Source of the DNA: Jiangella alba
GTDB lineage: Bacteria > Actinomycetota > Actinomycetes > Jiangellales > Jiangellaceae
Direction: 5' to 3'
Length of the DNA stretch: 64,000 bases
Assembly: GCF_900106035.1 (NCBI RefSeq)
Contig: NZ_FNUC01000003.1
Coordinates: 2,721,501 to 2,785,500, forward strand
Part shown: positions 1 to 64,000 of the stretch, one piece after another
Position numbering within the stretch: position 1 is the stretch's first letter
How the letters are laid out: each line of letters starts with the position of its first letter
The notes under the pieces: model-generated
What the model saw: only the letters and a program-made list of their open reading frames with translations
The model's database searches: none
Told to the model about the DNA's origin: nothing
Made by a program: the position numbers and the translations under genes

Positions 1-209
1 GCCGGCACCCGCTCGAGCGCCATGACGGCGACGGCGCCGGCGTCTTCGGCGATGCGGGCCTGCTCGGGCGTGACCACGTCCATGATCACGCCACCCTTGA
101 GCATCTCGGCCATGCCGCGCTTCACCCGGCCGGTACCGACGGTGGACTGCGTCTCTTCGGACACTGCTGCTCGTACCCCATGAGTCGACGGAGTGGTGGA
201 CAGCACCAT
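1..209 (-). CDS. pdxS: Pyridoxal 5'-phosphate synthase subunit PdxS (partial, 3' end outside window)
   Basis: Only the first 69 codons lie in the window. After a short extension the protein reads [30 protein letters not shown] and [15 protein letters not shown], which is the family N-terminus. The Asp of IMDVV corresponds to Asp24 of Bacillus PdxS, a ribose-5-phosphate-binding residue; the Schiff-base Lys81 would lie beyond the edge. PdxS makes PLP from ribose 5-phosphate, glyceraldehyde 3-phosphate and ammonia supplied by PdxT. The ATG at 209-207 has GAGG upstream. A 436-bp gap separates it from the PIM operon, so it probably has its own promoter. Confidence 0.95.
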
Positions 210-297
210 GGTACGTCCTCGGAGGTGACACCCTCGCGCCCGATTCCGGCCAGTGGACCCGGCCCGCTTCGCGCCACTCGGCTACGACCCGCCATGA

Positions 298-341
298 TCA
301 TCCACCTTTCGTGCTGCTATACCAACGCAAAAGGTGGATGA
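298..341. repeat. 12-bp perfect inverted repeat, 20-nt loop
   Basis: The left arm TCATCCACCTTT (298-309) is exactly complementary to AAAGGTGGATGA (330-341). The loop is AT-richer than its surroundings. It lies about 90 bp upstream of pdxS, so it could be an operator, the attenuator of a leader, or a dispersed palindrome. Its loop text (CTATACCAACGCAA) loosely resembles part of the palindrome at 25618-25685. Confidence 0.7.
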
Positions 342-486
342 AACCCGCAAGCGGCCAGCGGACCGGGACCAGCAGCGAAGCCGGTAGCCGAACCACGCGC
401 GGCCAGACGGCGGCCAGCGGAGCGAGAGCCGAGCGAGGAGGAGAGCCGGGCCCATTGTTCGGCCGGCCCCCTGACGCTGCTTGAAG

Positions 487-568
487 GGGGGCGCGGGCGG
501 CCGGGTCAAGCGGTCCCCCGTCGCGCGAAGCGCCAATGGGTCCGCTTGAGGCGGCCGCCCGCGCCCCC
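487..568. repeat. 27-bp imperfect inverted repeat, very GC-rich hairpin
   Basis: Arm 487-513 begins GGGGGCGCGGGCGGCC and pairs with arm 542-568, which ends GGCCGCCCGCGCCCCC, with two mismatches over 27 positions. The 28-nt loop is also GC-rich. It lies 77 bp beyond the stop of the last PIM-operon gene. It may act as a strong terminator for that operon or as a dispersed repeat; there is no T-run on either side. Confidence 0.65.
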
Positions 569-645
569 GACCATCGAGAGCAGCAGGGGGCAGGCCAACG
601 CGGCAGATCAAAGCCAACGCGAGCCCGCGCCAGCTGAGAACCGAC

Positions 646-1188
646 CTACTCCGAGGCCAACCCCCGCGGCACCGTGTCGTCGAGCTCGACGGTCTCCGGC
701 ATGGGCGCATAGCCGGCCAGCCGCAGCCACCGCACGAACGCCTTCCGCCGCAGCCGGACCGCGCCCCGCACCAGCTCGTTGTGGAACCGCCGCGCATGCG
801 CCGCCCGCCGGCAAGCCATCGCCAGGTCCTCCAGCGCGGCTTCGGCGGCTGGGTCGGACCGCAACGGCTCCAGGTCGGCGGGGTCGTCCAGGACGGCCGT
901 CAGCACCGCGGTCAGATCGCTCTCCGCCTGGTACCGCTCGGCCCCCTCGTCGGCGGTCCGGGCCCGCGAGGCCGCGTCGGCCAGGGCGACGGAGGTCGCG
1001 GGGTCCAGCAGGCCGGCGGTGGCGAGGTCCAGCACCGACCCGGACCGGCGCAGCAGCTCGGCGTCCAGCACGGCCCGCGACGCGGCGAGCCGGGCGTGGC
1101 GGCGGTCCAGGCGGCCCGCCGTCCAGGACAGGTAGACGCCCAGGGCGGCGAGCACCGCGATGGTGATGAACAGCCATTCCCAGTTCAC
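646..1188 (-). CDS. Conserved single-pass membrane protein of the PIM cluster
   Basis: A 180-residue protein with one N-terminal membrane segment (about residues 3-22, EWLFITIAVLAALGVYLSW). It is followed by a charged, helical cytosolic region rich in Ala, Arg and Leu. The GTG start overlaps the pimA stop as GTGA, so it is translationally coupled as the last gene of pgsA-patA-pimA. Its place matches mycobacterial Rv2609c (a membrane protein downstream of pimA). I see no Nudix box, so only the position and the N-terminal anchor can be compared. Function unknown; a scaffold role in PIM synthesis is a guess. Confidence 0.8.
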   Translation of the reverse strand: MNWEWLFITIAVLAALGVYLSWTAGRLDRRHARLAASRAVLDAELLRRSGSVLDLATAGLLDPATSVALADAASRARTADEGAERYQAESDLTAVLTAVLDDPADLEPLRSDPAAEAALEDLAMACRRAAHARRFHNELVRGAVRLRRKAFVRWLRLAGYAPMPETVELDDTVPRGLASE

Positions 1189-2324
1189 GGCAGCCCCGGC
1201 AGCTTGAAGGTGTGCCCGCCGGACCCTACGGCGACGGCCATCTCGTAGACGGCCAGCACCTCGTCGGCGACCCGCGACCAGTCGTAGCGGCGCACGCCCA
1301 GCGACGCGGCCGCCCGGTACCGGGCCCGCCGCGCGGGGTCGCCGAGCAGCGCGATCGCCTCGTCGGCCAGCGCGGACGAGTCGCCGACGGGGACCAGCGC
1401 ACCCAGGCGCCCGCCGTCCAGCACGGCCTGGAACGCCTCGAGGTCGCTGGACAGCACCGGCGCGCCGGCCGCCATGGCCTCGGCCAGGACGATGCCGAAC
1501 GACTCGCCGCCGATGTGCGGCGCGACGTAGATGTCGCTGCTGGCCAGCATGGCCGCCTTGTCGTCGTCGCTGACGCCGCCCAGGAACTCGACGGCGTCGC
1601 GGTGCCGGGGCTCGATGCCGCGGCGGATGTCGTCGATCTCGCCCCGGCCGGCCACCAGCAGCCGCGCCTTCGGGAACGCGTCGTGGATCGCCGGCCACGC
1701 CTTGAGCAGCACCTGCAGGCCCTTGCGCGGCTCGTCCAGCCGCCCGAGGAACGACAGCGTCCCGTCCCCCGACCGCCACTCCTCGCGGACGGGCACGGCG
1801 AACCGGTCGACGAAGAGCCCGTTCGGGATGAGGACGGCGTCGACGCCGAGGTGCTGGACGACGGTGCGCCGGGCCTCCTCGGAGACGGCGATGTGGGCGG
1901 TGAACTTCTCGAACGCCGACTTCAGGAGGCCCTGGGCCGCGCTCATCGCCCGCGACCGCCGCATCGCCGAGTGCGACGTCGCGACGATCGGCACCTCGGC
2001 CCACAGCGTCGTGATCAGGCCCAGCGACAGCGACGCCGGCTCGTGCACGTGCACGACGTCGAAGTCGCCGTCCAGCAGCCAGCGGCGCACCCGCGCGGCG
2101 ATGCGCGGCCCGAACGCGACCCGCGCCACCGACCCGTTGTACGGGATCGCCAGCGGCCGCCCGACGGTGGTGACGTACGGCGGCAGGTCGTCGTCGTCCT
2201 CGCCGGGCGCCAGGACGGAGACCTTGTGCCCGCGGGAGGTCAGCTCCTCGGTGAAGTCGCGGATGTGCACCTGGACGCCGCCCGGGACGTCCCACGAGTA
2301 CGGGCAGGCGATGCCGACCTTCAC
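1185..2324 (-). CDS. pimA: Phosphatidylinositol alpha-mannosyltransferase PimA
   Basis: GT4-family, GT-B-fold glycosyltransferase of 379 residues that transfers the first mannose from GDP-mannose to phosphatidylinositol at the cytosolic membrane face. The start VKVGIACPYSWDVPGGVQ with its glycine-rich loop, the central VHVHEPASLSLG and the C-terminal EX7E-type motif GESFGIVLAEAMAAG are as in mycobacterial PimA. The GTG start at 2324 overlaps the patA stop, and the stop overlaps the next gene, so the order pgsA-patA-pimA is tightly coupled. That order is the standard PIM operon and supports the assignment over other GT4 enzymes. Confidence 0.93.
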   Translation of the reverse strand: MKVGIACPYSWDVPGGVQVHIRDFTEELTSRGHKVSVLAPGEDDDDLPPYVTTVGRPLAIPYNGSVARVAFGPRIAARVRRWLLDGDFDVVHVHEPASLSLGLITTLWAEVPIVATSHSAMRRSRAMSAAQGLLKSAFEKFTAHIAVSEEARRTVVQHLGVDAVLIPNGLFVDRFAVPVREEWRSGDGTLSFLGRLDEPRKGLQVLLKAWPAIHDAFPKARLLVAGRGEIDDIRRGIEPRHRDAVEFLGGVSDDDKAAMLASSDIYVAPHIGGESFGIVLAEAMAAGAPVLSSDLEAFQAVLDGGRLGALVPVGDSSALADEAIALLGDPARRARYRAAASLGVRRYDWSRVADEVLAVYEMAVAVGSGGHTFKLPGLP

Positions 2325-3250
2325 GGCGCCACCTGCTGGGGCCGCCGCCGCGGGTCGTTGATGTCGAGGTCGGACAGGAACAGCCGCTGGGTCATGTGCC
2401 AGTCCTCGGGGTTGGCCCGGATGCCGACCTCGAAGGCGTCGGCGATCCGCTGCGTCATCGTCGCCAGCCGCTCGCCGCGCTCCTCCGGCGGGTCGATCGG
2501 CTCGTGGAACCGGATGACCAGCCGGTGCTCCGGCTCGCGGCCCTCGTAGGACAGCGTGACGGGGATCAGCGGCGCCCCGGTGCGCAGCGCCAGCATCGCG
2601 CTGCCGGCCGGCATCCGGGTCGGCTCGCCGAACAGGGTGACGGGGACGCCGCGGCGTGACAGGTCCCGTTCGGCCGGCAGGCACACGAGGCCGCCGCGGT
2701 TCAGGTGCTCGGCCAGCGCGCTCATGACGCCGTCGCCGCCCAGCGGGTGCACCGTCATGCCCAGTGCCTCGCGGTAGGTGACGAACCGCTCGTACAGCGC
2801 CTCCGGGCGCAGCCGCTCGGCCACCGTCGCCAGCGGGGCGCCGGTGAGGCAGGCCCACGCGCCGGCCCAGTCCCAGTTGCCCATGTGCGGCAGCGGGACG
2901 ACGACGCCGCGGCCGGCGGCCAGGGCGTCGCGCAGCCGGTACTCGTCGACGACGCGCACGCGGTCGAGGATGCGCTCGTGGCTCCACTCGGACATGCGGA
3001 AGGCGTCGCACCAGTACCGCATGTACGAGCGGGCGCCCAGGCGGGTCAGCTCGCGCAGCTCGTCGGGGGTGTACTTGTCGACGCGGGCGAGGTTCTGCTC
3101 CAGCCGCCGCACCGAGGGGCTGCCGCGGCGCCAGAAGAAGTCGGCGATGGTCCGGAACGAGCGGTACGCGGCCCGCTCCGGCATGTGCTGCACCGCCTTC
3201 CAGCCGGTGCTGTAGAGCCACAGCTGGCGACGGTCGCCGAACGCACTCAC
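2321..3250 (-). CDS. patA: Phosphatidylinositol mannoside acyltransferase PatA
   Basis: A 309-residue member of the LpxL/HtrB-like acyltransferase family. It carries the HX4D catalytic motif in PLPHMGNWDWAG (about residues 126-137) and conserved downstream blocks (GLVCLPAERDLSRRG, GSAMLALRTGAPLIPV). In mycobacteria PatA acylates the mannose of PIM1/PIM2 on the inner face of the membrane. The GTG start at 3250 overlaps the pgsA stop and the stop overlaps pimA. The N-terminus WLYSTGWKAVQHMPE is usual for actinobacterial PatA, which supports this GTG. Confidence 0.92.
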   Translation of the reverse strand: MSAFGDRRQLWLYSTGWKAVQHMPERAAYRSFRTIADFFWRRGSPSVRRLEQNLARVDKYTPDELRELTRLGARSYMRYWCDAFRMSEWSHERILDRVRVVDEYRLRDALAAGRGVVVPLPHMGNWDWAGAWACLTGAPLATVAERLRPEALYERFVTYREALGMTVHPLGGDGVMSALAEHLNRGGLVCLPAERDLSRRGVPVTLFGEPTRMPAGSAMLALRTGAPLIPVTLSYEGREPEHRLVIRFHEPIDPPEERGERLATMTQRIADAFEVGIRANPEDWHMTQRLFLSDLDINDPRRRPQQVAP

Positions 3251-3858
3251 TCCAGGGCCGCCTGCCGCCGCACGGTGTCGACGCGGTGCCACACGGTCCA
3301 CGCGCTGGCCGCCGTCAGGGCCCACAGCAGCACCTCGAGCACCACGACGGGGAGGTCGAGCAGGCCGACCAGCCCGGTGACGACGAGGATGGCGACCAGC
3401 CGGTCGGCCCGCTCGGCGATGCCGCCGCTGGCGGTGTAGCCCAGGCTCTCGGCCCGCGCCCTCGCGTACGAGACGACGGCGCCCAGCGTCAGGCAGGCGA
3501 TCAGCAGCGCCACCATGCGCAGGTTGTCGCCGTCGCCGGCGAACCACATCGCCAGCCCGCCGAAGATCGCGGCGTCACCGAAGCGGTCCAGCGTGGAGTC
3601 GAGGAACGCCCCCCACTTGCTGGTACGACCCTGCAGCCGCGCCATGATGCCGTCGAGGTTGTCGAAGAACACGAACGCCGTGATGAACAGCGTTCCCCAG
3701 AGGAACTCGCCCTGCGGGTAGAAGATCAGCGCACCGGCGACCACGCCGAGGGTGCCGATGACCGTCACCGCATCCGGGCCGAGCCCCAGTCGCAGCATCC
3801 CGCGCGCCGCAGGGGTCAGGATGCGGGTCGAGTAGACCCGGGTGTACTTGTCGAGCAT
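3247..3858 (-). CDS. pgsA: CDP-alcohol phosphatidyltransferase, phosphatidylinositol phosphate synthase
   Basis: A 203-residue integral membrane enzyme with the CDP-alcohol phosphotransferase signature DGX2ARX8GX3DX3D (NLDGIMARLQG then GAFLDSTLD). About six membrane segments follow. In actinobacteria the enzyme in this operon position couples CDP-diacylglycerol to inositol phosphate, the first step towards PIMs. The ATG at 3858 is chosen because MLDKYTRVYSTRIL is the usual family start; the frame is open to 3945 but the extension looks non-conserved. First gene of the coupled operon pgsA-patA-pimA-membrane protein. Confidence 0.9.
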   Translation of the reverse strand: MLDKYTRVYSTRILTPAARGMLRLGLGPDAVTVIGTLGVVAGALIFYPQGEFLWGTLFITAFVFFDNLDGIMARLQGRTSKWGAFLDSTLDRFGDAAIFGGLAMWFAGDGDNLRMVALLIACLTLGAVVSYARARAESLGYTASGGIAERADRLVAILVVTGLVGLLDLPVVVLEVLLWALTAASAWTVWHRVDTVRRQAALE

Positions 3859-4065
3859 CGCCCGTCCGTTCGACTCCAGTCCGAAACCGGCCCGCTGGTT
3901 GAGCGGCACCCGGCGCCGCCATGCTACTGGCGATATGCCGATCACCCTTGCGCATCCACGCCTCCGGCAGCAAAGTGGCCATCACCACATCTACGAACCG
4001 CGGCGGCGCAACGAGGCGCTGGAACCGCCGGGCCGCGCGTCGCCTGCGAGGCAGGAGGCTGGCGC

Positions 4066-6198
4066 ATGGCGGCACGGCACCAGACGGGAGAACAGTCCGA
4101 CGCCGGAGGCGTACCTCCGGCCGACGGGGTCGACGTCCGCAACGTCGCGCTCGTCGGCCCGACGTCCTCCGGCAAGACCACGCTGGTCGAGGCCCTTCTC
4201 GTCGCGTCCGGGACGATCCACCGGGCCGGACGGGTCGAGGACGGCACCACCGTGAGCGACCACGACGAGAGCGAGATCCGCCAGCAGCGGTCGGTCGGTC
4301 TCGCGCTCGCCCCGCTGCTGCACGAGCAGACGAAGATCAACCTGCTGGACACCCCGGGGTACGCCGATTTCGTCGGCGACCTTCGGGCCGGGCTGCGCGG
4401 CGCCGACTGCGCCCTGTTCGTCGTCTCGACCGCGGAACCCATCGACGGCACGACGCGGCTGCTCTGGGCCGAGTGCGAGGCGGTCCGCATGCCGCGCGCC
4501 GTCGTCCTCACCAAGCTCGACCACCCCCGCTCCGACTACGCCGGCACGCTGGCCGCCATCCGCGACGGCTTCGGCGACAAGGTGCTGCCGCTCTACCTGC
4601 CCAGCGGGACGGACGCGCTGGTCGGCCTGCTCAGCGAGCAGGTCTTCGGCTACGACGGCGGCCGCCGCGCCGCGCGGGACCCGTCGGAGGCCGAGGCGGT
4701 GCTGCTGGAGGAGGCCCGCGGCGAGCTGATCGAGGGGATCATCGAGGAGTCCGAGGACGAGTCCCTGATGGACCGCTACCTCGGCGGCGAGCACATCGAG
4801 CTGAAGGTGCTGGTCGACGACCTCGAGCGGGCGGTCGCGCGGGCGTCGTTCCACCCGGTCATCCCGGTCTGCGCCGCGTCCGGCCTGGGCACGCAGGAGC
4901 TGCTCGAGGTCATCGCCGGCGGCTTCCCCTCCCCCGCCGAACACCCGTTGCCCGAGGTCACGACGGTGACGGGCACGCCGCGCGACGGCATCGCCGCCGA
5001 CCCGGCCGGCCCGCTGCTGGCCGAGGTGGTCAAGACCACGTCCGACCCGTACGTCGGCCGCGTCAGCCTGGTCCGGGTGTTCTCCGGCACGCTGCGCCCC
5101 GACGCGACGGTGCACGTCTCCGGCCACTTCCTGGCCGACCGCGGCCACGAGGAGCACGACGAGGACGAGCGCATCGGCGCGCTGTCCTGCCCGCTCGGCA
5201 AGACCCAGCGGCCGGTCGCCGAGGCGCACGCCGGCGACATCGTCGCGATCGCCAAGCTGTCGCGGGCCGAGACCGGCGACACGCTGTCGGCGAAGGACGA
5301 CCCGCTGCTCATGCGGCCGTGGACGATGCCCGAGCCGCTGCTGCCGTTCGCGATCGTCCCGTCCGCCAAGGCCGACGAGGACAAGCTGGTGCTGGGGCTG
5401 TCCCGGCTGGTGGCGGAGGACCCGACGCTGCGGGTGGAGAACAACGGCGAGACGCACCAGCTGGTGCTGTGGACGATGGGTGAGGCGCACGCCGACCTCG
5501 TCCTGGACCGGCTGCGGGCCCGTCACGGCGTCCACGTCGACACCGTCGCGCTGCGGGTGCCGCTGCGCGAGACGCTGGCCGGCAAGGCGAACGGCCGCGG
5601 CCGCCACGTCAAGCAGTCCGGCGGGCACGGCCAATACGCCGTCTGCGAGATCGAGGTCGAGCCGCTCCCCGAGGGCGGCGGCTTCGAGTTCGTCGACAAG
5701 GTCGTCGGCGGCTCCGTCCCGCGCCAGTTCATCCCCTCGGTCGAGAAGGGCGTGCGGGCGCAGATGGAGCGTGGCACCGTCGCCGGCTACCCGATGGTCG
5801 ACATCAAGGTCACGCTGTACGACGGCAAGGCGCACAGCGTCGACTCGTCCGACATGGCCTTCCAGACCGCGGGCGGGCTGGCGCTGCGCGAGGCGGCGTC
5901 GGCGGCCGGGGTGAGCCTGCTGGAGCCGGTCGACGAGATCGCCGTCATGATCCCGGACGACTACGTGGGCGCCGTCATGGGCGACCTCGCCGGACGGCGC
6001 GGCCGCGTGCTCGGCACCGACACGGTCGGCGCCGGTCGGACGGTGGTGCGCGCCGACGTGCCGCAGACGGAGATCGTCCGGTATGCCATCGACCTGCGCG
6101 CCATGAGCCACGGCACCGGCACGTTCACCAGGCGTTACGCCCGCTACGAACCGATGCCACACAACCTCGCCGCCAAGGTGACGGCGGACGGACCCTAG
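4066..6198 (+). CDS. Elongation factor G-like protein (EF-G2 type)
   Basis: A translational GTPase-like protein of 710 residues. P-loop GPTSSGKTT (31-39), switch II DTPGYADF (about 100), then TKLD in place of the usual NKXD, a domain II, and EF-G domains III-V (HVKQSGGHGQYAVCEIEVEP, EPVDEIAVMIPDDYVGAVMG). The altered G4 motif and the acidic insert GHEEHDEDERIG separate it from canonical FusA. In mycobacteria, EF-G2 paralogues are not able to replace EF-G. AGGAGG lies about 7 nt before the ATG. It faces away from pgsA across a 207-bp gap. Confidence 0.9.
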   Translation: MAARHQTGEQSDAGGVPPADGVDVRNVALVGPTSSGKTTLVEALLVASGTIHRAGRVEDGTTVSDHDESEIRQQRSVGLALAPLLHEQTKINLLDTPGYADFVGDLRAGLRGADCALFVVSTAEPIDGTTRLLWAECEAVRMPRAVVLTKLDHPRSDYAGTLAAIRDGFGDKVLPLYLPSGTDALVGLLSEQVFGYDGGRRAARDPSEAEAVLLEEARGELIEGIIEESEDESLMDRYLGGEHIELKVLVDDLERAVARASFHPVIPVCAASGLGTQELLEVIAGGFPSPAEHPLPEVTTVTGTPRDGIAADPAGPLLAEVVKTTSDPYVGRVSLVRVFSGTLRPDATVHVSGHFLADRGHEEHDEDERIGALSCPLGKTQRPVAEAHAGDIVAIAKLSRAETGDTLSAKDDPLLMRPWTMPEPLLPFAIVPSAKADEDKLVLGLSRLVAEDPTLRVENNGETHQLVLWTMGEAHADLVLDRLRARHGVHVDTVALRVPLRETLAGKANGRGRHVKQSGGHGQYAVCEIEVEPLPEGGGFEFVDKVVGGSVPRQFIPSVEKGVRAQMERGTVAGYPMVDIKVTLYDGKAHSVDSSDMAFQTAGGLALREAASAAGVSLLEPVDEIAVMIPDDYVGAVMGDLAGRRGRVLGTDTVGAGRTVVRADVPQTEIVRYAIDLRAMSHGTGTFTRRYARYEPMPHNLAAKVTADGP

Positions 6199-6362
6199 GT
6201 GAAGACACGGCCGGCCCGCTGCCCACCGGGAGTACTGTTCCGGCGCGGTGACTTCAGCGCCAACTGTTGGCACGGGTGTCACCCCGCCGCACGCGGGCGC
6301 CTCCTCCCAACGCCATCACTTCCGACCACCACTCACGATCAACAGGACTCACTCATCTTGGC

Positions 6363-7832
6363 CTAGGTCGTCGTCGCCCGGCGGACGAAGTCGGCGAGGT
6401 CGGCGCTCTGGCGCAGCCGGCTGGGTTCGTGAACGTACATCATGTGGCCGGCCTCGTAGTAGCGGCGCTCGATGTTGTCCTGCAGCCCGGCCGGGAGGTT
6501 CAGGTGCGCGAGGTCGTCCTCGGCGCAGGAGAACGGCGTGGCGCCGTCGTAGTAGCCGAAGGCGACGTGGACGCGCAGGTGCGGGTTCTGCCGCATGGCG
6601 CGCGAGAGGCGGTCGAGCACGGACACCGACGCGTTCTCGAACTCCTTGTAGCTCCACTTGCCGATGACGTCGCGGCCGAACACGTGGAACGGGGAGGTGT
6701 CCTCGATGCCGAGCTCGGCGCGGGCGTAGTGCTGGTACGCCGTCGCGTACGGGCCGAGGATGGCGTCCATGGACGGGTCGGCGTCCATGCCGTCGGCGAT
6801 GCCGTCGCCGGCCGGTCCGGTGAACCGGGAGTCGAGGCGGCCGACGCTCAGGCCGTCGGCGCGGCGCAGCTCGGTGAAGTAGCGCCAGTGCTCGAGGCGC
6901 AGGTCGGCCCGCGACACGTAGTCCTCGCCGACCCCGGTGAGGCGGGCCAGCGTGGCGACGGCGTCGGCGCGCTCCTCGGCGCTGAGCCGGGACCCGCGGG
7001 CCAGCACGTAGAGGTAGTCGCGGGCGGCGTACCGCTCGGCCTCGGCGACGACGTCGCGCAGCTCACGGCCCGGGTGTTTGCCGTGGTAGTGGGCGGTCGC
7101 GGCGTAGAACGGCAGGAACCGCGCGTAGGCGTGGTCGTTGCCCTCCTTGAAGTCGTGCACGCCGAAGTTGAGGACGCAGGAGATCAGCATGAGCCCGTTG
7201 AGGTACATGCCGGTGCTCTGCAGGTGCTGGGCCAGCGCCGACGCGCGGGTGGTGCCGTACGACTCCCCCGCCAGCAGCTTGGGCGAGAGCCAGCGCCCCT
7301 CGGCGGTGACCCACTGGCGGATGATCTCGCCGACGGACTCGATGTCCGCGCTGAACCCGTGGAAGTCGCCCGCCTTCTCGCCGTCGACGACGCGGGAGCG
7401 GCCGGTCGACACGGGGTCGATGAAGACGAGGTCGCTGACGGTGAGCAGCGACTCGGGGTTGTCGGTCAGCCCGTACGGCGGCGGCGCGAGGTCGCCGACG
7501 TCGCCCATGACGACGCGGCGCGGCCCCAGCACGCCGAGGTGCAGCCACACGCTGGCCGAGCCCGGTCCGCCGTTGAACGCGAAGGTCACCGGCCGGGTGC
7601 CCGGATCGGCGTCGTCGAGGGTGTACGCCGTCAGGCCGACCTGGGCGCGCGGCCGGCGGCCCTTCCACACGTCGTCCTCGACCTTGTCCTCCCACAGCAC
7701 GACACGGCCGGCCTTGGCCGTGTAGTGCAGCGGGCCGTCCGGGGTGTCGAGGACGTGCTGGCTCGTGACCAGCTCGTCCTCGAGGTGCTTGGCGGCGTTG
7801 TCGGCTGCGGGCTTGGACTCGGCATCGCTCAC
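6363..7832 (-). CDS. Serine carboxypeptidase, peptidase family S10
   Basis: A 489-residue S10 hydrolase. The oxyanion-hole motif FAFNGGPGSAS is at about 85-94, the nucleophile elbow GESYGTTR places Ser191, the late Asp lies in HVAFGYYDGATPF and the His in YYEAGHMMYVHEPS. No signal peptide is visible, so it is probably cytosolic; family members release C-terminal residues from peptides at acidic pH. GTG start at 7832. It ends far from EF-G and starts 11 bp from the metallo-beta-lactamase gene that reads the same way, so the two may be co-transcribed. Confidence 0.88.
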   Translation of the reverse strand: MSDAESKPAADNAAKHLEDELVTSQHVLDTPDGPLHYTAKAGRVVLWEDKVEDDVWKGRRPRAQVGLTAYTLDDADPGTRPVTFAFNGGPGSASVWLHLGVLGPRRVVMGDVGDLAPPPYGLTDNPESLLTVSDLVFIDPVSTGRSRVVDGEKAGDFHGFSADIESVGEIIRQWVTAEGRWLSPKLLAGESYGTTRASALAQHLQSTGMYLNGLMLISCVLNFGVHDFKEGNDHAYARFLPFYAATAHYHGKHPGRELRDVVAEAERYAARDYLYVLARGSRLSAEERADAVATLARLTGVGEDYVSRADLRLEHWRYFTELRRADGLSVGRLDSRFTGPAGDGIADGMDADPSMDAILGPYATAYQHYARAELGIEDTSPFHVFGRDVIGKWSYKEFENASVSVLDRLSRAMRQNPHLRVHVAFGYYDGATPFSCAEDDLAHLNLPAGLQDNIERRYYEAGHMMYVHEPSRLRQSADLADFVRRATTT

Positions 7833-7843
7833 AGCCGCCGACC

Positions 7844-8812
7844 CTATCGGCGTGGGTGCACGAACGGTGCGTGCAGGTGCGCGGTGGCGAGCACCGCGTT
7901 CCTGCGCTCGGCCCGCCGCAGCAGCGACCGCCGGCTCGCGCGGGCCGTTTCCTGGTCGTCCTCCAGCGCGTACGCGACGTCCGGGTCGGCCAGCTGCACG
8001 GCATGCACCAGGACGTCACCGGTGATGATCACCTCCTCGCCCGGCCCGTCGACGAGCACGGACTGGTGCCCGACGGTGTGCCCGGGCGTCGGCACGGCCA
8101 GCACACGCTCGCCGCGGCGACCGGCCGGCAGCCGCGCCGGCCCGCGCACCTGGTGCAACCGGCCGGTGCGCAGCAGCGGTTCGACGACGTAGCCCCAGAC
8201 GACGCTCTCGGGGTCGCCGGCGAGGTGGTCGACCTCGTCGCGCTGGACGACGTACCTGGCGTCGGGGAACATCGGCGTCCCGTCCGGCCCGACGGCCCAG
8301 CCGACGTGGTCCTCGTGCAGGTGGGTCAGCACCACCAGGTCGACGTCGCCGGCGGCGATGCCCGCCTCGGCGAGCGCCCGGGGCAGCCGGCCCGGCACCG
8401 GCGCCCAGCCCGCCGCCGGGCTCCCGGCCGGTCCGACGCCGCTGTCCACGAGCATGACCCGTCCCGACGGGCGCCGGACGGCGTAGCAGTGGAAGTCGAG
8501 GTGCCAGCGGCCGTCGTCGCCGAACGCCGCCGGGTCGATCGCCCGCGCCGCGGCCCAGTCGGCGTCGGTGGCGTCGGGGAACATCTGCGTCCAGGCGGCG
8601 GGGAACGGCCCGGACGCGTCGAGCAGGGCGATCACCTCCAGCCCGCCCACCTGGCGGCGGGCCGCGGACGAGACCCGCCGGCCACTCGGGCCGGCGCTCG
8701 CCGTCACCTGTGCCGCGGCGGTCAGCCCCGCCCCGAGCGCGGCGACCACGAACGGACGCCTGCCGATGCCGCGGTGCTGGCCCGGCCGGCCGGATGCGGT
8801 GGGGTCGGACAT
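7844..8812 (-). CDS. Metallo-beta-lactamase-fold hydrolase, probably Tat-exported
   Basis: A 322-residue protein with the MBL zinc motif HLHEDHVGW (HXHXDH, about 163-168), a further His in VPTPGHTVGH and an Asp in ITGDVLVH. The N-terminus has a twin-arginine pair (GIGRRPFVVAALGAG) followed by a hydrophobic stretch and ASA, which suggests Tat export. Substrate unknown; lactonase (AHL-type) or beta-lactamase-like activity are both possible. It is divergent from the DUF5937 regulator at 8920 across about 107 bp, a layout that often means the regulator controls it. Confidence 0.85.
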   Translation of the reverse strand: MSDPTASGRPGQHRGIGRRPFVVAALGAGLTAAAQVTASAGPSGRRVSSAARRQVGGLEVIALLDASGPFPAAWTQMFPDATDADWAAARAIDPAAFGDDGRWHLDFHCYAVRRPSGRVMLVDSGVGPAGSPAAGWAPVPGRLPRALAEAGIAAGDVDLVVLTHLHEDHVGWAVGPDGTPMFPDARYVVQRDEVDHLAGDPESVVWGYVVEPLLRTGRLHQVRGPARLPAGRRGERVLAVPTPGHTVGHQSVLVDGPGEEVIITGDVLVHAVQLADPDVAYALEDDQETARASRRSLLRRAERRNAVLATAHLHAPFVHPRR

Positions 8813-8919
8813 GATGCCTCCCTGGTCCGTGGGGTGGTGGCGGTGCCGTGACAGAGTCGACCAGGCGGGCCTATGGCCCGGCCACTGATTCGACGATCAT
8901 CGAAAGCCGAGGTGCCCGC

Positions 8920-9960
8920 GTGCTCGGGATCGCACTGGACGCGCCGCGCCTGGCCCTGACCAGGTTCGCGCTGCCGAAGCTGGCCGAGCTGCTGAACGCC
9001 GCCGAGGTCCTCGTTCACCCGGGCCGGGCGCCGTACGCGCGGCACTGGGTGGCCGACACCGCACGCCGGGTCGACCGCGACCGCGTCGGCGTCCTGCTCG
9101 CGCTGGCCGAGGAGGCCACCTGGTACGTCCCGGACTTCCTCGCTCCGGTTCCGGCCGGGTACGAGACCAGCATCGAGGACGAACTGCACGCCGTGGCGAC
9201 GGCGCCGGCCGGCCGGGTCCGGCGCGAGCTCGCGCTCGCCTTCCGGCCGGACCCGCCGGAGCAGCCGGACCCGTTCGCGCAGCTCGGCGGGGTCATCGGC
9301 GACCCTCGCCGCGCCCTCCCCGCGCCCGTCGCCGCCATCGTCGAGCGGCAGGGCGTGGACGAGTTGTGCCGTTGTCTCGCCGGCCAGTTGGAGTGGTTCT
9401 GGCACGCCGCGCTGGCGCCGCTGTGGCCGTCGGTGCGTGCGGTGAACGACGCCGACGTGCGTGAGCACGCGTTCGAGGCGGCCGGCCGCGGCCTGGGTTC
9501 CGTCGTGGAACTGCTGGACCCGCGGCTGACCTGGGACGGCGCGCGGGTCGTGCTCCGGCGGCCGTACGACCTGACGTTCGACCCGCCCGGCGGCGTGGTG
9601 CTGGCGCCGTCGGCGTTCCTGCCGCACCCGGCGGTCTGGCACGGCTGGAGCGGTACCGCGATGCTCGGGTACCCGGCGCTGCGCCGGGGGCGGGTGTGGA
9701 CGGGCCCGGACGCGCCGGCGCCGGCGACGCGGCTGTTCGGCGACGGCTGGGCCCGGCTGCTGTCCGACCTCGGCGTCGCCCGGACCACCAGCGAGCTCGC
9801 CGCCCGGCAGCGGCTGGCGCCGTCGACGGTCTCGTACCACCTGGCCAGGCTGCACCGCACCGGCCTGGTGCGGCGGCGCCGTCAGGGCCGACGTGTGCTC
9901 TACGAACGGACCGACCGGGCCACCGAGACCATGAGGGCGCTCGGCCTCACCGACGACTGA
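8920..9960 (+). CDS. ArsR-like winged-helix regulator, DUF5937 type
   Basis: A regulator with a long N-terminal domain and a C-terminal winged helix (TTSELAARQRLAPSTVSYHLARLHRTGLVRRRR, given here in parts: recognition helix APSTVSYHLARLHR). I prefer the GTG at 8920 because members usually open with a segment like VLGIALDAPRLALTRFALPK and GAGG lies about 7 nt before it. A GTG at 8848 would add 24 residues. It faces the MBL-fold gene and probably controls it. The ligand is unknown. Low similarity to classic ArsR metal sites: I see no CXC metal box. Confidence 0.8.
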   Translation: MLGIALDAPRLALTRFALPKLAELLNAAEVLVHPGRAPYARHWVADTARRVDRDRVGVLLALAEEATWYVPDFLAPVPAGYETSIEDELHAVATAPAGRVRRELALAFRPDPPEQPDPFAQLGGVIGDPRRALPAPVAAIVERQGVDELCRCLAGQLEWFWHAALAPLWPSVRAVNDADVREHAFEAAGRGLGSVVELLDPRLTWDGARVVLRRPYDLTFDPPGGVVLAPSAFLPHPAVWHGWSGTAMLGYPALRRGRVWTGPDAPAPATRLFGDGWARLLSDLGVARTTSELAARQRLAPSTVSYHLARLHRTGLVRRRRQGRRVLYERTDRATETMRALGLTDD

Positions 9961-9975
9961 GCGCCCGCGGGCCGG

Positions 9976-10485
9976 CTACTCGGGCCAGGACGACGCCAGC
10001 AGCGCGCGGGTGTCGGCCAGCAGCTGCGGCATGATCTTGGTGTTGTCGAGGACGGTCATGAAGTTGGCGTCGCCGCTCCACCGCGGCACCACGTGCTGGT
10101 GCAGGTGGGCCGAGAGCGAGCCGCCGGCCACGCCGCCGAGGTTGAGGCCGACGTTGAAGCCGTGCGGGGCCGACGCCGCCTTCACCGCGCGGACGGCGTC
10201 CTGCGTCATCGACGTCAGCTCCCGCGACTCGTCGTCGGTGAGCGTCTCGAACTCGCCGGTGTGCCGGTACGGGACGACCATGAGGTGGCCCGGGTTGTAC
10301 GGGTGAAGGTTCAGCACCGCGTACGCCGTGCGCCCACGGTGCAGGATCAGCCCGTCCTCGTCGGACTTGCGCGGGATGGCGCACAGCGGGCAGCCGTCGT
10401 CGTCGCTGCCGTTGCCGGGCTCGCCGGTGATGTACGCCATGCGATACGGCGTCCACAGCCGTTCCAGGCGGTCGGCCTCCGGCAC
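9976..10485 (-). CDS. HIT-domain nucleotide phosphorylase/hydrolase
   Basis: A 169-residue histidine-triad protein. The triad HLHQHVVPR gives His127, His129 and His131; two Cys (GCPLC, about 32-35) and His50 could bind zinc as in actinobacterial Ap4A phosphorylase-type HIT proteins. The mycobacterial homologue Rv2613c lies beside thrS and cleaves diadenosine tetraphosphate phosphorolytically. Here too it starts (GTG) only 3 bp after the thrS stop. Ap4A is made by aminoacyl-tRNA synthetases, so the coupling makes biochemical sense. Confidence 0.9.
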   Translation of the reverse strand: MPEADRLERLWTPYRMAYITGEPGNGSDDDGCPLCAIPRKSDEDGLILHRGRTAYAVLNLHPYNPGHLMVVPYRHTGEFETLTDDESRELTSMTQDAVRAVKAASAPHGFNVGLNLGGVAGGSLSAHLHQHVVPRWSGDANFMTVLDNTKIMPQLLADTRALLASSWPE

Positions 10486-10488
10486 CGG

Positions 10489-12462
<1,974 letters not shown>

Positions 12463-12510
12463 GACGTGCTCCTCGGTGTGGGGTGGTTCTGGCCGGGTCG
12501 ATGGTAGCGG

Positions 12511-13371
12511 TTAGAGGCGGGCCGTGATCGCGCGCGCCAGGCGTTGCGGCGCGCCCGGCGACGTGGCCAGGAAGAGGCTGGGCTCGGTCAGTTCCACTTC
12601 GAGGATGACGGGCGCGCCGTCGGGGCCCGGAATGGTGTCGACGCGGGCGTACAGCAGGGTGTCGCTGCCCGGGATGGCGTCGAGGGCGCGCCGGGCCAGC
12701 TCGCGCTCGGCGTCCGTCGGCTCGCGCGGCTCGATCTGCTCGCTCCACAGCGGCTTGCCGTCGCGGAGGTCGGGCCCGTCGAGCAGGGCGCCCTTGCGGA
12801 TGGCGTGGCTGAACACGCCGCCGAGGTGCAGCATGGCGGTCTCGCCCGCGGTGTCGACGGCGCTGAGGTAGGGCTGCAGCATGACGGTGGACCCGCGCGC
12901 CAGCAGCTTCTGCACCTGGGTCTCGGCGAGGGCCCGCTGCGCCGCGTCGGCGAGGTCGTAGCGGCCGGTGTCGGCAGAGCCCGCGCTGACCGACGGCTTC
13001 ACGACGTACTCGCCGCTGTCCGGCAGCGCCGTGGCGTCGCCCGGCGTCAGCCAGCTGGTCGGGACGACCGGCAGCCCAGCGGCGGCCAGCTCGCGCAGGT
13101 ACACCTTGTCGGTGTTCCACTCGACGACCTTCGCCGGGTTCAGCAGCCGCGGGACGGAGTGCGTCCAGGCCAGGAACTGCTCGCGGCGGCGCGCGTAGTC
13201 CCACGGGTTGCGCAGCACGACGAGGTCGTACCCCGCCCAGTCGACGGCGGGGTCGTCCCACACCGGCGTCTCGACGTCGACGCCGAGCGCGCGCAGCGGC
13301 TCGACCGCCAGCTGGTCGTCGGTGTCCAGCTCTGGCAGTTCGGCGCAGGTGACCAGGGCGACGCGGGGCAT
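12511..13371 (-). CDS. ATP-grasp domain protein
   Basis: A 286-residue ATP-grasp enzyme, as judged by the central YVVKPSVSAGSADTGRY block (about 122-138) and the late metal-ligand region VILEVELTEPSLFLA. Relatives (RimK/DcsG-like) join a carboxylate to an amine or thiol through an acyl phosphate. The substrate cannot be told. The ATG at 13371 has AAGGAG at good spacing. It reads the same way as thrS with a 48-bp gap; glnD ends 64 bp upstream of its start. Confidence 0.8.
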   Translation of the reverse strand: MPRVALVTCAELPELDTDDQLAVEPLRALGVDVETPVWDDPAVDWAGYDLVVLRNPWDYARRREQFLAWTHSVPRLLNPAKVVEWNTDKVYLRELAAAGLPVVPTSWLTPGDATALPDSGEYVVKPSVSAGSADTGRYDLADAAQRALAETQVQKLLARGSTVMLQPYLSAVDTAGETAMLHLGGVFSHAIRKGALLDGPDLRDGKPLWSEQIEPREPTDAERELARRALDAIPGSDTLLYARVDTIPGPDGAPVILEVELTEPSLFLATSPGAPQRLARAITARL

Positions 13372-13435
13372 GGGCGCTCCTTCCGGTGTCTTCGCAGGCG
13401 ACAGCCCCGACGATACCTGTCGATACTGACACCGC

Positions 13436-15880
13436 TCACTCGTCGGCGTCGGCCGCTCCCAGGGCGGCGCGGGCGGCGGCCACCGCGTCCTGCTCGGCCC
13501 GCTCCCCCAGCGGCCCGCCGGTGTCGCCGTCCACCAGATAGAAGACGTCGATCGCCTCGGACCCGAGCGTCCCGACGACCGCGGACCGGATGTCGACGGC
13601 CGCGCCGCTGAGCGCCGTCGCCAGCCGGTGCAGCAGCCCGGGCTCGTCGTGCGCGCGCACCTCCAGAACCGTCGCGTCTGCCGACACGTCGCGCAGCAGT
13701 TGCACCTGGGGCCGGGCGTGCTGGATGACCCGGCCGCGCCACTCGGCCGCGCGGGCCGCCAGCCGCGTCGTCAGGTCCAGGTGGCCGGCCAGCGCCCGGG
13801 CGACGTCCTCGCGCAACCGCACCCCGTCCGGCCCCTCGCCGCGACGCGCCACCACCTGCCACACCTGCACGACGGCGTCGCCGGCGGTGTGCGCGCGCGC
13901 CGACCTGACGTCGAGCCGGTGCAGCGCCAGCACGCCCGCGACCACGCCCAGCACCCCCGACCCCCTCCCCGCGACGACGGTGACCGTCGCCAGCCCCGCC
14001 CCGTCCTCGTCCGGCGGCGCCACCTCGACCGCCAGCCCCGTGCCGACTGGCCGCATGGCCTCGGCCGCGGGCCAGGCTCCGTCCCCGTCGGCCGGATGGG
14101 TGCCGGCCGCCGACCCGGTCCTGGCCCCGTTCCCGTCGGCCGACGCCGGAGGCTCGTCCGCGCGCGCCGTGGTAGGTATGACCCGCCCCTCTAGGGAGGG
14201 TGCCCACCCTACGGGCGGGCACCGACACACTCCCGCCGACGCCGCCTCCCCCGCCAACGCCGTCTCTCCCGCCAACGGCACCGGCATCGGCACCGACGAC
14301 GTCGCCACCGCAGCCGAGGCGTCGGGCGCGAGGGCGCGCCGGGTCCGCTCGACAAGGTCGCCGACGAGGCGGGAGCGCAGCGGCGTCCACGCGACCGGCC
14401 CCGCCGCCGTGGCGTCCGCCTCCGTCAGGCAGGCGAGCAGCTCCAGGAACTCCCGCGTCCGCACCGCCTCGACCACCGTCGCGAGCGTCGCGGGGTCGTC
14501 CGGGTCGCGACGGGTGGCGGTCTCCGGCAGCAGCAGGTGGTGCCGGACCAGCCGGCCGAGCGTCGTGGCATCCGCCTCAGACAGCCCGATCCGCTGCCCG
14601 AGGGACGCGGCGATCGGCGATCCCGCCACCGAGTGGTCGCCGGGCACGCCCTTGCCGAGGTCGTGGACGACCGCCGCGAGCAGCAGCAGGTCCGGCCGCG
14701 CCACCCGGCGGGTCAGCCGCGACGCGACGACGGCGGTCTCGACCAGGTGACGGTCGACGGTGTGCCGGTGGACGGGTGTGCGGGTGGCGCGGTACCGGAT
14801 CCGCTCCCACTCCGGGAACCACCGAACGACCAGCCCGGCCGCCTCCAGCGCGTCCCACACCGGCACCGTTCCCGGCCCGGCGCCCAGCAGGCTGACCAGC
14901 GCGTCCAGCGCCGCCGGCGGCCACGGCTCGGGCAGCGGCGGGCACTCGGCGATCAGCCGGGCCAGCGTCCGCGGCCCCGGGACCAGCCCGGCCTGCGCCG
15001 CCGCCGCGGCGGCCCGCAAGGGCAGGACGGCGTCGCGGGCGGGGTCGGCGCCGCGGGCCAGCACGGCCTCGCCGTCGTACTCGTCGACGCCGTCGGCGAG
15101 GGGGCGGCGAACGAGGGGGCGGCGCCGTCCGCGCCGCTTCAGCCCGGCCAGCGTCCGTTCGACGTCGCGCCAGGTGACGTCCGAGGCGTACGCGATCGCC
15201 CGGCCGGCCTCGGCGACGCGGCGCAGCAGCAGGTCCGCGTCGGGCAGGCCGAGCCGCACCGCGACGTCGTCCTGGTTCTCGAACAGCAGCCGGTCCTGAC
15301 GCCGCCCGGTCGTGCGGTGCAGCGCGTCGCGCACCGTCAGCAGCCACTGCCGGGCGAGGTCGACGCCGGCGGTGCGGGGACGGTCGGCGATCCACGACGC
15401 CGTGACGGCCCGCAGCGCCAGCGTGTCGCGCAACCCGCCGTAGGCCTGGACGAGGTCCGGCTCCAGCAGATGTGCCAGTTCGCCCACGCTCGCGGCCCGC
15501 GAGCGGCACATCGCGGCCAGTTCCGGCAGCCGGACGGCGGCCTGCCTGCGCCAGCCGTCGCGGACCCCGGCCCGCAGCTCGTCCGTCAGCTCCTCGTCGC
15601 CGGCCACGTGCCGGGCGTCGATCAGCCCGAGCGCCGCCTTCAGGTCCGACCCGGCGACGGACAGCGCCTCGCCGGGGGTGCGCACCGAGTGGTCCAGCGC
15701 CAGCCCGGCGTCCCACACCGGGTAGAAGACGGCGTCGGCGACGGCGGCCGGGTCGCCGCGGCCGGTGACCAGCAGCAGCACGTCGAGGTCGCTGCCGGGC
15801 AGCAGCTCGCGCCGTCCGTACCCGCCGACGGCGACCAGCGCATACCCCTGCCGCGCGGCGGCCGGGACGTCCGCGAACAC
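13436..15880 (-). CDS. glnD: [Protein-PII] nucleotidyltransferase GlnD (start unusual)
   Basis: Bifunctional PII-modifying enzyme of 814 residues from the first standard start (GTG 15880). Nucleotidyltransferase motif GGYGRRELLPGSDLDVLLL at about 19-37, HD motif VVHDLGKGVPGDHS, and two C-terminal ACT domains that sense glutamine. In actinobacteria GlnD adenylylates PII. Homology begins earlier: a conserved-looking segment ending SELADGWLARVF extends 40 codons upstream to a CTG at 16000 that overlaps the glnB stop. Between the HD and ACT parts lies a roughly 100-residue Ala/Gly/Pro linker holding a repeat element (14186-14223). Confidence 0.9.
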   Translation of the reverse strand: MFADVPAAARQGYALVAVGGYGRRELLPGSDLDVLLLVTGRGDPAAVADAVFYPVWDAGLALDHSVRTPGEALSVAGSDLKAALGLIDARHVAGDEELTDELRAGVRDGWRRQAAVRLPELAAMCRSRAASVGELAHLLEPDLVQAYGGLRDTLALRAVTASWIADRPRTAGVDLARQWLLTVRDALHRTTGRRQDRLLFENQDDVAVRLGLPDADLLLRRVAEAGRAIAYASDVTWRDVERTLAGLKRRGRRRPLVRRPLADGVDEYDGEAVLARGADPARDAVLPLRAAAAAAQAGLVPGPRTLARLIAECPPLPEPWPPAALDALVSLLGAGPGTVPVWDALEAAGLVVRWFPEWERIRYRATRTPVHRHTVDRHLVETAVVASRLTRRVARPDLLLLAAVVHDLGKGVPGDHSVAGSPIAASLGQRIGLSEADATTLGRLVRHHLLLPETATRRDPDDPATLATVVEAVRTREFLELLACLTEADATAAGPVAWTPLRSRLVGDLVERTRRALAPDASAAVATSSVPMPVPLAGETALAGEAASAGVCRCPPVGWAPSLEGRVIPTTARADEPPASADGNGARTGSAAGTHPADGDGAWPAAEAMRPVGTGLAVEVAPPDEDGAGLATVTVVAGRGSGVLGVVAGVLALHRLDVRSARAHTAGDAVVQVWQVVARRGEGPDGVRLREDVARALAGHLDLTTRLAARAAEWRGRVIQHARPQVQLLRDVSADATVLEVRAHDEPGLLHRLATALSGAAVDIRSAVVGTLGSEAIDVFYLVDGDTGGPLGERAEQDAVAAARAALGAADADE
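14186..14223. repeat. Repeat element inside glnD, related to the 55.4-55.7 kb array
   Basis: The text CCCCTCTAGGGAGGG then CCCACCCTACGGGCGGGC matches the repeats at 55372, 55557 and 55696 (CCCCTCCCGGCCGGGAGGG then CACCCACCCTACGGGCGGGC) apart from a 3-bp gap and a few changes. Positions 14199-14223 can fold into an 11-bp stem with one A-C mismatch and a TAC loop. It lies in frame in the low-complexity linker of GlnD (about residues 552-566), so it has been inserted without breaking the gene. Confidence 0.75.
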
Positions 15881-15996
15881 CCGGGCCAGCCAGCCGTCGG
15901 CCAGCTCGGACAGCGTCGCGGCCCGCTGCGCCGCGCCGAGGCGGTCGTCGTCGACGATCGCCCGGCGCAGCGCGACGAACCGGTCGGTGGTGGCGC

Positions 15997-17635
<1,639 letters not shown>

Positions 17636-17711
17636 CGTTGGCTCCTAGCCGAGTCGGAACGCCGGACCCGTTCACAGGCCGGCCACGTCCCTGTGATCGT
17701 GGCGATCCGTC

Positions 17712-17769
17712 GTTACTCGGGCGTGCGGCGACCATTACGGCCACGTGACATGCGCCACTCGCGCGTTAC
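17712..17769 (-). promoter_or_regulatory. Possible GlnR-type half-sites upstream of amt
   Basis: Read towards amt, GTAAC lies at 17769-17765, GTAAT at 17738-17734 and GTAAC at 17716-17712. The last two are 22 bp apart, the spacing of successive GlnR boxes (gTnAC-N6-GaAAC) at nitrogen-regulated promoters. The intervening b-sites do not match GAAAC, so the call rests on spacing and on the operon's function. The rest of the 294-bp gap holds nothing else I can name. Confidence 0.3.
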
Positions 17770-17929
17770 GAGTGCGTGAACGGAGCCTCTTTCGATGCTC
17801 GCCACCTGGCGGTCGAGCGCGCGATCGAGTTGGCCAGGCTCCACCAGCGCAACCAGACGCCATTTCCGCAGAACAATCCGTCGTCGACGATGCATCACCT
17901 GCTCGCCGCCATCGAGCCGCCGGCGTAGG

Positions 17930-18955
17930 TCAGCCGAGCGGCGCGGTGGAGCTGCGTTCCACCAGGGTGGTGGCGAGCTCGAAGTGGTGGGTCTCGGGGC
18001 GCTGGCCCCGCGCGAGGCCGAGCAGGGTCCGCAGCGCCACCCGGCCCATCTCACGCATCGGCTGGCGCACGGTGGTGAGCTGGGGCGACGTCCAGGCGGC
18101 GGCGTAGGTGTCGTCGAAGCCGACGATGCTGAGGTCGTCGGGCAGGCGCAGGCCGCGGCGGCGTGCCTCTTCCATGACGCCGAGGGCGGAGGCGTCGCAG
18201 CCGGCGACGATCGCCGTGGGCGGCGAGGGGAGGTCGAGCAGCCGGGCGGCCATGGCCTGCCCGTCCTCGTGGCTGAACCCCACCTGCAGCACGAGGTCGT
18301 CGTCGGCGGAGGCGGGGAGGCCGGCGCTGGACAGGGCGGCGAGATGGCCGTGCAGCCGCTGCTGCGCCGGCCGTGACGCGGGCAGGCCGCCGGCGAAGCC
18401 GATGCGCCGGTGGCCGAGCCCGAGCAGGTGCTCGGTGGCCTGCAGGCCACCGGACCAGTTGGTGGCGCTGACGCTGACCAGCCGGTCGGTGGTGCTGGGG
18501 TCGATCGACACGGGGTCGACGGCGACGAGGCCGAGGCCGGCGTCGGCGCAGGCGCGGACCTCGGAGGGGCTGACCTCGGTGGTGACGACGATCAGCCCGA
18601 GGTGCCCCTTCGCCGACAACCCGCGGAACCACTCGGGCGTCAGCGCGCCCGACCCGGCCAGATGGGTGACGACGACGTCGACGCCCTGCTCGAGGCCGGC
18701 CGACACGACGCCGGACAGCACCTGCGACGAGTACAGGTTGACGAACGCGTCGAACAGGACGGTGACCGTCGGCGTGGTGTCGTGCACCCGCCGGCCGGTG
18801 CTGGGAACGTAGCCCAGCGCCCCGATCGCCTCCTGCACCCGGGCCCGCGTCGCCGCCGCGACGTCGCCGCGTCCGTTGAGCACCTTCGACACCGTCGCCT
18901 TGGACACCCCGGCGGTCTGCGCGACGGTGTCCAGGGTCGGCCGCTCTCCTCGCAT
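17930..18955 (-). CDS. LacI-family transcriptional repressor
   Basis: A 341-residue LacI/GalR regulator. N-terminal HTH TLDTVAQTAGVSKATVSKVL (7-26) and hinge helix, then a periplasmic-binding-like sugar domain ending VGFDDTYAAAWTSPQLTTV. It is divergent from an ABC sugar importer and a GH3 glycosidase, so it very likely represses them until a sugar binds. A perfect palindrome CCGAAACTATTTCGG lies 4 bp from its ATG, which also suggests self-repression. Confidence 0.93.
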   Translation of the reverse strand: MRGERPTLDTVAQTAGVSKATVSKVLNGRGDVAAATRARVQEAIGALGYVPSTGRRVHDTTPTVTVLFDAFVNLYSSQVLSGVVSAGLEQGVDVVVTHLAGSGALTPEWFRGLSAKGHLGLIVVTTEVSPSEVRACADAGLGLVAVDPVSIDPSTTDRLVSVSATNWSGGLQATEHLLGLGHRRIGFAGGLPASRPAQQRLHGHLAALSSAGLPASADDDLVLQVGFSHEDGQAMAARLLDLPSPPTAIVAGCDASALGVMEEARRRGLRLPDDLSIVGFDDTYAAAWTSPQLTTVRQPMREMGRVALRTLLGLARGQRPETHHFELATTLVERSSTAPLG

Positions 18956-18958
18956 GCG

Positions 18959-18973
18959 CCGAAACTATTTCGG
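18959..18973. promoter_or_regulatory. LacI-type operator, 15-bp palindrome
   Basis: CCGAAACTATTTCGG is symmetrical about its centre apart from the TA-rich middle, the usual shape of LacI operators in actinobacteria. It abuts the lacI start codon. Confidence 0.7.
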
Positions 18974-18997
18974 TCGAGACCCGTTGTCAAGTACCCA

Positions 18998-19061
18998 TTG
19001 ACGCCATACACCCACCTGATTACCCTCTCGGTCAACCGAAACACCGTCGCAACTGTTTCGG
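18998..19061 (+). promoter_or_regulatory. Promoter and second operator region of the ABC sugar operon
   Basis: A -35-like TTGACG (18998-19003) and a -10-like TACCCT (19021-19026) stand 17 bp apart. Just downstream, CCGAAAC (19036-19042) and GTTTCGG (19055-19061) repeat the half-sites of the operator at 18959, on opposite strands with a 12-bp spacer. Binding at both places would loop or block this promoter. The SBP start codon is at 19095. Confidence 0.55.
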
Positions 19062-19094
19062 AACCCATTCGCTCCACGAGGACAGGATGGCGCC

Positions 19095-20435
19095 ATGAGG
19101 CACACCAGACTCCGGGCCGTGACGGCAGCGACGGTCGCCGCCGCCACGGCGCTCGCACTCGCGGCCTGCGGGGGCGCGAGCCCCGGCGACTCCACCGACG
19201 CCGGCACGGGCGGCACCGGCGACGATGCTCAGAACGGCGAGGGCGGCGCGGCCAGCGCCTGGATCCTCACCGGCGGCGGCTGGCCCGTCACGGCCGCCTC
19301 GTTCGAACGCTGGAACGGCGCCAACGACGACCAGCCGATCGCGGTCGAGGAGTTCGAGAACGACGCGTACAAGGAGAAGATCCGCACGTCGGTCGGCTCT
19401 GGCGAGGCCCCGACGCTGATCATGAACTGGACCGGCGGCACGCTGGCCGACTACGTCGCGAACGACCAGGTCGTCGACATCGGGGCGCAGACGGCCGAGC
19501 TGACCAGCCGGGTCATGCCGTCGGTCGCGCAGAACGGCGTCATCGACGGCACCACGTACGCGGTCCCGATGAACGACGTCCAGCCGGTCGTCCTCTACTA
19601 CAACGAGGACCTGTTCGCGCAGGCCGGCATCGAGGTGCCGACGACCTGGCAGGAGACCCTGGACGCGGTCGCCACCTTCCAGGACCAGGGCATCATCCCG
19701 TTCTCGCTGGCCGGGCAGAGCGTCTGGCCGGAGCTGATGTGGATCCAGTACCTCACCGACCGCGTCGGCGGGCCCGAGGTCTTCCAGGCCGTCCTCGACG
19801 GCGAGCCGGACGCGTGGTCGGACCCGGCGATCGCGGAGGCGCTGACGAAGATCCAGGAGCTGGTCGACGCCGGCGGGTTCGGCGACGCGTTCGCCTCGGT
19901 GGCCGCCGACCAGAGCGCCGACGCCGCGCTGGTGCACACCGGCCGCGCCGCCATGCTGCTGCAGGGCAGCTGGGTCTACGCGACCTTCCACACCGACAAC
20001 CCGGAGTTCGCGACGTCGGCGCTCGGCTTCACCACGTTCCCGGAGGTCGAGGGCGGCAGCGGCGACCCGGCGAACATCGTCGGCAACCCGGCCAACTTCT
20101 GGTCCGTCTCGGCGTCGGCGAGCGAGGAGGCGCAGCAGACCGCGCTCGACTACGTCAACGGCTCCGTCTACGACGACGAGCAGCTCACCGCCATGCTCGA
20201 CGCCGGGAGCGTGCCGCCGGTCGCGGGCCTGGAGGACCAGATCGCGCAGAGCGACGACGCCGAGTACCTGGGCTTCGCCTACGGACTGGTGCAGGACGCG
20301 CCGCACTTCCAGCTCTCCTGGGACCAGGCGCTCCCCTCGGACCAGGCGCAGGAGCTCCTGACGAACCTCAGCCAGATCTTCCTCGGCGAGATCACCCCGC
20401 AACAGTTCGTCGACGCGATGAACGCCACGCTCTGA
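19095..20435 (+). CDS. ABC sugar transporter, substrate-binding lipoprotein
   Basis: A 446-residue family 1 extracellular solute-binding protein. Signal peptide with lipobox LALAACGG (Cys about residue 22-24), a low-complexity Gly/Asp/Thr linker, then a two-lobed binding domain (YAVPMNDVQPVVLYYNEDLF, TWQETLDAVATFQDQGIIPF). It delivers an oligosaccharide to the two permeases encoded next. The downstream GH3 enzyme suggests beta-linked gluco- or xylo-oligosaccharides. Its stop is 1 bp from the permease ATG. Confidence 0.93.
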   Translation: MRHTRLRAVTAATVAAATALALAACGGASPGDSTDAGTGGTGDDAQNGEGGAASAWILTGGGWPVTAASFERWNGANDDQPIAVEEFENDAYKEKIRTSVGSGEAPTLIMNWTGGTLADYVANDQVVDIGAQTAELTSRVMPSVAQNGVIDGTTYAVPMNDVQPVVLYYNEDLFAQAGIEVPTTWQETLDAVATFQDQGIIPFSLAGQSVWPELMWIQYLTDRVGGPEVFQAVLDGEPDAWSDPAIAEALTKIQELVDAGGFGDAFASVAADQSADAALVHTGRAAMLLQGSWVYATFHTDNPEFATSALGFTTFPEVEGGSGDPANIVGNPANFWSVSASASEEAQQTALDYVNGSVYDDEQLTAMLDAGSVPPVAGLEDQIAQSDDAEYLGFAYGLVQDAPHFQLSWDQALPSDQAQELLTNLSQIFLGEITPQQFVDAMNATL

Positions 20436-20436
20436 C

Positions 20437-21345
20437 ATGACGATCGCCCGCCGGCCCGGTGCGGCCGCCACCCGCCGCACCGGGCCACCGTTCTGGCTGG
20501 CCGTGCCCGCCCTGGCGTTCTTCGCGCTGTTCGCGCTACTCCCCCTCGGCGGCGTCGCCGTCCTCTCCTTCATGGAGTGGGACGGCCTGGGCACGCCGCG
20601 CTGGGCCGGCACGGAGATCTGGCTGGACACCCTCGCCGACCCCGCGACCCGCGCAGCGCTCTGGCGCACCGTCGTGTTCGTCGTCGTGTCGTTCCTGTTC
20701 CAGGCGCCGGTCGCGCTGCTGCTCGGCGTGTTCACGGCCGGCCGGCAGCGCTACCGGGCGGCCTTCGCCGTGCTGTACTTCCTGCCGCTGCTGTTCTCGT
20801 CGGCGGCCATCGGCATCACGTTCCGGTCGCTGCTGGACCCCAACTTCGGGCTGTCCCGCGCGTTCTCCCCCGGCACGCTGACGACGAACTGGCTGGGCGA
20901 CCCGGACCTCGCCCTGTACGCGGTGATCTTCGTGGTCGGCTGGTGCTTCGTGCCGTTCCACGCCCTGCTCTACCAGGCCGGGGTGCGGCAGATCCCGGCG
21001 TCGCTGTACGAGGCGGCGACGCTGGACGGCGCCGGGCGGTGGCAGCAGTTCCGGTACGTGACGCTGCCGCAGCTGCGCTACACCATCGTGACGTCGTCGA
21101 CGCTGATGCTGGTCGGCTCGCTGACGTACTTCGACCTGGTGTTCGTGCTGACCGGCGGCGGGCCGGGCGAGGCGACCCGGATCCTGCCGCTGGAGATGTA
21201 CCTGACCGGGTTCCGCAGCTACCAGATGGGCCCGGCCAGCGTCATCGCCGTGCTGCTGGTGGCGCTGGGCCTGGCGCTGTCGCTGCTGCTCAGCCGCATC
21301 TCCGGCTCCGGGCGCATGCAGAGCCAGCAGGCGGGCGCCGCGTGA
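20437..21345 (+). CDS. ABC sugar transporter permease 1 (MalF/UgpA type)
   Basis: A 302-residue inner-membrane permease with about six membrane segments and the EAA loop EAATLDGAGRWQQF that contacts the ATPase. The first segment is FWLAVPALAFFALFALLP. It pairs with the permease encoded at 21342, whose GTG overlaps its stop. No ATPase gene is present in the operon; a shared MsiK-like ATPase elsewhere is normal in actinobacteria. Confidence 0.93.
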   Translation: MTIARRPGAAATRRTGPPFWLAVPALAFFALFALLPLGGVAVLSFMEWDGLGTPRWAGTEIWLDTLADPATRAALWRTVVFVVVSFLFQAPVALLLGVFTAGRQRYRAAFAVLYFLPLLFSSAAIGITFRSLLDPNFGLSRAFSPGTLTTNWLGDPDLALYAVIFVVGWCFVPFHALLYQAGVRQIPASLYEAATLDGAGRWQQFRYVTLPQLRYTIVTSSTLMLVGSLTYFDLVFVLTGGGPGEATRILPLEMYLTGFRSYQMGPASVIAVLLVALGLALSLLLSRISGSGRMQSQQAGAA

Positions 21346-22172
21346 GCCGGCGCATCCGCGAGACCCCGAACGTGCTCGGGGCGCTCGGCGGCCTGGTGTG
21401 GGTCGTCGTGACGATCGTGCCGGTCTACTACCTGGTGCTCACCAGCCTGCGCCGGCAGCAGGACTACTACACCGAGAACCCGTTGCTGCCGCCGGCGGAC
21501 CCGACGCTCGACGCGTACCGGCTGGTGCTGGAGAACGACTTCCTGCGCTACCTGGGCAACAGCGTCGTGGTCACGGTCGCGGCGGTGGCGGTGATCCTGA
21601 CGGTGTCGCTGATGGCGTCGTACTACGTGGTCCGCGCCGGGACGCCGCTGTCGCGCGGCACGCTGCGGCTGGCGCTGCTGGGCCTGGCGATCCCGGTGCA
21701 GGCGACGATCATCCCGGTGTACTACCTGATCGTCCGGCTGGGGCTGTACGACAGCCTGCTCGCACTGATCCTGCCGGCCATCGCGTTCGCCGTCCCGATC
21801 AGCGTGCTGATCATCGTGAACTTCGTCCGCGACATCCCGGCCGAGTTGTTCGAGTCGATGCGCGCCGACGGCGCCGGGCACGGGCGCATCCTGCTGGCGC
21901 TGGTGCTTCCGCTGAGCAAACCGGCGCTGCTGACCGTCGGCATCTACCAGGCGCTGCAGGTGTGGAACGGGTTCCTGTTCCCGCTGATCCTGACGCAGAG
22001 CTCGTCGGTGCGGGTGCTGCCGCTGTCGCTCTGGACCTACCAGGGCCAGTTCGCCGTCAACGTGCCCGCCGTCCTGGCCGCGGTGACGCTGTCCGCGCTC
22101 CCCGTCCTGGCCGCGTTCGTCGTCGGCCGCCGCCAGTTGGTGTCCGGCCTGACCGCCGGCTTCGGTAAGTGA
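21342..22172 (+). CDS. ABC sugar transporter permease 2 (MalG/UgpE type)
   Basis: A 276-residue permease with about six membrane segments, the opening VVVTIVPVYYLVLTSL and an EAA-like loop (ESMRADGAGHGRILLALVLP) before the last segments. The start is GTG 21342 in a GTGA overlap with permease 1. Together with the lipoprotein it forms a CUT1-type importer. Confidence 0.93.
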   Translation: MSRRIRETPNVLGALGGLVWVVVTIVPVYYLVLTSLRRQQDYYTENPLLPPADPTLDAYRLVLENDFLRYLGNSVVVTVAAVAVILTVSLMASYYVVRAGTPLSRGTLRLALLGLAIPVQATIIPVYYLIVRLGLYDSLLALILPAIAFAVPISVLIIVNFVRDIPAELFESMRADGAGHGRILLALVLPLSKPALLTVGIYQALQVWNGFLFPLILTQSSSVRVLPLSLWTYQGQFAVNVPAVLAAVTLSALPVLAAFVVGRRQLVSGLTAGFGK

Positions 22173-22180
22173 GGAAATCG

Positions 22181-24442
22181 ATGACCGCTGACATCGAGCG
22201 CGTCGAGGCGCTGCTCGCCGCGATGACGCCGGAGGAGAAGGCCGGCCAGCTGGGCAGCTACTGGCACCGGCCTGAGGACCCCGGGAGCGGCGACGTCGCG
22301 CCGATGGAGGGCGACATGACCGGGCCGGACTCGTTCGAGGCGGCGATCGAGCACGGCCTCGGCCACCTCACCCGCGTGTTCGGGACGGCGCCTGTCTCGG
22401 TGGCGGACGGGGTCGCCGACCTGCGCGAGCGGCAGGCGCGCGTCCAGAAGGCATCGCGGTTCGGGATCCCGGCGATCGCGCACGAGGAGTGCCTGACCGG
22501 CTTCACCGCGTACGGCGCCACGATCTACCCGACGCCGCTGGCGTGGGGCGCCGCGTTCGACCCGGAGCTCGTCGAGGAGGTGGCCGCCGCGATCGGCCGC
22601 GACCTGCGCGCAGTCGGCGTCGACCAGGGGCTGGCGCCGGTGCTCGACGTCGTCCGCGACTACCGGTGGGGCCGGGTCGAGGAGTCCATCGGCGAGGACC
22701 CGTACCTGGTCGCGACGGTGGCGACGGCGTACGTGCGCGGCCTGCAGTCCACCGGGCTGGTGGCGACGCTGAAGCACTTCGCCGGTTACTCGGCGTCGCG
22801 GGCGGCGCGCAACCACGCCCCGGTCGGAGTGGGTGCGCGGGAGCTGGCCGAGGTGCTGCTGCCGCCGTTCGAGCTGGCGATCCGCGAGGGCGGCGCCGGC
22901 GCGGTGATGCCGTCGTACGCGGCCGTCGACGGTGTGCCGCCCACCGCCAGCCACGCGCTGCTGACGACGCTGCTGCGCGACGCGTGGGGGTTCGGCGGCA
23001 CCGTCGTGTCGGACTACTGGGCGGTCCCGTTCCTGCGCCGCACCCAGCGCATCGCGGCCGACGACGACGGCGCGGGCGCGCTCGCGCTGGCCGCCGGGGT
23101 GGACGTCGAACTGCCGGAGACCGTCGGCTTCGCCCGGCTGGCCGCCGGCCCGGCCCTGGACCAGGCCGCCCGCCGGGTGCTGCTGCAGAAGGGCCGGCTC
23201 GGCCTGCTCGACCCCGGCTGGGAGCCGCGCGGCGACGACGGCGCCGACCTCGACTCCCCCGCGAACCGCGCGCTGGCCCGCCGGCTGGCCGAGCGGTCGG
23301 TCGTGCTGCTGGCCAACGACGGGACGCTGCCGCTGCGTGCCGCGGGCGGCGGGCCCGGCCGGGTCGCCGTCATCGGCACGACCGCGGTGCAGCCGCGCAC
23401 GTTCCTCGGCTGCTACTCGTTCCCGAACCACGTACTGGCCGGGTACGACGGCGACGACCTCGGCGTCGCGGTGCCCACCCTGCTCGAGGCGCTGCGGACG
23501 GAGCTGCCGGACGCGGCGGTGCCGCACGCGGCCGGGGCGGCGATCACCGGCGACGACCGGTCCGGGTTCGCGGCCGCGGCGGCGCTCGCGGCGCAGGCCG
23601 ACGTCGCGATCGTCGCCGTCGGCGACCTCGCCGGGATGTTCGGCAGCGGCACGTCCGGCGAGGGCTGCGACGCGCCGGACCTCGCGCTGCCGGGCGTCCA
23701 GGCCGAGCTGGTCACGGCCGTCCTGGACACCGGGACGCCGGTCGTGCTGGTGGTGGTCTCCGGGCGGCCGTACGCGCTCGGCGCCCTCGCGCCCCGCTGC
23801 GCGGCCGTCGTCCAGGCGTTCTTCCCGGGCGAGGAAGGCGGCGCCGCGATCGCGGGTGTGCTGTCCGGGCGGGTCGAGCCGAGCGGCCGGCTCCCGGTCG
23901 CCGTCCCCCGTACGCCGTCGGGCGCGCTGCCGACGTACCGGGCGGCGCCGCTGGGGCGGCGCACGGACGGCATCTCCAGCCTCGACCCGGCGCCGCTGTA
24001 CCCGTTCGGGCACGGCCTGTCCTACACCACCGTCGAGTACCGGGACCTGACGCTCGGCGCGGCGTCGATGCCGGCCGACGGGCGGGTCGACGTCACGGTG
24101 ACGGTGCGCAACGCCGGCCGCCGCCCCGCCGCCGAGGTCGTGCAGCTCTACCTCACCGACCACGTCGCGCAGACCGTGCGGCCGGTCCGCGAGCTGATCG
24201 GCTACCTGCGCGTGCCGCTGGCGCCGGGCGAGACCCGCCGCGTCACGTTCGACGTGCACGCCGACCGCACGTCGTTCCCCGGCCTGGACCTGCGCCGCGT
24301 CGTCGAGCCCGGCACGTTCACGCTGGCCGCGGGCCCGTCCAGTGAGGCGCTGCCGGTGGCCGCCGAGCTGGAGATCACCGGCGACGCGCCGCGCGTGCTG
24401 GCCGGCGCCCGCGTCATGACGACCCCGGCCCGGGTGGAGTGA
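22181..24442 (+). CDS. Glycoside hydrolase family 3 (beta-glucosidase/xylosidase-like)
   Basis: A 753-residue cytosolic GH3 enzyme. The catalytic (beta/alpha)8 domain has LKHFAGYSASRAARNHAPV and the nucleophile Asp278 in TVVSDYWAVPF; the alpha/beta sandwich and a C-terminal fibronectin type III-like domain (AEVVQLYLTDHV) follow. No signal peptide, which fits import of intact oligosaccharides by the preceding ABC system and cleavage inside. I choose ATG 22181 with GAGGA about 5 nt before it; a GTG at 22169 overlapping the permease stop is possible. Confidence 0.92.
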   Translation: MTADIERVEALLAAMTPEEKAGQLGSYWHRPEDPGSGDVAPMEGDMTGPDSFEAAIEHGLGHLTRVFGTAPVSVADGVADLRERQARVQKASRFGIPAIAHEECLTGFTAYGATIYPTPLAWGAAFDPELVEEVAAAIGRDLRAVGVDQGLAPVLDVVRDYRWGRVEESIGEDPYLVATVATAYVRGLQSTGLVATLKHFAGYSASRAARNHAPVGVGARELAEVLLPPFELAIREGGAGAVMPSYAAVDGVPPTASHALLTTLLRDAWGFGGTVVSDYWAVPFLRRTQRIAADDDGAGALALAAGVDVELPETVGFARLAAGPALDQAARRVLLQKGRLGLLDPGWEPRGDDGADLDSPANRALARRLAERSVVLLANDGTLPLRAAGGGPGRVAVIGTTAVQPRTFLGCYSFPNHVLAGYDGDDLGVAVPTLLEALRTELPDAAVPHAAGAAITGDDRSGFAAAAALAAQADVAIVAVGDLAGMFGSGTSGEGCDAPDLALPGVQAELVTAVLDTGTPVVLVVVSGRPYALGALAPRCAAVVQAFFPGEEGGAAIAGVLSGRVEPSGRLPVAVPRTPSGALPTYRAAPLGRRTDGISSLDPAPLYPFGHGLSYTTVEYRDLTLGAASMPADGRVDVTVTVRNAGRRPAAEVVQLYLTDHVAQTVRPVRELIGYLRVPLAPGETRRVTFDVHADRTSFPGLDLRRVVEPGTFTLAAGPSSEALPVAAELEITGDAPRVLAGARVMTTPARVE

Positions 24443-24839
24443 CCGGGCCGAGTCCGAGGATGCGGCGGAGCAGGTCCGGGTTGCCCGGCCAGGCCTCGAA
24501 CAGCGCCTCCCTCGGGACGGTGCGGGCGGCGTAGCGCAGCACCAGCGCGACCACGACGACGTCGTCGAGCGGGCCGATGACCGGCAGGAACTCCGGGATC
24601 AGGTCGATCGGCGAGAGCACCCAGAGCATCGCGACCAGCACCGCCACCCTGGCCCGCCGCGGCACCCGGGGGTCGCGGCGCAGCCGGCGCGCCGTCGTGA
24701 CGCAGTCGGGCAGGAAGCCGGCGAGGTCCTTCGCCAGGCCGGGCGGCAGCCGCCACGCCAGGAGCATGAGCACCAGCCAGGTGAGCACCAGCACGCCGAC
24801 GGCGATCAGGCCTGCCTGCAGCCAGCCGGGCATCGCCAC
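24414..24839 (-). CDS. YkvA-type DUF1232 membrane protein
   Basis: A 141-residue protein with an N-terminal membrane segment (about 8-30, GLIAVGVLVLTWLVLMLLAW) and the DUF1232 core LWVLSPIDLIPEFLPVIGPLDDVVVV (shown by LSPIDLIPEFLPVIG). The family is widespread and its role is unknown. Its last 29 bp overlap the end of the GH3 gene tail to tail, so no terminator fits between them. Confidence 0.85.
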   Translation of the reverse strand: MAMPGWLQAGLIAVGVLVLTWLVLMLLAWRLPPGLAKDLAGFLPDCVTTARRLRRDPRVPRRARVAVLVAMLWVLSPIDLIPEFLPVIGPLDDVVVVALVLRYAARTVPREALFEAWPGNPDLLRRILGLGPVTPPGPGSS

Positions 24840-24853
24840 CTCCGCGAGAGGAC

Positions 24854-24883
24854 TTGCATCCGGTACCCAGGTACGGGTTTACC
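24854..24883 (+). promoter_or_regulatory. MerR-type promoter with dyad
   Basis: A -35-like TTGCAT (24854-24859) is followed by the perfect dyad GTACCCAGGTAC (24863-24874) within an extended spacer and a TTTACC -10-like word. Long spacers occupied by a dyad are the mark of promoters twisted open by MerR-family activators, and the text is close to mer-operator layouts (TCCGTAC-N4-GTACGG). The MerR gene itself is second in the operon. Confidence 0.7.
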
Positions 24884-24891
24884 GTCGAGGC

Positions 24892-25203
24892 ATGGACATC
24901 GACGCCACGTTCCTTCCATCATCGTGCACCCTGCCCACGGCCGAGCGCCCGCTGCGGCTGGCCGAGTTCGCCGACCTGTTCGCCCGCTCCGCGAGCGGCC
25001 CGGTGCGGGTCTCCCCGACCCGGCTGCGGCTCACCCTCGACGACGACCCTGTCGTCCTCGCGACCGCCCGTGACCTCGCCGGACGCGAGTCGGCCTGTTG
25101 CTCGTTCTTCACCTTCGACTTCGGTGACGGCGGCGCGCTGACGGTCGACGTGCCGCCGGCGCAGGCGACGGTGCTGGACGGCCTGGAGCGGCTGGCCCGA
25201 TGA
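24892..25203 (+). CDS. Small Cys-Cys protein, first gene of a MerR-controlled operon
   Basis: A 103-residue cytosolic protein I do not recognise by name. Its most striking motif is ESACCSFFTFDFGD (about 67-80), a vicinal Cys pair that could bind a thiophilic metal such as mercury or cadmium. Secondary structure looks alpha/beta. It sits directly behind a MerR-type promoter and overlaps the merR start by 4 bp (ATGA), so it is the likely effector. It might bind the metal or modulate MerR. Confidence 0.75.
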   Translation: MDIDATFLPSSCTLPTAERPLRLAEFADLFARSASGPVRVSPTRLRLTLDDDPVVLATARDLAGRESACCSFFTFDFGDGGALTVDVPPAQATVLDGLERLAR

Positions 25204-25616
25204 CGCTGCGCAGCGGCGAGCTGGCCGCGGCGGCCGGCGTCAACCTGCAGACGCTGCGCTACTACGAGCGCCGCGGACTGCTCGCGGCGCCGGAGCGCAC
25301 CCTCGGCGGCCACCGCACGTACCCGGACGGCGCCGTCACCACCGTCCGCGTCATCAAGGCGGCGCAGCGGCTCGGCTTCACGCTGGACGAGATCGCCGAG
25401 CTCTCCGACACCGGCCGCGGCCACGCCCGCTCCGACGCCGACCTGCGCGAACGCGCCACCGCGAAGATCGCCGAGATCGAGGGCCGCATCGCCGACCTCG
25501 TCGCCATCCGCGACACCCTGAGAGCCGCCGTCGACGCCGGCTGCCACGACCTGCGCGACTGCGCCGGCAGCCCGGACTGCCCGATCCCGTTCACCGGCCT
25601 GGCCCACCACTCCTGA
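25200..25616 (+). CDS. MerR-family metal-responsive regulator
   Basis: A 138-residue MerR regulator. HTH RSGELAAAAGVNLQTLRYYE (5-24), long dimerisation helix, and a C-terminal Cys cluster GCHDLRDCAGSPDCPIPF (about 113-130) that resembles the ligands of MerR and other soft-metal sensors. It is co-transcribed with the Cys-Cys protein and probably activates the promoter at 24854. The metal is not determined by the sequence. Confidence 0.88.
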   Translation: MTLRSGELAAAAGVNLQTLRYYERRGLLAAPERTLGGHRTYPDGAVTTVRVIKAAQRLGFTLDEIAELSDTGRGHARSDADLRERATAKIAEIEGRIADLVAIRDTLRAAVDAGCHDLRDCAGSPDCPIPFTGLAHHS

Positions 25617-25617
25617 C

Positions 25618-25685
25618 CCGCTTTGCAATGAGCACCTATACGCAACACCTGGTGCCGTTGCGTATAGGTGCTCATTGCAAAGCGG
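25618..25685. repeat. 29-bp perfect inverted repeat between convergent genes
   Basis: Arm 25618-25646 (CCGCTTTGCAATGAGCACC onward) is exactly complementary to arm 25657-25685, with a 10-nt loop ACCTGGTGCC. The element is clearly less GC-rich than its surroundings. It stands between the ends of merR and the MFS gene, so a bidirectional terminator is the simplest role. The perfect arms suggest recent arrival or strong selection, as for a mobile palindromic unit. Confidence 0.85.
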
Positions 25686-25729
25686 CGCCCCGGGCGCGAC
25701 GCCGCCCGAGGCGCCTTCCAGCGGCTGGG

Positions 25730-25774
25730 TCAGTGCTCCCAGTCCCAGCTGCGGTTCATGTCACGGTCGCGCAT
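25730..25774 (-). CDS. Possible 14-residue peptide overlapping the MFS stop
   Basis: ATG at 25774 opens MRDRDMNRSWDWEH, stopping at 25730. Its start overlaps the last codons of the MFS gene, so it would be translated by coupling. The composition (three charged pairs, two Trp) is not like random high-GC frames. Only conservation could decide. Confidence 0.25.
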   Translation of the reverse strand: MRDRDMNRSWDWEH

Positions 25775-26996
25775 GGCTCCTCCTCTCCTCGGCTCGATGG
25801 ACGGCCGGGCCGAGGTGGTCGCGGCGGCGCAACAGCGCCGCCCAGACCAGCACCGCGCCCAGCGAACCGGCGGCCGCGCACGCGGCGACGGCCACCGACG
25901 GCGGCAGCAGTTCGGCCAGCCCGCCGGCCAGCAGGACGCCGGCGCCCTGCGCCGACTGCAGGCCGGCCGACGCGAAGCCGATGGCGCGCCCGCGTACCTC
26001 GTCGGCCAGCTCCTCGGTGAACGCCACCTGCGCCAGCACCATGTACGTCGCGAGCAGCCCGGACAACGCCCACAACACCACCGTCACCGGCATCGGCGGG
26101 CCGGCGACCGTCGCCACGAGTGGCAGCCCGGTCGCGACCGCGAGCGGCGCCGTCAGCCGGTCCCGCCACGCCCGCCGCACCCGGGTCACCAGGGCGGCGC
26201 CGACCACCGAGCCCACGACGTCGGCCGCCATCAGCAGCCCGACGGCGGCCGCGCCGGCGCCGATCTGGTCCGCGTACGGCGCCGCGAGCGCCTCCGGGGC
26301 CAGGAAGAAGCCGAACAGCCAGATCAGCGACACCAGCCCGAGCAGCCGCCGGTCACCGACCACCAGCCGCACGCCCGCCAGCGCGAACCCGGACGGCCGC
26401 CGCGCGGAGTCCCCGCCGGGCCGGTGCGGCCGCAGCCCCCACCGCAGCAGCGCCGCCGACAGCAGGAACGTGACGGCGTTGGCGGCCAGCGCGACGTGCG
26501 GCCCGCCCGCCCACACGACCACCAGGCCGCCGACGGTGAACCCGGCGATCTGGGCCACCCCGTCGGTCGCCGTCATGATGCCCATCCCGACGGCGAACCG
26601 GTCGCCGGTCAGCACGGCCGGCAGGGTCGCGGTCCGGCCGGCCGCGAACAGCGGCTGCAGGCACGTCATCGCGACCACGAGCGCCGCGAGCAGCGGCAGC
26701 GGCATGCCGGGGATCGCCATCAGCCCGGCGAACGCCGCCCGCGCCACGTCGACGGCCACCATCACCGTCCGGCGCGGGTACCGGTCCGCCAGCCCGGTCA
26801 GCAACGGCGCCGTGACCAGCGGCGGCAGCAGGGTGAGCGCGTAGATCAGCGCCGTCAGCCCGGCCGAGGCGGTCCGCTCGTACACCAGCAGCGCCAGTGC
26901 CACCCGGGCCAGCTGGTCTCCGGCGCGCGACTGGGTCTGGGCCAGCCAGAGCACGCGGAACTCGGCGACGCCGAACACCTCGCGCCAGCCGGCCAT
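25761..26996 (-). CDS. MFS transporter (efflux type)
   Basis: A 411-residue major facilitator with about 12 membrane segments. The motif-A-like loop GLADRYPRRTVMVAVD lies between segments 2 and 3 and the N-terminus FRVLWLAQTQSRAGDQLARVAL is usual for MFS_3/enterobactin-exporter-like actinobacterial proteins. Substrate unknown. It is single, converging on merR across the 29-bp palindrome and divergent from nothing obvious upstream. Confidence 0.88.
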   Translation of the reverse strand: MAGWREVFGVAEFRVLWLAQTQSRAGDQLARVALALLVYERTASAGLTALIYALTLLPPLVTAPLLTGLADRYPRRTVMVAVDVARAAFAGLMAIPGMPLPLLAALVVAMTCLQPLFAAGRTATLPAVLTGDRFAVGMGIMTATDGVAQIAGFTVGGLVVVWAGGPHVALAANAVTFLLSAALLRWGLRPHRPGGDSARRPSGFALAGVRLVVGDRRLLGLVSLIWLFGFFLAPEALAAPYADQIGAGAAAVGLLMAADVVGSVVGAALVTRVRRAWRDRLTAPLAVATGLPLVATVAGPPMPVTVVLWALSGLLATYMVLAQVAFTEELADEVRGRAIGFASAGLQSAQGAGVLLAGGLAELLPPSVAVAACAAAGSLGAVLVWAALLRRRDHLGPAVHRAEERRSHARP

Positions 26997-27120
26997 CGGT
27001 CCCTCCGCGCCGGCACCGCACCGGCTCCGGACCGACGGTAGGAGCGGGCTGCTTCAGCCCGTCTTCACCGTGTCTTCACGGCCGTCGACGGCCGGGGCGG
27101 CCGACGGCTCAGCCGACGGC

Positions 27121-27510
27121 TCAGCCGACGGCGGTGTCCTGCGGCACCGGGGTGAGCAGCGGGCCGATCCGCCGGCCGCGGACGATCTCGGGGCGGATCC
27201 GCAGGCCGTGCTCGTCGGCCGTGGACCGCCCGATGGTGACGACGCACCAGCCGGTCTGCCTGGTCTCGTCGTACTCGTCGGCCTGGAACGCGACGACGCC
27301 CAGCCGGTCGGCCGGCGGCAGCTCGGGCGTCGAACCGACCTGGACGACCACGTCGTCGCCGTCGAGGTGGAAGCGGACCGGCTCGATGGCCGGCAGCGCG
27401 CCCTCGGTGAAGACCAGACGGCCGATCGGGGCGCCGGCGAGCAGCGCGTAACACGTGCGCCGGTCCAGCGGGTCCGGGTCGGCCGCGGTCGAGGGAGGCA
27501 CGCGCCCCAC
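27121..27510 (-). CDS. Pyridoxamine 5'-phosphate oxidase-like flavin-binding protein
   Basis: A 129-residue split-barrel protein of the PPOX class. The hallmarks are RRTCYALLAGAPIGRLVFTE near the N-terminus and VRFHLDGDDVVVQVGS; family members bind FMN, F420 or haem and reduce small oxidised compounds. It is divergent from the DosR-like regulator with a GGGAC-N4-GTCCC box between, which suggests it belongs to that regulon. GTG start at 27510 with GGAGGAGC close upstream; GTG 27501 is also possible. The 60 bp beyond its stop hold three GCCGACGGCTCA-like tandem units. Confidence 0.82.
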   Translation of the reverse strand: MGRVPPSTAADPDPLDRRTCYALLAGAPIGRLVFTEGALPAIEPVRFHLDGDDVVVQVGSTPELPPADRLGVVAFQADEYDETRQTGWCVVTIGRSTADEHGLRIRPEIVRGRRIGPLLTPVPQDTAVG

Positions 27511-27537
27511 GCTCCTCCGAACCGGCCCGTGCCGGAA

Positions 27538-27551
27538 GGGACGAAGGTCCC
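27538..27551. promoter_or_regulatory. DosR-like box
   Basis: GGGACGAAGGTCCC fits the palindromic core GGGAC-N4-GTCCC of the mycobacterial DosR operator (TTSGGGACTWWAGTCCCSAA). It lies between the divergent PPOX-like and response-regulator genes, 36 bp before the GTG at 27588. A -10-like TACCGT (27575-27580) follows at the expected distance. Confidence 0.7.
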
Positions 27552-27587
27552 ATGACGACCCCTGCTGGCTGGGGTACCGTCGTGCAC

Positions 27588-28256
27588 GTGAGCACCGATC
27601 GTGTCGTCCGCGTCTTCCTGCTCGACGACCACGAGGTGGTCCGGCGCGGGGTGTCCGCCCTGCTCGAGACCGAGCCCGACATCGAGGTCGTCGGCGAGGC
27701 CGGCACCGCCGAACAGGCCATGGCCCGCATCCCCGCCCTCGAGCCCGACGTCGCCATCCTCGACGTCCGCCTCCCCGACGGCGACGGCGTCACCGTCTGC
27801 CGCGAGATGCGCTCGCGCCTCCCCCACCTGCAGTGCCTCATGTTCACCTCGTTCGCCGACGACGACGCCCTGTTCGACGCCGTCATGGCCGGCGCCGCCG
27901 GGTACGTCCTCAAGCAGGTGCACGGCACCGACCTCATCGGCGCGGTCCGGGCGCTGGCCGAGGGCAAGTCGCTGCTCGACCCCGAGAGCACCGCCCGCAT
28001 GCTGGCCCGCCTACGCGACCGCGCCACCCGCGCCGACCCGCTGGCCGCGCTCACCGACCAGGAACGGCGCATCCTCGACCTCATCGGCGAGGGCCTCACC
28101 AACCGCCAGATCGGCGAGCGGATGTTCCTCGCCGAGAAGACCATCAAGAACTACGTCTCCAACCTGCTGGCCAAGCTCGACATGAGCCGCCGCACCCAGG
28201 CAGCGGCACTGTCGGCGCAGCTCAAGGCCGAGGCGAAAGACCATCCGAGCAGCTGA
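27588..28256 (+). CDS. DosR-like LuxR/NarL response regulator
   Basis: A 222-residue response regulator. Receiver with acidic pair DD (13-14), phospho-Asp59 in AILDVRLPDG and Lys in GYVLKQ; LuxR HTH LTDQERRILDLIGEGLTNRQ and AEKTIKNYVSNLLAKL. It closely follows DosR/DevR layout (VFLLDDHEVVRRG). I favour GTG 27588: TACCGT at 27575 would give a transcript beginning at this GTG (leaderless). An in-frame ATG at 27552 has AAGG before it but abuts the DosR-like box, which would then overlap its ribosome site. The cognate kinase is probably the one at 30644-32365. Confidence 0.92.
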   Translation: MSTDRVVRVFLLDDHEVVRRGVSALLETEPDIEVVGEAGTAEQAMARIPALEPDVAILDVRLPDGDGVTVCREMRSRLPHLQCLMFTSFADDDALFDAVMAGAAGYVLKQVHGTDLIGAVRALAEGKSLLDPESTARMLARLRDRATRADPLAALTDQERRILDLIGEGLTNRQIGERMFLAEKTIKNYVSNLLAKLDMSRRTQAAALSAQLKAEAKDHPSS

Positions 28257-28277
28257 CGCCGCCGCTAAGGTCGTCCC

Positions 28278-30665
28278 ATGAGCTCCGACCCGACGACCAT
28301 GCCGGCCGATGTGGGGCGCGGGCTCTCGACGGCGGAGGTGGCGGCGCGCATCGCGGCCGGCCGCACCAACGACGTCCCGGCGCGGGCCAGTCGCGGCACC
28401 TGGGAGATCGTCCGCGGCAACGTCTTCACCCGCATCAACGCGATCCTCCTGGTGCTGTTCCTCATCGTGCTCGGCACCGGTTCGCTGCTGGACGGCCTGT
28501 TCGGCGGCATGATCGTCGCGAACAGCGTCGTGGGCATGATCCAGGAACTGCGCGCCAAGCGCACCCTCGACCGCCTCACCATCGTCGGGCAGGCCCGCCC
28601 GCGGGTGCGCCGCGACGGCACCGCCGTCGAGCTGGCCCCGAACGAGGTGGTCGCCGACGACGTCATCGAGATGGGCGCCGGCGACCAGGTCGTCGTCGAC
28701 GGCGAGGTGGTGGCGGCCGACGCGCTCGAGGTCGACGAGTCGCTGCTGACCGGCGAGTCCGACCCGGTCGTGAAGCACGCCGGCGACCCGGTGATGTCGG
28801 GCAGCTTCGTGGTGGCCGGCAACGGCGCCTACCGCGCCACCAAGGTGGGCCGCGAGGCGTACGCGGCCCGGCTGTCCGAGGAGGCCAGCCGGTTCACGCT
28901 GGTCAACTCCGATCTGCGCAACGGCGTCAACACCATCCTGCGGTTCATCACCTACCTGCTGATCCCGGCCGGCGCGCTGTCCATCTACAACCAGCTCTCC
29001 GGCGACCAGGACCTCCCCGACGCGCTGCGCGGCATGGTCGCGGCGCTGGTGCCGATGGTGCCCGAGGGCCTGGTGCTCATGCTGTCCATCGCGTTCGCGG
29101 TCGGCGTGGTCCGGCTGGGCCGGCGGCAGTGCCTGGTGAACGAGCTGCCGGCCATCGAGGGGCTGGCCCGGGTCGACGTCGTGTGCGCCGACAAGACCGG
29201 CACCCTGACGGAGAACGCCATGCGGCTGGCGGAGATCCGCGACCTCGACGGCGAACCCGGCAGCACCCGGACGGCGCTGGGCGCGCTGGCCGCCGCCGAC
29301 CCCCGTCCGAACGCCAGCCTGCAGGCCATCGCCGAGGCGCACCCCGACGACCCCGGCTGGCGGGTCACCGGCGTGGCGCCGTTCTCGTCGGCGCGCAAGT
29401 GGAGCGGTGCGAGCTTCGACGGCCACGGCGACTGGCTGCTCGGCGCGCCCGACGTGCTGCTGCCGGCCGGCGACCCGGTGCGCGACGACGCCGAGCGGAC
29501 CGCCGCGCAGGGACTGCGGGTGCTGCTGCTCGGCCGCTCCGACCGGCCGGTCGACGACGCCGGCGCGCCCGGCGCCGTCACCCCGGCGGCGCTGCTGGTG
29601 CTGGACCAGAAGGTCCGCCCCGACGCCAAGGACACGCTGGCCTACTTCGCCGAGCAGAGCGTCACCGTCAAGGTGATCTCCGGCGACAACGCGGCCTCGG
29701 TCGGCGCCGTCGCGGGGTCGCTCGGGCTGCCGGGCGCCGCGCACACCGTCGACGCCCGCACGCTGCCCGAGCAGCGCGACGCGCTCGCCGACGTGCTCGA
29801 CGACAACGCCGTCTTCGGCCGCGTCTCACCCGACCAGAAGCGGGCCATGGTCGGGGCGCTGCAGTCGCGCGGGCACACCGTCGCGATGACCGGCGACGGC
29901 GTCAACGACGTGCTCGCGCTCAAGGACGCCGACATCGGCGTCGCGATGGGCGCCGGCAGCCCGGCCACCCGGTCCGTCGCGCAGATCGTGCTGCTCGACA
30001 ACAAGTTCGCCACGCTGCCGCACGTCGTGGCCGAGGGCCGCCGCGTCATCGGCAACATCGAGCGGGTCGCCACGTTGTTCCTCACCAAGACGGTGTACTC
30101 GGTGCTGCTGGCGTTCATGGTGGGCGTGCCCGGGCTGGTCGGGTTCGACCCGCTGCCGTACCCGTTCTTCCCGCGCCACGTCACCATCACCGGCTGGTTC
30201 ACCATCGGCCTGCCCGCGTTCGTGCTGTCGCTGGCGCCCAACACCGAGCGGGCCCGGCCCGGCTTCGTCGGCCGGGTCATGCGCACGTCGGTGCCGGCCG
30301 GCATCGTCATCGGGGCGGCCTGTTTCGTCGCGTACCTGCTCACCTACCAGGGCGCCGACGCGACCGAGGCCGAGCGGACGCAGTCGACCACCACGGCGCT
30401 GATCACGCTGACGATCATCGCGCTCTGGGTGCTGGCCATCGTCGCCCGGCCGTACGCGCCGTGGAAGATCGCGCTGGTCGTCGTCATGGCGGCGTCGTCG
30501 GCGCTGATGTTCGTGCTGCCGTTCACCCAGGACCTGTTCCTGCTCGACCCCAGCAACACCGGGTACACCGTCATCGGGCTGATCTGCGCGGGCGCCGGCG
30601 TCGTGCTGGTCGAGCTGGTGTGGGCGTGGAGCGGGCGGCAGGGTCAGGCCGACTCCGACGACTGA
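28278..30665 (+). CDS. P-type ATPase, CtpE-like (probable calcium transporter)
   Basis: A 795-residue P-type ATPase. TGES (158-161) in the actuator, membrane motif [10 protein letters not shown] (259-268), phosphorylation site DKTGT with Asp305, hinge TGDGVND, about ten membrane segments, and no N-terminal metal domain. The PEGL motif and short length match CtpE of mycobacteria, which has been linked to Ca2+ uptake. It follows the response regulator by 21 bp and overlaps the kinase gene's end by 22 bp. DosR controls a P-type ATPase (CtpF) in Mycobacterium, a partial parallel. Confidence 0.9.
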
Positions 30666-32365
30666 GCGCCGCCGGCCGGGACGTCCCAGCGCACCACGGT
30701 GCCGCCGTCGGGGCCGGGCCCGGCGGTGAACGTCCCGCCCAGGCGGGCCGCCCGCTCGGCCAGGTTGGCCAGCCCGCTGCGGTGCGGCACCTCCGGCAGC
30801 CCGACGCCGTTGTCGGTGACGGTGACCCGCACGCGGCCGCCGGACAGCTCGACGACGGCGCCGGCGCGGCTCGCCTTGGCGTGCCGGACGACGTTCGACA
30901 GCGACTCCTGCAGCACCGGCACCAGCTGCTCGGCGATCTCGTCGGAGACGGCGTTGTCGAGCTCGCCGATCAGCTGCAGGCCAGGCGCGAACCCGAGCTG
31001 CTCCCCCGCCGACTGGACGACGGCGACCAGCCGGCCGCGCAGGGTGTCGGTGACGTCGTCCTTGGACGACTGCAGGGCGAAGATGGTCGAGCGGATCTGC
31101 CGGATCGTGGCGTCGAGGTCGTCGACGGTGCGCTCGACCCGCGCGGCGACGTCCGGACGGTCGATCAGCCGGGCCGCCGCGGTGAGGCTCATCGCGCTGG
31201 CGAACAGCCGCTGGACCACGACGTCGTGCAGGTCGCGGGCGATGCGCTCGCGGTCGTCGACCAGCCCGTGCCGCTCGGCGTCCTTGCGCGCGTCGGCCAG
31301 TTCCAGCCCGACGGCGGCCTGGCTGGCGAAGGCCTGCAGCATGCGCACCGTCGGCCCGGCGAACGGGTGCTCGCCGCGCTGTCGCGCCAGCACCAGTACG
31401 CCACGCACCTGCGGCTCGGCGCCCAGCGGCACCAGCAGCGCGGGACCGGCCGGCAGGCGGTCCAGCAGCGGGGCCGGCTCGACGCCGCGGCGGATCTCGG
31501 CGACGACGCGCGGCTCGCCGGAGCGCAGCACCGCCTCGGACAGCGTCCCCTCGGCGGAGAACCGCAGCCCGTTCAGCCCGTCGGCGCCGTCGCCGTGGGC
31601 CGTCAGCACCCGCATCAGCCCGGCGGCGTCGTCGTCGGGCGCGATGACCACCGCGGTGCGCGACGACGACATCGTCCGCGCGTGCGACGCGATCAGCATC
31701 AGCGCGTCGTCGACCGAGCTGCCGGACAGCAGCGCCTGGGTGACCTCGGCGGACGCGTCGAGCCAGGTCTCGCGGCGGCGGCTGGCGTCGTAGAGGCGGG
31801 CGTTCTCGATGGCGATGCCCGCGGCCGTGGCCAGCGCCGTCACGATGGTCTCGTCCTGCTCCTCGAAGTCGCGGCCGCCGTTCTTCTCCGTCAGGTACAG
31901 GTTGCCGAACACGGCGTCGCGGACCCGGATGGGCACGCCGAGGAAGCTGTGCATCGGCGGGTGCCCCTCCGGGAACCCGTACGACTCCGGGTGCCCGGAG
32001 ATCTCGTCCAGCCGCAGCGACCGCGGCTCCTTGATCAGCAGGCCGAGCAGGCCGCGGCCGTGCGGCCAGTGCGCGATGTGGGCGATCTCGTCCTCGGACA
32101 GCCCGACCGGGATGAACTGTGCCAGCTGGCCGTCGTCGCCGATGACGCCGAGCGCGCCGTAGCGGCAGTCGACGAGGTCGGTCGCGACCTCGACGATGCG
32201 CCGCAGGACGCTCTCGAGGTCCAGCTCGCGGCCGATCGACACGACCGCCTCGAGCAGCGCGTGCACACCGTCGCGCGCCGCGACGACGGCCTGCAGGCGC
32301 GCCTGCACCTCCGTCATCAGCCGATCGAGCGGCACCTTCGGCAGAAGCTGCTCGGACTCGTACAC
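30644..32365 (-). CDS. GAF-GAF sensor histidine kinase, DosS/DevS-like
   Basis: A 573-residue kinase. GAF A at about 48-192, with [12 protein letters not shown] (134-145) in the region that holds the haem His of DosS/DosT; GAF B at about 215-360; HisKA_3 with phospho-accepting His380 in [16 protein letters not shown]; HATPase C-terminal ([22 protein letters not shown]). No membrane segment. It likely senses redox or a gas through GAF A and acts on the regulator at 27588. GTG start at 32365; a DosR-like box lies 87 bp upstream. Confidence 0.92.
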
Positions 32366-32451
32366 TCTCTCGACCCCCTACCGCCCGCGCCAAGTTTCCC
32401 ATCGAGCAGCGACGATGTCGAGGATGACCAGGCCGAGGGTCCCGGCGTGGC

Positions 32452-32465
32452 GGGACCTTGGTCCC
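32452..32465. promoter_or_regulatory. DosR-like box
   Basis: GGGACCTTGGTCCC, the same GGGAC-N4-GTCCC core as at 27538, including the GGTCCCAT right flank shared by both. It lies in the 269-bp gap between the kinase gene and the DUF1905 gene and could serve either. Confidence 0.65.
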
Positions 32466-32634
32466 ATCGGAGTCCGACCTTCGCCCGCTCGCGCTCACCG
32501 TCGCTGCGCGGTGCACTGGGGTGGGGCGGATCACACCAGCCGCACCCGCGGGGGATGGCTCGGGGCCGGTATCGGGGGTTGCCGGCCCCGAGTCAACATC
32601 CGGCGCTGTCGGTGCCGGATGCCAGACTGGCCCG

Positions 32635-32931
32635 GTGCTGGAGTTCACGTTCGACGCCGGCTTGTGGGCGTACGACGGCGAGATGTCGTGGGTGTTCGTC
32701 ACCGTGCCGCCCGACGTCTCGGACGAGATCCGCGCCGTGCCCCGCCCGCCCCGGCCCGGCTTCGGGTCGTTGAAGGTCGGTGTGCGCCTCGGCGGCTCCT
32801 CCTGGTCCACCTCGATCTTCCCCGACTCCACCAGCGGCGGCTACGTGCTGCCGGTGAAGAAGGCGGTCCGTACCGCCGAGGGCGTCGACGACGGCGACAT
32901 GGTCACCGTCGAGCTGACCGTCCGCGACTAG
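32635..32931 (+). CDS. DUF1905 domain protein
   Basis: A 98-residue protein made of one DUF1905 domain: LEFTFDAGLWAYDGEMSWVF, GSLKVGVRLGGSSWSTSIFP, GYVLPVKKAVRTAEGVDDGD and TVELTVRD. The fold is a small beta-barrel of unknown role, often beside YdeI/OmpD-type proteins. GTG start at 32635; there is no strong ribosome site. The 32452 DosR-like box lies 169 bp upstream. Confidence 0.85.
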   Translation: MLEFTFDAGLWAYDGEMSWVFVTVPPDVSDEIRAVPRPPRPGFGSLKVGVRLGGSSWSTSIFPDSTSGGYVLPVKKAVRTAEGVDDGDMVTVELTVRD

Positions 32932-32951
32932 CCGACGGGGCCGGGCGGGCG

Positions 32952-33290
32952 TCAGCCGGTCCAGACGGCGATCAGCCCGACCTGCACGGCGAGCACCGCG
33001 ACGATGGCCAGCCACTGCCGCCCGACCGGCCAGTGCCGGGCGACGGTCGCCACCAGGAGCACGGCGCCGCCCACGCCGCCGACGACGCCGGTGATCGCCG
33101 GTCCGGCCGAGCCCGACAACAGCCCGCCCACCGCGACCACCAGGGCCAGCGTCGACGTCCCGATGATCAGGGAGTCGCGCACGAACCCCTCGGCCAGCGA
33201 GGCGAGCGCGGCGGGAATGGCGCCGCGGCGGCGCGGCGGCGTCCGGGACGGCTCGGGCGCGACATCCTCGGCGGGCTGGTCACCGGACAT
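32952..33290 (-). CDS. Small membrane protein of unknown function
   Basis: A 112-residue protein with a polar, basic N-terminus (TPPRRRGAIP) and probably three membrane segments (SLIIGTSTLALVVAVGGLL, ITGVVGGVGGAVLLVATVA, WLAIVAVLAVQVGLIAVW). I do not recognise a family. The ATG at 33290 is 29 bp from a TCACCC-N5-GGGTGA palindrome shared with the DUF7144-like gene on the other side. A GTG at 33299 would add three residues. Confidence 0.7.
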   Translation of the reverse strand: MSGDQPAEDVAPEPSRTPPRRRGAIPAALASLAEGFVRDSLIIGTSTLALVVAVGGLLSGSAGPAITGVVGGVGGAVLLVATVARHWPVGRQWLAIVAVLAVQVGLIAVWTG

Positions 33291-33319
33291 ATCGGTCACT
33301 CTACGAGTATCCGGCGGGA

Positions 33320-33336
33320 TCACCCCCGGTGGGTGA
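33320..33336. promoter_or_regulatory. Candidate operator TCACCC-N5-GGGTGA, copy 1
   Basis: TCACCCCCGGTGGGTGA lies between divergent membrane-protein genes (starts 33290 and 33408). First of eight 17-bp copies found from 33 to 53 kb. Confidence 0.6.
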
Positions 33337-33407
33337 TGCCGCTGCCGCCGCGCCGCCGGAAAAGTGGGAAACCGGGGACCTCCCCGCGTCAGCTCGCAGG
33401 AGGAGTC

Positions 33408-33833
33408 ATGACCGATTTCCGCACCTCGCCGACCGAGACGCCCAGGCCGGAGCCGTCCGGCTGGGCGACCGGCGGCGTCATCTTCGCGGCCACGATGATG
33501 GTCCTCATCGGCGTCTTCCAGGCGCTCGAGGGCCTGGCGGCGATCATCGACGACGAGTTCTTCGTCGTCCTGCCCAATTACACGTTCGACCTCGACACCA
33601 CCGCGTGGGGCTGGGTGCACCTGATCCTCGGCATCGTCATCGCGCTGGCCGGGTTCTTCCTGTTCACCGGCAGTGCCGTGGCCGGCGGGGTGGCGATCGG
33701 GCTCGCCGGACTGAGCGCGATCGCCAACTTCTTCTTCATCCCGTACTACCCGTTCTGGTCGCTGCTGATCATCGCGATCGACATCTTCGTGATCTGGGCG
33801 ATCGCGAGGTCCGGCGTCCTCAGCGGGAGGTAG
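33408..33833 (+). CDS. DUF7144-like four-helix membrane protein
   Basis: A 141-residue membrane protein with four segments: GGVIFAATMMVLIGVFQALE, WGWVHLILGIVIALAGFFLF, VAGGVAIGLAGLSAIANFFF and YPFWSLLIIAIDIFVIWAIA. The loop FFVVLPNYTFDLDTTAWGWVH is typical of this actinobacterial family, whose role is unknown. AGGAGG lies 6 nt before the ATG. A copy of the 17-bp palindrome stands 71 bp upstream. Confidence 0.82.
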   Translation: MTDFRTSPTETPRPEPSGWATGGVIFAATMMVLIGVFQALEGLAAIIDDEFFVVLPNYTFDLDTTAWGWVHLILGIVIALAGFFLFTGSAVAGGVAIGLAGLSAIANFFFIPYYPFWSLLIIAIDIFVIWAIARSGVLSGR

Positions 33834-33834
33834 C

Positions 33835-34926
33835 TCAGCGCAGCAGGACCGGCCGCGAGCAGCCGAACTCGGCCACCCAGCCCTCGACCTCGGTGTCGCC
33901 GGAGACGACGAGGCCGCGGCCGCCGGGCAGCACGCCGTCGTCGACGATGCTGCGCAGGCCGGTCCAGGCGTCGAGGTCGTCGTGGCCGTGGATCTCCGAC
34001 TGCACCGGCCAGTCCGGCACCCCGGCGAGCGCGGTCGTGGCGGCTTCCGCCGCGGCCGCGTCGCCGGCGTCGGTGGCCCGGATCCATCCCTCGATCCAGG
34101 CGCACCGGGCCTCGGACTCGACGGTGTACGCCAGCGCGTGCCGGGTGGTGACGCCGCCGGACGGGGTGACCCGCAGGCCGTCGGGCAGTGCGGCGCCGCC
34201 GAGCATCGCGTCGGCCGTCGCGACGATGTCCTCGGACCGGACGATGTCGCCGGGCAGCGCGGACAGCCAGGTCGCCGCGTCCACCTGCGTCACCGCGGCG
34301 AGCAGGTCCGCGAACTCGGCGTCGTCCATCGGCGAGCGCCAGGTCATCAGCTCCACGAAGGCGTCGCCCTGCTCCCAGACGGCGTTCCAGTCGCCGTCGC
34401 CGTACGAGAACACCGTCGCCCGGTGGCCGGCGACGACCGCCTCGCTGACGGTGTCGGCCGCGCCCTCGCGGCTGGCGATGGCGGCCGGCGCGTCGGCCGA
34501 GGTGCTCCACGAGAGATGCGCCTCGCTGGCGCCGTCGGTGAACCGCATGGTCCCGTCGCCGGGATCGAGTTCGTCGGCGCTCTCGACCCGCCAGTCCGGC
34601 GCGTCGACGAGCAGCCGCGGCGTCTGGTCGGCCAGCGCGATCGCCTCGCTCGCCCACACCACCGGGTCGTCGCCCTGCGTGCTGACCAGGGCGGTGACGC
34701 CGACGGCTGCGGCCGCGGCGACGGCGCCCAGGGTGGCCAGCCGGCGGACCCGGCGGCGCGGCCGGCGAGCCGGCGCGGGCGCGCGGCCGGCCGGGAGCAC
34801 CGGCTCCGGCGCGGTGCGGATCAGGCTCATCAGCTCCGCCTCGGCGGCGCTGCCGGTCAGGGTGACGATCTCCTCGTCGCTGTGCTGCGCGGCCCGGCGG
34901 ACCAGCGCGGTCATGGGGTCGGTCAC
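33835..34926 (-). CDS. Membrane-anchored protein coupled to an ECF sigma factor
   Basis: A 363-residue protein with a short cytosolic N-terminus (1-60, basic PARRPRRRVRR just before the membrane), one membrane segment (about 62-81) and a large extracytoplasmic domain. Its GTG overlaps the sigma-factor stop (GTGA), the classic layout of an anti-sigma factor. I do not see the HXXXCXXC zinc motif, so it may be a non-ZAS anti-sigma or a CU044_5270-like lipoprotein partner. Ends 1 bp after the DUF7144-like stop, convergent. Confidence 0.75.
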   Translation of the reverse strand: MTDPMTALVRRAAQHSDEEIVTLTGSAAEAELMSLIRTAPEPVLPAGRAPAPARRPRRRVRRLATLGAVAAAAAVGVTALVSTQGDDPVVWASEAIALADQTPRLLVDAPDWRVESADELDPGDGTMRFTDGASEAHLSWSTSADAPAAIASREGAADTVSEAVVAGHRATVFSYGDGDWNAVWEQGDAFVELMTWRSPMDDAEFADLLAAVTQVDAATWLSALPGDIVRSEDIVATADAMLGGAALPDGLRVTPSGGVTTRHALAYTVESEARCAWIEGWIRATDAGDAAAAEAATTALAGVPDWPVQSEIHGHDDLDAWTGLRSIVDDGVLPGGRGLVVSGDTEVEGWVAEFGCSRPVLLR

Positions 34927-35504
34927 GATTCCTCCTGGTCGTCGTGGGGGTGCGGCGCGGTCCAGCCGAGCGTCTCGAGTTCGGCGCGCAGCCGCCCGCG
35001 GGCCCGCTGCAGCCGGCTGCGCAGCGTCGACGGCGGCACCGCCAGGACCGCGGCCGCCTCGGCCGGAGTCAGGCCCTCCCAGCTGGTCAGCTCGATGACC
35101 TCGCGGTCGGCCGGGTCGAGCCGCCGTAGCGCGGCGCGGATGAGCTCGGCCTGCGGGTCGTCGCCCGGCCGGCCGGTGCGGGCCTGGGTGGCGAGGTGGT
35201 CGCGCAGCCGGGCGGCCAGCGCGTCGCGGCGGCGGTCGCCGCGGTGGTGGTTGGCGAGGACCCGCCGGGCGACGCCGTACAACCAGAGCCTGGCCTCGTC
35301 ACCGGCCGGGACGTCGTCGATGCGCCGCCAGGCGACCACGAACGTCTCGGCGATGACGTCGGCCGCATCGGCGGCGACCTCCACCCGGCGCAGCGCGTAC
35401 GCGAGCACCGTCGAGGAATGGGCGGTGTACAGGGCCTCGAACCGCTGGCGGCGCGAGGTCAGGTGATAGTCGGCGGGGTCGGGCGCTCGGGTGGTGGCCG
35501 GCAC
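34923..35504 (-). CDS. ECF-family RNA polymerase sigma factor
   Basis: A 193-residue ECF sigma factor. Region 2 at about 22-90 (RFEALYTAHSSTVLAYALRR, ETFVVAWRRIDDVP) and region 4 at about 128-180 (LDPADREVIELTSWEGLTPA, PPSTLRSRLQRARGRLR). GTG start at 35504. An imperfect inverted repeat (35510-35540) lies directly upstream. The overlapping downstream gene is its probable membrane regulator; no target promoter can be assigned by eye. Confidence 0.92.
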   Translation of the reverse strand: MPATTRAPDPADYHLTSRRQRFEALYTAHSSTVLAYALRRVEVAADAADVIAETFVVAWRRIDDVPAGDEARLWLYGVARRVLANHHRGDRRRDALAARLRDHLATQARTGRPGDDPQAELIRAALRRLDPADREVIELTSWEGLTPAEAAAVLAVPPSTLRSRLQRARGRLRAELETLGWTAPHPHDDQEES

Positions 35505-35509
35505 GGTCT

Positions 35510-35540
35510 CCCTCTCTACGCGGAACGTTGACGTAGAGGG
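35510..35540. promoter_or_regulatory. Inverted repeat upstream of the ECF sigma gene
   Basis: CCCTCTCTACG (35510-35520) and CGTAGAGGG (35532-35540) pair apart from a 2-nt bulge, with an 11-nt loop CGGAACGTTGA. It overlaps the ribosome-binding region of the sigma gene. It may be an operator, an autoregulated promoter or an RNA hairpin that hides the start. Confidence 0.5.
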
Positions 35541-35580
35541 ATGTCCGGTGCGGGCCGCGGCGTCCCAGCCGCGCCGCGAC

Positions 35581-36504
35581 TCACACGTCCGCGACGCAGC
35601 GGAAACCGATGTTGCCGGCGGAGCTGTCCGGGGTGTTGGAGCTGCGTGCGTCGACGCGGTAGCGGAAGCAGTAGCTGTCGTGGCAGAGGTAGGAGCCGCC
35701 GCGCATCGCCTTGGCGCCGGCCCGGGCGGGGTCGCTCTGGTCGAACCAGTTCGCGCACCACTCCCACACGTTGCCGGTCATGTTGTGCAGGCCGTAGCCG
35801 TTGGGCGGGAACGCGTCGGCGGGCGCGGTGCCGACGTAGCCGTCGGCCGCGGTGTTGACGGCCGGGAAGCGGCCCTGCCAGACGTTCATGCGGTGCTCGC
35901 CGCCGGGCTCGCGCTCCTGGCCCCACGGGTACCGGTTCTGCACCAGGCCGCCGCGGGCCGCGTACTCCCACTCCTGCTCGGTGGGCAGCCGCTTGCCCGC
36001 CCAGCGGGCGTAGGCGCGGGCGTCGCGCCAGGTGACGTGCACGACGGGGTGGTCGAGGCGGTCGTCGAGCTTCGACGCCGGGCCCTCCGGGTGCCGCCAG
36101 TCGGCGCCGTACACCTCACGCCACCACGGCGCCGCCGCCACACCGCGCGTCGGCGGGTGGTCGTCGGGCAACAGCCCGGCGAAGACGAACGACGTGCCGA
36201 ACCGCTCGGCCAGCGTGATCCAGCCGGTGGCCTCGACGAACTCCGCGAACGCCGCGTTCGTCACCGTGGTGACGTCGACGCGCAACGGCGCCACGGTGAC
36301 CTCGCGGACGGGGCCCTCGCCGTCGGCCGGGTAGCCGTCGCCGGCGTCGGTGCCCATGAGGAACGTGCCGCCGGGCAGCGTGACCATGGCGCCGCCCGCG
36401 GGCCGCGCAGCCGCCGGCGGCGCCGTCACCGACGGCACCGCCAGCAGTTGATGCGTCTCGCGACCGGCCGCGCAACACGGCGCCGGGTCACTCGGCGAAG
36501 GCAT
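35581..36504 (-). CDS. Formylglycine-generating enzyme (sulfatase-modifying factor)
   Basis: A 307-residue FGE-sulfatase protein that oxidises the sulfatase active-site Cys to formylglycine, using copper and oxygen. The catalytic pair Cys274/Cys279 lies in RGGSYLCHDSYCFRYRVDAR, almost the same as in human FGE; other marks are GGTFLMGTDAGDGYPADGEG and NVWEWCANWF. The N-terminal 38 residues look non-conserved, so translation might begin later. It is last in the order sulfatase-DUF1269-FGE and overlaps DUF1269 by 17 bp, so its likely client is the sulfatase at 37009. Confidence 0.95.
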   Translation of the reverse strand: MPSPSDPAPCCAAGRETHQLLAVPSVTAPPAAARPAGGAMVTLPGGTFLMGTDAGDGYPADGEGPVREVTVAPLRVDVTTVTNAAFAEFVEATGWITLAERFGTSFVFAGLLPDDHPPTRGVAAAPWWREVYGADWRHPEGPASKLDDRLDHPVVHVTWRDARAYARWAGKRLPTEQEWEYAARGGLVQNRYPWGQEREPGGEHRMNVWQGRFPAVNTAADGYVGTAPADAFPPNGYGLHNMTGNVWEWCANWFDQSDPARAGAKAMRGGSYLCHDSYCFRYRVDARSSNTPDSSAGNIGFRCVADV

Positions 36505-36979
36505 CGCGGAGTTTCTCCTCCTGCTCCGTCGTCAGGTTGGACTGGACCAGCTCCGGCTGCATGCCGGACTCCTCGAACGCCTGCAGGACCTTGTCCTGCA
36601 CGGCGCCGCTGGTGAGGACGAACAGTGCGGACGTCCCGGGTGTGACCTTATCGCGGGTCTGCCGGATGAAGTCGTCGTCGATGCCGACGTCGCTGAGCGA
36701 CCCGCCGATCGCGCCCGCGGCCGCGCCGACCGCGGCGCCCAGCAGCGGCACGAAGAACAGCAGGCCGAACAGCAGCCCCCAGAACGCGCCGCCGAGCGCG
36801 CCGATCCTGGTCATGCTGGACAGCTGCCGGGTCTTCGGCTTCTTCTTGTCCGGCTCCCACGACACCGTGGCGGCGTCGTGGACCTGGATCAGCTCCTGCT
36901 TCTGCAACGACTCCAGCAACGTGACGGCGCGGTCGGCGGCGCTGGGGTCCTCGAACTTCCAGACGGTGAACGTGGCCAT
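36488..36979 (-). CDS. DUF1269 membrane-associated protein
   Basis: A 163-residue protein: TFTVWKFEDPSAADRAVTLL at the N-terminus, a glycine-rich double membrane segment (GALGGAFWGLLFGLLFFVPL, AAVGAAAGAIGG), then the acidic DUF1269 end (PGTSALFVLTSGAVQDKVL). A second member is encoded at 51493. The family is common in actinobacterial stress clusters and its function is unknown. It sits between the sulfatase and its activating enzyme in one operon. Confidence 0.85.
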   Translation of the reverse strand: MATFTVWKFEDPSAADRAVTLLESLQKQELIQVHDAATVSWEPDKKKPKTRQLSSMTRIGALGGAFWGLLFGLLFFVPLLGAAVGAAAGAIGGSLSDVGIDDDFIRQTRDKVTPGTSALFVLTSGAVQDKVLQAFEESGMQPELVQSNLTTEQEEKLRDAFAE

Positions 36980-37008
36980 GGTGCGGTTCTCCTCACTCTG
37001 TGCGGGAT

Positions 37009-39330
37009 CTAGTCGCGGGCCAGGGCGGCCTGCAGTTGCCGCTCGAGGTCCAGGTAACGGTCGTCGGCCACGTTGACCTCGACCTTCACGATGCGGCCGC
37101 CGCTGAAGGCGAACCGCGGCGGATACTGCCGGGTGACGGCGTCGCCGCCGTCGTAGCCGACGCACAGGCCCTCGCCGCAGAGTGAGAAGTGCCCGGTCTG
37201 CGTGCGCAGCGCGCCCTCCGCGACCTGGGCCTCGTCGACGTAGAGCCGCGCGGTGCCGTGCGACTCGCCGTGCTCCCCCGTCTTCTCCTTGGCGAACTCG
37301 ACGCCGACGACGTGCCGCCCGCCGGGCAGCGGCCCGGACACCAGTTCCTGCTCGGGCGCGAGGCCGAGGAAGTTGTAGACGTAGTGCAGCCGGCCGTCCT
37401 TGACGAACAGCGTGTGGCCGCCGAACCGCGACCCGTGCGCCAGGATCACCCCCTCGGCCGAAGGCGACAACTCCACCTCGGCGAGGATCCGGTACGAGAC
37501 GCCGTGCGTGTTGGCGGCCGAGCGCTCGGGCACCTCCGCCGTGCCCGGGTAGTACGTGTACGTCCCGCTGGGCGGCGCCGGCGCCTGGAACTCGTACTTG
37601 ATGTAGTCGAGCACGCCGAGGTCGTTCAGCGGCAGCACGTCGTACTTGCCGGCCTCCTCGAACCAGAGGTCGACCAGTTCGCGCAGCCGGTCCGGGTGCT
37701 GGTCGGCGAGGTCGTGCGCCTCGGCGCGGTCGACGTCGGTGTGGAACAGCTGCCAGCGGTCGTCGGCGAAGTGCCCGATGTCCGACGGCACCGGACCGTG
37801 CACCGCGACGGCCTTCCAGCCCTCGTGCCAGATCGCCCGGGTGCCGAGCATCTCGTAGTACTGGGTGCGCCGGTTCGTCGGCGCCTTGCCGTCGTCGAAG
37901 CTGTAGCGCATCGACTCCCCCGGCAGCGGCGTCTGCTCGTAGCCGAGCACCGTCCCGGGCATCTCGACGCCGCAGCAGTCGAGGATCGTCGGGACGATGT
38001 CGATGGCGTGGTGGTACTGGTCGCGCACCTCGCCGCGGGCCTTGATACCTCGAGGCCACGAGATCACCAGCGGGTCGCAGACGCCGCCCTGGTACGAGTA
38101 CCGCTTGAACATGCGGTACGGCGTCGAGAACGCCATCGCCCAGCCGGTCGGGTAGTGGTTGTAGGTGTCCGGGCTGCCCAGCCGGTCGATCATCGGCAGG
38201 TTGTCCTCGATGCTGTCGGGCCAGCCGTTGAAGAACTTGTTCTCGTTCACCGACCCGTTCGGGCTGCCCTCTCCCGACGCGCCGTTGTCGGCGCAGTAGA
38301 AGACCAGCGTGTTGTCCAGCTGCCCGGACTCCTCCAGGTAGTCGACCAGCCGGCCGACCTCGTGGTCGGTGTACTCGGAGAAGCCCGCGTACACCTCGGC
38401 CATCCGCGCGAACAGCCGCTTCTCGTCCGCGCTGAGCGAGTCCCACGGGCGGACGGCGTCCTGCGGGCTGGTGGTGCCCTCCGGCATCGGGTTCATCGGG
38501 GTCAGCTCGGTGTTCTCCGGCAGGATCCCGCGCGCCTTCATCCGCGGCAGCACCCACTCGCGGTAGGCCTCGTAGCCGTCGTCGAAGGCGCCCTCGTACT
38601 TGTCGATCCACTCCTGCGGCGCGTGGTGCGGCGCGTGGTTGGCGCCCGGGCAGAAGAACAGGTACCAGGGCTTGTCCGGCTCGGTCTGCTTGCTGTCGCG
38701 GACGAACGAGATGGCCTTGTCCGTCAGGTCCTTGGACAAGTGATAGCCGTCCTCGGGAAGGTACGGCTGCTCGGTGTAGTGGTCGTCCTCGGCGAGGTCC
38801 GGGTACCACTGGTTGGTCTCGCCGCCGATGAAGCCGTAGAACCGGTCGAAGCCGCGGCGGATCGGCCAGTTCCGCTTCGACGCGCCCATCGCGAACTCGT
38901 CGACCGGGACGTTGTGGTTCTTGCCGACCCAGAACGTGTTCCAGCCCGCGTCGGAGAGCACCTGCGCCAGGAAGGCGTTCTCCATCGGGATGTGCGTGTG
39001 GTTGCCCGGGAAGCCGGTGGCGCTCTCGGCGATCGTGGCGAACGCGTTCTGGTGGTGGTTGCGGCCGGTCAGCAGGCACGAGCGGGTCGGTCCGCAGAGC
39101 GCGGTCGTGTGCCACTGGCTGTAGGTGAGGCCGTCGGCGGCCAGCCGGTCCAGCGTCGGCATCGAGATCCGCCCGCCATACGGCGACCACGCCGCCTGCC
39201 CCGTGTCGTCGTAGAGGATGACCAGGACGTTCGGCGAGCCTTCGGGCGCCCGGCTGGCCCGGAACGGCTCCCAGTCGGGCACCGAATCGCGGATGTCCAG
39301 GTTGATGACGCCGTTGAACCGCTTGGGCAT
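37009..39330 (-). CDS. Type I (formylglycine-dependent) arylsulfatase
   Basis: A 773-residue sulfatase. The modification motif CGPTR (Cys79, CXPXR) lies in TTALCGPTRSCLLTGR; metal ligands include DD41-42 in VILYDDTG and the late Asp-Asn in FYCADNGASG. No signal peptide, so it is probably cytosolic, like AtsA of Pseudomonas and mycobacterial homologues. It hydrolyses sulfate esters to release sulfate. ATG 39330 is chosen since MPKRFNGVINLDIRDSVPDW is the conserved family start; the frame remains open into the SulP gene. A copy of the 17-bp palindrome lies 65 bp upstream. Confidence 0.95.
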   Translation of the reverse strand: MPKRFNGVINLDIRDSVPDWEPFRASRAPEGSPNVLVILYDDTGQAAWSPYGGRISMPTLDRLAADGLTYSQWHTTALCGPTRSCLLTGRNHHQNAFATIAESATGFPGNHTHIPMENAFLAQVLSDAGWNTFWVGKNHNVPVDEFAMGASKRNWPIRRGFDRFYGFIGGETNQWYPDLAEDDHYTEQPYLPEDGYHLSKDLTDKAISFVRDSKQTEPDKPWYLFFCPGANHAPHHAPQEWIDKYEGAFDDGYEAYREWVLPRMKARGILPENTELTPMNPMPEGTTSPQDAVRPWDSLSADEKRLFARMAEVYAGFSEYTDHEVGRLVDYLEESGQLDNTLVFYCADNGASGEGSPNGSVNENKFFNGWPDSIEDNLPMIDRLGSPDTYNHYPTGWAMAFSTPYRMFKRYSYQGGVCDPLVISWPRGIKARGEVRDQYHHAIDIVPTILDCCGVEMPGTVLGYEQTPLPGESMRYSFDDGKAPTNRRTQYYEMLGTRAIWHEGWKAVAVHGPVPSDIGHFADDRWQLFHTDVDRAEAHDLADQHPDRLRELVDLWFEEAGKYDVLPLNDLGVLDYIKYEFQAPAPPSGTYTYYPGTAEVPERSAANTHGVSYRILAEVELSPSAEGVILAHGSRFGGHTLFVKDGRLHYVYNFLGLAPEQELVSGPLPGGRHVVGVEFAKEKTGEHGESHGTARLYVDEAQVAEGALRTQTGHFSLCGEGLCVGYDGGDAVTRQYPPRFAFSGGRIVKVEVNVADDRYLDLERQLQAALARD

Positions 39331-39364
39331 GGGATCCCCCTCGTCTGTGTCGGGGTCGGTGGCC

Positions 39365-41098
39365 TCATCGTCGGGCGGCGCCGTCACCGGCGGCCTCACC
39401 TTCTCCGGGTGAGGTCGCCGCGACCGCCGCGTCGACGGTCGGGTAGAGCCGGTCCACCACCCGCGCGGCGCCGGCCCGCCGCAGCACGTCGCGCACCTGT
39501 CCGACGTCGCCGACGGCGAGCAGCCGGACGCCGCGGGCGGCCAGCTCGGTCTCGGTGTCACGCAGCATCCCGGCCGCGGTGACGTCGACGGACGGCACGG
39601 TGGCGGCGTCCAGCACCAGAGCGCGGACGCCGTCGGCGCCGGCCAGCTCCAGCAACCGGTCCTGGACGGCGTCGGCGTTGGCGAAGTAGAGCGGGCTCTC
39701 CACCCGGACCACGACGACGCCGTCAACCGGGGAGCTCCCCGGATCCCGCGCGACGTCGACCCACTGTCCCGTCCCGCCCGCGACCCGGCCGAGCACGGCG
39801 ACATGCGGGTGCGCCGTCCGCGCCAGCAGCAGCACGACCGACAGGACGACGCCGATGAGCAGGCCGGGCAGGGTGTCGAAGAAGAGGACGCCGAGCATGG
39901 CGCCGACGGCGCAGATGAAGTCGGCCCGGGCGACGCGGCCGTAGATCGAGGCCAGCGCCGCGGTGTTGACCTCGTACAGCCGCCGCAGCCCGCCGATGTC
40001 GACCAGCTCGATCACCGCCGCGATGACGACGGCGGCCAGCGCCGGTTCCGGCAGCTCGGCGAACAGCGGCGTCAGGATCAGCAGCGTCAGCACCGTCAGC
40101 GCGGCGACCGTCCACCCGGACACCTGCGACCGTGCGCCGGCGCCGGCGTTGACCGCCGTCTTCGACAGGCTGCCGTTGACCACCATGCCGTTGAAGAGGC
40201 CGGAGCCGAGGTTGGCCGCGCCCAGCCCGGCCAGCTCCCGGTTCGCGTCGATCCGGTAGCCGTCGCGGCGGGCATAGGTCTTCGCCGCGCCGAGCCCTTC
40301 GGCGAAGCCGACCAGCATGACGCCGGCCGCGCCGGACAGCAGCAGCGGGATGTCCGACGCCGCGTCGAGATCGGGCACGCTCGGCGCCGGCAGCCCCGCG
40401 TCGATGTGCCCGACGACGGAGACGCCGCGGTCCTCCAGGCCGAGCAGGACCGCCAGCACGATGCCGAGCACCACCGCCGCCAGCGACCCCGGCACCATCG
40501 GCGCCGTCCGGCGCAGGATCAGGACCAGCGCGAGGCAGCCCAGGCCGACCAGCGCCGACCAGCCGTTGGTGTCGCCGAGGGCGGTCACGACGGCCCACAG
40601 CTTCTGGAAGAAGTTGCCCTCGCCGCCCTCGATCCCGAACAGCTTCGGCAGCTGCCCGACGATGATCACCAGCGCCATCCCGACGATGAAGCCCTTCAGC
40701 ACCGGCTCGGAGACGAAGTTGGCGAGGAAGCCCAACCGCAGCAGCCCGGCCAGCACCGCCAGCGTGCCCACGGCGACCGCGAGGCCCGCCGTATAAGCGG
40801 GGAAATCCCCGGATCCGTTCGACACGATCCCGCCGACCACCCCCGCCGACAACGCCGCCGTCGCCGACATCGGCCCCACCACTACGTGCCGCGAGCTGCC
40901 CAGCAGCGGGTAGAGCAGCAGCGCCGGGATCGCCGCGTACAGGCCGATCACCGGTGAGACGCCCGCGATCGACGCGTACGCCAGGGACTCCGGGATCAGC
41001 ACCGCCCACACCGTCAGCCCGGCCACCAGGTCGCGGCGCAGCCACGATCGCCGGTAGCCGCGCAGCGACCCCAAGAACCACGCCGGCATGCGGCCCAT
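39365..41098 (-). CDS. SulP-family anion transporter with STAS domain
   Basis: A 577-residue SulP protein. About 12-14 membrane segments, with AGLTVWAVLIPESLAYASIA early and NGSLSKTAVNAGAGARSQ in the core; the C-terminal STAS domain (about 440-560) has VVVRVESPLYFANADAVQDR and LDAATVPSVDVTAAGM. Substrates in the family include sulfate and bicarbonate; a sulfatase operon 35 bp downstream favours sulfate. ATG 41098, with ATG 41089 as an alternative. A 17-bp palindrome copy lies 27 bp before the start and another inside its 3' end. Confidence 0.92.
   Translation of the reverse strand: MGRMPAWFLGSLRGYRRSWLRRDLVAGLTVWAVLIPESLAYASIAGVSPVIGLYAAIPALLLYPLLGSSRHVVVGPMSATAALSAGVVGGIVSNGSGDFPAYTAGLAVAVGTLAVLAGLLRLGFLANFVSEPVLKGFIVGMALVIIVGQLPKLFGIEGGEGNFFQKLWAVVTALGDTNGWSALVGLGCLALVLILRRTAPMVPGSLAAVVLGIVLAVLLGLEDRGVSVVGHIDAGLPAPSVPDLDAASDIPLLLSGAAGVMLVGFAEGLGAAKTYARRDGYRIDANRELAGLGAANLGSGLFNGMVVNGSLSKTAVNAGAGARSQVSGWTVAALTVLTLLILTPLFAELPEPALAAVVIAAVIELVDIGGLRRLYEVNTAALASIYGRVARADFICAVGAMLGVLFFDTLPGLLIGVVLSVVLLLARTAHPHVAVLGRVAGGTGQWVDVARDPGSSPVDGVVVVRVESPLYFANADAVQDRLLELAGADGVRALVLDAATVPSVDVTAAGMLRDTETELAARGVRLLAVGDVGQVRDVLRRAGAARVVDRLYPTVDAAVAATSPGEGEAAGDGAARR
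39396..39412. promoter_or_regulatory. Candidate operator TCACC-N7-GGTGA, copy 2
   Basis: TCACCTTCTCCGGGTGA, flanked to give CCTCACC and GGTGAGG arms. It lies within the last codons of the SulP gene, 65 bp before the sulfatase start, so sulfatase-DUF1269-FGE may be driven from here. Confidence 0.5.
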
Positions 41099-41125
41099 CG
41101 TCGGCCGCGACCGTCGGCCGGGTCC

Positions 41126-41142
41126 TCACCCCGTTCGGGTGA
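41126..41142. promoter_or_regulatory. Candidate operator TCACCC-N5-GGGTGA, copy 3
   Basis: TCACCCCGTTCGGGTGA, 27 bp before the SulP start at 41098. Identical over all 17 bp (and two flanking bases on the right, CG) to copy 4. Confidence 0.65.
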
Positions 41143-41442
41143 CGCCGCCCGCGACCGGCATCGCTGCACCTCCCGGGCCCCGCGCCCGCCGCACCTTCCA
41201 GCCGCCTTCCGGCCCTCGCGCCCGCCCGGCCGCCCGTCCGGCCGCCGCGCCTCCCAGCCACCGCACTCGCCCTCACCGCCCCGCCACGGCGCCCGCTGCT
41301 CCCGGCCGTCGCACCTGTCACGTTGTCCGGAACCGCCCACGCGGGCCGCCCGGCTCCCGCCGCCCGGCCGCGGCACCGACCAGCGCCACCCCACGGGCCG
41401 CGCACCCCTCCCTCTCCCCTCCCTTCCCCGGGCGCCGGGGCT

Positions 41443-41459
41443 TCACCCCGTTCGGGTGA
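41443..41459. promoter_or_regulatory. Candidate operator TCACCC-N5-GGGTGA, copy 4
   Basis: TCACCCCGTTCGGGTGA, 56 bp before the GAP-family gene. The same 17 bp as copy 3 although the flanks differ, which argues for selection on the site. Confidence 0.65.
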
Positions 41460-41515
41460 CGCCCCGCTCCCCCGGCCGCGGCCACCATGAACGCGACCCG
41501 ACGGGCGGAGGCGGC

Positions 41516-42193
41516 ATGGGCGAGGCGATCGGTGCGGTCCTGCCGCTCGGTGTGGGCGTCGCGCTCAGCCCGTTGCCGATCGTCGCGGTCGTGCTGATGC
41601 TGGGCAGTGAGCGCGGACGGGTGACCGGGCCGGCGTTCCTGGCCGGCTGGCTGCTCGGACTGGCCGTCGCCGGCACCGTCGTGCTGCTGGTCGCGGCGGC
41701 CGCCGGACCGGCCGACGACGGCGAGCCGGCGACGTGGGTGGGGTGGCTGAAGCTGGTCCTCGGCATCCTCGTCCTGCTCATGGCCGTACGCACTTGGAGG
41801 CAGCGGCCCCGCGACGACGCCGAACCGGACCTGCCCGGCTGGATGACGGCGCTGGACTCGTGGTCCGCGGGCAAGTCGCTGGGGCTGGGCGCGCTGCTGT
41901 CGGCCGTCAACCCGAAGAACCTCATGCTCACGGTGGCGGCCGCCGCGGCGATCGCGCAGACGGGCATCGGCGCCGGCGGGCAGGCCGTCGCGCTGGCCGT
42001 GTTCGTGCTGATCGGGGCGCTCGGGCCGGGGCTGCCGGTGCTGCTCGCGTTCACACTCGGGGAGCGCGCGGACCGGATGCTGGCCGACCTCAAGACCTGG
42101 CTGGCCCGGCACAACGCGGCCGTGCTGACGGTCGTGCTGCTGGTGATCGGCGCGAAGCTGATCGGCGACGGCATCGCCGGGCTGTCCGGGTGA
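41516..42193 (+). CDS. GAP-family membrane protein
   Basis: A 225-residue membrane protein with about six segments of the GAP (Sap, sulfolipid-1-addressing protein) family: LPLGVGVALSPLPIVAVVLM, the mid motif SAGKSLGLGALLSAVNPKNL and LLAFTLGERADRMLADLK. Relatives in mycobacteria help move sulfolipid or glycopeptidolipid to the surface. AGGCGGAGG lies before the ATG. Its stop overlaps the SulP gene start (GTGA). Operator copy 4 lies upstream. Confidence 0.88.
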   Translation: MGEAIGAVLPLGVGVALSPLPIVAVVLMLGSERGRVTGPAFLAGWLLGLAVAGTVVLLVAAAAGPADDGEPATWVGWLKLVLGILVLLMAVRTWRQRPRDDAEPDLPGWMTALDSWSAGKSLGLGALLSAVNPKNLMLTVAAAAAIAQTGIGAGGQAVALAVFVLIGALGPGLPVLLAFTLGERADRMLADLKTWLARHNAAVLTVVLLVIGAKLIGDGIAGLSG

Positions 42194-43773
42194 ACCGCTC
42201 CGACGTCGTCGCGGGCGTCGTGGCCGGCGCCGTCGTCATCCCGCAGGCCATGGGATACGCGGGCGTCGCCGGGCTGCCGGTGCAGGTCGGGCTGTACACG
42301 TGCATCGTCCCGATGGCGGTGTACGCGCTGCTGGGCGGCGCCCGGCGGCTGAGCATGAGCACGACGTCGACGATCGTGGCGCTGGCCGGGCTGGCGATGG
42401 CCGCCGCGGGCACACCCGACGACCCGGACGAGGCGATGGCCGCCGTCAGCACGCTGACGCTGCTGACCGGCCTGGCGCTGCTGCTGTTCTGGCTGCTCCG
42501 GATCGGCTGGGTGGTCGACGCGATCTCCGACACCGTCGTCAGCGGCCTGAAGATCGGCGTCGGGCTGACCATCATCGTCGACCAGCTGCCGCACCTGCTC
42601 GGCATCGACGCCGGCCCGGACGGGTTCCTGCGCGGCGTCGGACACGTGGTGACGCACCTCGGCGACGCCAACCGCGCCACCGTCGTCGTCTCGACGCTGA
42701 CGCTGGGCGGGCTGTGGGCGCTGCACCGGTGGGCGCCGCGGGTGCCCGGCCCGCTGCTCGCCGTCGCGGGCGGCATCGCGGCGACGGCGTGGGCCGGTCT
42801 GCCCGACCGGGGCGTCGAACTGATCGCGCCGGTGCCCAGCGGGCTGCCGGTCCCGGCCCTGCCGCCGCTCGACGACGCGTGGACGATGCTGCCGTACGCG
42901 CTGGCCATCGCGCTGATGGCGTTCATGGAGACGATCGCCGTCGGCCGCGGCACCCGGGAGCCGCAGGACCCGCCGATCCTCGCCGGCCGCGAACTGCTGG
43001 CGAACGGGACGGCCGCGGTCGCCGGGTCGTTCGTCGCGACGGCGCCGCCGGCCGGCGGGTTCTCGCAGACGATGGTGAACGTCGAGGCGGGCGCGCGGAC
43101 CCAGCTCAGTTCGCTGGTGACGGCCGGGGTCGCGGTGGCGGCGGCGCTGTTCCTGGCACCGGTGCTCAGCGACCTGCCGGAGGCCACACTGGCCGCCGTC
43201 GTCGTGGTCGCGGTGACCGGCCTGCTGGACGTCGGCGAGCTGCGCCGGATCGGCCGGATCGACCGCGCGGAACTGGTGGTCGCGCTGATCACCGGTGCGA
43301 TCGCGCTGGTGACGAACCTGCTGGTGGGCGTCGTCGCGGGCGTGTTCTGCACCTATTACCTGGTGTTGCGCCGGCTCAACCACCCGGTGCTGACCGAGCA
43401 GCGGCCGGCGCCCGGGCTGCTGGTGGTCCGCATCGAGGGCGCGATGTACACGATGAACGTGCGCGCCGTGCAGGCCGAGCTGCTGCGCCTGGCGGCGGAG
43501 GACCCGCGGCCGCGGGTGCTGCTGCTCGACCTCGGCGCGACGCTGGACACGTCCGTCACCGTGTTGGACGCGTTCGTCGCGGCCGAGCAGCAGCTGGCGA
43601 AGGACGGCGTCGAGCTCTGGGTGGCCCGGGTCCCCGAGGCGGCGCTGGCGAAGGCGCGGCGGACGGCGGCCTGGCCGGCCTGGCGCGACAGCGGCCGGGT
43701 GCACCCGACGGTGCGGGCCGCCGTCGGCGCCTACGAGGGCCTGGCCGCCGAGGGTCCGGACGGCGCCGCCTGA
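42190..43773 (+). CDS. SulP-family transporter with STAS domain, second copy
   Basis: A 527-residue SulP protein. Core motifs VVIPQAMGYAGVAGLPVQVG and GGFSQTMVNVEAGARTQLSS, about 11 membrane segments, then a STAS domain with VRIEGAMYTMNVRAVQAELL. It is distinct from the SulP at 39365 (different opening, MET-rich loop, shorter). GTG start, coupled to the GAP gene. Its last 43 bp overlap the convergent gene at 43731. Confidence 0.9.
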   Translation: MNRSDVVAGVVAGAVVIPQAMGYAGVAGLPVQVGLYTCIVPMAVYALLGGARRLSMSTTSTIVALAGLAMAAAGTPDDPDEAMAAVSTLTLLTGLALLLFWLLRIGWVVDAISDTVVSGLKIGVGLTIIVDQLPHLLGIDAGPDGFLRGVGHVVTHLGDANRATVVVSTLTLGGLWALHRWAPRVPGPLLAVAGGIAATAWAGLPDRGVELIAPVPSGLPVPALPPLDDAWTMLPYALAIALMAFMETIAVGRGTREPQDPPILAGRELLANGTAAVAGSFVATAPPAGGFSQTMVNVEAGARTQLSSLVTAGVAVAAALFLAPVLSDLPEATLAAVVVVAVTGLLDVGELRRIGRIDRAELVVALITGAIALVTNLLVGVVAGVFCTYYLVLRRLNHPVLTEQRPAPGLLVVRIEGAMYTMNVRAVQAELLRLAAEDPRPRVLLLDLGATLDTSVTVLDAFVAAEQQLAKDGVELWVARVPEAALAKARRTAAWPAWRDSGRVHPTVRAAVGAYEGLAAEGPDGAA

Positions 43774-45620
43774 CCCGTCGCCAGCTCGAGCGCCGCCAGC
43801 AGCACGCCCGCGATCAGCAGGATCCCCAGCACCACGGCCGCGTTCGGGTAGTTCCAGAACACGAACACCAGCACCGCGACGGACAGGACGGCGATCTGCA
43901 CCGGCCGCTTGTGCCGGCGCAGCCAAACGGCCGTCGACGAGTTCCGCCAGCCCCATCCGGTGCCGACGTCGCCCAGCCGCGCGACACCTCGCCGCACCGC
44001 GACCGCCTGCGGCGACGGTCCCGTCAGCCACGCGACCAGCGCCACGGCCAGCCCGGCCGCGAGCACCATGCGCAGCGTCGTCCGCAGCAGCGACACCACC
44101 TGGTCGAACAGCGCGCCCGCCGCGGCGTCGTCCACCTCCGGCGGCAGCGCGCCCAGGTACACCGGGCGGGCGATCGTCAGCGCGGCGCCGAGCACCAGCA
44201 TCGCCAGCGCGAGCCCGATACCGGCGCCGACCAGCGCACGCCGCCGGCCGCGGGCCACCAGCACACCGGCCGCGATGAACGCGAGCGCGATGACCGGCAG
44301 CCACGTGCCCAGGCGGTCGATCAGCCGGAACCCGGCCTGCGCCTTCTCGACATCGTCTGACTGGAACAGCGTCAGCGTCATGTCCGTCGACGGGATGGCC
44401 GACGCCCGCGAGAACCCCGCGTCGACCAGCCGCTGCTTCGCGTCCTCGATGACCGGCGCCAGCTGGATGCTGACGGTGTTGCCCTCGACCTGGACCGCGC
44501 CGTTCTCGTTCTTCCCGGTGAGCGCCGCGACCAGGGCCTGATGGGCGGCCCGGTTGGCCTGCGTCCACGCGTCGGCGAACCGGTCACTGGCGACGACCGT
44601 GCCGACCTGGTCGTGCACCCACCCCTGCACCGCGCCGCCGATCGGCCCGGCCAGATCGTTGAGCGTCGATGTCAGCCGCGGCCGGGCCCCCTGCGCCGCC
44701 AGCAGGTCCGACGCCTCCTTCACCACGCCCGGCACATCGATCTCCTGCATGAGCCGGTTGGTGACGCGGTTGGTGACGGCCCGCTCGATGTCCGGGTTCC
44801 GCGCCAGCGGGCCGACGGTCTCGACGTAGCGGTCGGTGTTCGTGACGACGGAGTCCACCCACACGGCGGCGGTGGCGGGGATCGCCAGCACGCAGCCAAT
44901 GAAGATCAGGACGGGTGCGAGCCAGGCCCGCCACCGCCCGCCCGGCGCGGCCTGGGCCCGGGCCGGCGAGGCGGGTCCCACCGGCGCCTCGCCGGCCGCG
45001 GTGCCTGCGGCGCGCAGCTGGGCCACCTCGGTGCGCAGCCGCTCCAGCTCCGCCCGGTCCCCGGCGCCGAGCCCGTCCTCCCCGGCGCCGCCGTCCGTTG
45101 CGCCATGCTCCCCTGGGCCGTGCTCCCCTGGGCCGTGCTCCCCTGGGCCGGCCGGCTCGTCGCCGGACGGTGTGTCCGCGGCCTCCGCACCCGGCGTGCG
45201 ACCGGCCCGCCTCCGACGCGCCCGGCGAGCGGCGGCCGAGGAGGCGGTCACGGTGTCATCGGCGCCCTGGGCGCCGGCACCCGCGGAGCCGGCGCCCTCG
45301 ACATCGGCGCCCTGGGCGCCGGCACCCGCGGAGCCGGCGCCCGTGCTGTCGGACGCCGGACGGTCGCCGGCCGCCTCGGCGCCGCCGCCGGCGCCTGGTG
45401 CTTCCGCGCCCGTGCCGCCGGCGCCCGTGCTGTCAGCCGCCGGTCGGCCGGGGGCCGCGGCGGTGCCGCCACCGCCCGCCGCGCCCTCGGACGCCGGCGG
45501 TTCGGACGCCGGGCCTTCGGCGCCCGTGCTGTCGGACGCCGGTGGGCCGGTGCGCCGAGGACCGTCGGCGGGGCGGTCGGCGGGATCGCCGGTGGGCGGG
45601 GTCCGCGGCTCGTCGGACAT
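43731..45620 (-). CDS. Large membrane protein with repetitive N-terminal region
   Basis: A 629-residue protein. Residues 1-215 are low complexity (Ala, Gly, Glu, Pro, Ser) with repeats such as GPGEHGPGEHGPGEHG and two STGAGSAGAGAQGAD-like blocks. Then come a membrane segment (AWLAPVLIFIGCVLAIPAT), an extracytoplasmic region of about 240 residues and about four more segments (WLPVIALAFIAAGVLVARG, IGLALAMLVLGAALTIA, MVLAAGLAVALVAWL, IAVLSVAVLVFVFWN). No enzymatic motif. Function unknown; related actinobacterial proteins are annotated only as membrane proteins. Confidence 0.82.
   Translation of the reverse strand: MSDEPRTPPTGDPADRPADGPRRTGPPASDSTGAEGPASEPPASEGAAGGGGTAAAPGRPAADSTGAGGTGAEAPGAGGGAEAAGDRPASDSTGAGSAGAGAQGADVEGAGSAGAGAQGADDTVTASSAAARRARRRRAGRTPGAEAADTPSGDEPAGPGEHGPGEHGPGEHGATDGGAGEDGLGAGDRAELERLRTEVAQLRAAGTAAGEAPVGPASPARAQAAPGGRWRAWLAPVLIFIGCVLAIPATAAVWVDSVVTNTDRYVETVGPLARNPDIERAVTNRVTNRLMQEIDVPGVVKEASDLLAAQGARPRLTSTLNDLAGPIGGAVQGWVHDQVGTVVASDRFADAWTQANRAAHQALVAALTGKNENGAVQVEGNTVSIQLAPVIEDAKQRLVDAGFSRASAIPSTDMTLTLFQSDDVEKAQAGFRLIDRLGTWLPVIALAFIAAGVLVARGRRRALVGAGIGLALAMLVLGAALTIARPVYLGALPPEVDDAAAGALFDQVVSLLRTTLRMVLAAGLAVALVAWLTGPSPQAVAVRRGVARLGDVGTGWGWRNSSTAVWLRRHKRPVQIAVLSVAVLVFVFWNYPNAAVVLGILLIAGVLLAALELATGQAAPSGPSAARPS
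45106..45150. repeat. 15-bp unit, three perfect tandem copies
   Basis: TGCTCCCCTGGGCCG occurs three times head to tail inside the gene at 43731 and encodes GEHGP repeats. Perfect copies suggest recent slippage and possible length variation between strains. Confidence 0.85.
45258..45347. repeat. 45-bp direct tandem duplication
   Basis: A 45-bp unit beginning ATCGGCGCCCTGGGCGCC (45258-45302) is repeated at 45303-45347, the first 40 positions being identical. It lies in the same low-complexity region and encodes the repeated GAGSAGAGAQGAD block. Confidence 0.8.
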
Positions 45621-45632
45621 GGTGGGCGCCCG

Positions 45633-45941
45633 TCAGTCCGCTCCGCCCCGGGCCGCCACCAGCCGCCGGCCGGCCCGGGCGGTCCGGCTGCGCGGACCCG
45701 GCTGCGCGGGCACCACCAGCCCGCTCGCCGCAGCCGAACCGGCCGACGCGCCCGGCACAGCCGAACCAGCCGACCCGGCAGCCCCAGCCGGCGCCGCCCC
45801 ACCATCGTCCCCGGCGCCTGGCGCCGGCCGCCGGGCGGTGGCATGCGTCACCACGTTCCGGATCACCTGCGGAGTCCCGTCCAGGACCGCGGCACTGGTC
45901 ACAGCACCCAGCAGTCCGGGCCGGTCGAATCGTCCGGTCAT
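45633..45941 (-). CDS. Small Ala-rich protein, paralogue of the SHOCT protein N-terminus
   Basis: A 102-residue protein. Its opening GLLGAVTSAAVLDGTPQVIR is like the opening of the SHOCT protein at 50581 (LLRGMARTAVVAGTATAV), and both follow a DUF6325 gene. Here the rest is Ala/Gly/Pro-rich and basic, with no SHOCT motif. The ATG overlaps the DUF6325 stop by one base (TGATG). It could be a decayed or rewired member of a duplicated two-gene unit. Confidence 0.7.
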   Translation of the reverse strand: MTGRFDRPGLLGAVTSAAVLDGTPQVIRNVVTHATARRPAPGAGDDGGAAPAGAAGSAGSAVPGASAGSAAASGLVVPAQPGPRSRTARAGRRLVAARGGAD

Positions 45942-46351
45942 CAGTTCCCCCTCAACGCGTCGTCGGCCGCTTCCGACGGGATCAGGACGTGCAGCGCGAC
46001 CTGGCCGCCGGAATCGCGGACGGCTTCGGAGACGCGGCGTACCCAGGTGTTCTCGTAGGCGATGAGCACCGCCGAGTTCCCCGGCGGCAGTGCGTCGGCG
46101 ACGACGGCGATGTCCTCGTCGTTCACCAGTTCGCCCTCGGCGATCTCCACCCCGCCGAAGCCGAACGCATCGGCGCCCTCGGCGAACTCGACGACCCGGA
46201 GGTCGCCGTTCGCCTCGCGCGCCGCGAACACGATGTCCAACAACGTGACGTCCCCCATGTCGACGACGCCGCGCAGCGCCTCGACGGCGAGCGGGTCGAC
46301 CCGCTCGCCGGGAAAGGTCAGGATCAATACCTCGACCGGCCGGAACCTCAT
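45941..46351 (-). CDS. DUF6325 family protein, copy A
   Basis: A 136-residue protein: RPVEVLILTFPGERVDPLAV, GDVTLLDIVFAAREANGDLR, FGFGGVEIAEGELVNDEDIA and GNSAVLIAYENTWVRRVSEA. It is clearly the paralogue of the protein at 50136 and shares the ferredoxin-like look of DUF1269 ends (an acidic -AENLEPGTSA- style core). ATG 46351 is chosen as the family start. Role unknown. Operator copy 5 lies 90 bp upstream. Confidence 0.82.
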   Translation of the reverse strand: MRFRPVEVLILTFPGERVDPLAVEALRGVVDMGDVTLLDIVFAAREANGDLRVVEFAEGADAFGFGGVEIAEGELVNDEDIAVVADALPPGNSAVLIAYENTWVRRVSEAVRDSGGQVALHVLIPSEAADDALRGN

Positions 46352-46441
46352 CGCAGCCCTCGTCTGCGCGTGGCCATACTCCACCCCGTTCCCCCGCCCA
46401 CCCGTACACCCGTACACTGCCCAGCCGTGATCGTTTCCGCC

Positions 46442-46458
46442 TCACCCAGCCCGGGTGA
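46442..46458. promoter_or_regulatory. Candidate operator TCACCC-N5-GGGTGA, copy 5
   Basis: TCACCCAGCCCGGGTGA, extended to CCTCACCC and GGGTGAGG. It lies 4 bp beyond the stop of the MalT-like gene and 90 bp before DUF6325 copy A, which it would serve. Confidence 0.6.
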
Positions 46459-46462
46459 GGCC

Positions 46463-49135
46463 CTACAAAAGCCCCAACTCCCTCGCTCGGTCGACGGCCT
46501 GCCGGCGGCTGCCGACGTCGAACTTGCGGTAGATCGCCTTGAGATGCGTTTTGACGGTGTTGACGCTCAGCACGTGCGCCCCGGCGATCTCCTCCAGCGA
46601 CAGCAGCGACGGCAGGTCGCGCAGCAGCTCCAGCTCGCGCGCCGTCAGCGCCTCACCGGACACCATCGCCCGCTGGGTGTCGCCGTCGTCGTCGCCGAAC
46701 AGGCCGACGGCGGTGCGGACGAACTCCTCGTACCGGCCGAACCTCCCCTCCCCGTGGATGAGCAGCGACCGGACCCGCCCGGACGCCGCGACGAACTCCC
46801 GGAACATCCGCCGCGGTTCGGCGAGGTCCAGGGCGTGCAGCAGCGCGTCGTGCGCGCGGGCCGGCTCGTCCAGCTCGGCGGCGAAGTGCGCCGACAGCAG
46901 CCAGCCGGTGATCTCGTTGCTGACGAGGTGACACGGCACCGTCCCGCCCAGCACCGGCTGCAGCGCCGCCCGGGCCGCCGCCTTGCGCCCGTCCTGCGCG
47001 TGCGCCAGCGCCCGCAGCACCAGCAGGTCGCCGGTGTCGTCGAGCAGCCGCTCGGCCCGCGTCAGCACCTCGGCGACGGCGGCCCGGTCGCCCGCCGCCA
47101 GCGCCAGCTGCAGCTCGGTGAGGCAGAAGTAGCTGGCCCCCACGGGCGGCAGCGCGGCGTCGTCGTACGGCCAGGCACGGCGCAGCAGCCGGGCCGCTTC
47201 GTGCCGGTTCGGCGTCTCTGCCGCGGCCAGGCAGGCCCGCAGCAGCCGGGCGGACAGCTCGATCTCGGGCTCGACGTCGGCGTCGATGGCGGCGGCCAGG
47301 GACAGGTAGCGGCGGGTCTCGTCGTGGTCCAGCCGCTGGAACGCCACCCCGGCGGCCAGCAGGTAGACCGGCGTCATGCGCCCGGTGGCGGACCAGCCGC
47401 GCCGCCCGGCGAAGTCGATCGCCTCGATGGTCCGCCGGGTGATGCTCTCGGCGTCGCCCCTCGCGGCGGCGCCGACGGCGAGGTAGGAGAGGCACTCCAG
47501 CGCCAGCGCGTCGCGGCCGTCGCGGCGGGCCATGCGCAGCGCCTCGCGCAGGTCGTCCTCGGCCGCGTCGTACTCGCGGCACCAGATCCGGAGGACTCCC
47601 CGGTTGACCGCGGCGAGCAGCAGCAGGTCCGGTTCGCCGGGCACCTGTTCTTCGCTCTGCCCGAGCAGCTCGCCCAGCTCCGGGCCGCGCTCGCCGCGCA
47701 GCCGCGCCTCGTACATGAGCGCGGTGGTGTGCAGCAGCCGCAGCCGCGCCGACCGGTGCCGGGACGGGTCGCGCCCGACGAGGTCGATGTGCCGGCGAGC
47801 CACCGGGAGCGCGCCGTCATGCAGCGCCGCCAGCGCCGCGATCAGCGCCGTCGCCGGTTCGATGACGAGGTCGTCCGGCAGCTGCCGCACCGTCGCCGAC
47901 ACCCGGGCGGCGTCGCCGGACAGCAGCAGCCGCAGCCCGTACCGGTCGACGAGTTCGGCGGCGCGCGGCCAGTCGCCACCCTCGGCGGCGTGGTCCATCG
48001 CGGGCCCGGGCAGCCCGTGGTCGAGGAACCACCGCGACGCCTCGACGTGGTGCTGGCGTTGCGCCACGACGTCGCGGCGGTTGCCCTCGGCCAGCAGGAA
48101 GCTGCGCAGCAGTCCGTGCACCCGGTACGACGTCGGCGCCCGGCCCACGCGCGCCACCAGCGCGTTGTCGCGGGCCAGCCGGGCCAGCACGGCGCCGGCG
48201 TCGGCCCGGCCGGACAGCCGGCTGGCGAGGTCGGCGGTGAGCGTCTCGGCGACCGCCGTGGCCAGCAGCAGGTCGACGGTCTCGTCGGAGAGCGCGTCGA
48301 GCACCTCCGCGACGAGGTAGTCGGCCAGCGGCCGCTCGTCGCCGGCGAACCCGGCGATGTACTTGGTGACGTCGTCCTGCGACGCCAGCGACAGCGCGGC
48401 CAGGCTGAGCCCGGCCGCCCAGCCCTCGGTGCGCTCCAGCAGCAGCGCGAGGTCGGGCTCGTCCAGCTCGAGGTGCCGGCGGCGCAGCAGCAGTCCGGCC
48501 TCGTCGCGGTCGAACGCGAGGTCGGCGGCGCGCACCTCCGTCGCCTGGCCGTCCAGGACCATGCGGGCCACCGGCAGCGGCGGGTCGAACCGGCTGCCCA
48601 GCATCAGCCGCAGACCGGCCGGGCGGTAGCGGATCAGCCCGGCGAGGCAGGCCAGCCCGCGCGGCGACGCGATGACGTGGACGTCGTCCAGCAGCACCCA
48701 CAGCGGCTGCTGCAGCGCGTCGACGGCCTCGGCGAACGCGGTCAGGAAGCCGCGGTTGCCGGCGTCGCCGGGCGGGGTCAGCGCGGCCAGCCGCACCTCG
48801 GCGGCGGCGTCGACGCCGCGCACGGCCCGCCCGCAGGCGCGCAGCAGCCCGGACCACAGCACGTAGGGATCGTCGTCGTGCTCGTCGAGGGCCAGCCAGG
48901 CGACCGGGACGCCGGCCGAGCGCTGCCGCTGCCACCACTGCGCCAGCAGCATGGTCTTGCCCGCGCCGGCCGGTGCGGAGACCAGCGCGAGCACACGTCC
49001 TTCCGCCTCCGCAACCCCCAGGCCACGAAGCAGTCGCGTTCGGGACACCACGCTGGCCGGCATCCGAGGAGCCCTCAGCTTCTGTTCCAGGATCCTCGCA
49101 CGCCCCGCGTGAGGGGCAGCTACGACCACGATCAT
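46463..49135 (-). CDS. MalT-like LuxR-family ATP-dependent regulator (LAL type)
   Basis: A large regulator of about 890 residues. Walker A SAPAGAGKT (about 53-61), Walker B LWVLLDDVHV, STAND-type ATPase, a TPR-like helical middle, and a C-terminal LuxR HTH (LTARELELLRDLPSLLSLEE, LSVNTVKTHLKAIYRKF). Such proteins need ATP and an inducer to oligomerise on palindromic or repeated sites. ATG 49135 leaves a normal lead-in to EQKLRAPRMPASVVSRTRL; GTG 49183 would add 16 residues. Its position within a block of eight shared palindromes makes it the best candidate regulator for them. Confidence 0.88.
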   Translation of the reverse strand: MIVVVAAPHAGRARILEQKLRAPRMPASVVSRTRLLRGLGVAEAEGRVLALVSAPAGAGKTMLLAQWWQRQRSAGVPVAWLALDEHDDDPYVLWSGLLRACGRAVRGVDAAAEVRLAALTPPGDAGNRGFLTAFAEAVDALQQPLWVLLDDVHVIASPRGLACLAGLIRYRPAGLRLMLGSRFDPPLPVARMVLDGQATEVRAADLAFDRDEAGLLLRRRHLELDEPDLALLLERTEGWAAGLSLAALSLASQDDVTKYIAGFAGDERPLADYLVAEVLDALSDETVDLLLATAVAETLTADLASRLSGRADAGAVLARLARDNALVARVGRAPTSYRVHGLLRSFLLAEGNRRDVVAQRQHHVEASRWFLDHGLPGPAMDHAAEGGDWPRAAELVDRYGLRLLLSGDAARVSATVRQLPDDLVIEPATALIAALAALHDGALPVARRHIDLVGRDPSRHRSARLRLLHTTALMYEARLRGERGPELGELLGQSEEQVPGEPDLLLLAAVNRGVLRIWCREYDAAEDDLREALRMARRDGRDALALECLSYLAVGAAARGDAESITRRTIEAIDFAGRRGWSATGRMTPVYLLAAGVAFQRLDHDETRRYLSLAAAIDADVEPEIELSARLLRACLAAAETPNRHEAARLLRRAWPYDDAALPPVGASYFCLTELQLALAAGDRAAVAEVLTRAERLLDDTGDLLVLRALAHAQDGRKAAARAALQPVLGGTVPCHLVSNEITGWLLSAHFAAELDEPARAHDALLHALDLAEPRRMFREFVAASGRVRSLLIHGEGRFGRYEEFVRTAVGLFGDDDGDTQRAMVSGEALTARELELLRDLPSLLSLEEIAGAHVLSVNTVKTHLKAIYRKFDVGSRRQAVDRARELGLL

Positions 49136-49215
49136 CACAGTAGCGGCGAATTGTCGATCTCGACCCCTGCTTGGCCTCTTCACCTCTGATCAACTTGCGC
49201 GTCACGCCGCACCCC

Positions 49216-49232
49216 TCACCCCCTGCGGGTGA
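49216..49232. promoter_or_regulatory. Candidate operator TCACCC-N5-GGGTGA, copy 6
   Basis: TCACCCCCTGCGGGTGA between the divergent MalT-like gene (start 49135, 80 bp away) and the small gene at 49300 (67 bp away). If the MalT-like protein binds here it would regulate itself. Confidence 0.65.
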
Positions 49233-49299
49233 GCCGAACCGGCGCTCGTCCGGGCGATGGTGGGGTGTGTCCCGCTCCATAGCCTGGGGGCGCATCCAC

Positions 49300-49500
49300 A
49301 TGCGCTACGAGTTCCTCGTCACCGGCCGCGTCTCCGATACCGTCCGGGCGGCGTTCCCCGAGTTCGACGTGGCCGACGGCCCGGCCGGCGGCACGTCGAT
49401 CTATGGGCCCGTGCGCGACCGGGCCGCTCTGCGGGGCGTTCTCGCCCGGCTGGACGCCCTGGGGTTGACGGTCGTGGAGATGCGCAAGCTGCCCGACTGA
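49300..49500 (+). CDS. Small conserved-looking protein of unknown function
   Basis: A 66-residue soluble protein: MRYEFLVTGRVSDTVRAAFP, then GTSIYGPVRDRAALRGVLAR and LGLTVVEMRKLPD. The beta-alpha-beta look and the strand-helix order suggest a half ferredoxin-like fold. I cannot name a family. First gene of a rightward run (49300-52002) of small, mostly membrane or stress-type proteins. Confidence 0.75.
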   Translation: MRYEFLVTGRVSDTVRAAFPEFDVADGPAGGTSIYGPVRDRAALRGVLARLDALGLTVVEMRKLPD

Positions 49501-49519
49501 GCCCGAGGAGGCATGCCGT

Positions 49520-50023
49520 ATGACCAGCGACCCCACCAGCCGGTCCGGACCACCTGTCGTCGACGCCGGTCGCCTGTGGGCGGGCGGCGTCGCCACCGCC
49601 GTCATCGGCGCGCTCATCGCGGTCGTCGGGATCGTCCTGATCCGCGGTGTGTTCGACATCCCGATCCTGGCGCCGGAGGGCGAGGGCACCTGGGGCGATG
49701 CGAGCACCGGCTGGTACGCCGGCGGCGCCGCGCTGGCCGCGCTGGTGTCGACCGCGCTGGTGCACGTGCTGCTGCTGACGACGCCGCAGCCGCTGCGGTT
49801 CTTCGCCTGGGTGGTCGGGCTCGCGACGGTGATCGGCGTGGTCGCGCCGTTCACGTCCGGCGCCGACCTCGACGCCGAGGTCGCGACCGCCGGGCTGAAC
49901 CTGGTGCTCGGCATCGCGATCGGCACGCTGGTCTCGTCGGTGGCCCGCAGCGCGAGCCGCCCCGCGCCCCGCCGCCGTCCGGGCCCGCCGCCTGCCGACG
50001 GGACCTGGCCCGCCGCACCGTGA
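49520..50023 (+). CDS. DUF6069-like four-segment membrane protein
   Basis: A 167-residue membrane protein with four segments (ATAVIGALIAVVGIVLIRGV, YAGGAALAALVSTALVHVLL, FAWVVGLATVIGVVAPFTS, LNLVLGIAIGTLVSSVA) and a basic Pro-rich tail (RPAPRRRPGPPPADG). The loop between segments carries FDIPILAPEGEGTWGDA, typical for DUF6069. GAGGAGG precedes the ATG. Function unknown. Confidence 0.82.
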   Translation: MTSDPTSRSGPPVVDAGRLWAGGVATAVIGALIAVVGIVLIRGVFDIPILAPEGEGTWGDASTGWYAGGAALAALVSTALVHVLLLTTPQPLRFFAWVVGLATVIGVVAPFTSGADLDAEVATAGLNLVLGIAIGTLVSSVARSASRPAPRRRPGPPPADGTWPAAP

Positions 50024-50083
50024 CGTCCGGGTCGATCCGACGCTCGTGGCTGTCGCGCCTCGGCCGGTCGTCGCCGCGTTCCC

Positions 50084-50100
50084 TCACCCGCCACGGGTGA
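50084..50100. promoter_or_regulatory. Candidate operator TCACCC-N5-GGGTGA, copy 7
   Basis: TCACCCGCCACGGGTGA (CTCACCCG and CGGGTGAG arms), 35 bp before DUF6325 copy B. Confidence 0.65.
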
Positions 50101-50135
50101 GGCGGGCGGGGCCGCGGCGGCGAAGGCTGGGCCGC

Positions 50136-50567
50136 ATGGACACCGTGGACGTGGGGCCGGTCGACATCCTGATGCTGCGATTCCCGGGCAACCAGTTCAA
50201 GGGCGAGATCGTGCCGGCGATGCGCGACCTCGTCGTCGAGGGACTGGTGCGGATCGTCGACCTGATGTTCGTGTATCGCGACGCCGACGGCATCGTCGGC
50301 TCGATCGAGCTGGCCGGGCTCGGTCCCGACCTCCAACCCGCCTTCGCCGACCTGGACGGCCAGCTCGGCGGCGGACTGCTGGACTCCGAGGACGTCGACG
50401 AGGTCGCGGAAGGGCTGGCGCCGAACAGTTCCGTCGCCGTCCTCGTCGTCGAGAACACCTGGGCGATCCCGTTCGTGAACGCGGTCCGCGCGGCCGGTGG
50501 CGAGGTCACCGACCAGGCCCGCGTCCCTGCCGAGACCGCCGACCGCGCGCTGCGCGGCCTCGGCTGA
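50136..50567 (+). CDS. DUF6325 family protein, copy B
   Basis: A 143-residue protein: GPVDILMLRFPGNQFKGEIV, LVRIVDLMFVYRDADG, LLDSEDVDEVAEGLAPNSS and VLVVENTWAIPFVNAVRAAG. It parallels copy A at 45941 line by line (VEVLIL/VDILML, YENTWVRRVSEA/VENTWAIPFVNA). It lacks membrane segments. It heads an apparent operon with the SHOCT protein 13 bp downstream. Confidence 0.82.
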   Translation: MDTVDVGPVDILMLRFPGNQFKGEIVPAMRDLVVEGLVRIVDLMFVYRDADGIVGSIELAGLGPDLQPAFADLDGQLGGGLLDSEDVDEVAEGLAPNSSVAVLVVENTWAIPFVNAVRAAGGEVTDQARVPAETADRALRGLG

Positions 50568-50580
50568 GGGGGCGGACGCG

Positions 50581-50904
50581 ATGGGACTGCTGCGCGGGAT
50601 GGCCCGGACCGCGGTCGTGGCGGGCACGGCGACCGCGGTGTCGAACCGGGTGTCGCGCCGCCAGGCCGACCGCTGGCAGCAACAGGACTACGAGCGGCAG
50701 GCACAGTACGAGCAGCAGGCGCAGGCGGCCTACGCCGCCCAGCCGCCGCCCGCACCGGCGGCGCCCGCCGCGCCCGCCGCGCCCGCCGCGCCGGCCGAGG
50801 ACTCGCTCGCCGACCAGTTGTCGCGGCTCGCCGATCTCAAGGCGCAGGGCGTGCTCAGCGACGAGGAGTTCGCCGCCGCCAAGGCACGGTTGCTGGGCGG
50901 CTGA
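50581..50904 (+). CDS. SHOCT-domain small protein
   Basis: A 107-residue protein. N-terminal LLRGMARTAVVAGTATAVSN, a Gln/Tyr-rich stretch (about 33-56), a PAAPAAPAAPAAP linker and a C-terminal SHOCT motif (LADQLSRLADLKAQGVLSDE, EFAAAKARLLG). SHOCT domains are thought to drive oligomerisation. It is the second gene of the DUF6325 pair; the counterpart at 45633 keeps the N-terminus only. Confidence 0.85.
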   Translation: MGLLRGMARTAVVAGTATAVSNRVSRRQADRWQQQDYERQAQYEQQAQAAYAAQPPPAPAAPAAPAAPAAPAEDSLADQLSRLADLKAQGVLSDEEFAAAKARLLGG

Positions 50905-50926
50905 CCGGCGGCTGGAGGGGTGCCCG

Positions 50927-51496
50927 ATGCGACCACGCGTGTTCGCCCTCGCCGCCGCGCTCGTGCTGCTGGCCGGCTGCAGCAGCGAGGAATCGGCGGA
51001 GACGCAGTGGGCCGACGGCGTCTGCTCGGCGTGGAACGAGTTGTCCAGCGACCTCCGCGGCGTCACCGACGGCCTGAACGTCGACTCGCTGTCGCCGGAG
51101 GCGCTGGACCAGCTCAGCAGCGAGATCACCGACCGCGTCGACGCCGTGCAGGCCAGCGCCGAGAACCTCGCCGAGGCCATCGCCGACACCCCGGAGGGCG
51201 CCGACCAGGCCATCGAGAACGCCCAGCAGGAGCTCGGCGACGAGGCCGACGACGTCCGCGCCGGGCTGGACGCCACCGGCCAGGCGGTCCAGAGCCTGTC
51301 CGGTGCGACCACCGGCCAGGACATCACCAGCGCCCTGTCAGACGCGCAGGCCGCGCTCACCCAGACCGGCCAGGCGCTCGGCACGCTCGGCGACACCGTC
51401 GCCGGCTACCTGTCGGCGGCCGACGACACCCTCCGGCAGGCCTTCGACGACGCGCAGTCCTGCCAGCAGACCCGTACGGGAGGAACCTCATCATGA
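50927..51496 (+). CDS. Secreted lipoprotein, coiled-coil rich
   Basis: A 189-residue lipoprotein. Signal peptide with lipobox LLAGC (Cys20), then an acidic, Ala/Gln/Asp-rich helical body (DGVCSAWNELSSDLRGVTDG, QASAENLAEAIADTPEGADQ) that looks like a coiled coil, and a late Cys in AQSCQQT. It has no close named family that I recognise. It overlaps the DUF1269 start by 4 bp (ATGA), so the two are coupled. Confidence 0.8.
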   Translation: MRPRVFALAAALVLLAGCSSEESAETQWADGVCSAWNELSSDLRGVTDGLNVDSLSPEALDQLSSEITDRVDAVQASAENLAEAIADTPEGADQAIENAQQELGDEADDVRAGLDATGQAVQSLSGATTGQDITSALSDAQAALTQTGQALGTLGDTVAGYLSAADDTLRQAFDDAQSCQQTRTGGTSS

Positions 51497-52002
51497 GTGA
51501 CAGCAACGTCGAGGTCTTCGTGGCCGCCTTCGGCACCGAGGACGAGGCCGGCCAGGCCCTGAAGGACTTCCGCGCGATGGCCCGCGAGGGCTCCATCGAC
51601 CTCATCGACGCCGCCGTCGTGGTCCGCCGCGCCGACGGCAAGGTGACGTTCCAGGAGACCACCGACCCCGGCGGCAAGACGTGGGCCAAGCGCGGCGCCG
51701 TCGCGGGCGGCATCGTCGGCCTCATCTTCCCGCCCGGGCTGCTGGTGTCGGCGGCGGTCGGCGCGGCCGGCGGCGGCATCTGGGGCAAGGTGCGCGACAA
51801 GGGCTTCCAGGACGACGACCTGCGCTCCATCGGCGACAGCCTCGAGCCCGGCACGTCCGCCATCATCGCCGTCGCCGAGGACCGGATGATCGAGCGGCTG
51901 CAGGCCGGGCTGGAGGGCTACCGCAACATCGCGCGGCACGCCGTCAGCGCCGAGGCCGCGGCCGCCGTCATCGCCGCACCGGAGGAGGACTCACCCTCCT
52001 GA
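51493..52002 (+). CDS. DUF1269 membrane-associated protein, second copy
   Basis: A 169-residue protein: VEVFVAAFGTEDEAGQALKD, a glycine-rich membrane hairpin (KRGAVAGGIVGLIFPPGLLV, AAVGAAGGGIWGK) and the family end EPGTSAIIAVAEDRMIERLQ. It is the same family as the protein at 36488. Its last 12 bp overlap the end of the CYTH-domain gene tail to tail. Confidence 0.85.
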   Translation: MSDSNVEVFVAAFGTEDEAGQALKDFRAMAREGSIDLIDAAVVVRRADGKVTFQETTDPGGKTWAKRGAVAGGIVGLIFPPGLLVSAAVGAAGGGIWGKVRDKGFQDDDLRSIGDSLEPGTSAIIAVAEDRMIERLQAGLEGYRNIARHAVSAEAAAAVIAAPEEDSPS

Positions 52003-52767
52003 CGAGAGCTGCTCGGAGAAGTACGTCAGCGCCGTCCGGGTCTTCGTCTGCTGCACGCCGCCGAGGTCGATGCCGCGCTCGCCGAGGAAGGCCCGCGACT
52101 CCGCGGCGACGTTGAGCGCCTCGCCGGGCAGGCACTTGGTCGACAGCTCCAGGATGCGGCCGCCGTCCGGGTAGAACCACAGCTCGGCGACCAGGCGGCG
52201 GCCGTACTCCCCGGGCGAGAACTTGAGCTTCATGATCGGGATCGGCCCGAGCGCGCTCAGCTCGTCCAGCTCCAGCCCTTCGGGCGCGTGCGCGGCGAAC
52301 AGGTCGCGCTGCTGCTTCGTGAACAGCTTGCGGATCGGCCGCCGCCCGGCCAGCACGTCCATGACGTGCGCGTTGTCGACCGGGGCCTTGAGCCGTCCGG
52401 ACGCCACGAACGAGCCGCCCGGCATCGCGTCGACCTCAACCCCGAAGTCCGGCGACTGCCGCAGCGACGGCGACAGCCGTTTCGGCTCCACCGGGCGCAG
52501 CTTCACGACCGCGTCGCCGGGCCGGCGCTGCACCCGTCGCGCGCGGACCACCACGCCGGCGCGGTCCAGCGCGAGGTCCGGCGTGTCGAAGAACACGACC
52601 TGCCGGATCTGCGCCTCCAGCGGGTCCATCCCCAGCGCCGCGACCGCGGATCGCTGGTCCCCGTCCGGCACACTCAGTTTCAGCTCGACGGAATCGGCCT
52701 CCTTGAACAGCGTGAGCAGCTCCCCCAGCCGCTTGCTGGACATGATCGGCAGCGCCACCTCGGTCAT
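51991..52767 (-). CDS. CYTH/VTC-like phosphate-binding domain protein
   Basis: A 258-residue protein that looks like a CYTH tunnel protein: SVELKLSVPDGD (the EXEXK-like start, here ELK), FFDTPDLALDRAGVVVRARR, DAVVKLRPVEPKRLSP, and late IMKLKFSPGEYGRRLVAELW. CYTH enzymes act on triphosphates, and VTC relatives on polyphosphate. I choose ATG 52767 with GGGGGTGG upstream; a GTG at 52794 would add nine residues. Operator copy 8 lies 48 bp upstream. Confidence 0.75.
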   Translation of the reverse strand: MTEVALPIMSSKRLGELLTLFKEADSVELKLSVPDGDQRSAVAALGMDPLEAQIRQVVFFDTPDLALDRAGVVVRARRVQRRPGDAVVKLRPVEPKRLSPSLRQSPDFGVEVDAMPGGSFVASGRLKAPVDNAHVMDVLAGRRPIRKLFTKQQRDLFAAHAPEGLELDELSALGPIPIMKLKFSPGEYGRRLVAELWFYPDGGRILELSTKCLPGEALNVAAESRAFLGERGIDLGGVQQTKTRTALTYFSEQLSSGG

Positions 52768-52815
52768 CCGGACCACCCCCTGGTGGATCGTCACCCCGCC
52801 CGGCCGGGTCCGGCC

Positions 52816-52832
52816 CCACCCGTTCCGGGTGA
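52816..52832. promoter_or_regulatory. Candidate operator, degenerate copy 8
   Basis: CCACCCGTTCCGGGTGA differs from the palindrome consensus by the first base. It lies between the CYTH gene (start 52767) and the SnoaL-like gene, just left of the SoxR-type box. Confidence 0.5.
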
Positions 52833-52839
52833 TGTCGTC

Positions 52840-52863
52840 TTGACCTCAAGTGCGGTTGAGGTA
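52840..52863 (+). promoter_or_regulatory. SoxR-type promoter box
   Basis: TTGACCTCAAGTGCGGTTGA followed by GGT: a -35-like TTGACC overlapping the dyad ACCTCAA-N6-TTGAGGT (52844-52863). This matches the known SoxR operator (CCTCAAGTTAACTTGAGG in E. coli) and the promoter layout of MerR-family activators. It reads into the SnoaL-like/NmrA-like genes. No soxR gene is in the window. Confidence 0.8.
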
Positions 52864-52876
52864 GCAGGCTGGCGGC

Positions 52877-53323
52877 ATGACCACACAGATCGAGGCCGTG
52901 GCCGCCGAGGCCGAGCTGGACGCCATCCGCCGCGTCATCGACGTCGTCGAGCACGCGCAGAACAACGAGCTGCCCGACGAGTTCCTGGCGCTGTTCCGCG
53001 ACGACGCCATCTGGACCACCGGCGGCGGGAAGCGGCTCTACGGGCTGGACGAGATCGCCGCGTTCACCCGGCAGGTGCTGCCCGGTGGCATGACGGACAT
53101 GTCGGTGCGGTTCGAGCTGGAGCACGTGCTGTTCATCCGTCCCGACGTCGCCGCCGTGAAGCTGCGCCAGGTCTACACGACACCCGACGGGCTGGACGTC
53201 GGGTCGCCGCTGTGGGTCATGGCCAAGGAGGACGGCCGCTGGCTGCTCACCGCGTGCCAGAACATCGGCGTCCCCGACGACGAGGACGTCGCGCCCGGGC
53301 GGCCGGTGTTCGGAGCCGCGTAG
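52877..53323 (+). CDS. SnoaL-like (SgcJ/EcaC type) small protein
   Basis: A 148-residue NTF2-fold protein: AIRRVIDVVEHAQNNELPDE, FLALFRDDAIWTTGGGKRLY, GLDEIAAFTRQVLPGG, and the beta end EDGRWLLTACQN. The family includes small isomerases and uncharacterised SgcJ/EcaC proteins. It is the first gene after a SoxR-type promoter and is followed 10 bp later by an NmrA-like gene, so it is probably induced by redox-cycling compounds. Confidence 0.85.
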   Translation: MTTQIEAVAAEAELDAIRRVIDVVEHAQNNELPDEFLALFRDDAIWTTGGGKRLYGLDEIAAFTRQVLPGGMTDMSVRFELEHVLFIRPDVAAVKLRQVYTTPDGLDVGSPLWVMAKEDGRWLLTACQNIGVPDDEDVAPGRPVFGAA

Positions 53324-53333
53324 GCTCGCCCGC

Positions 53334-54155
53334 GTGCGAATCGCGGTGACGGGGGCGAGCGGGCGGCTGGGCGGTCAGGTGGCGGCGTTCCTGGCGCCTG
53401 AGCACGAGGTGGTGGCGCTGGTGCGCCGGCCCGCCGCGTACGACCCGCCGCCGGGCGTCACCGTCGCCGCCGCGGACTATGCGGACCCCGAGTCGTTGCG
53501 CGCCGCGCTGACCGGTGTCGACACGCTGGTGTTCGTGTCCAGCGACGGCCACGCGGCCACCGTCATGCTGCACCACGCGAACGTCGTGCGGGCGGCCGCC
53601 GACGCGCGGGTCGGGCACGTCGTCGCGCTGAGCGGGCTCGACGCCGACGCCGGGTCGCCGTTCTGTTACGCCGTCACCAACGGGCACACCGAGGAGCTGC
53701 TGGCGGCCGCCGGCTGCGGCTACTCGCTGGCCCGCGCCTCGGTGTTCGCCGAGTTCTTCGCCGCGCTGGTCCGCGGCGCCCGGCACGGCGACGAGGTGCG
53801 GCTGCCGGCCGGCGACGCGCGGGTGTCGCTGGTGGCCCGGGCCGACGTCGGGCGGGCACTGGCCGCACTGGCGGTGCGGCCGCCGTCGAACACGCACCAC
53901 GACCTCACCGGGCCGGCCGCGCTGCCCGTCGCCGACGTCGTGGCGGCGTTCGCGCCCGGCGCCCGCTACGCCGACGTCCCGGCGAGCGCGTACCAGGCGG
54001 CGCTGCTGGACGGCGGCGAGACGTCCTGGTGGGCGCACGCCTACACGACGATGCTGGAGTCCATCCGCCTGGGCCGCTGGGCCGCCGTCACCGGCGACGT
54101 CGCCGCGCTCACCGGACGCCCGCCCGCCGAGGTGCTGCCCGTGACCCCGCCCTAG
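53334..54155 (+). CDS. NmrA-like NAD(P)-binding oxidoreductase
   Basis: A 273-residue Rossmann protein of the atypical SDR/NmrA type. GTG start, glycine motif VTGASGRLGGQVAAFL (about 4-19), ADYADPESLRAALTGVDTL and the later VVALSGLDADAG. In Streptomyces, SoxR directly controls an NAD-dependent epimerase/dehydratase-type gene, which agrees with the SoxR box 470 bp upstream. Its last 4 bp overlap the convergent CDF gene. Confidence 0.87.
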   Translation: MRIAVTGASGRLGGQVAAFLAPEHEVVALVRRPAAYDPPPGVTVAAADYADPESLRAALTGVDTLVFVSSDGHAATVMLHHANVVRAAADARVGHVVALSGLDADAGSPFCYAVTNGHTEELLAAAGCGYSLARASVFAEFFAALVRGARHGDEVRLPAGDARVSLVARADVGRALAALAVRPPSNTHHDLTGPAALPVADVVAAFAPGARYADVPASAYQAALLDGGETSWWAHAYTTMLESIRLGRWAAVTGDVAALTGRPPAEVLPVTPP

Positions 54156-54820
54156 CAGCAGTCGCAGTCCGGGCCGCAGCCGTCGGTCTCGGGGTCGCGC
54201 AGCAGCGCGCCGGCCGACGTCGCGCAGGCGTCGCCGCGCCAGGCCTCGGCACCTTCGCGGACGGCGAACCCGGCGATCACCAGCGCGGCCAGCGGGTCGG
54301 CCCACCACCAGCCGAGCGCGGAGTTCAGCACCAGCCCGGCCAGCAGCACCGCCGACAGGTAGCTGCAGATCAGCGTCTGCTTGGAGTCGGCGACCACCGC
54401 GGCCGAGCCCAGCTCGCGCCCGGTGCGCCGCTCGGCGAACGACAGCGCCGGCATGACGGCCAGGCTCACCGCCGCCAGGACGATGCCGACGCTGCTGTGG
54501 TCCGGTTCCTCGGCGCCGGCCAGCGCCTGGACCGCCTCGAACGTCACGTACGCCGCCAGCGCGAAGAAGGAGAACGCGACGACGCGCAGGGCCGTCCGCT
54601 CGCGCGCCTCGTGGTCGCGACCGGCGAACTGCCAGGCGATGGCCGCGGCCGACACCACCTCGACGACGGAGTCGAGGCCGAACCCCATCAGCGCCGCCGA
54701 CGACGCCGCCGTGCCGGCCGAGATCGCGATGACCGCCTCGACCACGTTGTAGCCGATGGTCGTCGCCACGATCAGCCGCACCCGGCGACGCAGCACGTCG
54801 CGCCTGGTGTTCACCGGCAT
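54152..54820 (-). CDS. Cation diffusion facilitator family metal exporter
   Basis: A 222-residue protein with about five or six membrane segments (LIVATTIGYNVVEAVIAISA, SSAALMGFGLDSVVEVVSAA with the CDF metal-site Asp, GIVLAAVSLAVMPALSFAE, DSKQTLICSYLSAVLLAGLV). The C-terminus DGCGPDCDCC is Cys-rich and probably binds the metal cargo. The large cytosolic CDF domain is missing, so this is a short CDF. It overlaps the arsR stop by 10 bp and is likely induced with it. ATG 54820; 54844 is possible. Confidence 0.87.
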   Translation of the reverse strand: MPVNTRRDVLRRRVRLIVATTIGYNVVEAVIAISAGTAASSAALMGFGLDSVVEVVSAAAIAWQFAGRDHEARERTALRVVAFSFFALAAYVTFEAVQALAGAEEPDHSSVGIVLAAVSLAVMPALSFAERRTGRELGSAAVVADSKQTLICSYLSAVLLAGLVLNSALGWWWADPLAALVIAGFAVREGAEAWRGDACATSAGALLRDPETDGCGPDCDCC

Positions 54821-55140
54821 GTGCACCCCTCCGGGCCGCAGCACGTGGGGTCGACGACGAGGACGAGCTCCAGCAGCTCGCCCAGCGCCCGCCCCAGGTG
54901 CGCGTCGGCCAGCCGGTAGCGCGTGCGCCGTCCTTCTTGAGACGCCGCGACCAGGCCGCAGCCGCGCAGGCAGCTCAGCTGGTTGGACATCACCTGCTTG
55001 GACACCCCCAGCTCGGCGGCCAGGTCGGACGGGAACGCCGGCGCCTCGCGCAGCGCCAGCAGGATCCGTGCCCTCGTGCCGTCGGACAGCGCGTACCCGA
55101 GCCGCGCCAGCGCGTCGGTGTGTTCCGCGGTCACCGTCAT
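54811..55140 (-). CDS. ArsR-family metal-responsive repressor
   Basis: A 109-residue ArsR/SmtB repressor. HTH SDLAAELGVSKQVMSNQLSC (38-57) followed by LRGCGLVAASQEGRRTRY; C-terminus DPTCCGPEGCTCR with four Cys, plus two Cys near the HTH, is suited to Cd, Pb or Zn (CmtR/CadC-like). A perfect operator lies 10 bp before the ATG. It controls itself and the CDF exporter. Confidence 0.92.
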   Translation of the reverse strand: MTVTAEHTDALARLGYALSDGTRARILLALREAPAFPSDLAAELGVSKQVMSNQLSCLRGCGLVAASQEGRRTRYRLADAHLGRALGELLELVLVVDPTCCGPEGCTCR

Positions 55141-55150
55141 GCGACGGGAC

Positions 55151-55170
55151 AGTACAGCAAACGCTGTACT
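55151..55170. promoter_or_regulatory. ArsR-type operator
   Basis: AGTACAGCAAACGCTGTACT: 8-bp perfect arms around AAAC, right in front of the ArsR gene. The position would let a bound repressor block the ribosome site or the promoter. Confidence 0.85.
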
Positions 55171-55825
55171 CACGTAAGTGTTGTCCGGGCCGCAGCGCAC
55201 GTTCGGCCGGGCGGGCCGGTTTGGGGGCCGGCTCGCGGGCCGCCGCTCCTGCGCCGCCCCGCCCTCCAACCCGAGTCTCGACGGCGCGAGCGCATGGCCG
55301 CGCTCATCGGCTTGCCCGGAGCACGATGTCCTTCCGGCCGGGAGCACAGTGTCCTCGGCCATGAGTACGGGCCCCTCCCGGCCGGGAGGGCACCCACCCT
55401 ACGGGCGGGCCGGGTGAACCAGGCGTGAACCGCCGCCCCACACGACGACTCCCGGCCGCGACGACCACGCCAGCCCTGGGCCGATGACCGACGGGCCCCG
55501 GCCGCGACGACCACGCCAGCCCGCGCTGGTGACCAGCGGTTCGCCGGGAGCACAGGCCCCTCCCGGCCGGGAGGGCACCCACCCTACGGGCGGGCCGTGT
55601 GAACCAGGCGTGAACCGCCGCCCCACACGACGACTCCCGGCCGCGACGACCACGCCAGCCCGCGCCGGTGACCAGCGGTTCGCCGGGAGCACGGGCCCCT
55701 CCCGGCCGGGAGGGCACCCACCCTACGGGCGGGCCGGGTGAACCAGGCGTGAACCGCCGCCCGCACCGCCGACCCACCGCCGACCAGCCGGCGGCGCCGA
55801 CCGCGCTCGGGGTGAGCCGGCGCCA
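55171..55825. other. 655-bp non-coding region holding a GC-rich repeat array
   Basis: From 55171 to about 55370 I see nothing beyond GC-rich sequence without codon structure. From 55372 to about 55760 three copies of a repeat unit follow. The last part up to 55825 contains GCCGACCCACCGCCGACCAG-like short repeats before the aldo-keto reductase stop. Frames here read Pro/Gly/Arg strings that repeat with the DNA and are not believable genes. Confidence 0.65.
55372..55760. repeat. Tandem repeat array, three copies, with internal duplication
   Basis: Copies start at 55372, 55557 and 55696. Copies 2 and 3 are one 139-bp unit apart; copies 1 and 2 are 185 bp apart because a 46-bp piece beginning CCGGCCGCGACGACCACGCC is doubled inside copy 1. 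Each begins with the 18-bp perfect palindrome CCCTCCCGGCCGGGAGGG and continues CACCCACCCTACGGGCGGGC. A related piece stands in glnD at 14186, so the core disperses independently of the array. Confidence 0.85.
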
Positions 55826-56794
55826 TCAGACGAAGCCGGTCGGCAGGCGGGGCGTGTAGGGCGCCTCCAGGGCGGCCACCTCGTCGTCGGTGAGGTCGAG
55901 GTCGAGCGCCGCCACGGCGTCGGGAAGGTGGTGCGGCTTCGTCGGCCCGACGATGGGCGCGCTGACCACCGGGTTGCGCAGCACCCACGCCAGCGCCGCC
56001 TGCGCCATGGGCACGCCGCGCGCCTCGGCGACCCGCTGGACGGCGTCGGCGATCGGCTGGTCGCCGGTGTAACGCTCGCGCAGCAGCTCGTCGGTGTCGC
56101 CACGCATGGTGCGCTCGGCCCACGGCCGGGCCAGCCGCCCCCTGGCCAGCGGGCTCCACGGGATGCTGCCGACGTCCTGGTCGGCGAGCAGGCCGAACAG
56201 CTCGCGTTCGTCCTCGCGCTGCATGAGGTTGTACTGGTTCTGCATGGACACGAACCGGGTCCAGCCGCCGAGGTCGGCGGTGTACTGCAGCTTCGCGAAC
56301 TGCCACGCCCACATCGACGACGCACCGAGGTAGCGCGCCTTGCCCGCCTTGACGACGTCGTGCAGGGCCTCCATCGTCTCGTCGGCCGGTGTGTCCGGGT
56401 CGAGGCGATGGATCTGGTAGAGGTCGACATAGTCGGTGCCGAGCCGGCGCAGTGACGCGTCGACCTGCTCCATGATCGCCTTGCGCGACAGCCCCGAACC
56501 GCCCGGGCCGTCGTGCATGGGGAAGAACACCTTCGTGGCCAGGACGACGTCCTCGCGGCGGGTGTAGCGCCGCACGGCCCGGCCGACGATCTCCTCGGAC
56601 GACCCGAAGCCGTACACGTTCGCGGTGTCCCAGAACGTGATGCCGAGCTCGACGGCCTGCCGGAAGATCGGCTCGGCCGCGTCGTCGTCGAGGGACCAGT
56701 CGCCGTAGCCGCGGGACGGGTCGCCGAAGCTCATGCAGCCGAGCCCGATGCGGCTCACCCGCAGGCCCGAACCGCCCAGCCGGGTGTACTCCAT
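55826..56794 (-). CDS. Aldo-keto reductase
   Basis: A 322-residue AKR. Catalytic residues: Asp and Tyr in WDTANVYGFGSSEE, Lys in LATKVFFP and His in LYQIHRLD; C-terminal NADPH region SAPIVGPTKPHHLPDAV. The substrate range cannot be told; the sequence resembles the large YccK/TAS-like class of monomeric NADPH-dependent reductases. ATG 56794 is chosen because AGGGAG lies 7 nt before it; another ATG at 56800 is too close to that site. Confidence 0.9.
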   Translation of the reverse strand: MEYTRLGGSGLRVSRIGLGCMSFGDPSRGYGDWSLDDDAAEPIFRQAVELGITFWDTANVYGFGSSEEIVGRAVRRYTRREDVVLATKVFFPMHDGPGGSGLSRKAIMEQVDASLRRLGTDYVDLYQIHRLDPDTPADETMEALHDVVKAGKARYLGASSMWAWQFAKLQYTADLGGWTRFVSMQNQYNLMQREDERELFGLLADQDVGSIPWSPLARGRLARPWAERTMRGDTDELLRERYTGDQPIADAVQRVAEARGVPMAQAALAWVLRNPVVSAPIVGPTKPHHLPDAVAALDLDLTDDEVAALEAPYTPRLPTGFV

Positions 56795-56852
56795 CAGCAT
56801 GCTCCCTGTCGTCGTCGGCGCCGGCGGCTCCATCCTCTCCTAGCCTGTGCCC

Positions 56853-56898
56853 GTGACGGCGCGGCGCGTGGTGGTGGCCGGGTACGACGGCGCCGTCC
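56853..56898 (+). pseudogene. Possible 5' remnant of a GlxA/DJ-1-type regulator gene
   Basis: GTG at 56853 opens VTARRVVVAGYDGAV, the usual first strand and turn of GlxA-type (DJ-1/PfpI plus AraC) regulators, then collapses into low-complexity text. It stands divergent to the aldo-keto reductase with a short gap, where a regulator is often found. An intact GlxA-type gene is at 59331, so this could be a deleted neighbour. Very short, so it may be chance. Confidence 0.3.
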
Positions 56899-56951
56899 GC
56901 CGCGGCCGGCATGCACCGCCCTCCCGCCACCACGCCACCTCGAGCAGCCGC

Positions 56952-57632
56952 TCACGCCCGGGTGAGCTCGAAGATCGCCTGCTCGACCTGGACTCGCGTC
57001 CGGCCGAAGGGCCCACCCCAGGCGTCGAGCAGGTCGAGGTACGTGCGGTACGACGCGGTCCGGTCCGGCCGCAGATGGGTGCCAGCCGCCGATGTCAGCC
57101 AGGCGACGACGCGCTGGTCGAGGATCGGCGCGGCGTTCGCCGCGTCGACACCGTCGACCGCCGAGGCGAAGTAGAGCCACTTCGTGAAGAACGCGCCGCC
57201 CAGGTACGCCACGCGTCCCTTGCCGTACATGTAGGCGTAGGCGGAAGCGGCGCCATCCTCCCGCACGACGTCCACCGCGCCGCGGAGCTTCGCCGTGACC
57301 TCGTCGCGCAGGACAGCGGCGCGATACGACGCCGCACCCTTCGACCCGGTCAGCATCCAGCGCACCCGGCTCGGTCCGTAGCCGGTGTTTCCATAGCCCC
57401 ACACCATGGCGACGACGAACGCACCGATGACCTGATCCCGCTCCAGTTCTCGCAGGACGGCTTCACGGGCCGCCGCCCGGTTCACCGCACGCGGCAGCTC
57501 ACCGAGGACCGCCCTGACGTCCGGCAGATCGTGCAGTTGGTTGTCCCAGGCGAGGCGCGACCAGTCGAACGCTCGTTGTTCGACGGGCTCGGCATCGAGG
57601 ACCGTGGCCAGTTCTCGCGGAAGCGGTGTCAT
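56952..57632 (-). CDS. Hypothetical protein, possible OGG-fold DNA glycosylase relative
   Basis: A 226-residue soluble helical protein: AFDWSRLAWDNQLHDLPDVR, ERDQVIGAFVVAMVWGYGNT, GPSRVRWMLTG, YLGGAFFTKWLYFASA and ILDQRVVAWLTS. The pattern of a helix-loop-helix followed by a late Asp (ILDQRV) recalls 8-oxoguanine glycosylase-fold proteins (HhH-GPD), but a catalytic Lys is not evident, so this is tentative. No clear partners; the flanking genes are unrelated enzymes. Confidence 0.55.
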   Translation of the reverse strand: MTPLPRELATVLDAEPVEQRAFDWSRLAWDNQLHDLPDVRAVLGELPRAVNRAAAREAVLRELERDQVIGAFVVAMVWGYGNTGYGPSRVRWMLTGSKGAASYRAAVLRDEVTAKLRGAVDVVREDGAASAYAYMYGKGRVAYLGGAFFTKWLYFASAVDGVDAANAAPILDQRVVAWLTSAAGTHLRPDRTASYRTYLDLLDAWGGPFGRTRVQVEQAIFELTRA

Positions 57633-57673
57633 CGCCCGATCGTGGCGAGTGGGTAGGACACAACGGCTTCACG

Positions 57674-58456
57674 TCAATCGATCGGTGTGGGGACGCCGAG
57701 CTCGACCCGGCGGACCCGCTGGCGGACGTCCGCCGGCGCGGCGGCGAGGGCCGTGTCGAGGCCGGCCGGGCCGTCGGCGAAGTGGGACCAGCCCTCGTAG
57801 TGGACGGGGACGGCGACCCGCGGCCGCAGCGTCCCGATCAGCGACACCGCGTCGCGGCCCGTCATCGTGTACCGCACGGGCCCGGTGAGACCGAACCGCA
57901 CCCCGCCCACGTGCACCAGCGCCACGTCCACCGCCAGGGACGCGGCCACCTCCCGCAGCGGGCGGTACAGCACGGTGTCGCCGGTGATCCACAGCGCCAC
58001 CGCCGACGCCGGGCCGACGCGCACGGCGAACCCGATGACGTCACCGGCGATCGGACGCGACAGCGGCGGGCCGTGCCGCGCCGGTGTGGCCGTGACGGTC
58101 AGGTCGGGCCGCGCGCCCCGGCCCGCCAGCACCGTCGACGCACCGGGCGCGAGGCCGACGGCGGAGCCGCCCAGCCGGCGCGAGCCGGACACCGTCGTCA
58201 CCACCGTTCCGGCCGACGCCAGCAGCGACCGCCCCGCCACGTCGAGGTTGTCGGCGTGGTGGTCGTGCGAGAGCAGCACGGCGTCGATCGGCGGCAGCTC
58301 GTCCACGGCCAGCGCCGGCCCGGTCAGCTTCGCCGTCGACGCACGCCAGGCGAACGCGTACCGGCCCCCGGCCGGGTCGAAGGTGGGGTCGGTGAGCAGC
58401 CGCCAGCCGTCCACCTCGACGAGGACGGTGGGGCCGCCGATGTGGGTGAGGATCAC
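57674..58456 (-). CDS. Metallo-beta-lactamase-fold hydrolase (UlaG-like)
   Basis: A 260-residue MBL-fold protein. The motif LLSHDHHADNLD (HXHHXXN type), ITGDTVLYRPL and VPVHYEGWSHF are those of UlaG/RomA-like proteins, which act on lactones or phosphodiesters. No signal peptide. GTG start overlaps the stop of the alpha/beta hydrolase (GTGA), so both are made from one mRNA and may act in one degradation route. Confidence 0.85.
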   Translation of the reverse strand: MILTHIGGPTVLVEVDGWRLLTDPTFDPAGGRYAFAWRASTAKLTGPALAVDELPPIDAVLLSHDHHADNLDVAGRSLLASAGTVVTTVSGSRRLGGSAVGLAPGASTVLAGRGARPDLTVTATPARHGPPLSRPIAGDVIGFAVRVGPASAVALWITGDTVLYRPLREVAASLAVDVALVHVGGVRFGLTGPVRYTMTGRDAVSLIGTLRPRVAVPVHYEGWSHFADGPAGLDTALAAAPADVRQRVRRVELGVPTPID

Positions 58457-59247
58457 CGGGCGTGCTCCACCGCCCAGGCCAGGACGTCGTCGGCGATCTG
58501 CTCCCAGCCCTTCTGCGCGGGCAGCAGGTGCGCGTAGCCCTCGTACTCGCGGATCTCGGTGACGGTGTCGGACTTGTAGTGCTTCCGGTTCGACTGCTGG
58601 ATGGCCGGCGGCATGATGTGGTCCTCGCCGCCGGACACGAACAGCAGCGGCGCCCGGTCGTCGTTCGCATAGTCGACCCAGGTCTCCTGCGGGCCGGGCT
58701 GGAAGTTGGCCAGCACGCTCCCCCACAGGATCCCGCCGTTGGCCGGGATGTGGTAGCGCTCGTACAGCGCGTTCGACTCCTCCTCGGTGAAGGTGTTCGT
58801 GAACGCGTACCGCCACTGCTCCGCCGTCAGCCCGACGGCCTTGTGCCGGTTCGCCGGGCTCCTCAGCACCGGGAACGTCGACTTGACCTGCGACAACGGG
58901 ACGACGCGGACGCCCTCGGTCGGCGCGGAGTTGAGGGCGACGCCGACCGCGCCGAAGCCGTGGTCGAGGAGGATCTGGGTGAACGCGCCGCCGGCCGAGT
59001 GGCCGATGATGATCGGCGGGCGGTCCAGTTCGCGGAGGGTGCCCTCGATCTTCTCGATGATCGCGGGGACGGTGACGTCGACGATGATCTGCGGGTTCTC
59101 GCGCAGGGCCTCGACCTCGACCTCGAAGCCCGGGTAGCCGGGCGCGATGACCCGGTAGCCCTTCGCCTCGTAGTGCGTGATCCAGTGTTCCCAGCTCCGG
59201 GGCGTCACCCAGAAGCCGTGCACGAGCACGATGGTGTCCGGTTCCAT
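58453..59247 (-). CDS. Alpha/beta hydrolase
   Basis: A 264-residue alpha/beta hydrolase. Oxyanion motif VLVHGFWVTPRSWEHW, nucleophile elbow GHSAGGAF (Ser about 100), Asp in SGGEDHIMPP and His in YEGYAHLLP. Probably an esterase or lipase. ATG 59247 is chosen because the hydrolase core starts right after it; in-frame sequence upstream is not family-like. It is divergent to the GlxA-type regulator at 59331 with an 83-bp gap, so the regulator may control this two-gene operon. Confidence 0.9.
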   Translation of the reverse strand: MEPDTIVLVHGFWVTPRSWEHWITHYEAKGYRVIAPGYPGFEVEVEALRENPQIIVDVTVPAIIEKIEGTLRELDRPPIIIGHSAGGAFTQILLDHGFGAVGVALNSAPTEGVRVVPLSQVKSTFPVLRSPANRHKAVGLTAEQWRYAFTNTFTEEESNALYERYHIPANGGILWGSVLANFQPGPQETWVDYANDDRAPLLFVSGGEDHIMPPAIQQSNRKHYKSDTVTEIREYEGYAHLLPAQKGWEQIADDVLAWAVEHAR

Positions 59248-59330
59248 CTGCCGATCATCGTGGGCAACCCGCTGGCCAGGCACTACGCTGAGCGTCAGAG
59301 TTCCCACGATTCCGGCCACGGGGGGTAGGA

Positions 59331-60311
59331 GTGGGCCGTCATCGGGTGGCGATGATCGTCCTCGGCGGGACGTTCGTCCTCGACCTCGCCGTGGCCGTGC
59401 AGGCGTTCGGCCGCCGGCCGTCGGTGTTCGCGAAGATCCGCGACGAGCCCGAGCCGCCGTACGAGATCGGCGTCTGCGGCCTGGCCCCGACGCCGACGTC
59501 GCTCGGGTTCACCATGAGCGACCTCAAGCCGGTCGACTGGATCACCGGCGCCGACACCGTCGTCGTCCCGGGGCTGGAGGCGCCCTGGGCGCCGCAGGAT
59601 CGCGCCGTCCTCGACGCCGTCGCCCGCGCCGCCGACGACGGCGCGCGCCTGGTGTCGCTGTGCGCCGGCGCCTTCGTGCTCGGCCAGGCCGGGGTGCTCG
59701 GCGGGCGCCGCGTCACGACGCACTGGGCGCTGGCCGACGAGTTCCGCGCGGCGTTCCCGGAGGCCGTCCTCGTCGAGCACGCCCTGTACGTCGACGACGG
59801 GCAGGTGCTGTCGTCGGGCGGCATGCTCGCGTCGGCCGACCTGTGCCTGTACGTCCTGAGCCAGGACCACGGCCAGTCCTACGCGAACGACGTCTCCCGC
59901 GTGCTCGTCAGCCCGCCGCACCGCGCCGGCGGACAGGCCCAGTACGCCCGGCCCGGTCCCCGCCCGTCCGGGCCGCTCTCGCCGGTCCTCGACTGGCTGG
60001 ACGAGCACCTCGCCGAGCCGCTGACCCTCACCGGCGTCGCCGCGCAGGCGCACATGAGCCCGCGCACGCTCGAGCGGCGGTTCCGCGACGAGACCGGCGA
60101 CAGCCTGGCCGCCTGGATCGCCCGGCGCCGGGTCGACCGGGCCCGCGCCCTGCTGGAGGACTCGCGGCTGACGGTGACGCAGGTCGCGCACGCCGCCGGG
60201 TTCGGGTCGACGGAGGCGATGCGCCGGCACTTCCACACCTACGCCGGCACCACGCCGCGCACGTACCGCGAGACGTTCCGCGGCGCGGCCCCAGGCCGTC
60301 ACTTCCAGTAG
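59331..60311 (+). CDS. GlxA-family AraC-type regulator
   Basis: A 326-residue regulator. N-terminal DJ-1/PfpI domain with VSLCAGAFVLGQAGVLGG (Cys at the nucleophile-elbow position) and TTHWALADEF; C-terminal AraC HTH domain (LTGVAAQAHMSPRTLERRFR, TVTQVAHAAGFGSTEAMRRH). GTG start with GTAGGAG upstream. Such regulators often sense an unstable aldehyde or amino acid derivative. It is divergent from the hydrolase pair and ends 13 bp into the small secreted protein gene on the other strand. Confidence 0.92.
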   Translation: MGRHRVAMIVLGGTFVLDLAVAVQAFGRRPSVFAKIRDEPEPPYEIGVCGLAPTPTSLGFTMSDLKPVDWITGADTVVVPGLEAPWAPQDRAVLDAVARAADDGARLVSLCAGAFVLGQAGVLGGRRVTTHWALADEFRAAFPEAVLVEHALYVDDGQVLSSGGMLASADLCLYVLSQDHGQSYANDVSRVLVSPPHRAGGQAQYARPGPRPSGPLSPVLDWLDEHLAEPLTLTGVAAQAHMSPRTLERRFRDETGDSLAAWIARRRVDRARALLEDSRLTVTQVAHAAGFGSTEAMRRHFHTYAGTTPRTYRETFRGAAPGRHFQ

Positions 60312-60577
60312 TGGAAGAAGTAGCCCTGGGCCGAGTGGTAGCAGGGCCCCGTGCCCGGCATGGTGTAGGTGCCGCCCGCTCGCGTCAGCGCCAGCGTGAA
60401 GAAGCACGCGTTCGCGTTCGAGAAGAAGCCGGAGTGGCGCCACGCCATCGCGGAGATGGGGCCCGTCGACGGCGCCGGCTCGGCCTGCGTGGTGGCGGCG
60501 GCGGGTCCGCCGCCCGCGAGAGCGGCGGCACCCAGCGCCCCCGCCGCGAGCAGGCTCGTGGTGATCTTCCGGATCAT
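60299..60577 (-). CDS. Small secreted protein
   Basis: A 92-residue protein with a signal peptide (MIRKITTSLLAAGALGAAAL, then AGGGPAAA cleavage region) and an exported end of about 60 residues: AWRHSGFFSNANACFFTLAL and GTGPCYHSAQGYFFHYW. Two Cys probably form one disulphide; the aromatic C-terminus is notable. I know no family. AGGAGGAACG precedes the ATG, a strong ribosome site. Overlaps the araC-type gene tail to tail. Confidence 0.75.
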   Translation of the reverse strand: MIRKITTSLLAAGALGAAALAGGGPAAATTQAEPAPSTGPISAMAWRHSGFFSNANACFFTLALTRAGGTYTMPGTGPCYHSAQGYFFHYWK

Positions 60578-60680
60578 CGTTCCTCCTGTGTCGGCTGTCG
60601 CGGCCGACGCTAGGGAGCGACACCTTCACAACGTCTTCAGATCTGCTTCTCCGCGGCCCGTGCGGGCGTAGCCTTCCGGT

Positions 60681-61697
60681 GTGGACGACGAAGATCGCAT
60701 CGCCCTCTTCCTGGACTACGAGAATCTCGCCATCGGCGCCCGCGAGGACCTCGGCGGGCTGGCCTTCGACGTGCGCCCGATCGCCGACGCGCTGGCCGAG
60801 CGCGGCCGGGTGGTCGTGCGCCGCGCGTACGCCGACTGGTCCTACTTCGACGAGGACCGCCGCATGCTGACCCGCTCGCACGTCGAGCTGATCGAGATGC
60901 CGCAGCGCATGGGCGCCTCCCGCAAGAACGCCGCCGACATCAAGCTGTCCGTCGACGCCATCGAGCTGGCGTTCGTGCGCGACTACGTGTCGACGTTCGT
61001 CGTGGGCACGGGCGACAGCGACTTCACGCCGCTGGTGTACAAGCTGCGCGAGCTGAACAAGCGGGTCATCGGCGTCGGCATCCGGGGCTCGACGTCGGCG
61101 CTGCTGCCGCCCGCGTGCGACGAGTTCCTCTACTACGACGACCTCGAGGGGGTCGAGCCCGCGCCAGCGGCGACACCCTCGCCGTCGGAGGAGGAGTCGC
61201 CCGCCGCCAAGGAGCGCGACCTCGACGACCTCGCCGGCGTCGTCGCGCAGAGCGTGGCCGGGCTGCAACGCACCGGCGGCCAGGTGACGGCGTCGACGCT
61301 GAAGCGCACCCTGCTGCGCAAGGACCCCACGTTCAACGAGGCCGACCACGGGTTCCGCGCGTTCGGCGAGCTGCTGCGCCACCTCGCCGAGCGGCACGTC
61401 GTCGAGCTGGCCGACGGCCCGACCAAGGGCGACCCGGAGGTGCTGCTGCCGGCGCTGGACGGCCAGCAGGAGGCGTTCGACCTGCTGCGTTCCGTCGTCC
61501 TGGACCTCACGGCGAAGCACGGCCGGGCCGCGCTGTCCGGCCTGAAGGACCAGCTGCGCCGGGTCCGGCCCGATTTCAGCGAGCAGGCGCTCGGGTTCCG
61601 CAGCTTCCTCCAGTTCGTCCGTGCCGCCGCCACCACCGGCACCATCGAGCTGCGCTGGGACGCCGGCGCCGACGACTACCTGCTCACCGTGCCGTAG
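60681..61697 (+). CDS. NYN-domain ribonuclease-like protein with two OST-HTH/LOTUS domains
   Basis: A 338-residue protein. NYN (PIN-like) domain at about 5-150 with acidic residues in LFLDYENLAIG and GTGDSDFTPLVYKLRELNKR; an acidic Pro-rich linker (about 160-180); then two LOTUS/OST-HTH repeats (SVAGLQRTGGQVTASTLKRT, SVVLDLTAKHGRAALSGLKD). It matches the LabA/YacP-like RNA-degrading family. The target RNA is unknown. GTG start at 60681. Confidence 0.87.
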   Translation: MDDEDRIALFLDYENLAIGAREDLGGLAFDVRPIADALAERGRVVVRRAYADWSYFDEDRRMLTRSHVELIEMPQRMGASRKNAADIKLSVDAIELAFVRDYVSTFVVGTGDSDFTPLVYKLRELNKRVIGVGIRGSTSALLPPACDEFLYYDDLEGVEPAPAATPSPSEEESPAAKERDLDDLAGVVAQSVAGLQRTGGQVTASTLKRTLLRKDPTFNEADHGFRAFGELLRHLAERHVVELADGPTKGDPEVLLPALDGQQEAFDLLRSVVLDLTAKHGRAALSGLKDQLRRVRPDFSEQALGFRSFLQFVRAAATTGTIELRWDAGADDYLLTVP

Positions 61698-61702
61698 CCG
61701 TC

Positions 61703-61750
61703 TGTCATCCTTGGTTGACAGCCGAGGCGTCGTCAACCTAGGTTGACGAC
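61703..61750. promoter_or_regulatory. Paired palindromic operators abutting a start codon
   Basis: Site 1, TGTCATCCTTGGTTGACA (61703-61720), is an imperfect palindrome. Site 2 (61729-61750) is a perfect 22-bp palindrome with core GTCAACCTAGGTTGAC; its last base directly precedes the ATG at 61751. Centres are 28 bp apart, nearly three helical turns. The repeated dyad and its position indicate a tight repressor site; the regulator is not in the window. Confidence 0.8.
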
Positions 61751-62725
61751 ATGACTCCACGCGTGGACGGCGACGCCCGGCTCGGACTCCGACTGGCCGA
61801 CGAGCTCGGCCCGCGGCACCCGGTCGCGGCGGCCGCCGTCGTCACCCCGTCCGCCGTCCGCGCGGCCGCCCACGGCGCGGACCTCGGCTCCGACTTCGAG
61901 CTCGCCTCGGTATCGAAGGCGCTGACCGGCCTGCTCTACACCGACGCCGTCGGCCGCGGCGAGGTCCGGCCGGAGACCACGCTCGGCGAGCTGCTCCCGC
62001 TGGACGGCGCGCCGGTCGCCCGGGCCCGGCTGGACGCGCTCAGCACGCACCGCGCCGGGCTGCCCCGGCTGCCGCCGGCCGCGCAGCCGTGGCGGCGCAC
62101 GTTCCGGCTGTGGCGGCACGGCACGAACCCGTACACCGAGACGCTGGACGAGCTGTTCGCGCAGGCCCGCGGCGTCCGCGTGCGCCGCGAGCCGGCTCGG
62201 CCGCGCTATTCCAACCTCGGCTTCGAGCTGCTCGGGCACGGCCTCGCGGCCGCGGCCGGCACGACGTACGCGGCCATGGTCGAGCAGCGGCTGGCCGGGC
62301 CGCTCGAGCTGACCGGCCTCTACGTGCCCGCCGACGCGACCCTGCTGCGGCCGTCCGCCCTCGCCGGGCGCAGCCGCCGGGGCCGCCCGCGCGATCCGTG
62401 GGCCAACCCGGCGCTCGGGCCGGCCGGCGGCGTCCGCGCGTCGATCAGCGACCTCGCCCGGCTGATCGAGGCGCTGCTGGACGGGACGGCGCCCGGTGTG
62501 GCCGCGCTGGAGCCGGTCGCGACGTTCGCCGGCGGCACCCGCATCGGCGCCGGCTGGGTCACCACCAGGGTGCGCGGCCGGGAGGTCACCTGGCACAACG
62601 GCGGGTCCGGCGGGTTCCGGTCGTGGATCGGCCTCGACCGCGCCGCCGACACCGGCGTCGCCGTCCTCTCGGCCACCGCGGCCTCCGTCGACGGCGTCGG
62701 GTTCCGGCTGCTCGCCTCGCCCTGA
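61751..62725 (+). CDS. Serine hydrolase, class C beta-lactamase fold
   Basis: A 324-residue protein. SXXK motif ASVSK (Ser53, Lys56), YSN (153-155) in PRYSNLGFELLG and a late HNGGSGGF in place of KTG. No signal peptide, so it is more likely a cytosolic esterase/peptidase than a secreted beta-lactamase. The ATG follows immediately after a 22-bp palindrome, with no ribosome site, which suggests a leaderless mRNA or very tight repression. Confidence 0.87.
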   Translation: MTPRVDGDARLGLRLADELGPRHPVAAAAVVTPSAVRAAAHGADLGSDFELASVSKALTGLLYTDAVGRGEVRPETTLGELLPLDGAPVARARLDALSTHRAGLPRLPPAAQPWRRTFRLWRHGTNPYTETLDELFAQARGVRVRREPARPRYSNLGFELLGHGLAAAAGTTYAAMVEQRLAGPLELTGLYVPADATLLRPSALAGRSRRGRPRDPWANPALGPAGGVRASISDLARLIEALLDGTAPGVAALEPVATFAGGTRIGAGWVTTRVRGREVTWHNGGSGGFRSWIGLDRAADTGVAVLSATAASVDGVGFRLLASP

Positions 62726-62887
62726 CCGCACACCCTGAGTCGCCTTCGACACCTGCGCCGCCTGTCGGCAGGGGCGGCGCGCCACACCCGGTCGTCCCCG
62801 CCGAGCTGGGCAAGCACGGCAACAGGCCGACGGCATCCACCCGGGCGTGCTGAACACTCCGATGGGGCTTCCGAGCCGCCGAATATA

Positions 62888-62918
62888 TGGTTGCAGCAGG
62901 CAACCAGTCGGGTAGTCT
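62888..62918 (+). promoter_or_regulatory. Promoter with MarR/TetR-like operator upstream of MFS gene
   Basis: TGGTTGC (62888-62894) and GCAACCA (62900-62906) form a perfect 7-bp inverted repeat with a 5-nt spacer. It overlaps a -35-like TTGCAG (62891-62896), and TAGTCT (62913-62918) stands 16 bp downstream as -10. Such sites repress drug-efflux genes in many actinobacteria. The remainder of the 256-bp gap to the serine hydrolase shows no gene. Confidence 0.65.
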
Positions 62919-62981
62919 GGCGGAGCACGTCGCCGCCGCCGTGCCCTCACCCCGCCCATGCCCGGTACGGCAGGAGCCCGC

Positions 62982-64000
62982 ATGACCGAAGCTGTCGCCA
63001 CCCTCGCCGCCGAGCGCCCCGGGGCCCGCCGCACCGCGACCCCGGGGCTCACGTTGCTGGCGCTCGGCGCGGCCGGGCTGGTGGTGTCGCTCCAGCAGAC
63101 GCTCGTGCTGCCGCTGCTCCCCCGGCTGCAGCAGACCTTCGACACGTCCGTCACCGCGGTCTCGTGGGTGTTCACCGCGACACTGCTGGCGGGCGCGGTC
63201 GCGACGCCGCTGCTGTCGCGGTTCGGCGACATGTACGGCAAGCGGCGGATGATCACGGTCACCATGGGCCTGTTGGTGGCCGGCTCGACGGTGTGCGCGC
63301 TGTCCGACTCCCTCGGCGTGCTGATCGCCGGGCGGGCCCTGCAGGGCGCGGCCGCGGCGGTCATCCCGCTGGCCATCGGGATCATCCGCGACACCTTCCC
63401 GCGCGAGCGGGTGATGTCGGCCATCGGCATCGTCAGCGCCACCATGGGTGTCGGCGGCAGCGCGGGCATGCTGGTCACCGGCGTCATCGCCGACCGCACG
63501 ACCAGCCACCACCCGGTGTTCTGGATCTCCGCCGGTATGGCCGGGCTGGCCATGCTGCTGGTGGTGCGGTTCACCGTCGAGGCGGGCGAGCGGCGCGGCG
63601 GCCGGCCCGACGTCGCCGGCGCGCTGCTGCTGGCCGGCTGGCTGGTCGGGCTGCTGCTGGGGATCAGCCAGGGCAACTCGTGGGGCTGGACCGACGGCCG
63701 CACGCTCGGCCTGTTCGCCGCCGCCGTCGTGCTGTGCGCCGCGTGGGTGCTGGTGGAGCGGCGGGTGCGCGAGCCGCTGGTGCACCTGCGGCTGCTGACG
63801 GGGCCGAAGTCGCTGTCGGCGAATCTCGCGTCGGTGCTGCTCGGCTTCGCCATGTTCGCGGCGTTCACGCTGGTGTCGAACCTCATCCAGACGCCGTCCG
63901 ACGTCGCCGGGTACGGCCTCAGCGGCTCGGTGCTCGACGTGGGCCTGTACATGCTGCCGAGCACCGTCACCATGCTGGTCTTCTCGGTGCTGGCCGGACG
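62982..64000 (+). CDS. MFS drug transporter, DHA2-like (partial, 3' end outside window)
   Basis: The first 339 codons of a major facilitator. About nine segments are visible, with motif A LLSRFGDMYGKRRMI between segments 2 and 3 and the motif-C-like ATMGVGGSAGMLVTGVIADR in segment 5, which marks drug/H+ antiporters with 14 segments. The ATG has CAGGAG upstream. It continues past the right edge in frame. Confidence 0.9.
   Translation, partial: MTEAVATLAAERPGARRTATPGLTLLALGAAGLVVSLQQTLVLPLLPRLQQTFDTSVTAVSWVFTATLLAGAVATPLLSRFGDMYGKRRMITVTMGLLVAGSTVCALSDSLGVLIAGRALQGAAAAVIPLAIGIIRDTFPRERVMSAIGIVSATMGVGGSAGMLVTGVIADRTTSHHPVFWISAGMAGLAMLLVVRFTVEAGERRGGRPDVAGALLLAGWLVGLLLGISQGNSWGWTDGRTLGLFAAAVVLCAAWVLVERRVREPLVHLRLLTGPKSLSANLASVLLGFAMFAAFTLVSNLIQTPSDVAGYGLSGSVLDVGLYMLPSTVTMLVFSVLAG

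Follow-up and report, generated by a model that had tools for sequence, protein, structure and literature searches.

A palindromic repeat inserted in frame in glnD of Jiangella alba belongs to a family multiplied in Jiangella that carries a putative PafBC-type promoter

The glnD gene of Jiangella alba carries, inside its coding sequence, a short palindrome that also occurs in non-coding DNA, which raises the question of what kind of sequence has entered this gene and how. We addressed it in a stretch of 64,000 nucleotides (the window, G000:C3:2721501-2785500, where G000 denotes this J. alba genome). The glnD open reading frame is 814 amino acids long with the Pfam domains HD, ACT and GlnD_UR_UTase, and the element falls within the linker joining HD to ACT, where it is translated without a stop codon as GVCRCPPVGWAPSLEGRVIPTT. 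The initial annotation had described a dispersed palindromic repeat in frame in glnD whose core is common to three non-coding copies 41 kb away. Both points were borne out: the window holds four exact occurrences of the core CCCACCCTACGGGCGGGC (14203-14220, 55393-55410, 55578-55595 and 55717-55734). The span then assigned to the repeat, 14186-14223 (38 bp), was too short; it covers at least 14171-14227. The features are as follows.

13436..15880, minus strand: glnD, PII uridylyltransferase / uridylyl-removing enzyme, host of the insertion (open reading frame and Pfam)
14171..14227, minus strand: whole repeat element in the glnD linker (coordinates, family alignment, orthologous copies)
14220..14227, minus strand: PafBC-type box TGTCGGTG (consensus in PMC5656591)
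14206..14211, minus strand: -10 hexamer TAGGGT (TAnnnT), its T, A and T invariant in the hairpin-selected relatives
14182..14200, no strand assigned: hairpin directly 3' of the -10, with a CCC-N-CCC / GGG-N-GGG stem and a central mismatch
14203..14220, no strand assigned: searched core, an imperfect palindrome enclosing the -10 (core search)
55372..55430, minus strand: intergenic copy 1, with a GTTCAC-N5-GTTCAC direct repeat replacing the PafBC box
55557..55615, minus strand: intergenic copy 2, GTTCAC-N5-GTTCAC type
55696..55754, minus strand: intergenic copy 3, GTTCAC-N5-GTTCAC type

The insert in glnD is one copy of a dispersed palindromic family that has multiplied within Jiangella. At up to two mismatches the core matched 126 times in G000 (65 forward, 61 reverse; reversed control 4) and 0 to 197 times in 11 other Jiangella genomes, with none in G003 and G005 and 197 in G010. 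Each of 28 genomes outside the genus had 0 to 4 matches, with 0 to 3 in the reversed controls, which is the chance level. The linker might instead be read as a low-complexity, tandemly expanding, GC-rich stretch that resembles the repeat by chance, and the flanking glnD linker is indeed repetitive and variable in length. Against this reading stand an exact 57-bp family match and orthologues with the element at the same site, where only 0.30 cores would be expected by chance in the window even at three mismatches; it is refuted by the copy number, and we give it practically no weight.

We fetched the 100 exact core copies among the 126 matches in G000, and the corresponding census in G010 covered 101 of 148 exact copies. 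The unit is about 57-60 bp long, and the copies have in common two GC hairpins whose ends are similar and opposed. In the stem that follows the -10 (CCC-N-CCC/GGG-N-GGG), 82 of the 94 copies fitting the pattern have a central non-pair, and many copies read GTAG at the opposite end. At least 41 of the 100 G000 copies are common to G010 as judged by both flanks, so many copies predate the species.

Named glnD relatives at 75-88% identity come from Jiangella species. Among the named Jiangella glnD genes fetched, that of J. muralis has an identical element at the same position, that of J. rhizosphaerae an element of a different subtype and that of J. endophytica a decayed copy; G010 also has the element in glnD. 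It is missing from glnD of J. aurantiaca, J. ureilytica, J. anatolica and Phytoactinopolyspora halotolerans. The comparison of linkers that the initial annotation had proposed thus found presence and absence differing between Jiangella species, and relatives free of the repeat do not share the linker sequence: theirs are without the element. The linker (window 13900-14260) is also expanded well past the element, apparently by tandem duplication of short Ala/Gly/Asp-rich stretches, and more strongly so in J. muralis. For the protein, the gain of about 20 residues in a linker that is already variable is most likely neutral.

Copies within genes are not confined to glnD. A count inside and outside genes had likewise been proposed, and it placed 81 of the 100 exact copies between genes, although coding sequence makes up about 91% of the window, and 19 within 17 genes, glnD among them. 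Genes were called with a purpose-written, codon-usage-based caller whose output was checked by eye on the window alone. All 19 in-gene copies keep the frame open. Five of the six possible reading frames are used, giving peptides of the types SVPARRVG, CPPVGW, PTLRAGTD, HPTGGHR and GGAPPYGRAP; inspection of the sequence showed the sixth to be closed by a TAG within the -10 hexamer. Because five frames are in use, no single peptide is under selection. The parallel with the Rickettsia palindromic elements (RPEs) drawn in the initial annotation therefore stands for behaviour, as in-frame palindromic insertions into unrelated genes are described for RPEs (PMC10969869, PMC3733652), and falls for the peptide: RPEs share one, whereas the Jiangella element is read in five frames and is mostly intergenic, and RPEs measure about 150 bp according to the review PMC10969869.

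Domain scans of 10 of the 17 host proteins, plus GlnD, identified a LutA-like FAD/Fe-S oxidase, an APH-family kinase, two ABC proteins, TilS, a LysR regulator, a 2-oxoacid dehydrogenase acyltransferase and a UvrA-like ATPase, where we assigned the LutA-like and UvrA-like labels from the domain matches. In two of these genes, orthologous sites with and without the element prove in-frame insertion. The site in the APH-family kinase gene is filled in G000, G010 and G007 and empty in eight of the nine others, the sequence of G002 running off its contig. That in the FAD/Fe-S oxidase gene is filled in G000, G009, G004, G011 and G001, empty in G006 and occupied by the first part only in G008; the remaining genomes hold just more distant homologues. 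Across the LutA-like orthologues, 2 of 25 columns vary in box plus core and 645 of 2662 elsewhere in the gene, which is only suggestive of sequence constraint on box plus core. A gene resembling a WYL-domain regulator, in a region that also matches HTH_PafC weakly, likewise holds the element in frame (L070 1368-2501). Copies in coding sequence may survive where some 20 in-frame residues fall in linkers, loops or chain ends.

Between genes, the copies lie mostly 3' of genes and avoid divergent regions. With copies less than 600 bp apart merged into sites, G000 has 86 sites, of which 17 fall in genes and 28, 35 and 6 in convergent, tandem and divergent gaps, and G010 has 76 (7, 34, 27 and 8 in the same order). 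The convergent to divergent ratio is 28:6 in G000 (p 0.0002) and 34:8 in G010 (p 7e-5). The window's own intergenic classes (27 tandem, 12 divergent and 5 convergent) served as background and gave a Fisher p of 0.001; an earlier background was dropped because it had been drawn from regions beside copies and was hence biased. In the tandem gaps of G000, 19 copies run along the direction of the genes and 16 against it. Such a distribution could arise by insertion at many places with tolerance chiefly downstream of genes.

Read on the strand opposite the searched core, the copies take the form TTGTCRGTG-CCCGCCCG-TAGGGT. The motif of PafBC-dependent, RecA-independent DNA-damage promoters is tTGTCRgtg, 8 nt, TannnT (PMC5656591), and the consensus box, spacing and -10 of PafBC and recA P1 promoters of actinobacteria (PMC5656591, PMC11804915) are identical in the repeat. 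The exact TGTCRGTG is present in 72 of 97 readable core copies in G000 and in 76 of 101 in G010. In the glnD element the box has a G at the weak first t of the consensus and is followed at 8 nt by the -10, the two GC hairpins and an ACCTACC tail, all in the sense direction of glnD. The element thus looks like the carrier of a promoter switched on by DNA damage. This motif, the genome-wide copy number and the other in-gene copies go beyond the initial annotation.

A strict search for the motif in G000 gave 63 matches, with none in the reversed control. Individual reading of the 29 that fall outside exact core copies showed 18 with the hairpin and 11 solitary. All 11 solitary sites face a gene, 10 of them within 53 nt, and they include the PafBC-type promoters of recA (G000:C2:85930), uvrB (C2:294730) and thymidylate kinase, tmk (C4:1533511). 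PafB and PafC are encoded adjacently, as a WYL/WCX protein beside an HTH_PafC-WYL protein, followed by tatA. From these genes and the solitary gene-facing sites we conclude that the motif is real in the genus. At the tmk site, 6 nt only separate the -10 from the start codon. In G005, which is free of the repeat, and in G008, the members of a family of similar genes starting MFEEA (L126-L137) have PafBC motifs immediately in front of them; we take these genes to resemble DUF222/13E12 genes.

The exact motif match and the presence of the PafBC genes would also fit a large PafBC regulon in which the copies are genuine host promoters and the hairpins are regulatory structures in the 5' untranslated region. 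Only 33 of the 81 intergenic copies face the next gene, however, as against 11 of 11 solitary sites, 31 lie between convergent genes, and presence and absence differ among species. We regard this explanation as highly improbable; since the copies are not oriented towards genes, the putative promoter does not seem to serve its neighbours in general.

As a test independent of the motif, copies were also collected by the hairpin GGCCCACCCGGCCGGGAGGGG (D-type) alone. This search found 14 G000 copies at up to one mismatch (33 are listed at up to two) and 33 copies in other Jiangella genomes, 30 of which were returned as loci. Upstream of the hairpin, TGTCRGT was present in 39 of 44 selected copies and the full motif in 31 of 44; the background rate in the window, for TGTCRGT within 45 nt, was 48 of 14214. 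TGTC was in range in 43 copies, of which 34 were distinct, and these were aligned on TGTC alone. The T, A and T of the -10 occurred in all 34, and the R position was G in 29 and A in 5, shared letters that partly reflect ancestry as the copies are related by descent. The letters between T, A and T vary, as do several of the eight spacer positions. On this comparison, the hairpin-selected copies reproduce the logo of the published motif, evidently retained while the surroundings changed.

This conservation pattern also bears on a simpler account, in which the family is an ordinary REP/BIME-type repeat of two opposed tagged hairpins, its TGTC end an unpaired REP tag and the likeness to PafBC promoters without function. 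Tagged REPs are described as being of similar size, with centrally mismatched palindromes, a location downstream of genes and in-frame intragenic copies, the last for GTAG- and CGTC-tagged REPs (PMC3733652). The GTAG at the opposite end of many copies fits as well, and the other end may be compared with CGTC/TGTC-tagged REPs. A tag alone would leave unexplained the -10 at exactly eight nucleotides with invariant T, A and T amid varying letters, the R position restricted to G or A, and the identical motif before recA and uvrB. We consider the account unlikely, though it deserves to be kept in view.

The copies are placed without regard to gene direction, yet their promoter letters are constant, which suggests that the promoter matters to the element itself or through an effect of the copies in bulk. 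In bulk, promoter-bearing copies might act as decoys that titrate PafBC or as a family of damage-induced small RNAs. Roughly 100 near-consensus sites not aimed at genes, and a hairpin at the expected start, are what either role would call for. Copy numbers from 0 to 197 among congeners, on the other hand, show no dosage being kept, no conserved RNA body extends past the hairpin and Rfam gave no match in the window; such a bulk role seems very unlikely. Within the hairpin, none of seven pairs showed compensatory change, the stems being invariant. With a GC hairpin so near the expected start, many transcripts may end at once.

A minority of copies, including members of the 55-kb group of the window, have a different head, GTTCAC-N5-GTTMAC, at a fixed distance before the same -10 TAGGGT, with the second half-site varying in a few. 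It was found in 10 of the 97 readable core copies of G000 and about 17 of 101 in G010, and consists of two 11-bp repeats ending a few nucleotides before the -10. The Streptomyces afs box, a SARP box, is described with a geometry near to this (PMC10936776), and the Streptomyces PHO box has GTTCACC as its core (PMC4415409); either likeness is a candidate one. A PHO box proper found no support in the four sites of the pattern outside the repeats, which have no obvious phosphate (Pho) genes behind them. Sigma adaptation has been reported for both PafBC and AfsR. The 55-kb group forms a local array with a 139-nt unit, 93% alike between two copies, and in G010 four copies of this type stand in tandem at a spacing of about 116 bp (G010:C1:770126-770492; L262 1500-1867).

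How the family spreads was approached through candidate movers and insertion footprints. The search for transposases was made with the PF01797 family (Y1_Tnp; RAYT/IS200), which had no match in any of 12 Jiangella genomes and matched in 5 of 14 genomes in a control search; a RAYT/IS200 enzyme was therefore rejected as the mover. Among the 73 of 100 copies whose right end matches the tail pattern (27 were dropped), no target-site duplication was visible: flank similarity was 4.62 versus 4.46 for cross-pairs, and 35 of 300 shuffles were as high. Phages and plasmids were rejected as carriers, with no exact element in viral contigs and nothing similar in a plasmid collection. At G000:C1 near 51.8 kb (L001 1330-1560) and G000:C3 near 1624 kb (L043 1940-2250), two copies are interrupted at a CTAG that lies in the loop of their downstream hairpin. 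Genes for an rve-type integrase and a DDE_Tnp_1 transposase follow just beyond, so the palindrome appears to serve insertion sequences as a target.

Taken together, we consider it likely that the family is a REPIN-like, non-autonomous element of about 57-60 bp, multiplied in Jiangella, with a PafBC-type promoter on one strand, and that the glnD insert is one of its copies. Both promoter activity and the mode of dispersal we infer from sequence. The layout would be a TGTCRGTG box, 8 nt, a TAnnnT -10 and, after it, a GC hairpin where transcription should begin. PafBC activated by DNA damage would start short transcripts at many copies, and in glnD, where the promoter is aligned with the gene, damage should give an internal transcript spanning the ACT end. 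Copying would be carried out by an enzyme acting in trans, and, given an orientation indifferent to the genes around it, the promoter may be retained for the benefit of the element itself. A bolder proposal, which we hold as doubtful, is that this is a new kind of mini-element, joining an activator-dependent promoter to a hairpin and lacking a transposase gene of its own. Damage-induced firing would then be part of self-copying, selection on the element would keep the promoter, the boxes (PafBC or 11-bp direct repeat) would be exchangeable, and the copies would turn damage into transcription starts across the genome, including inside glnD.

The REPIN and REP doublets associated with RAYT (PMC8049555, PMC3733652) are described as short imperfect palindromes paired in opposite orientation, in 100-200 copies, favouring the 3' sides of genes and non-autonomous, and the Jiangella family resembles them in these respects. 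In contrast, it has no detected Y1_Tnp in 12 of 12 genomes and bears an activator-dependent promoter motif. The Correia elements of Neisseria (PMC10969869) are likewise miniature repeats that carry promoters, but theirs are described as sigma70-like and mostly immediately upstream of genes, whereas the Jiangella box is that of a DNA-damage activator and is not aimed at genes. The REP survey PMC3733652, in its available parts, does not name actinobacteria among its phyla, and the parts of the Jiangella gansuensis genome paper at hand report no such repeat. In a limited set of open-access literature, no title on actinobacterial REP/REPIN/RAYT, on Jiangella repeats or on MITEs with LexA or DNA damage dealt with such an element. 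Solitary PafBC-type sites of Jiangella precede genes closely in 10 of 11 cases, while the repeat copies do not.

REP-like repeats are common, and the reason for their persistence is open. The broad survey PMC3733652, in the parts available, left a promoter role of REPs untested, and a family with a recognisable, regulated promoter permits a direct test of what a REP-like repeat does under DNA damage. Actinobacteria also join the places where palindromic repeats are found in frame in proteins. Counts of PafBC targets based on the motif are inflated by repeats in such genomes, here by 52 of 63 matches. If the promoter is active, DNA damage may start transcription at many places in the Jiangella genome.
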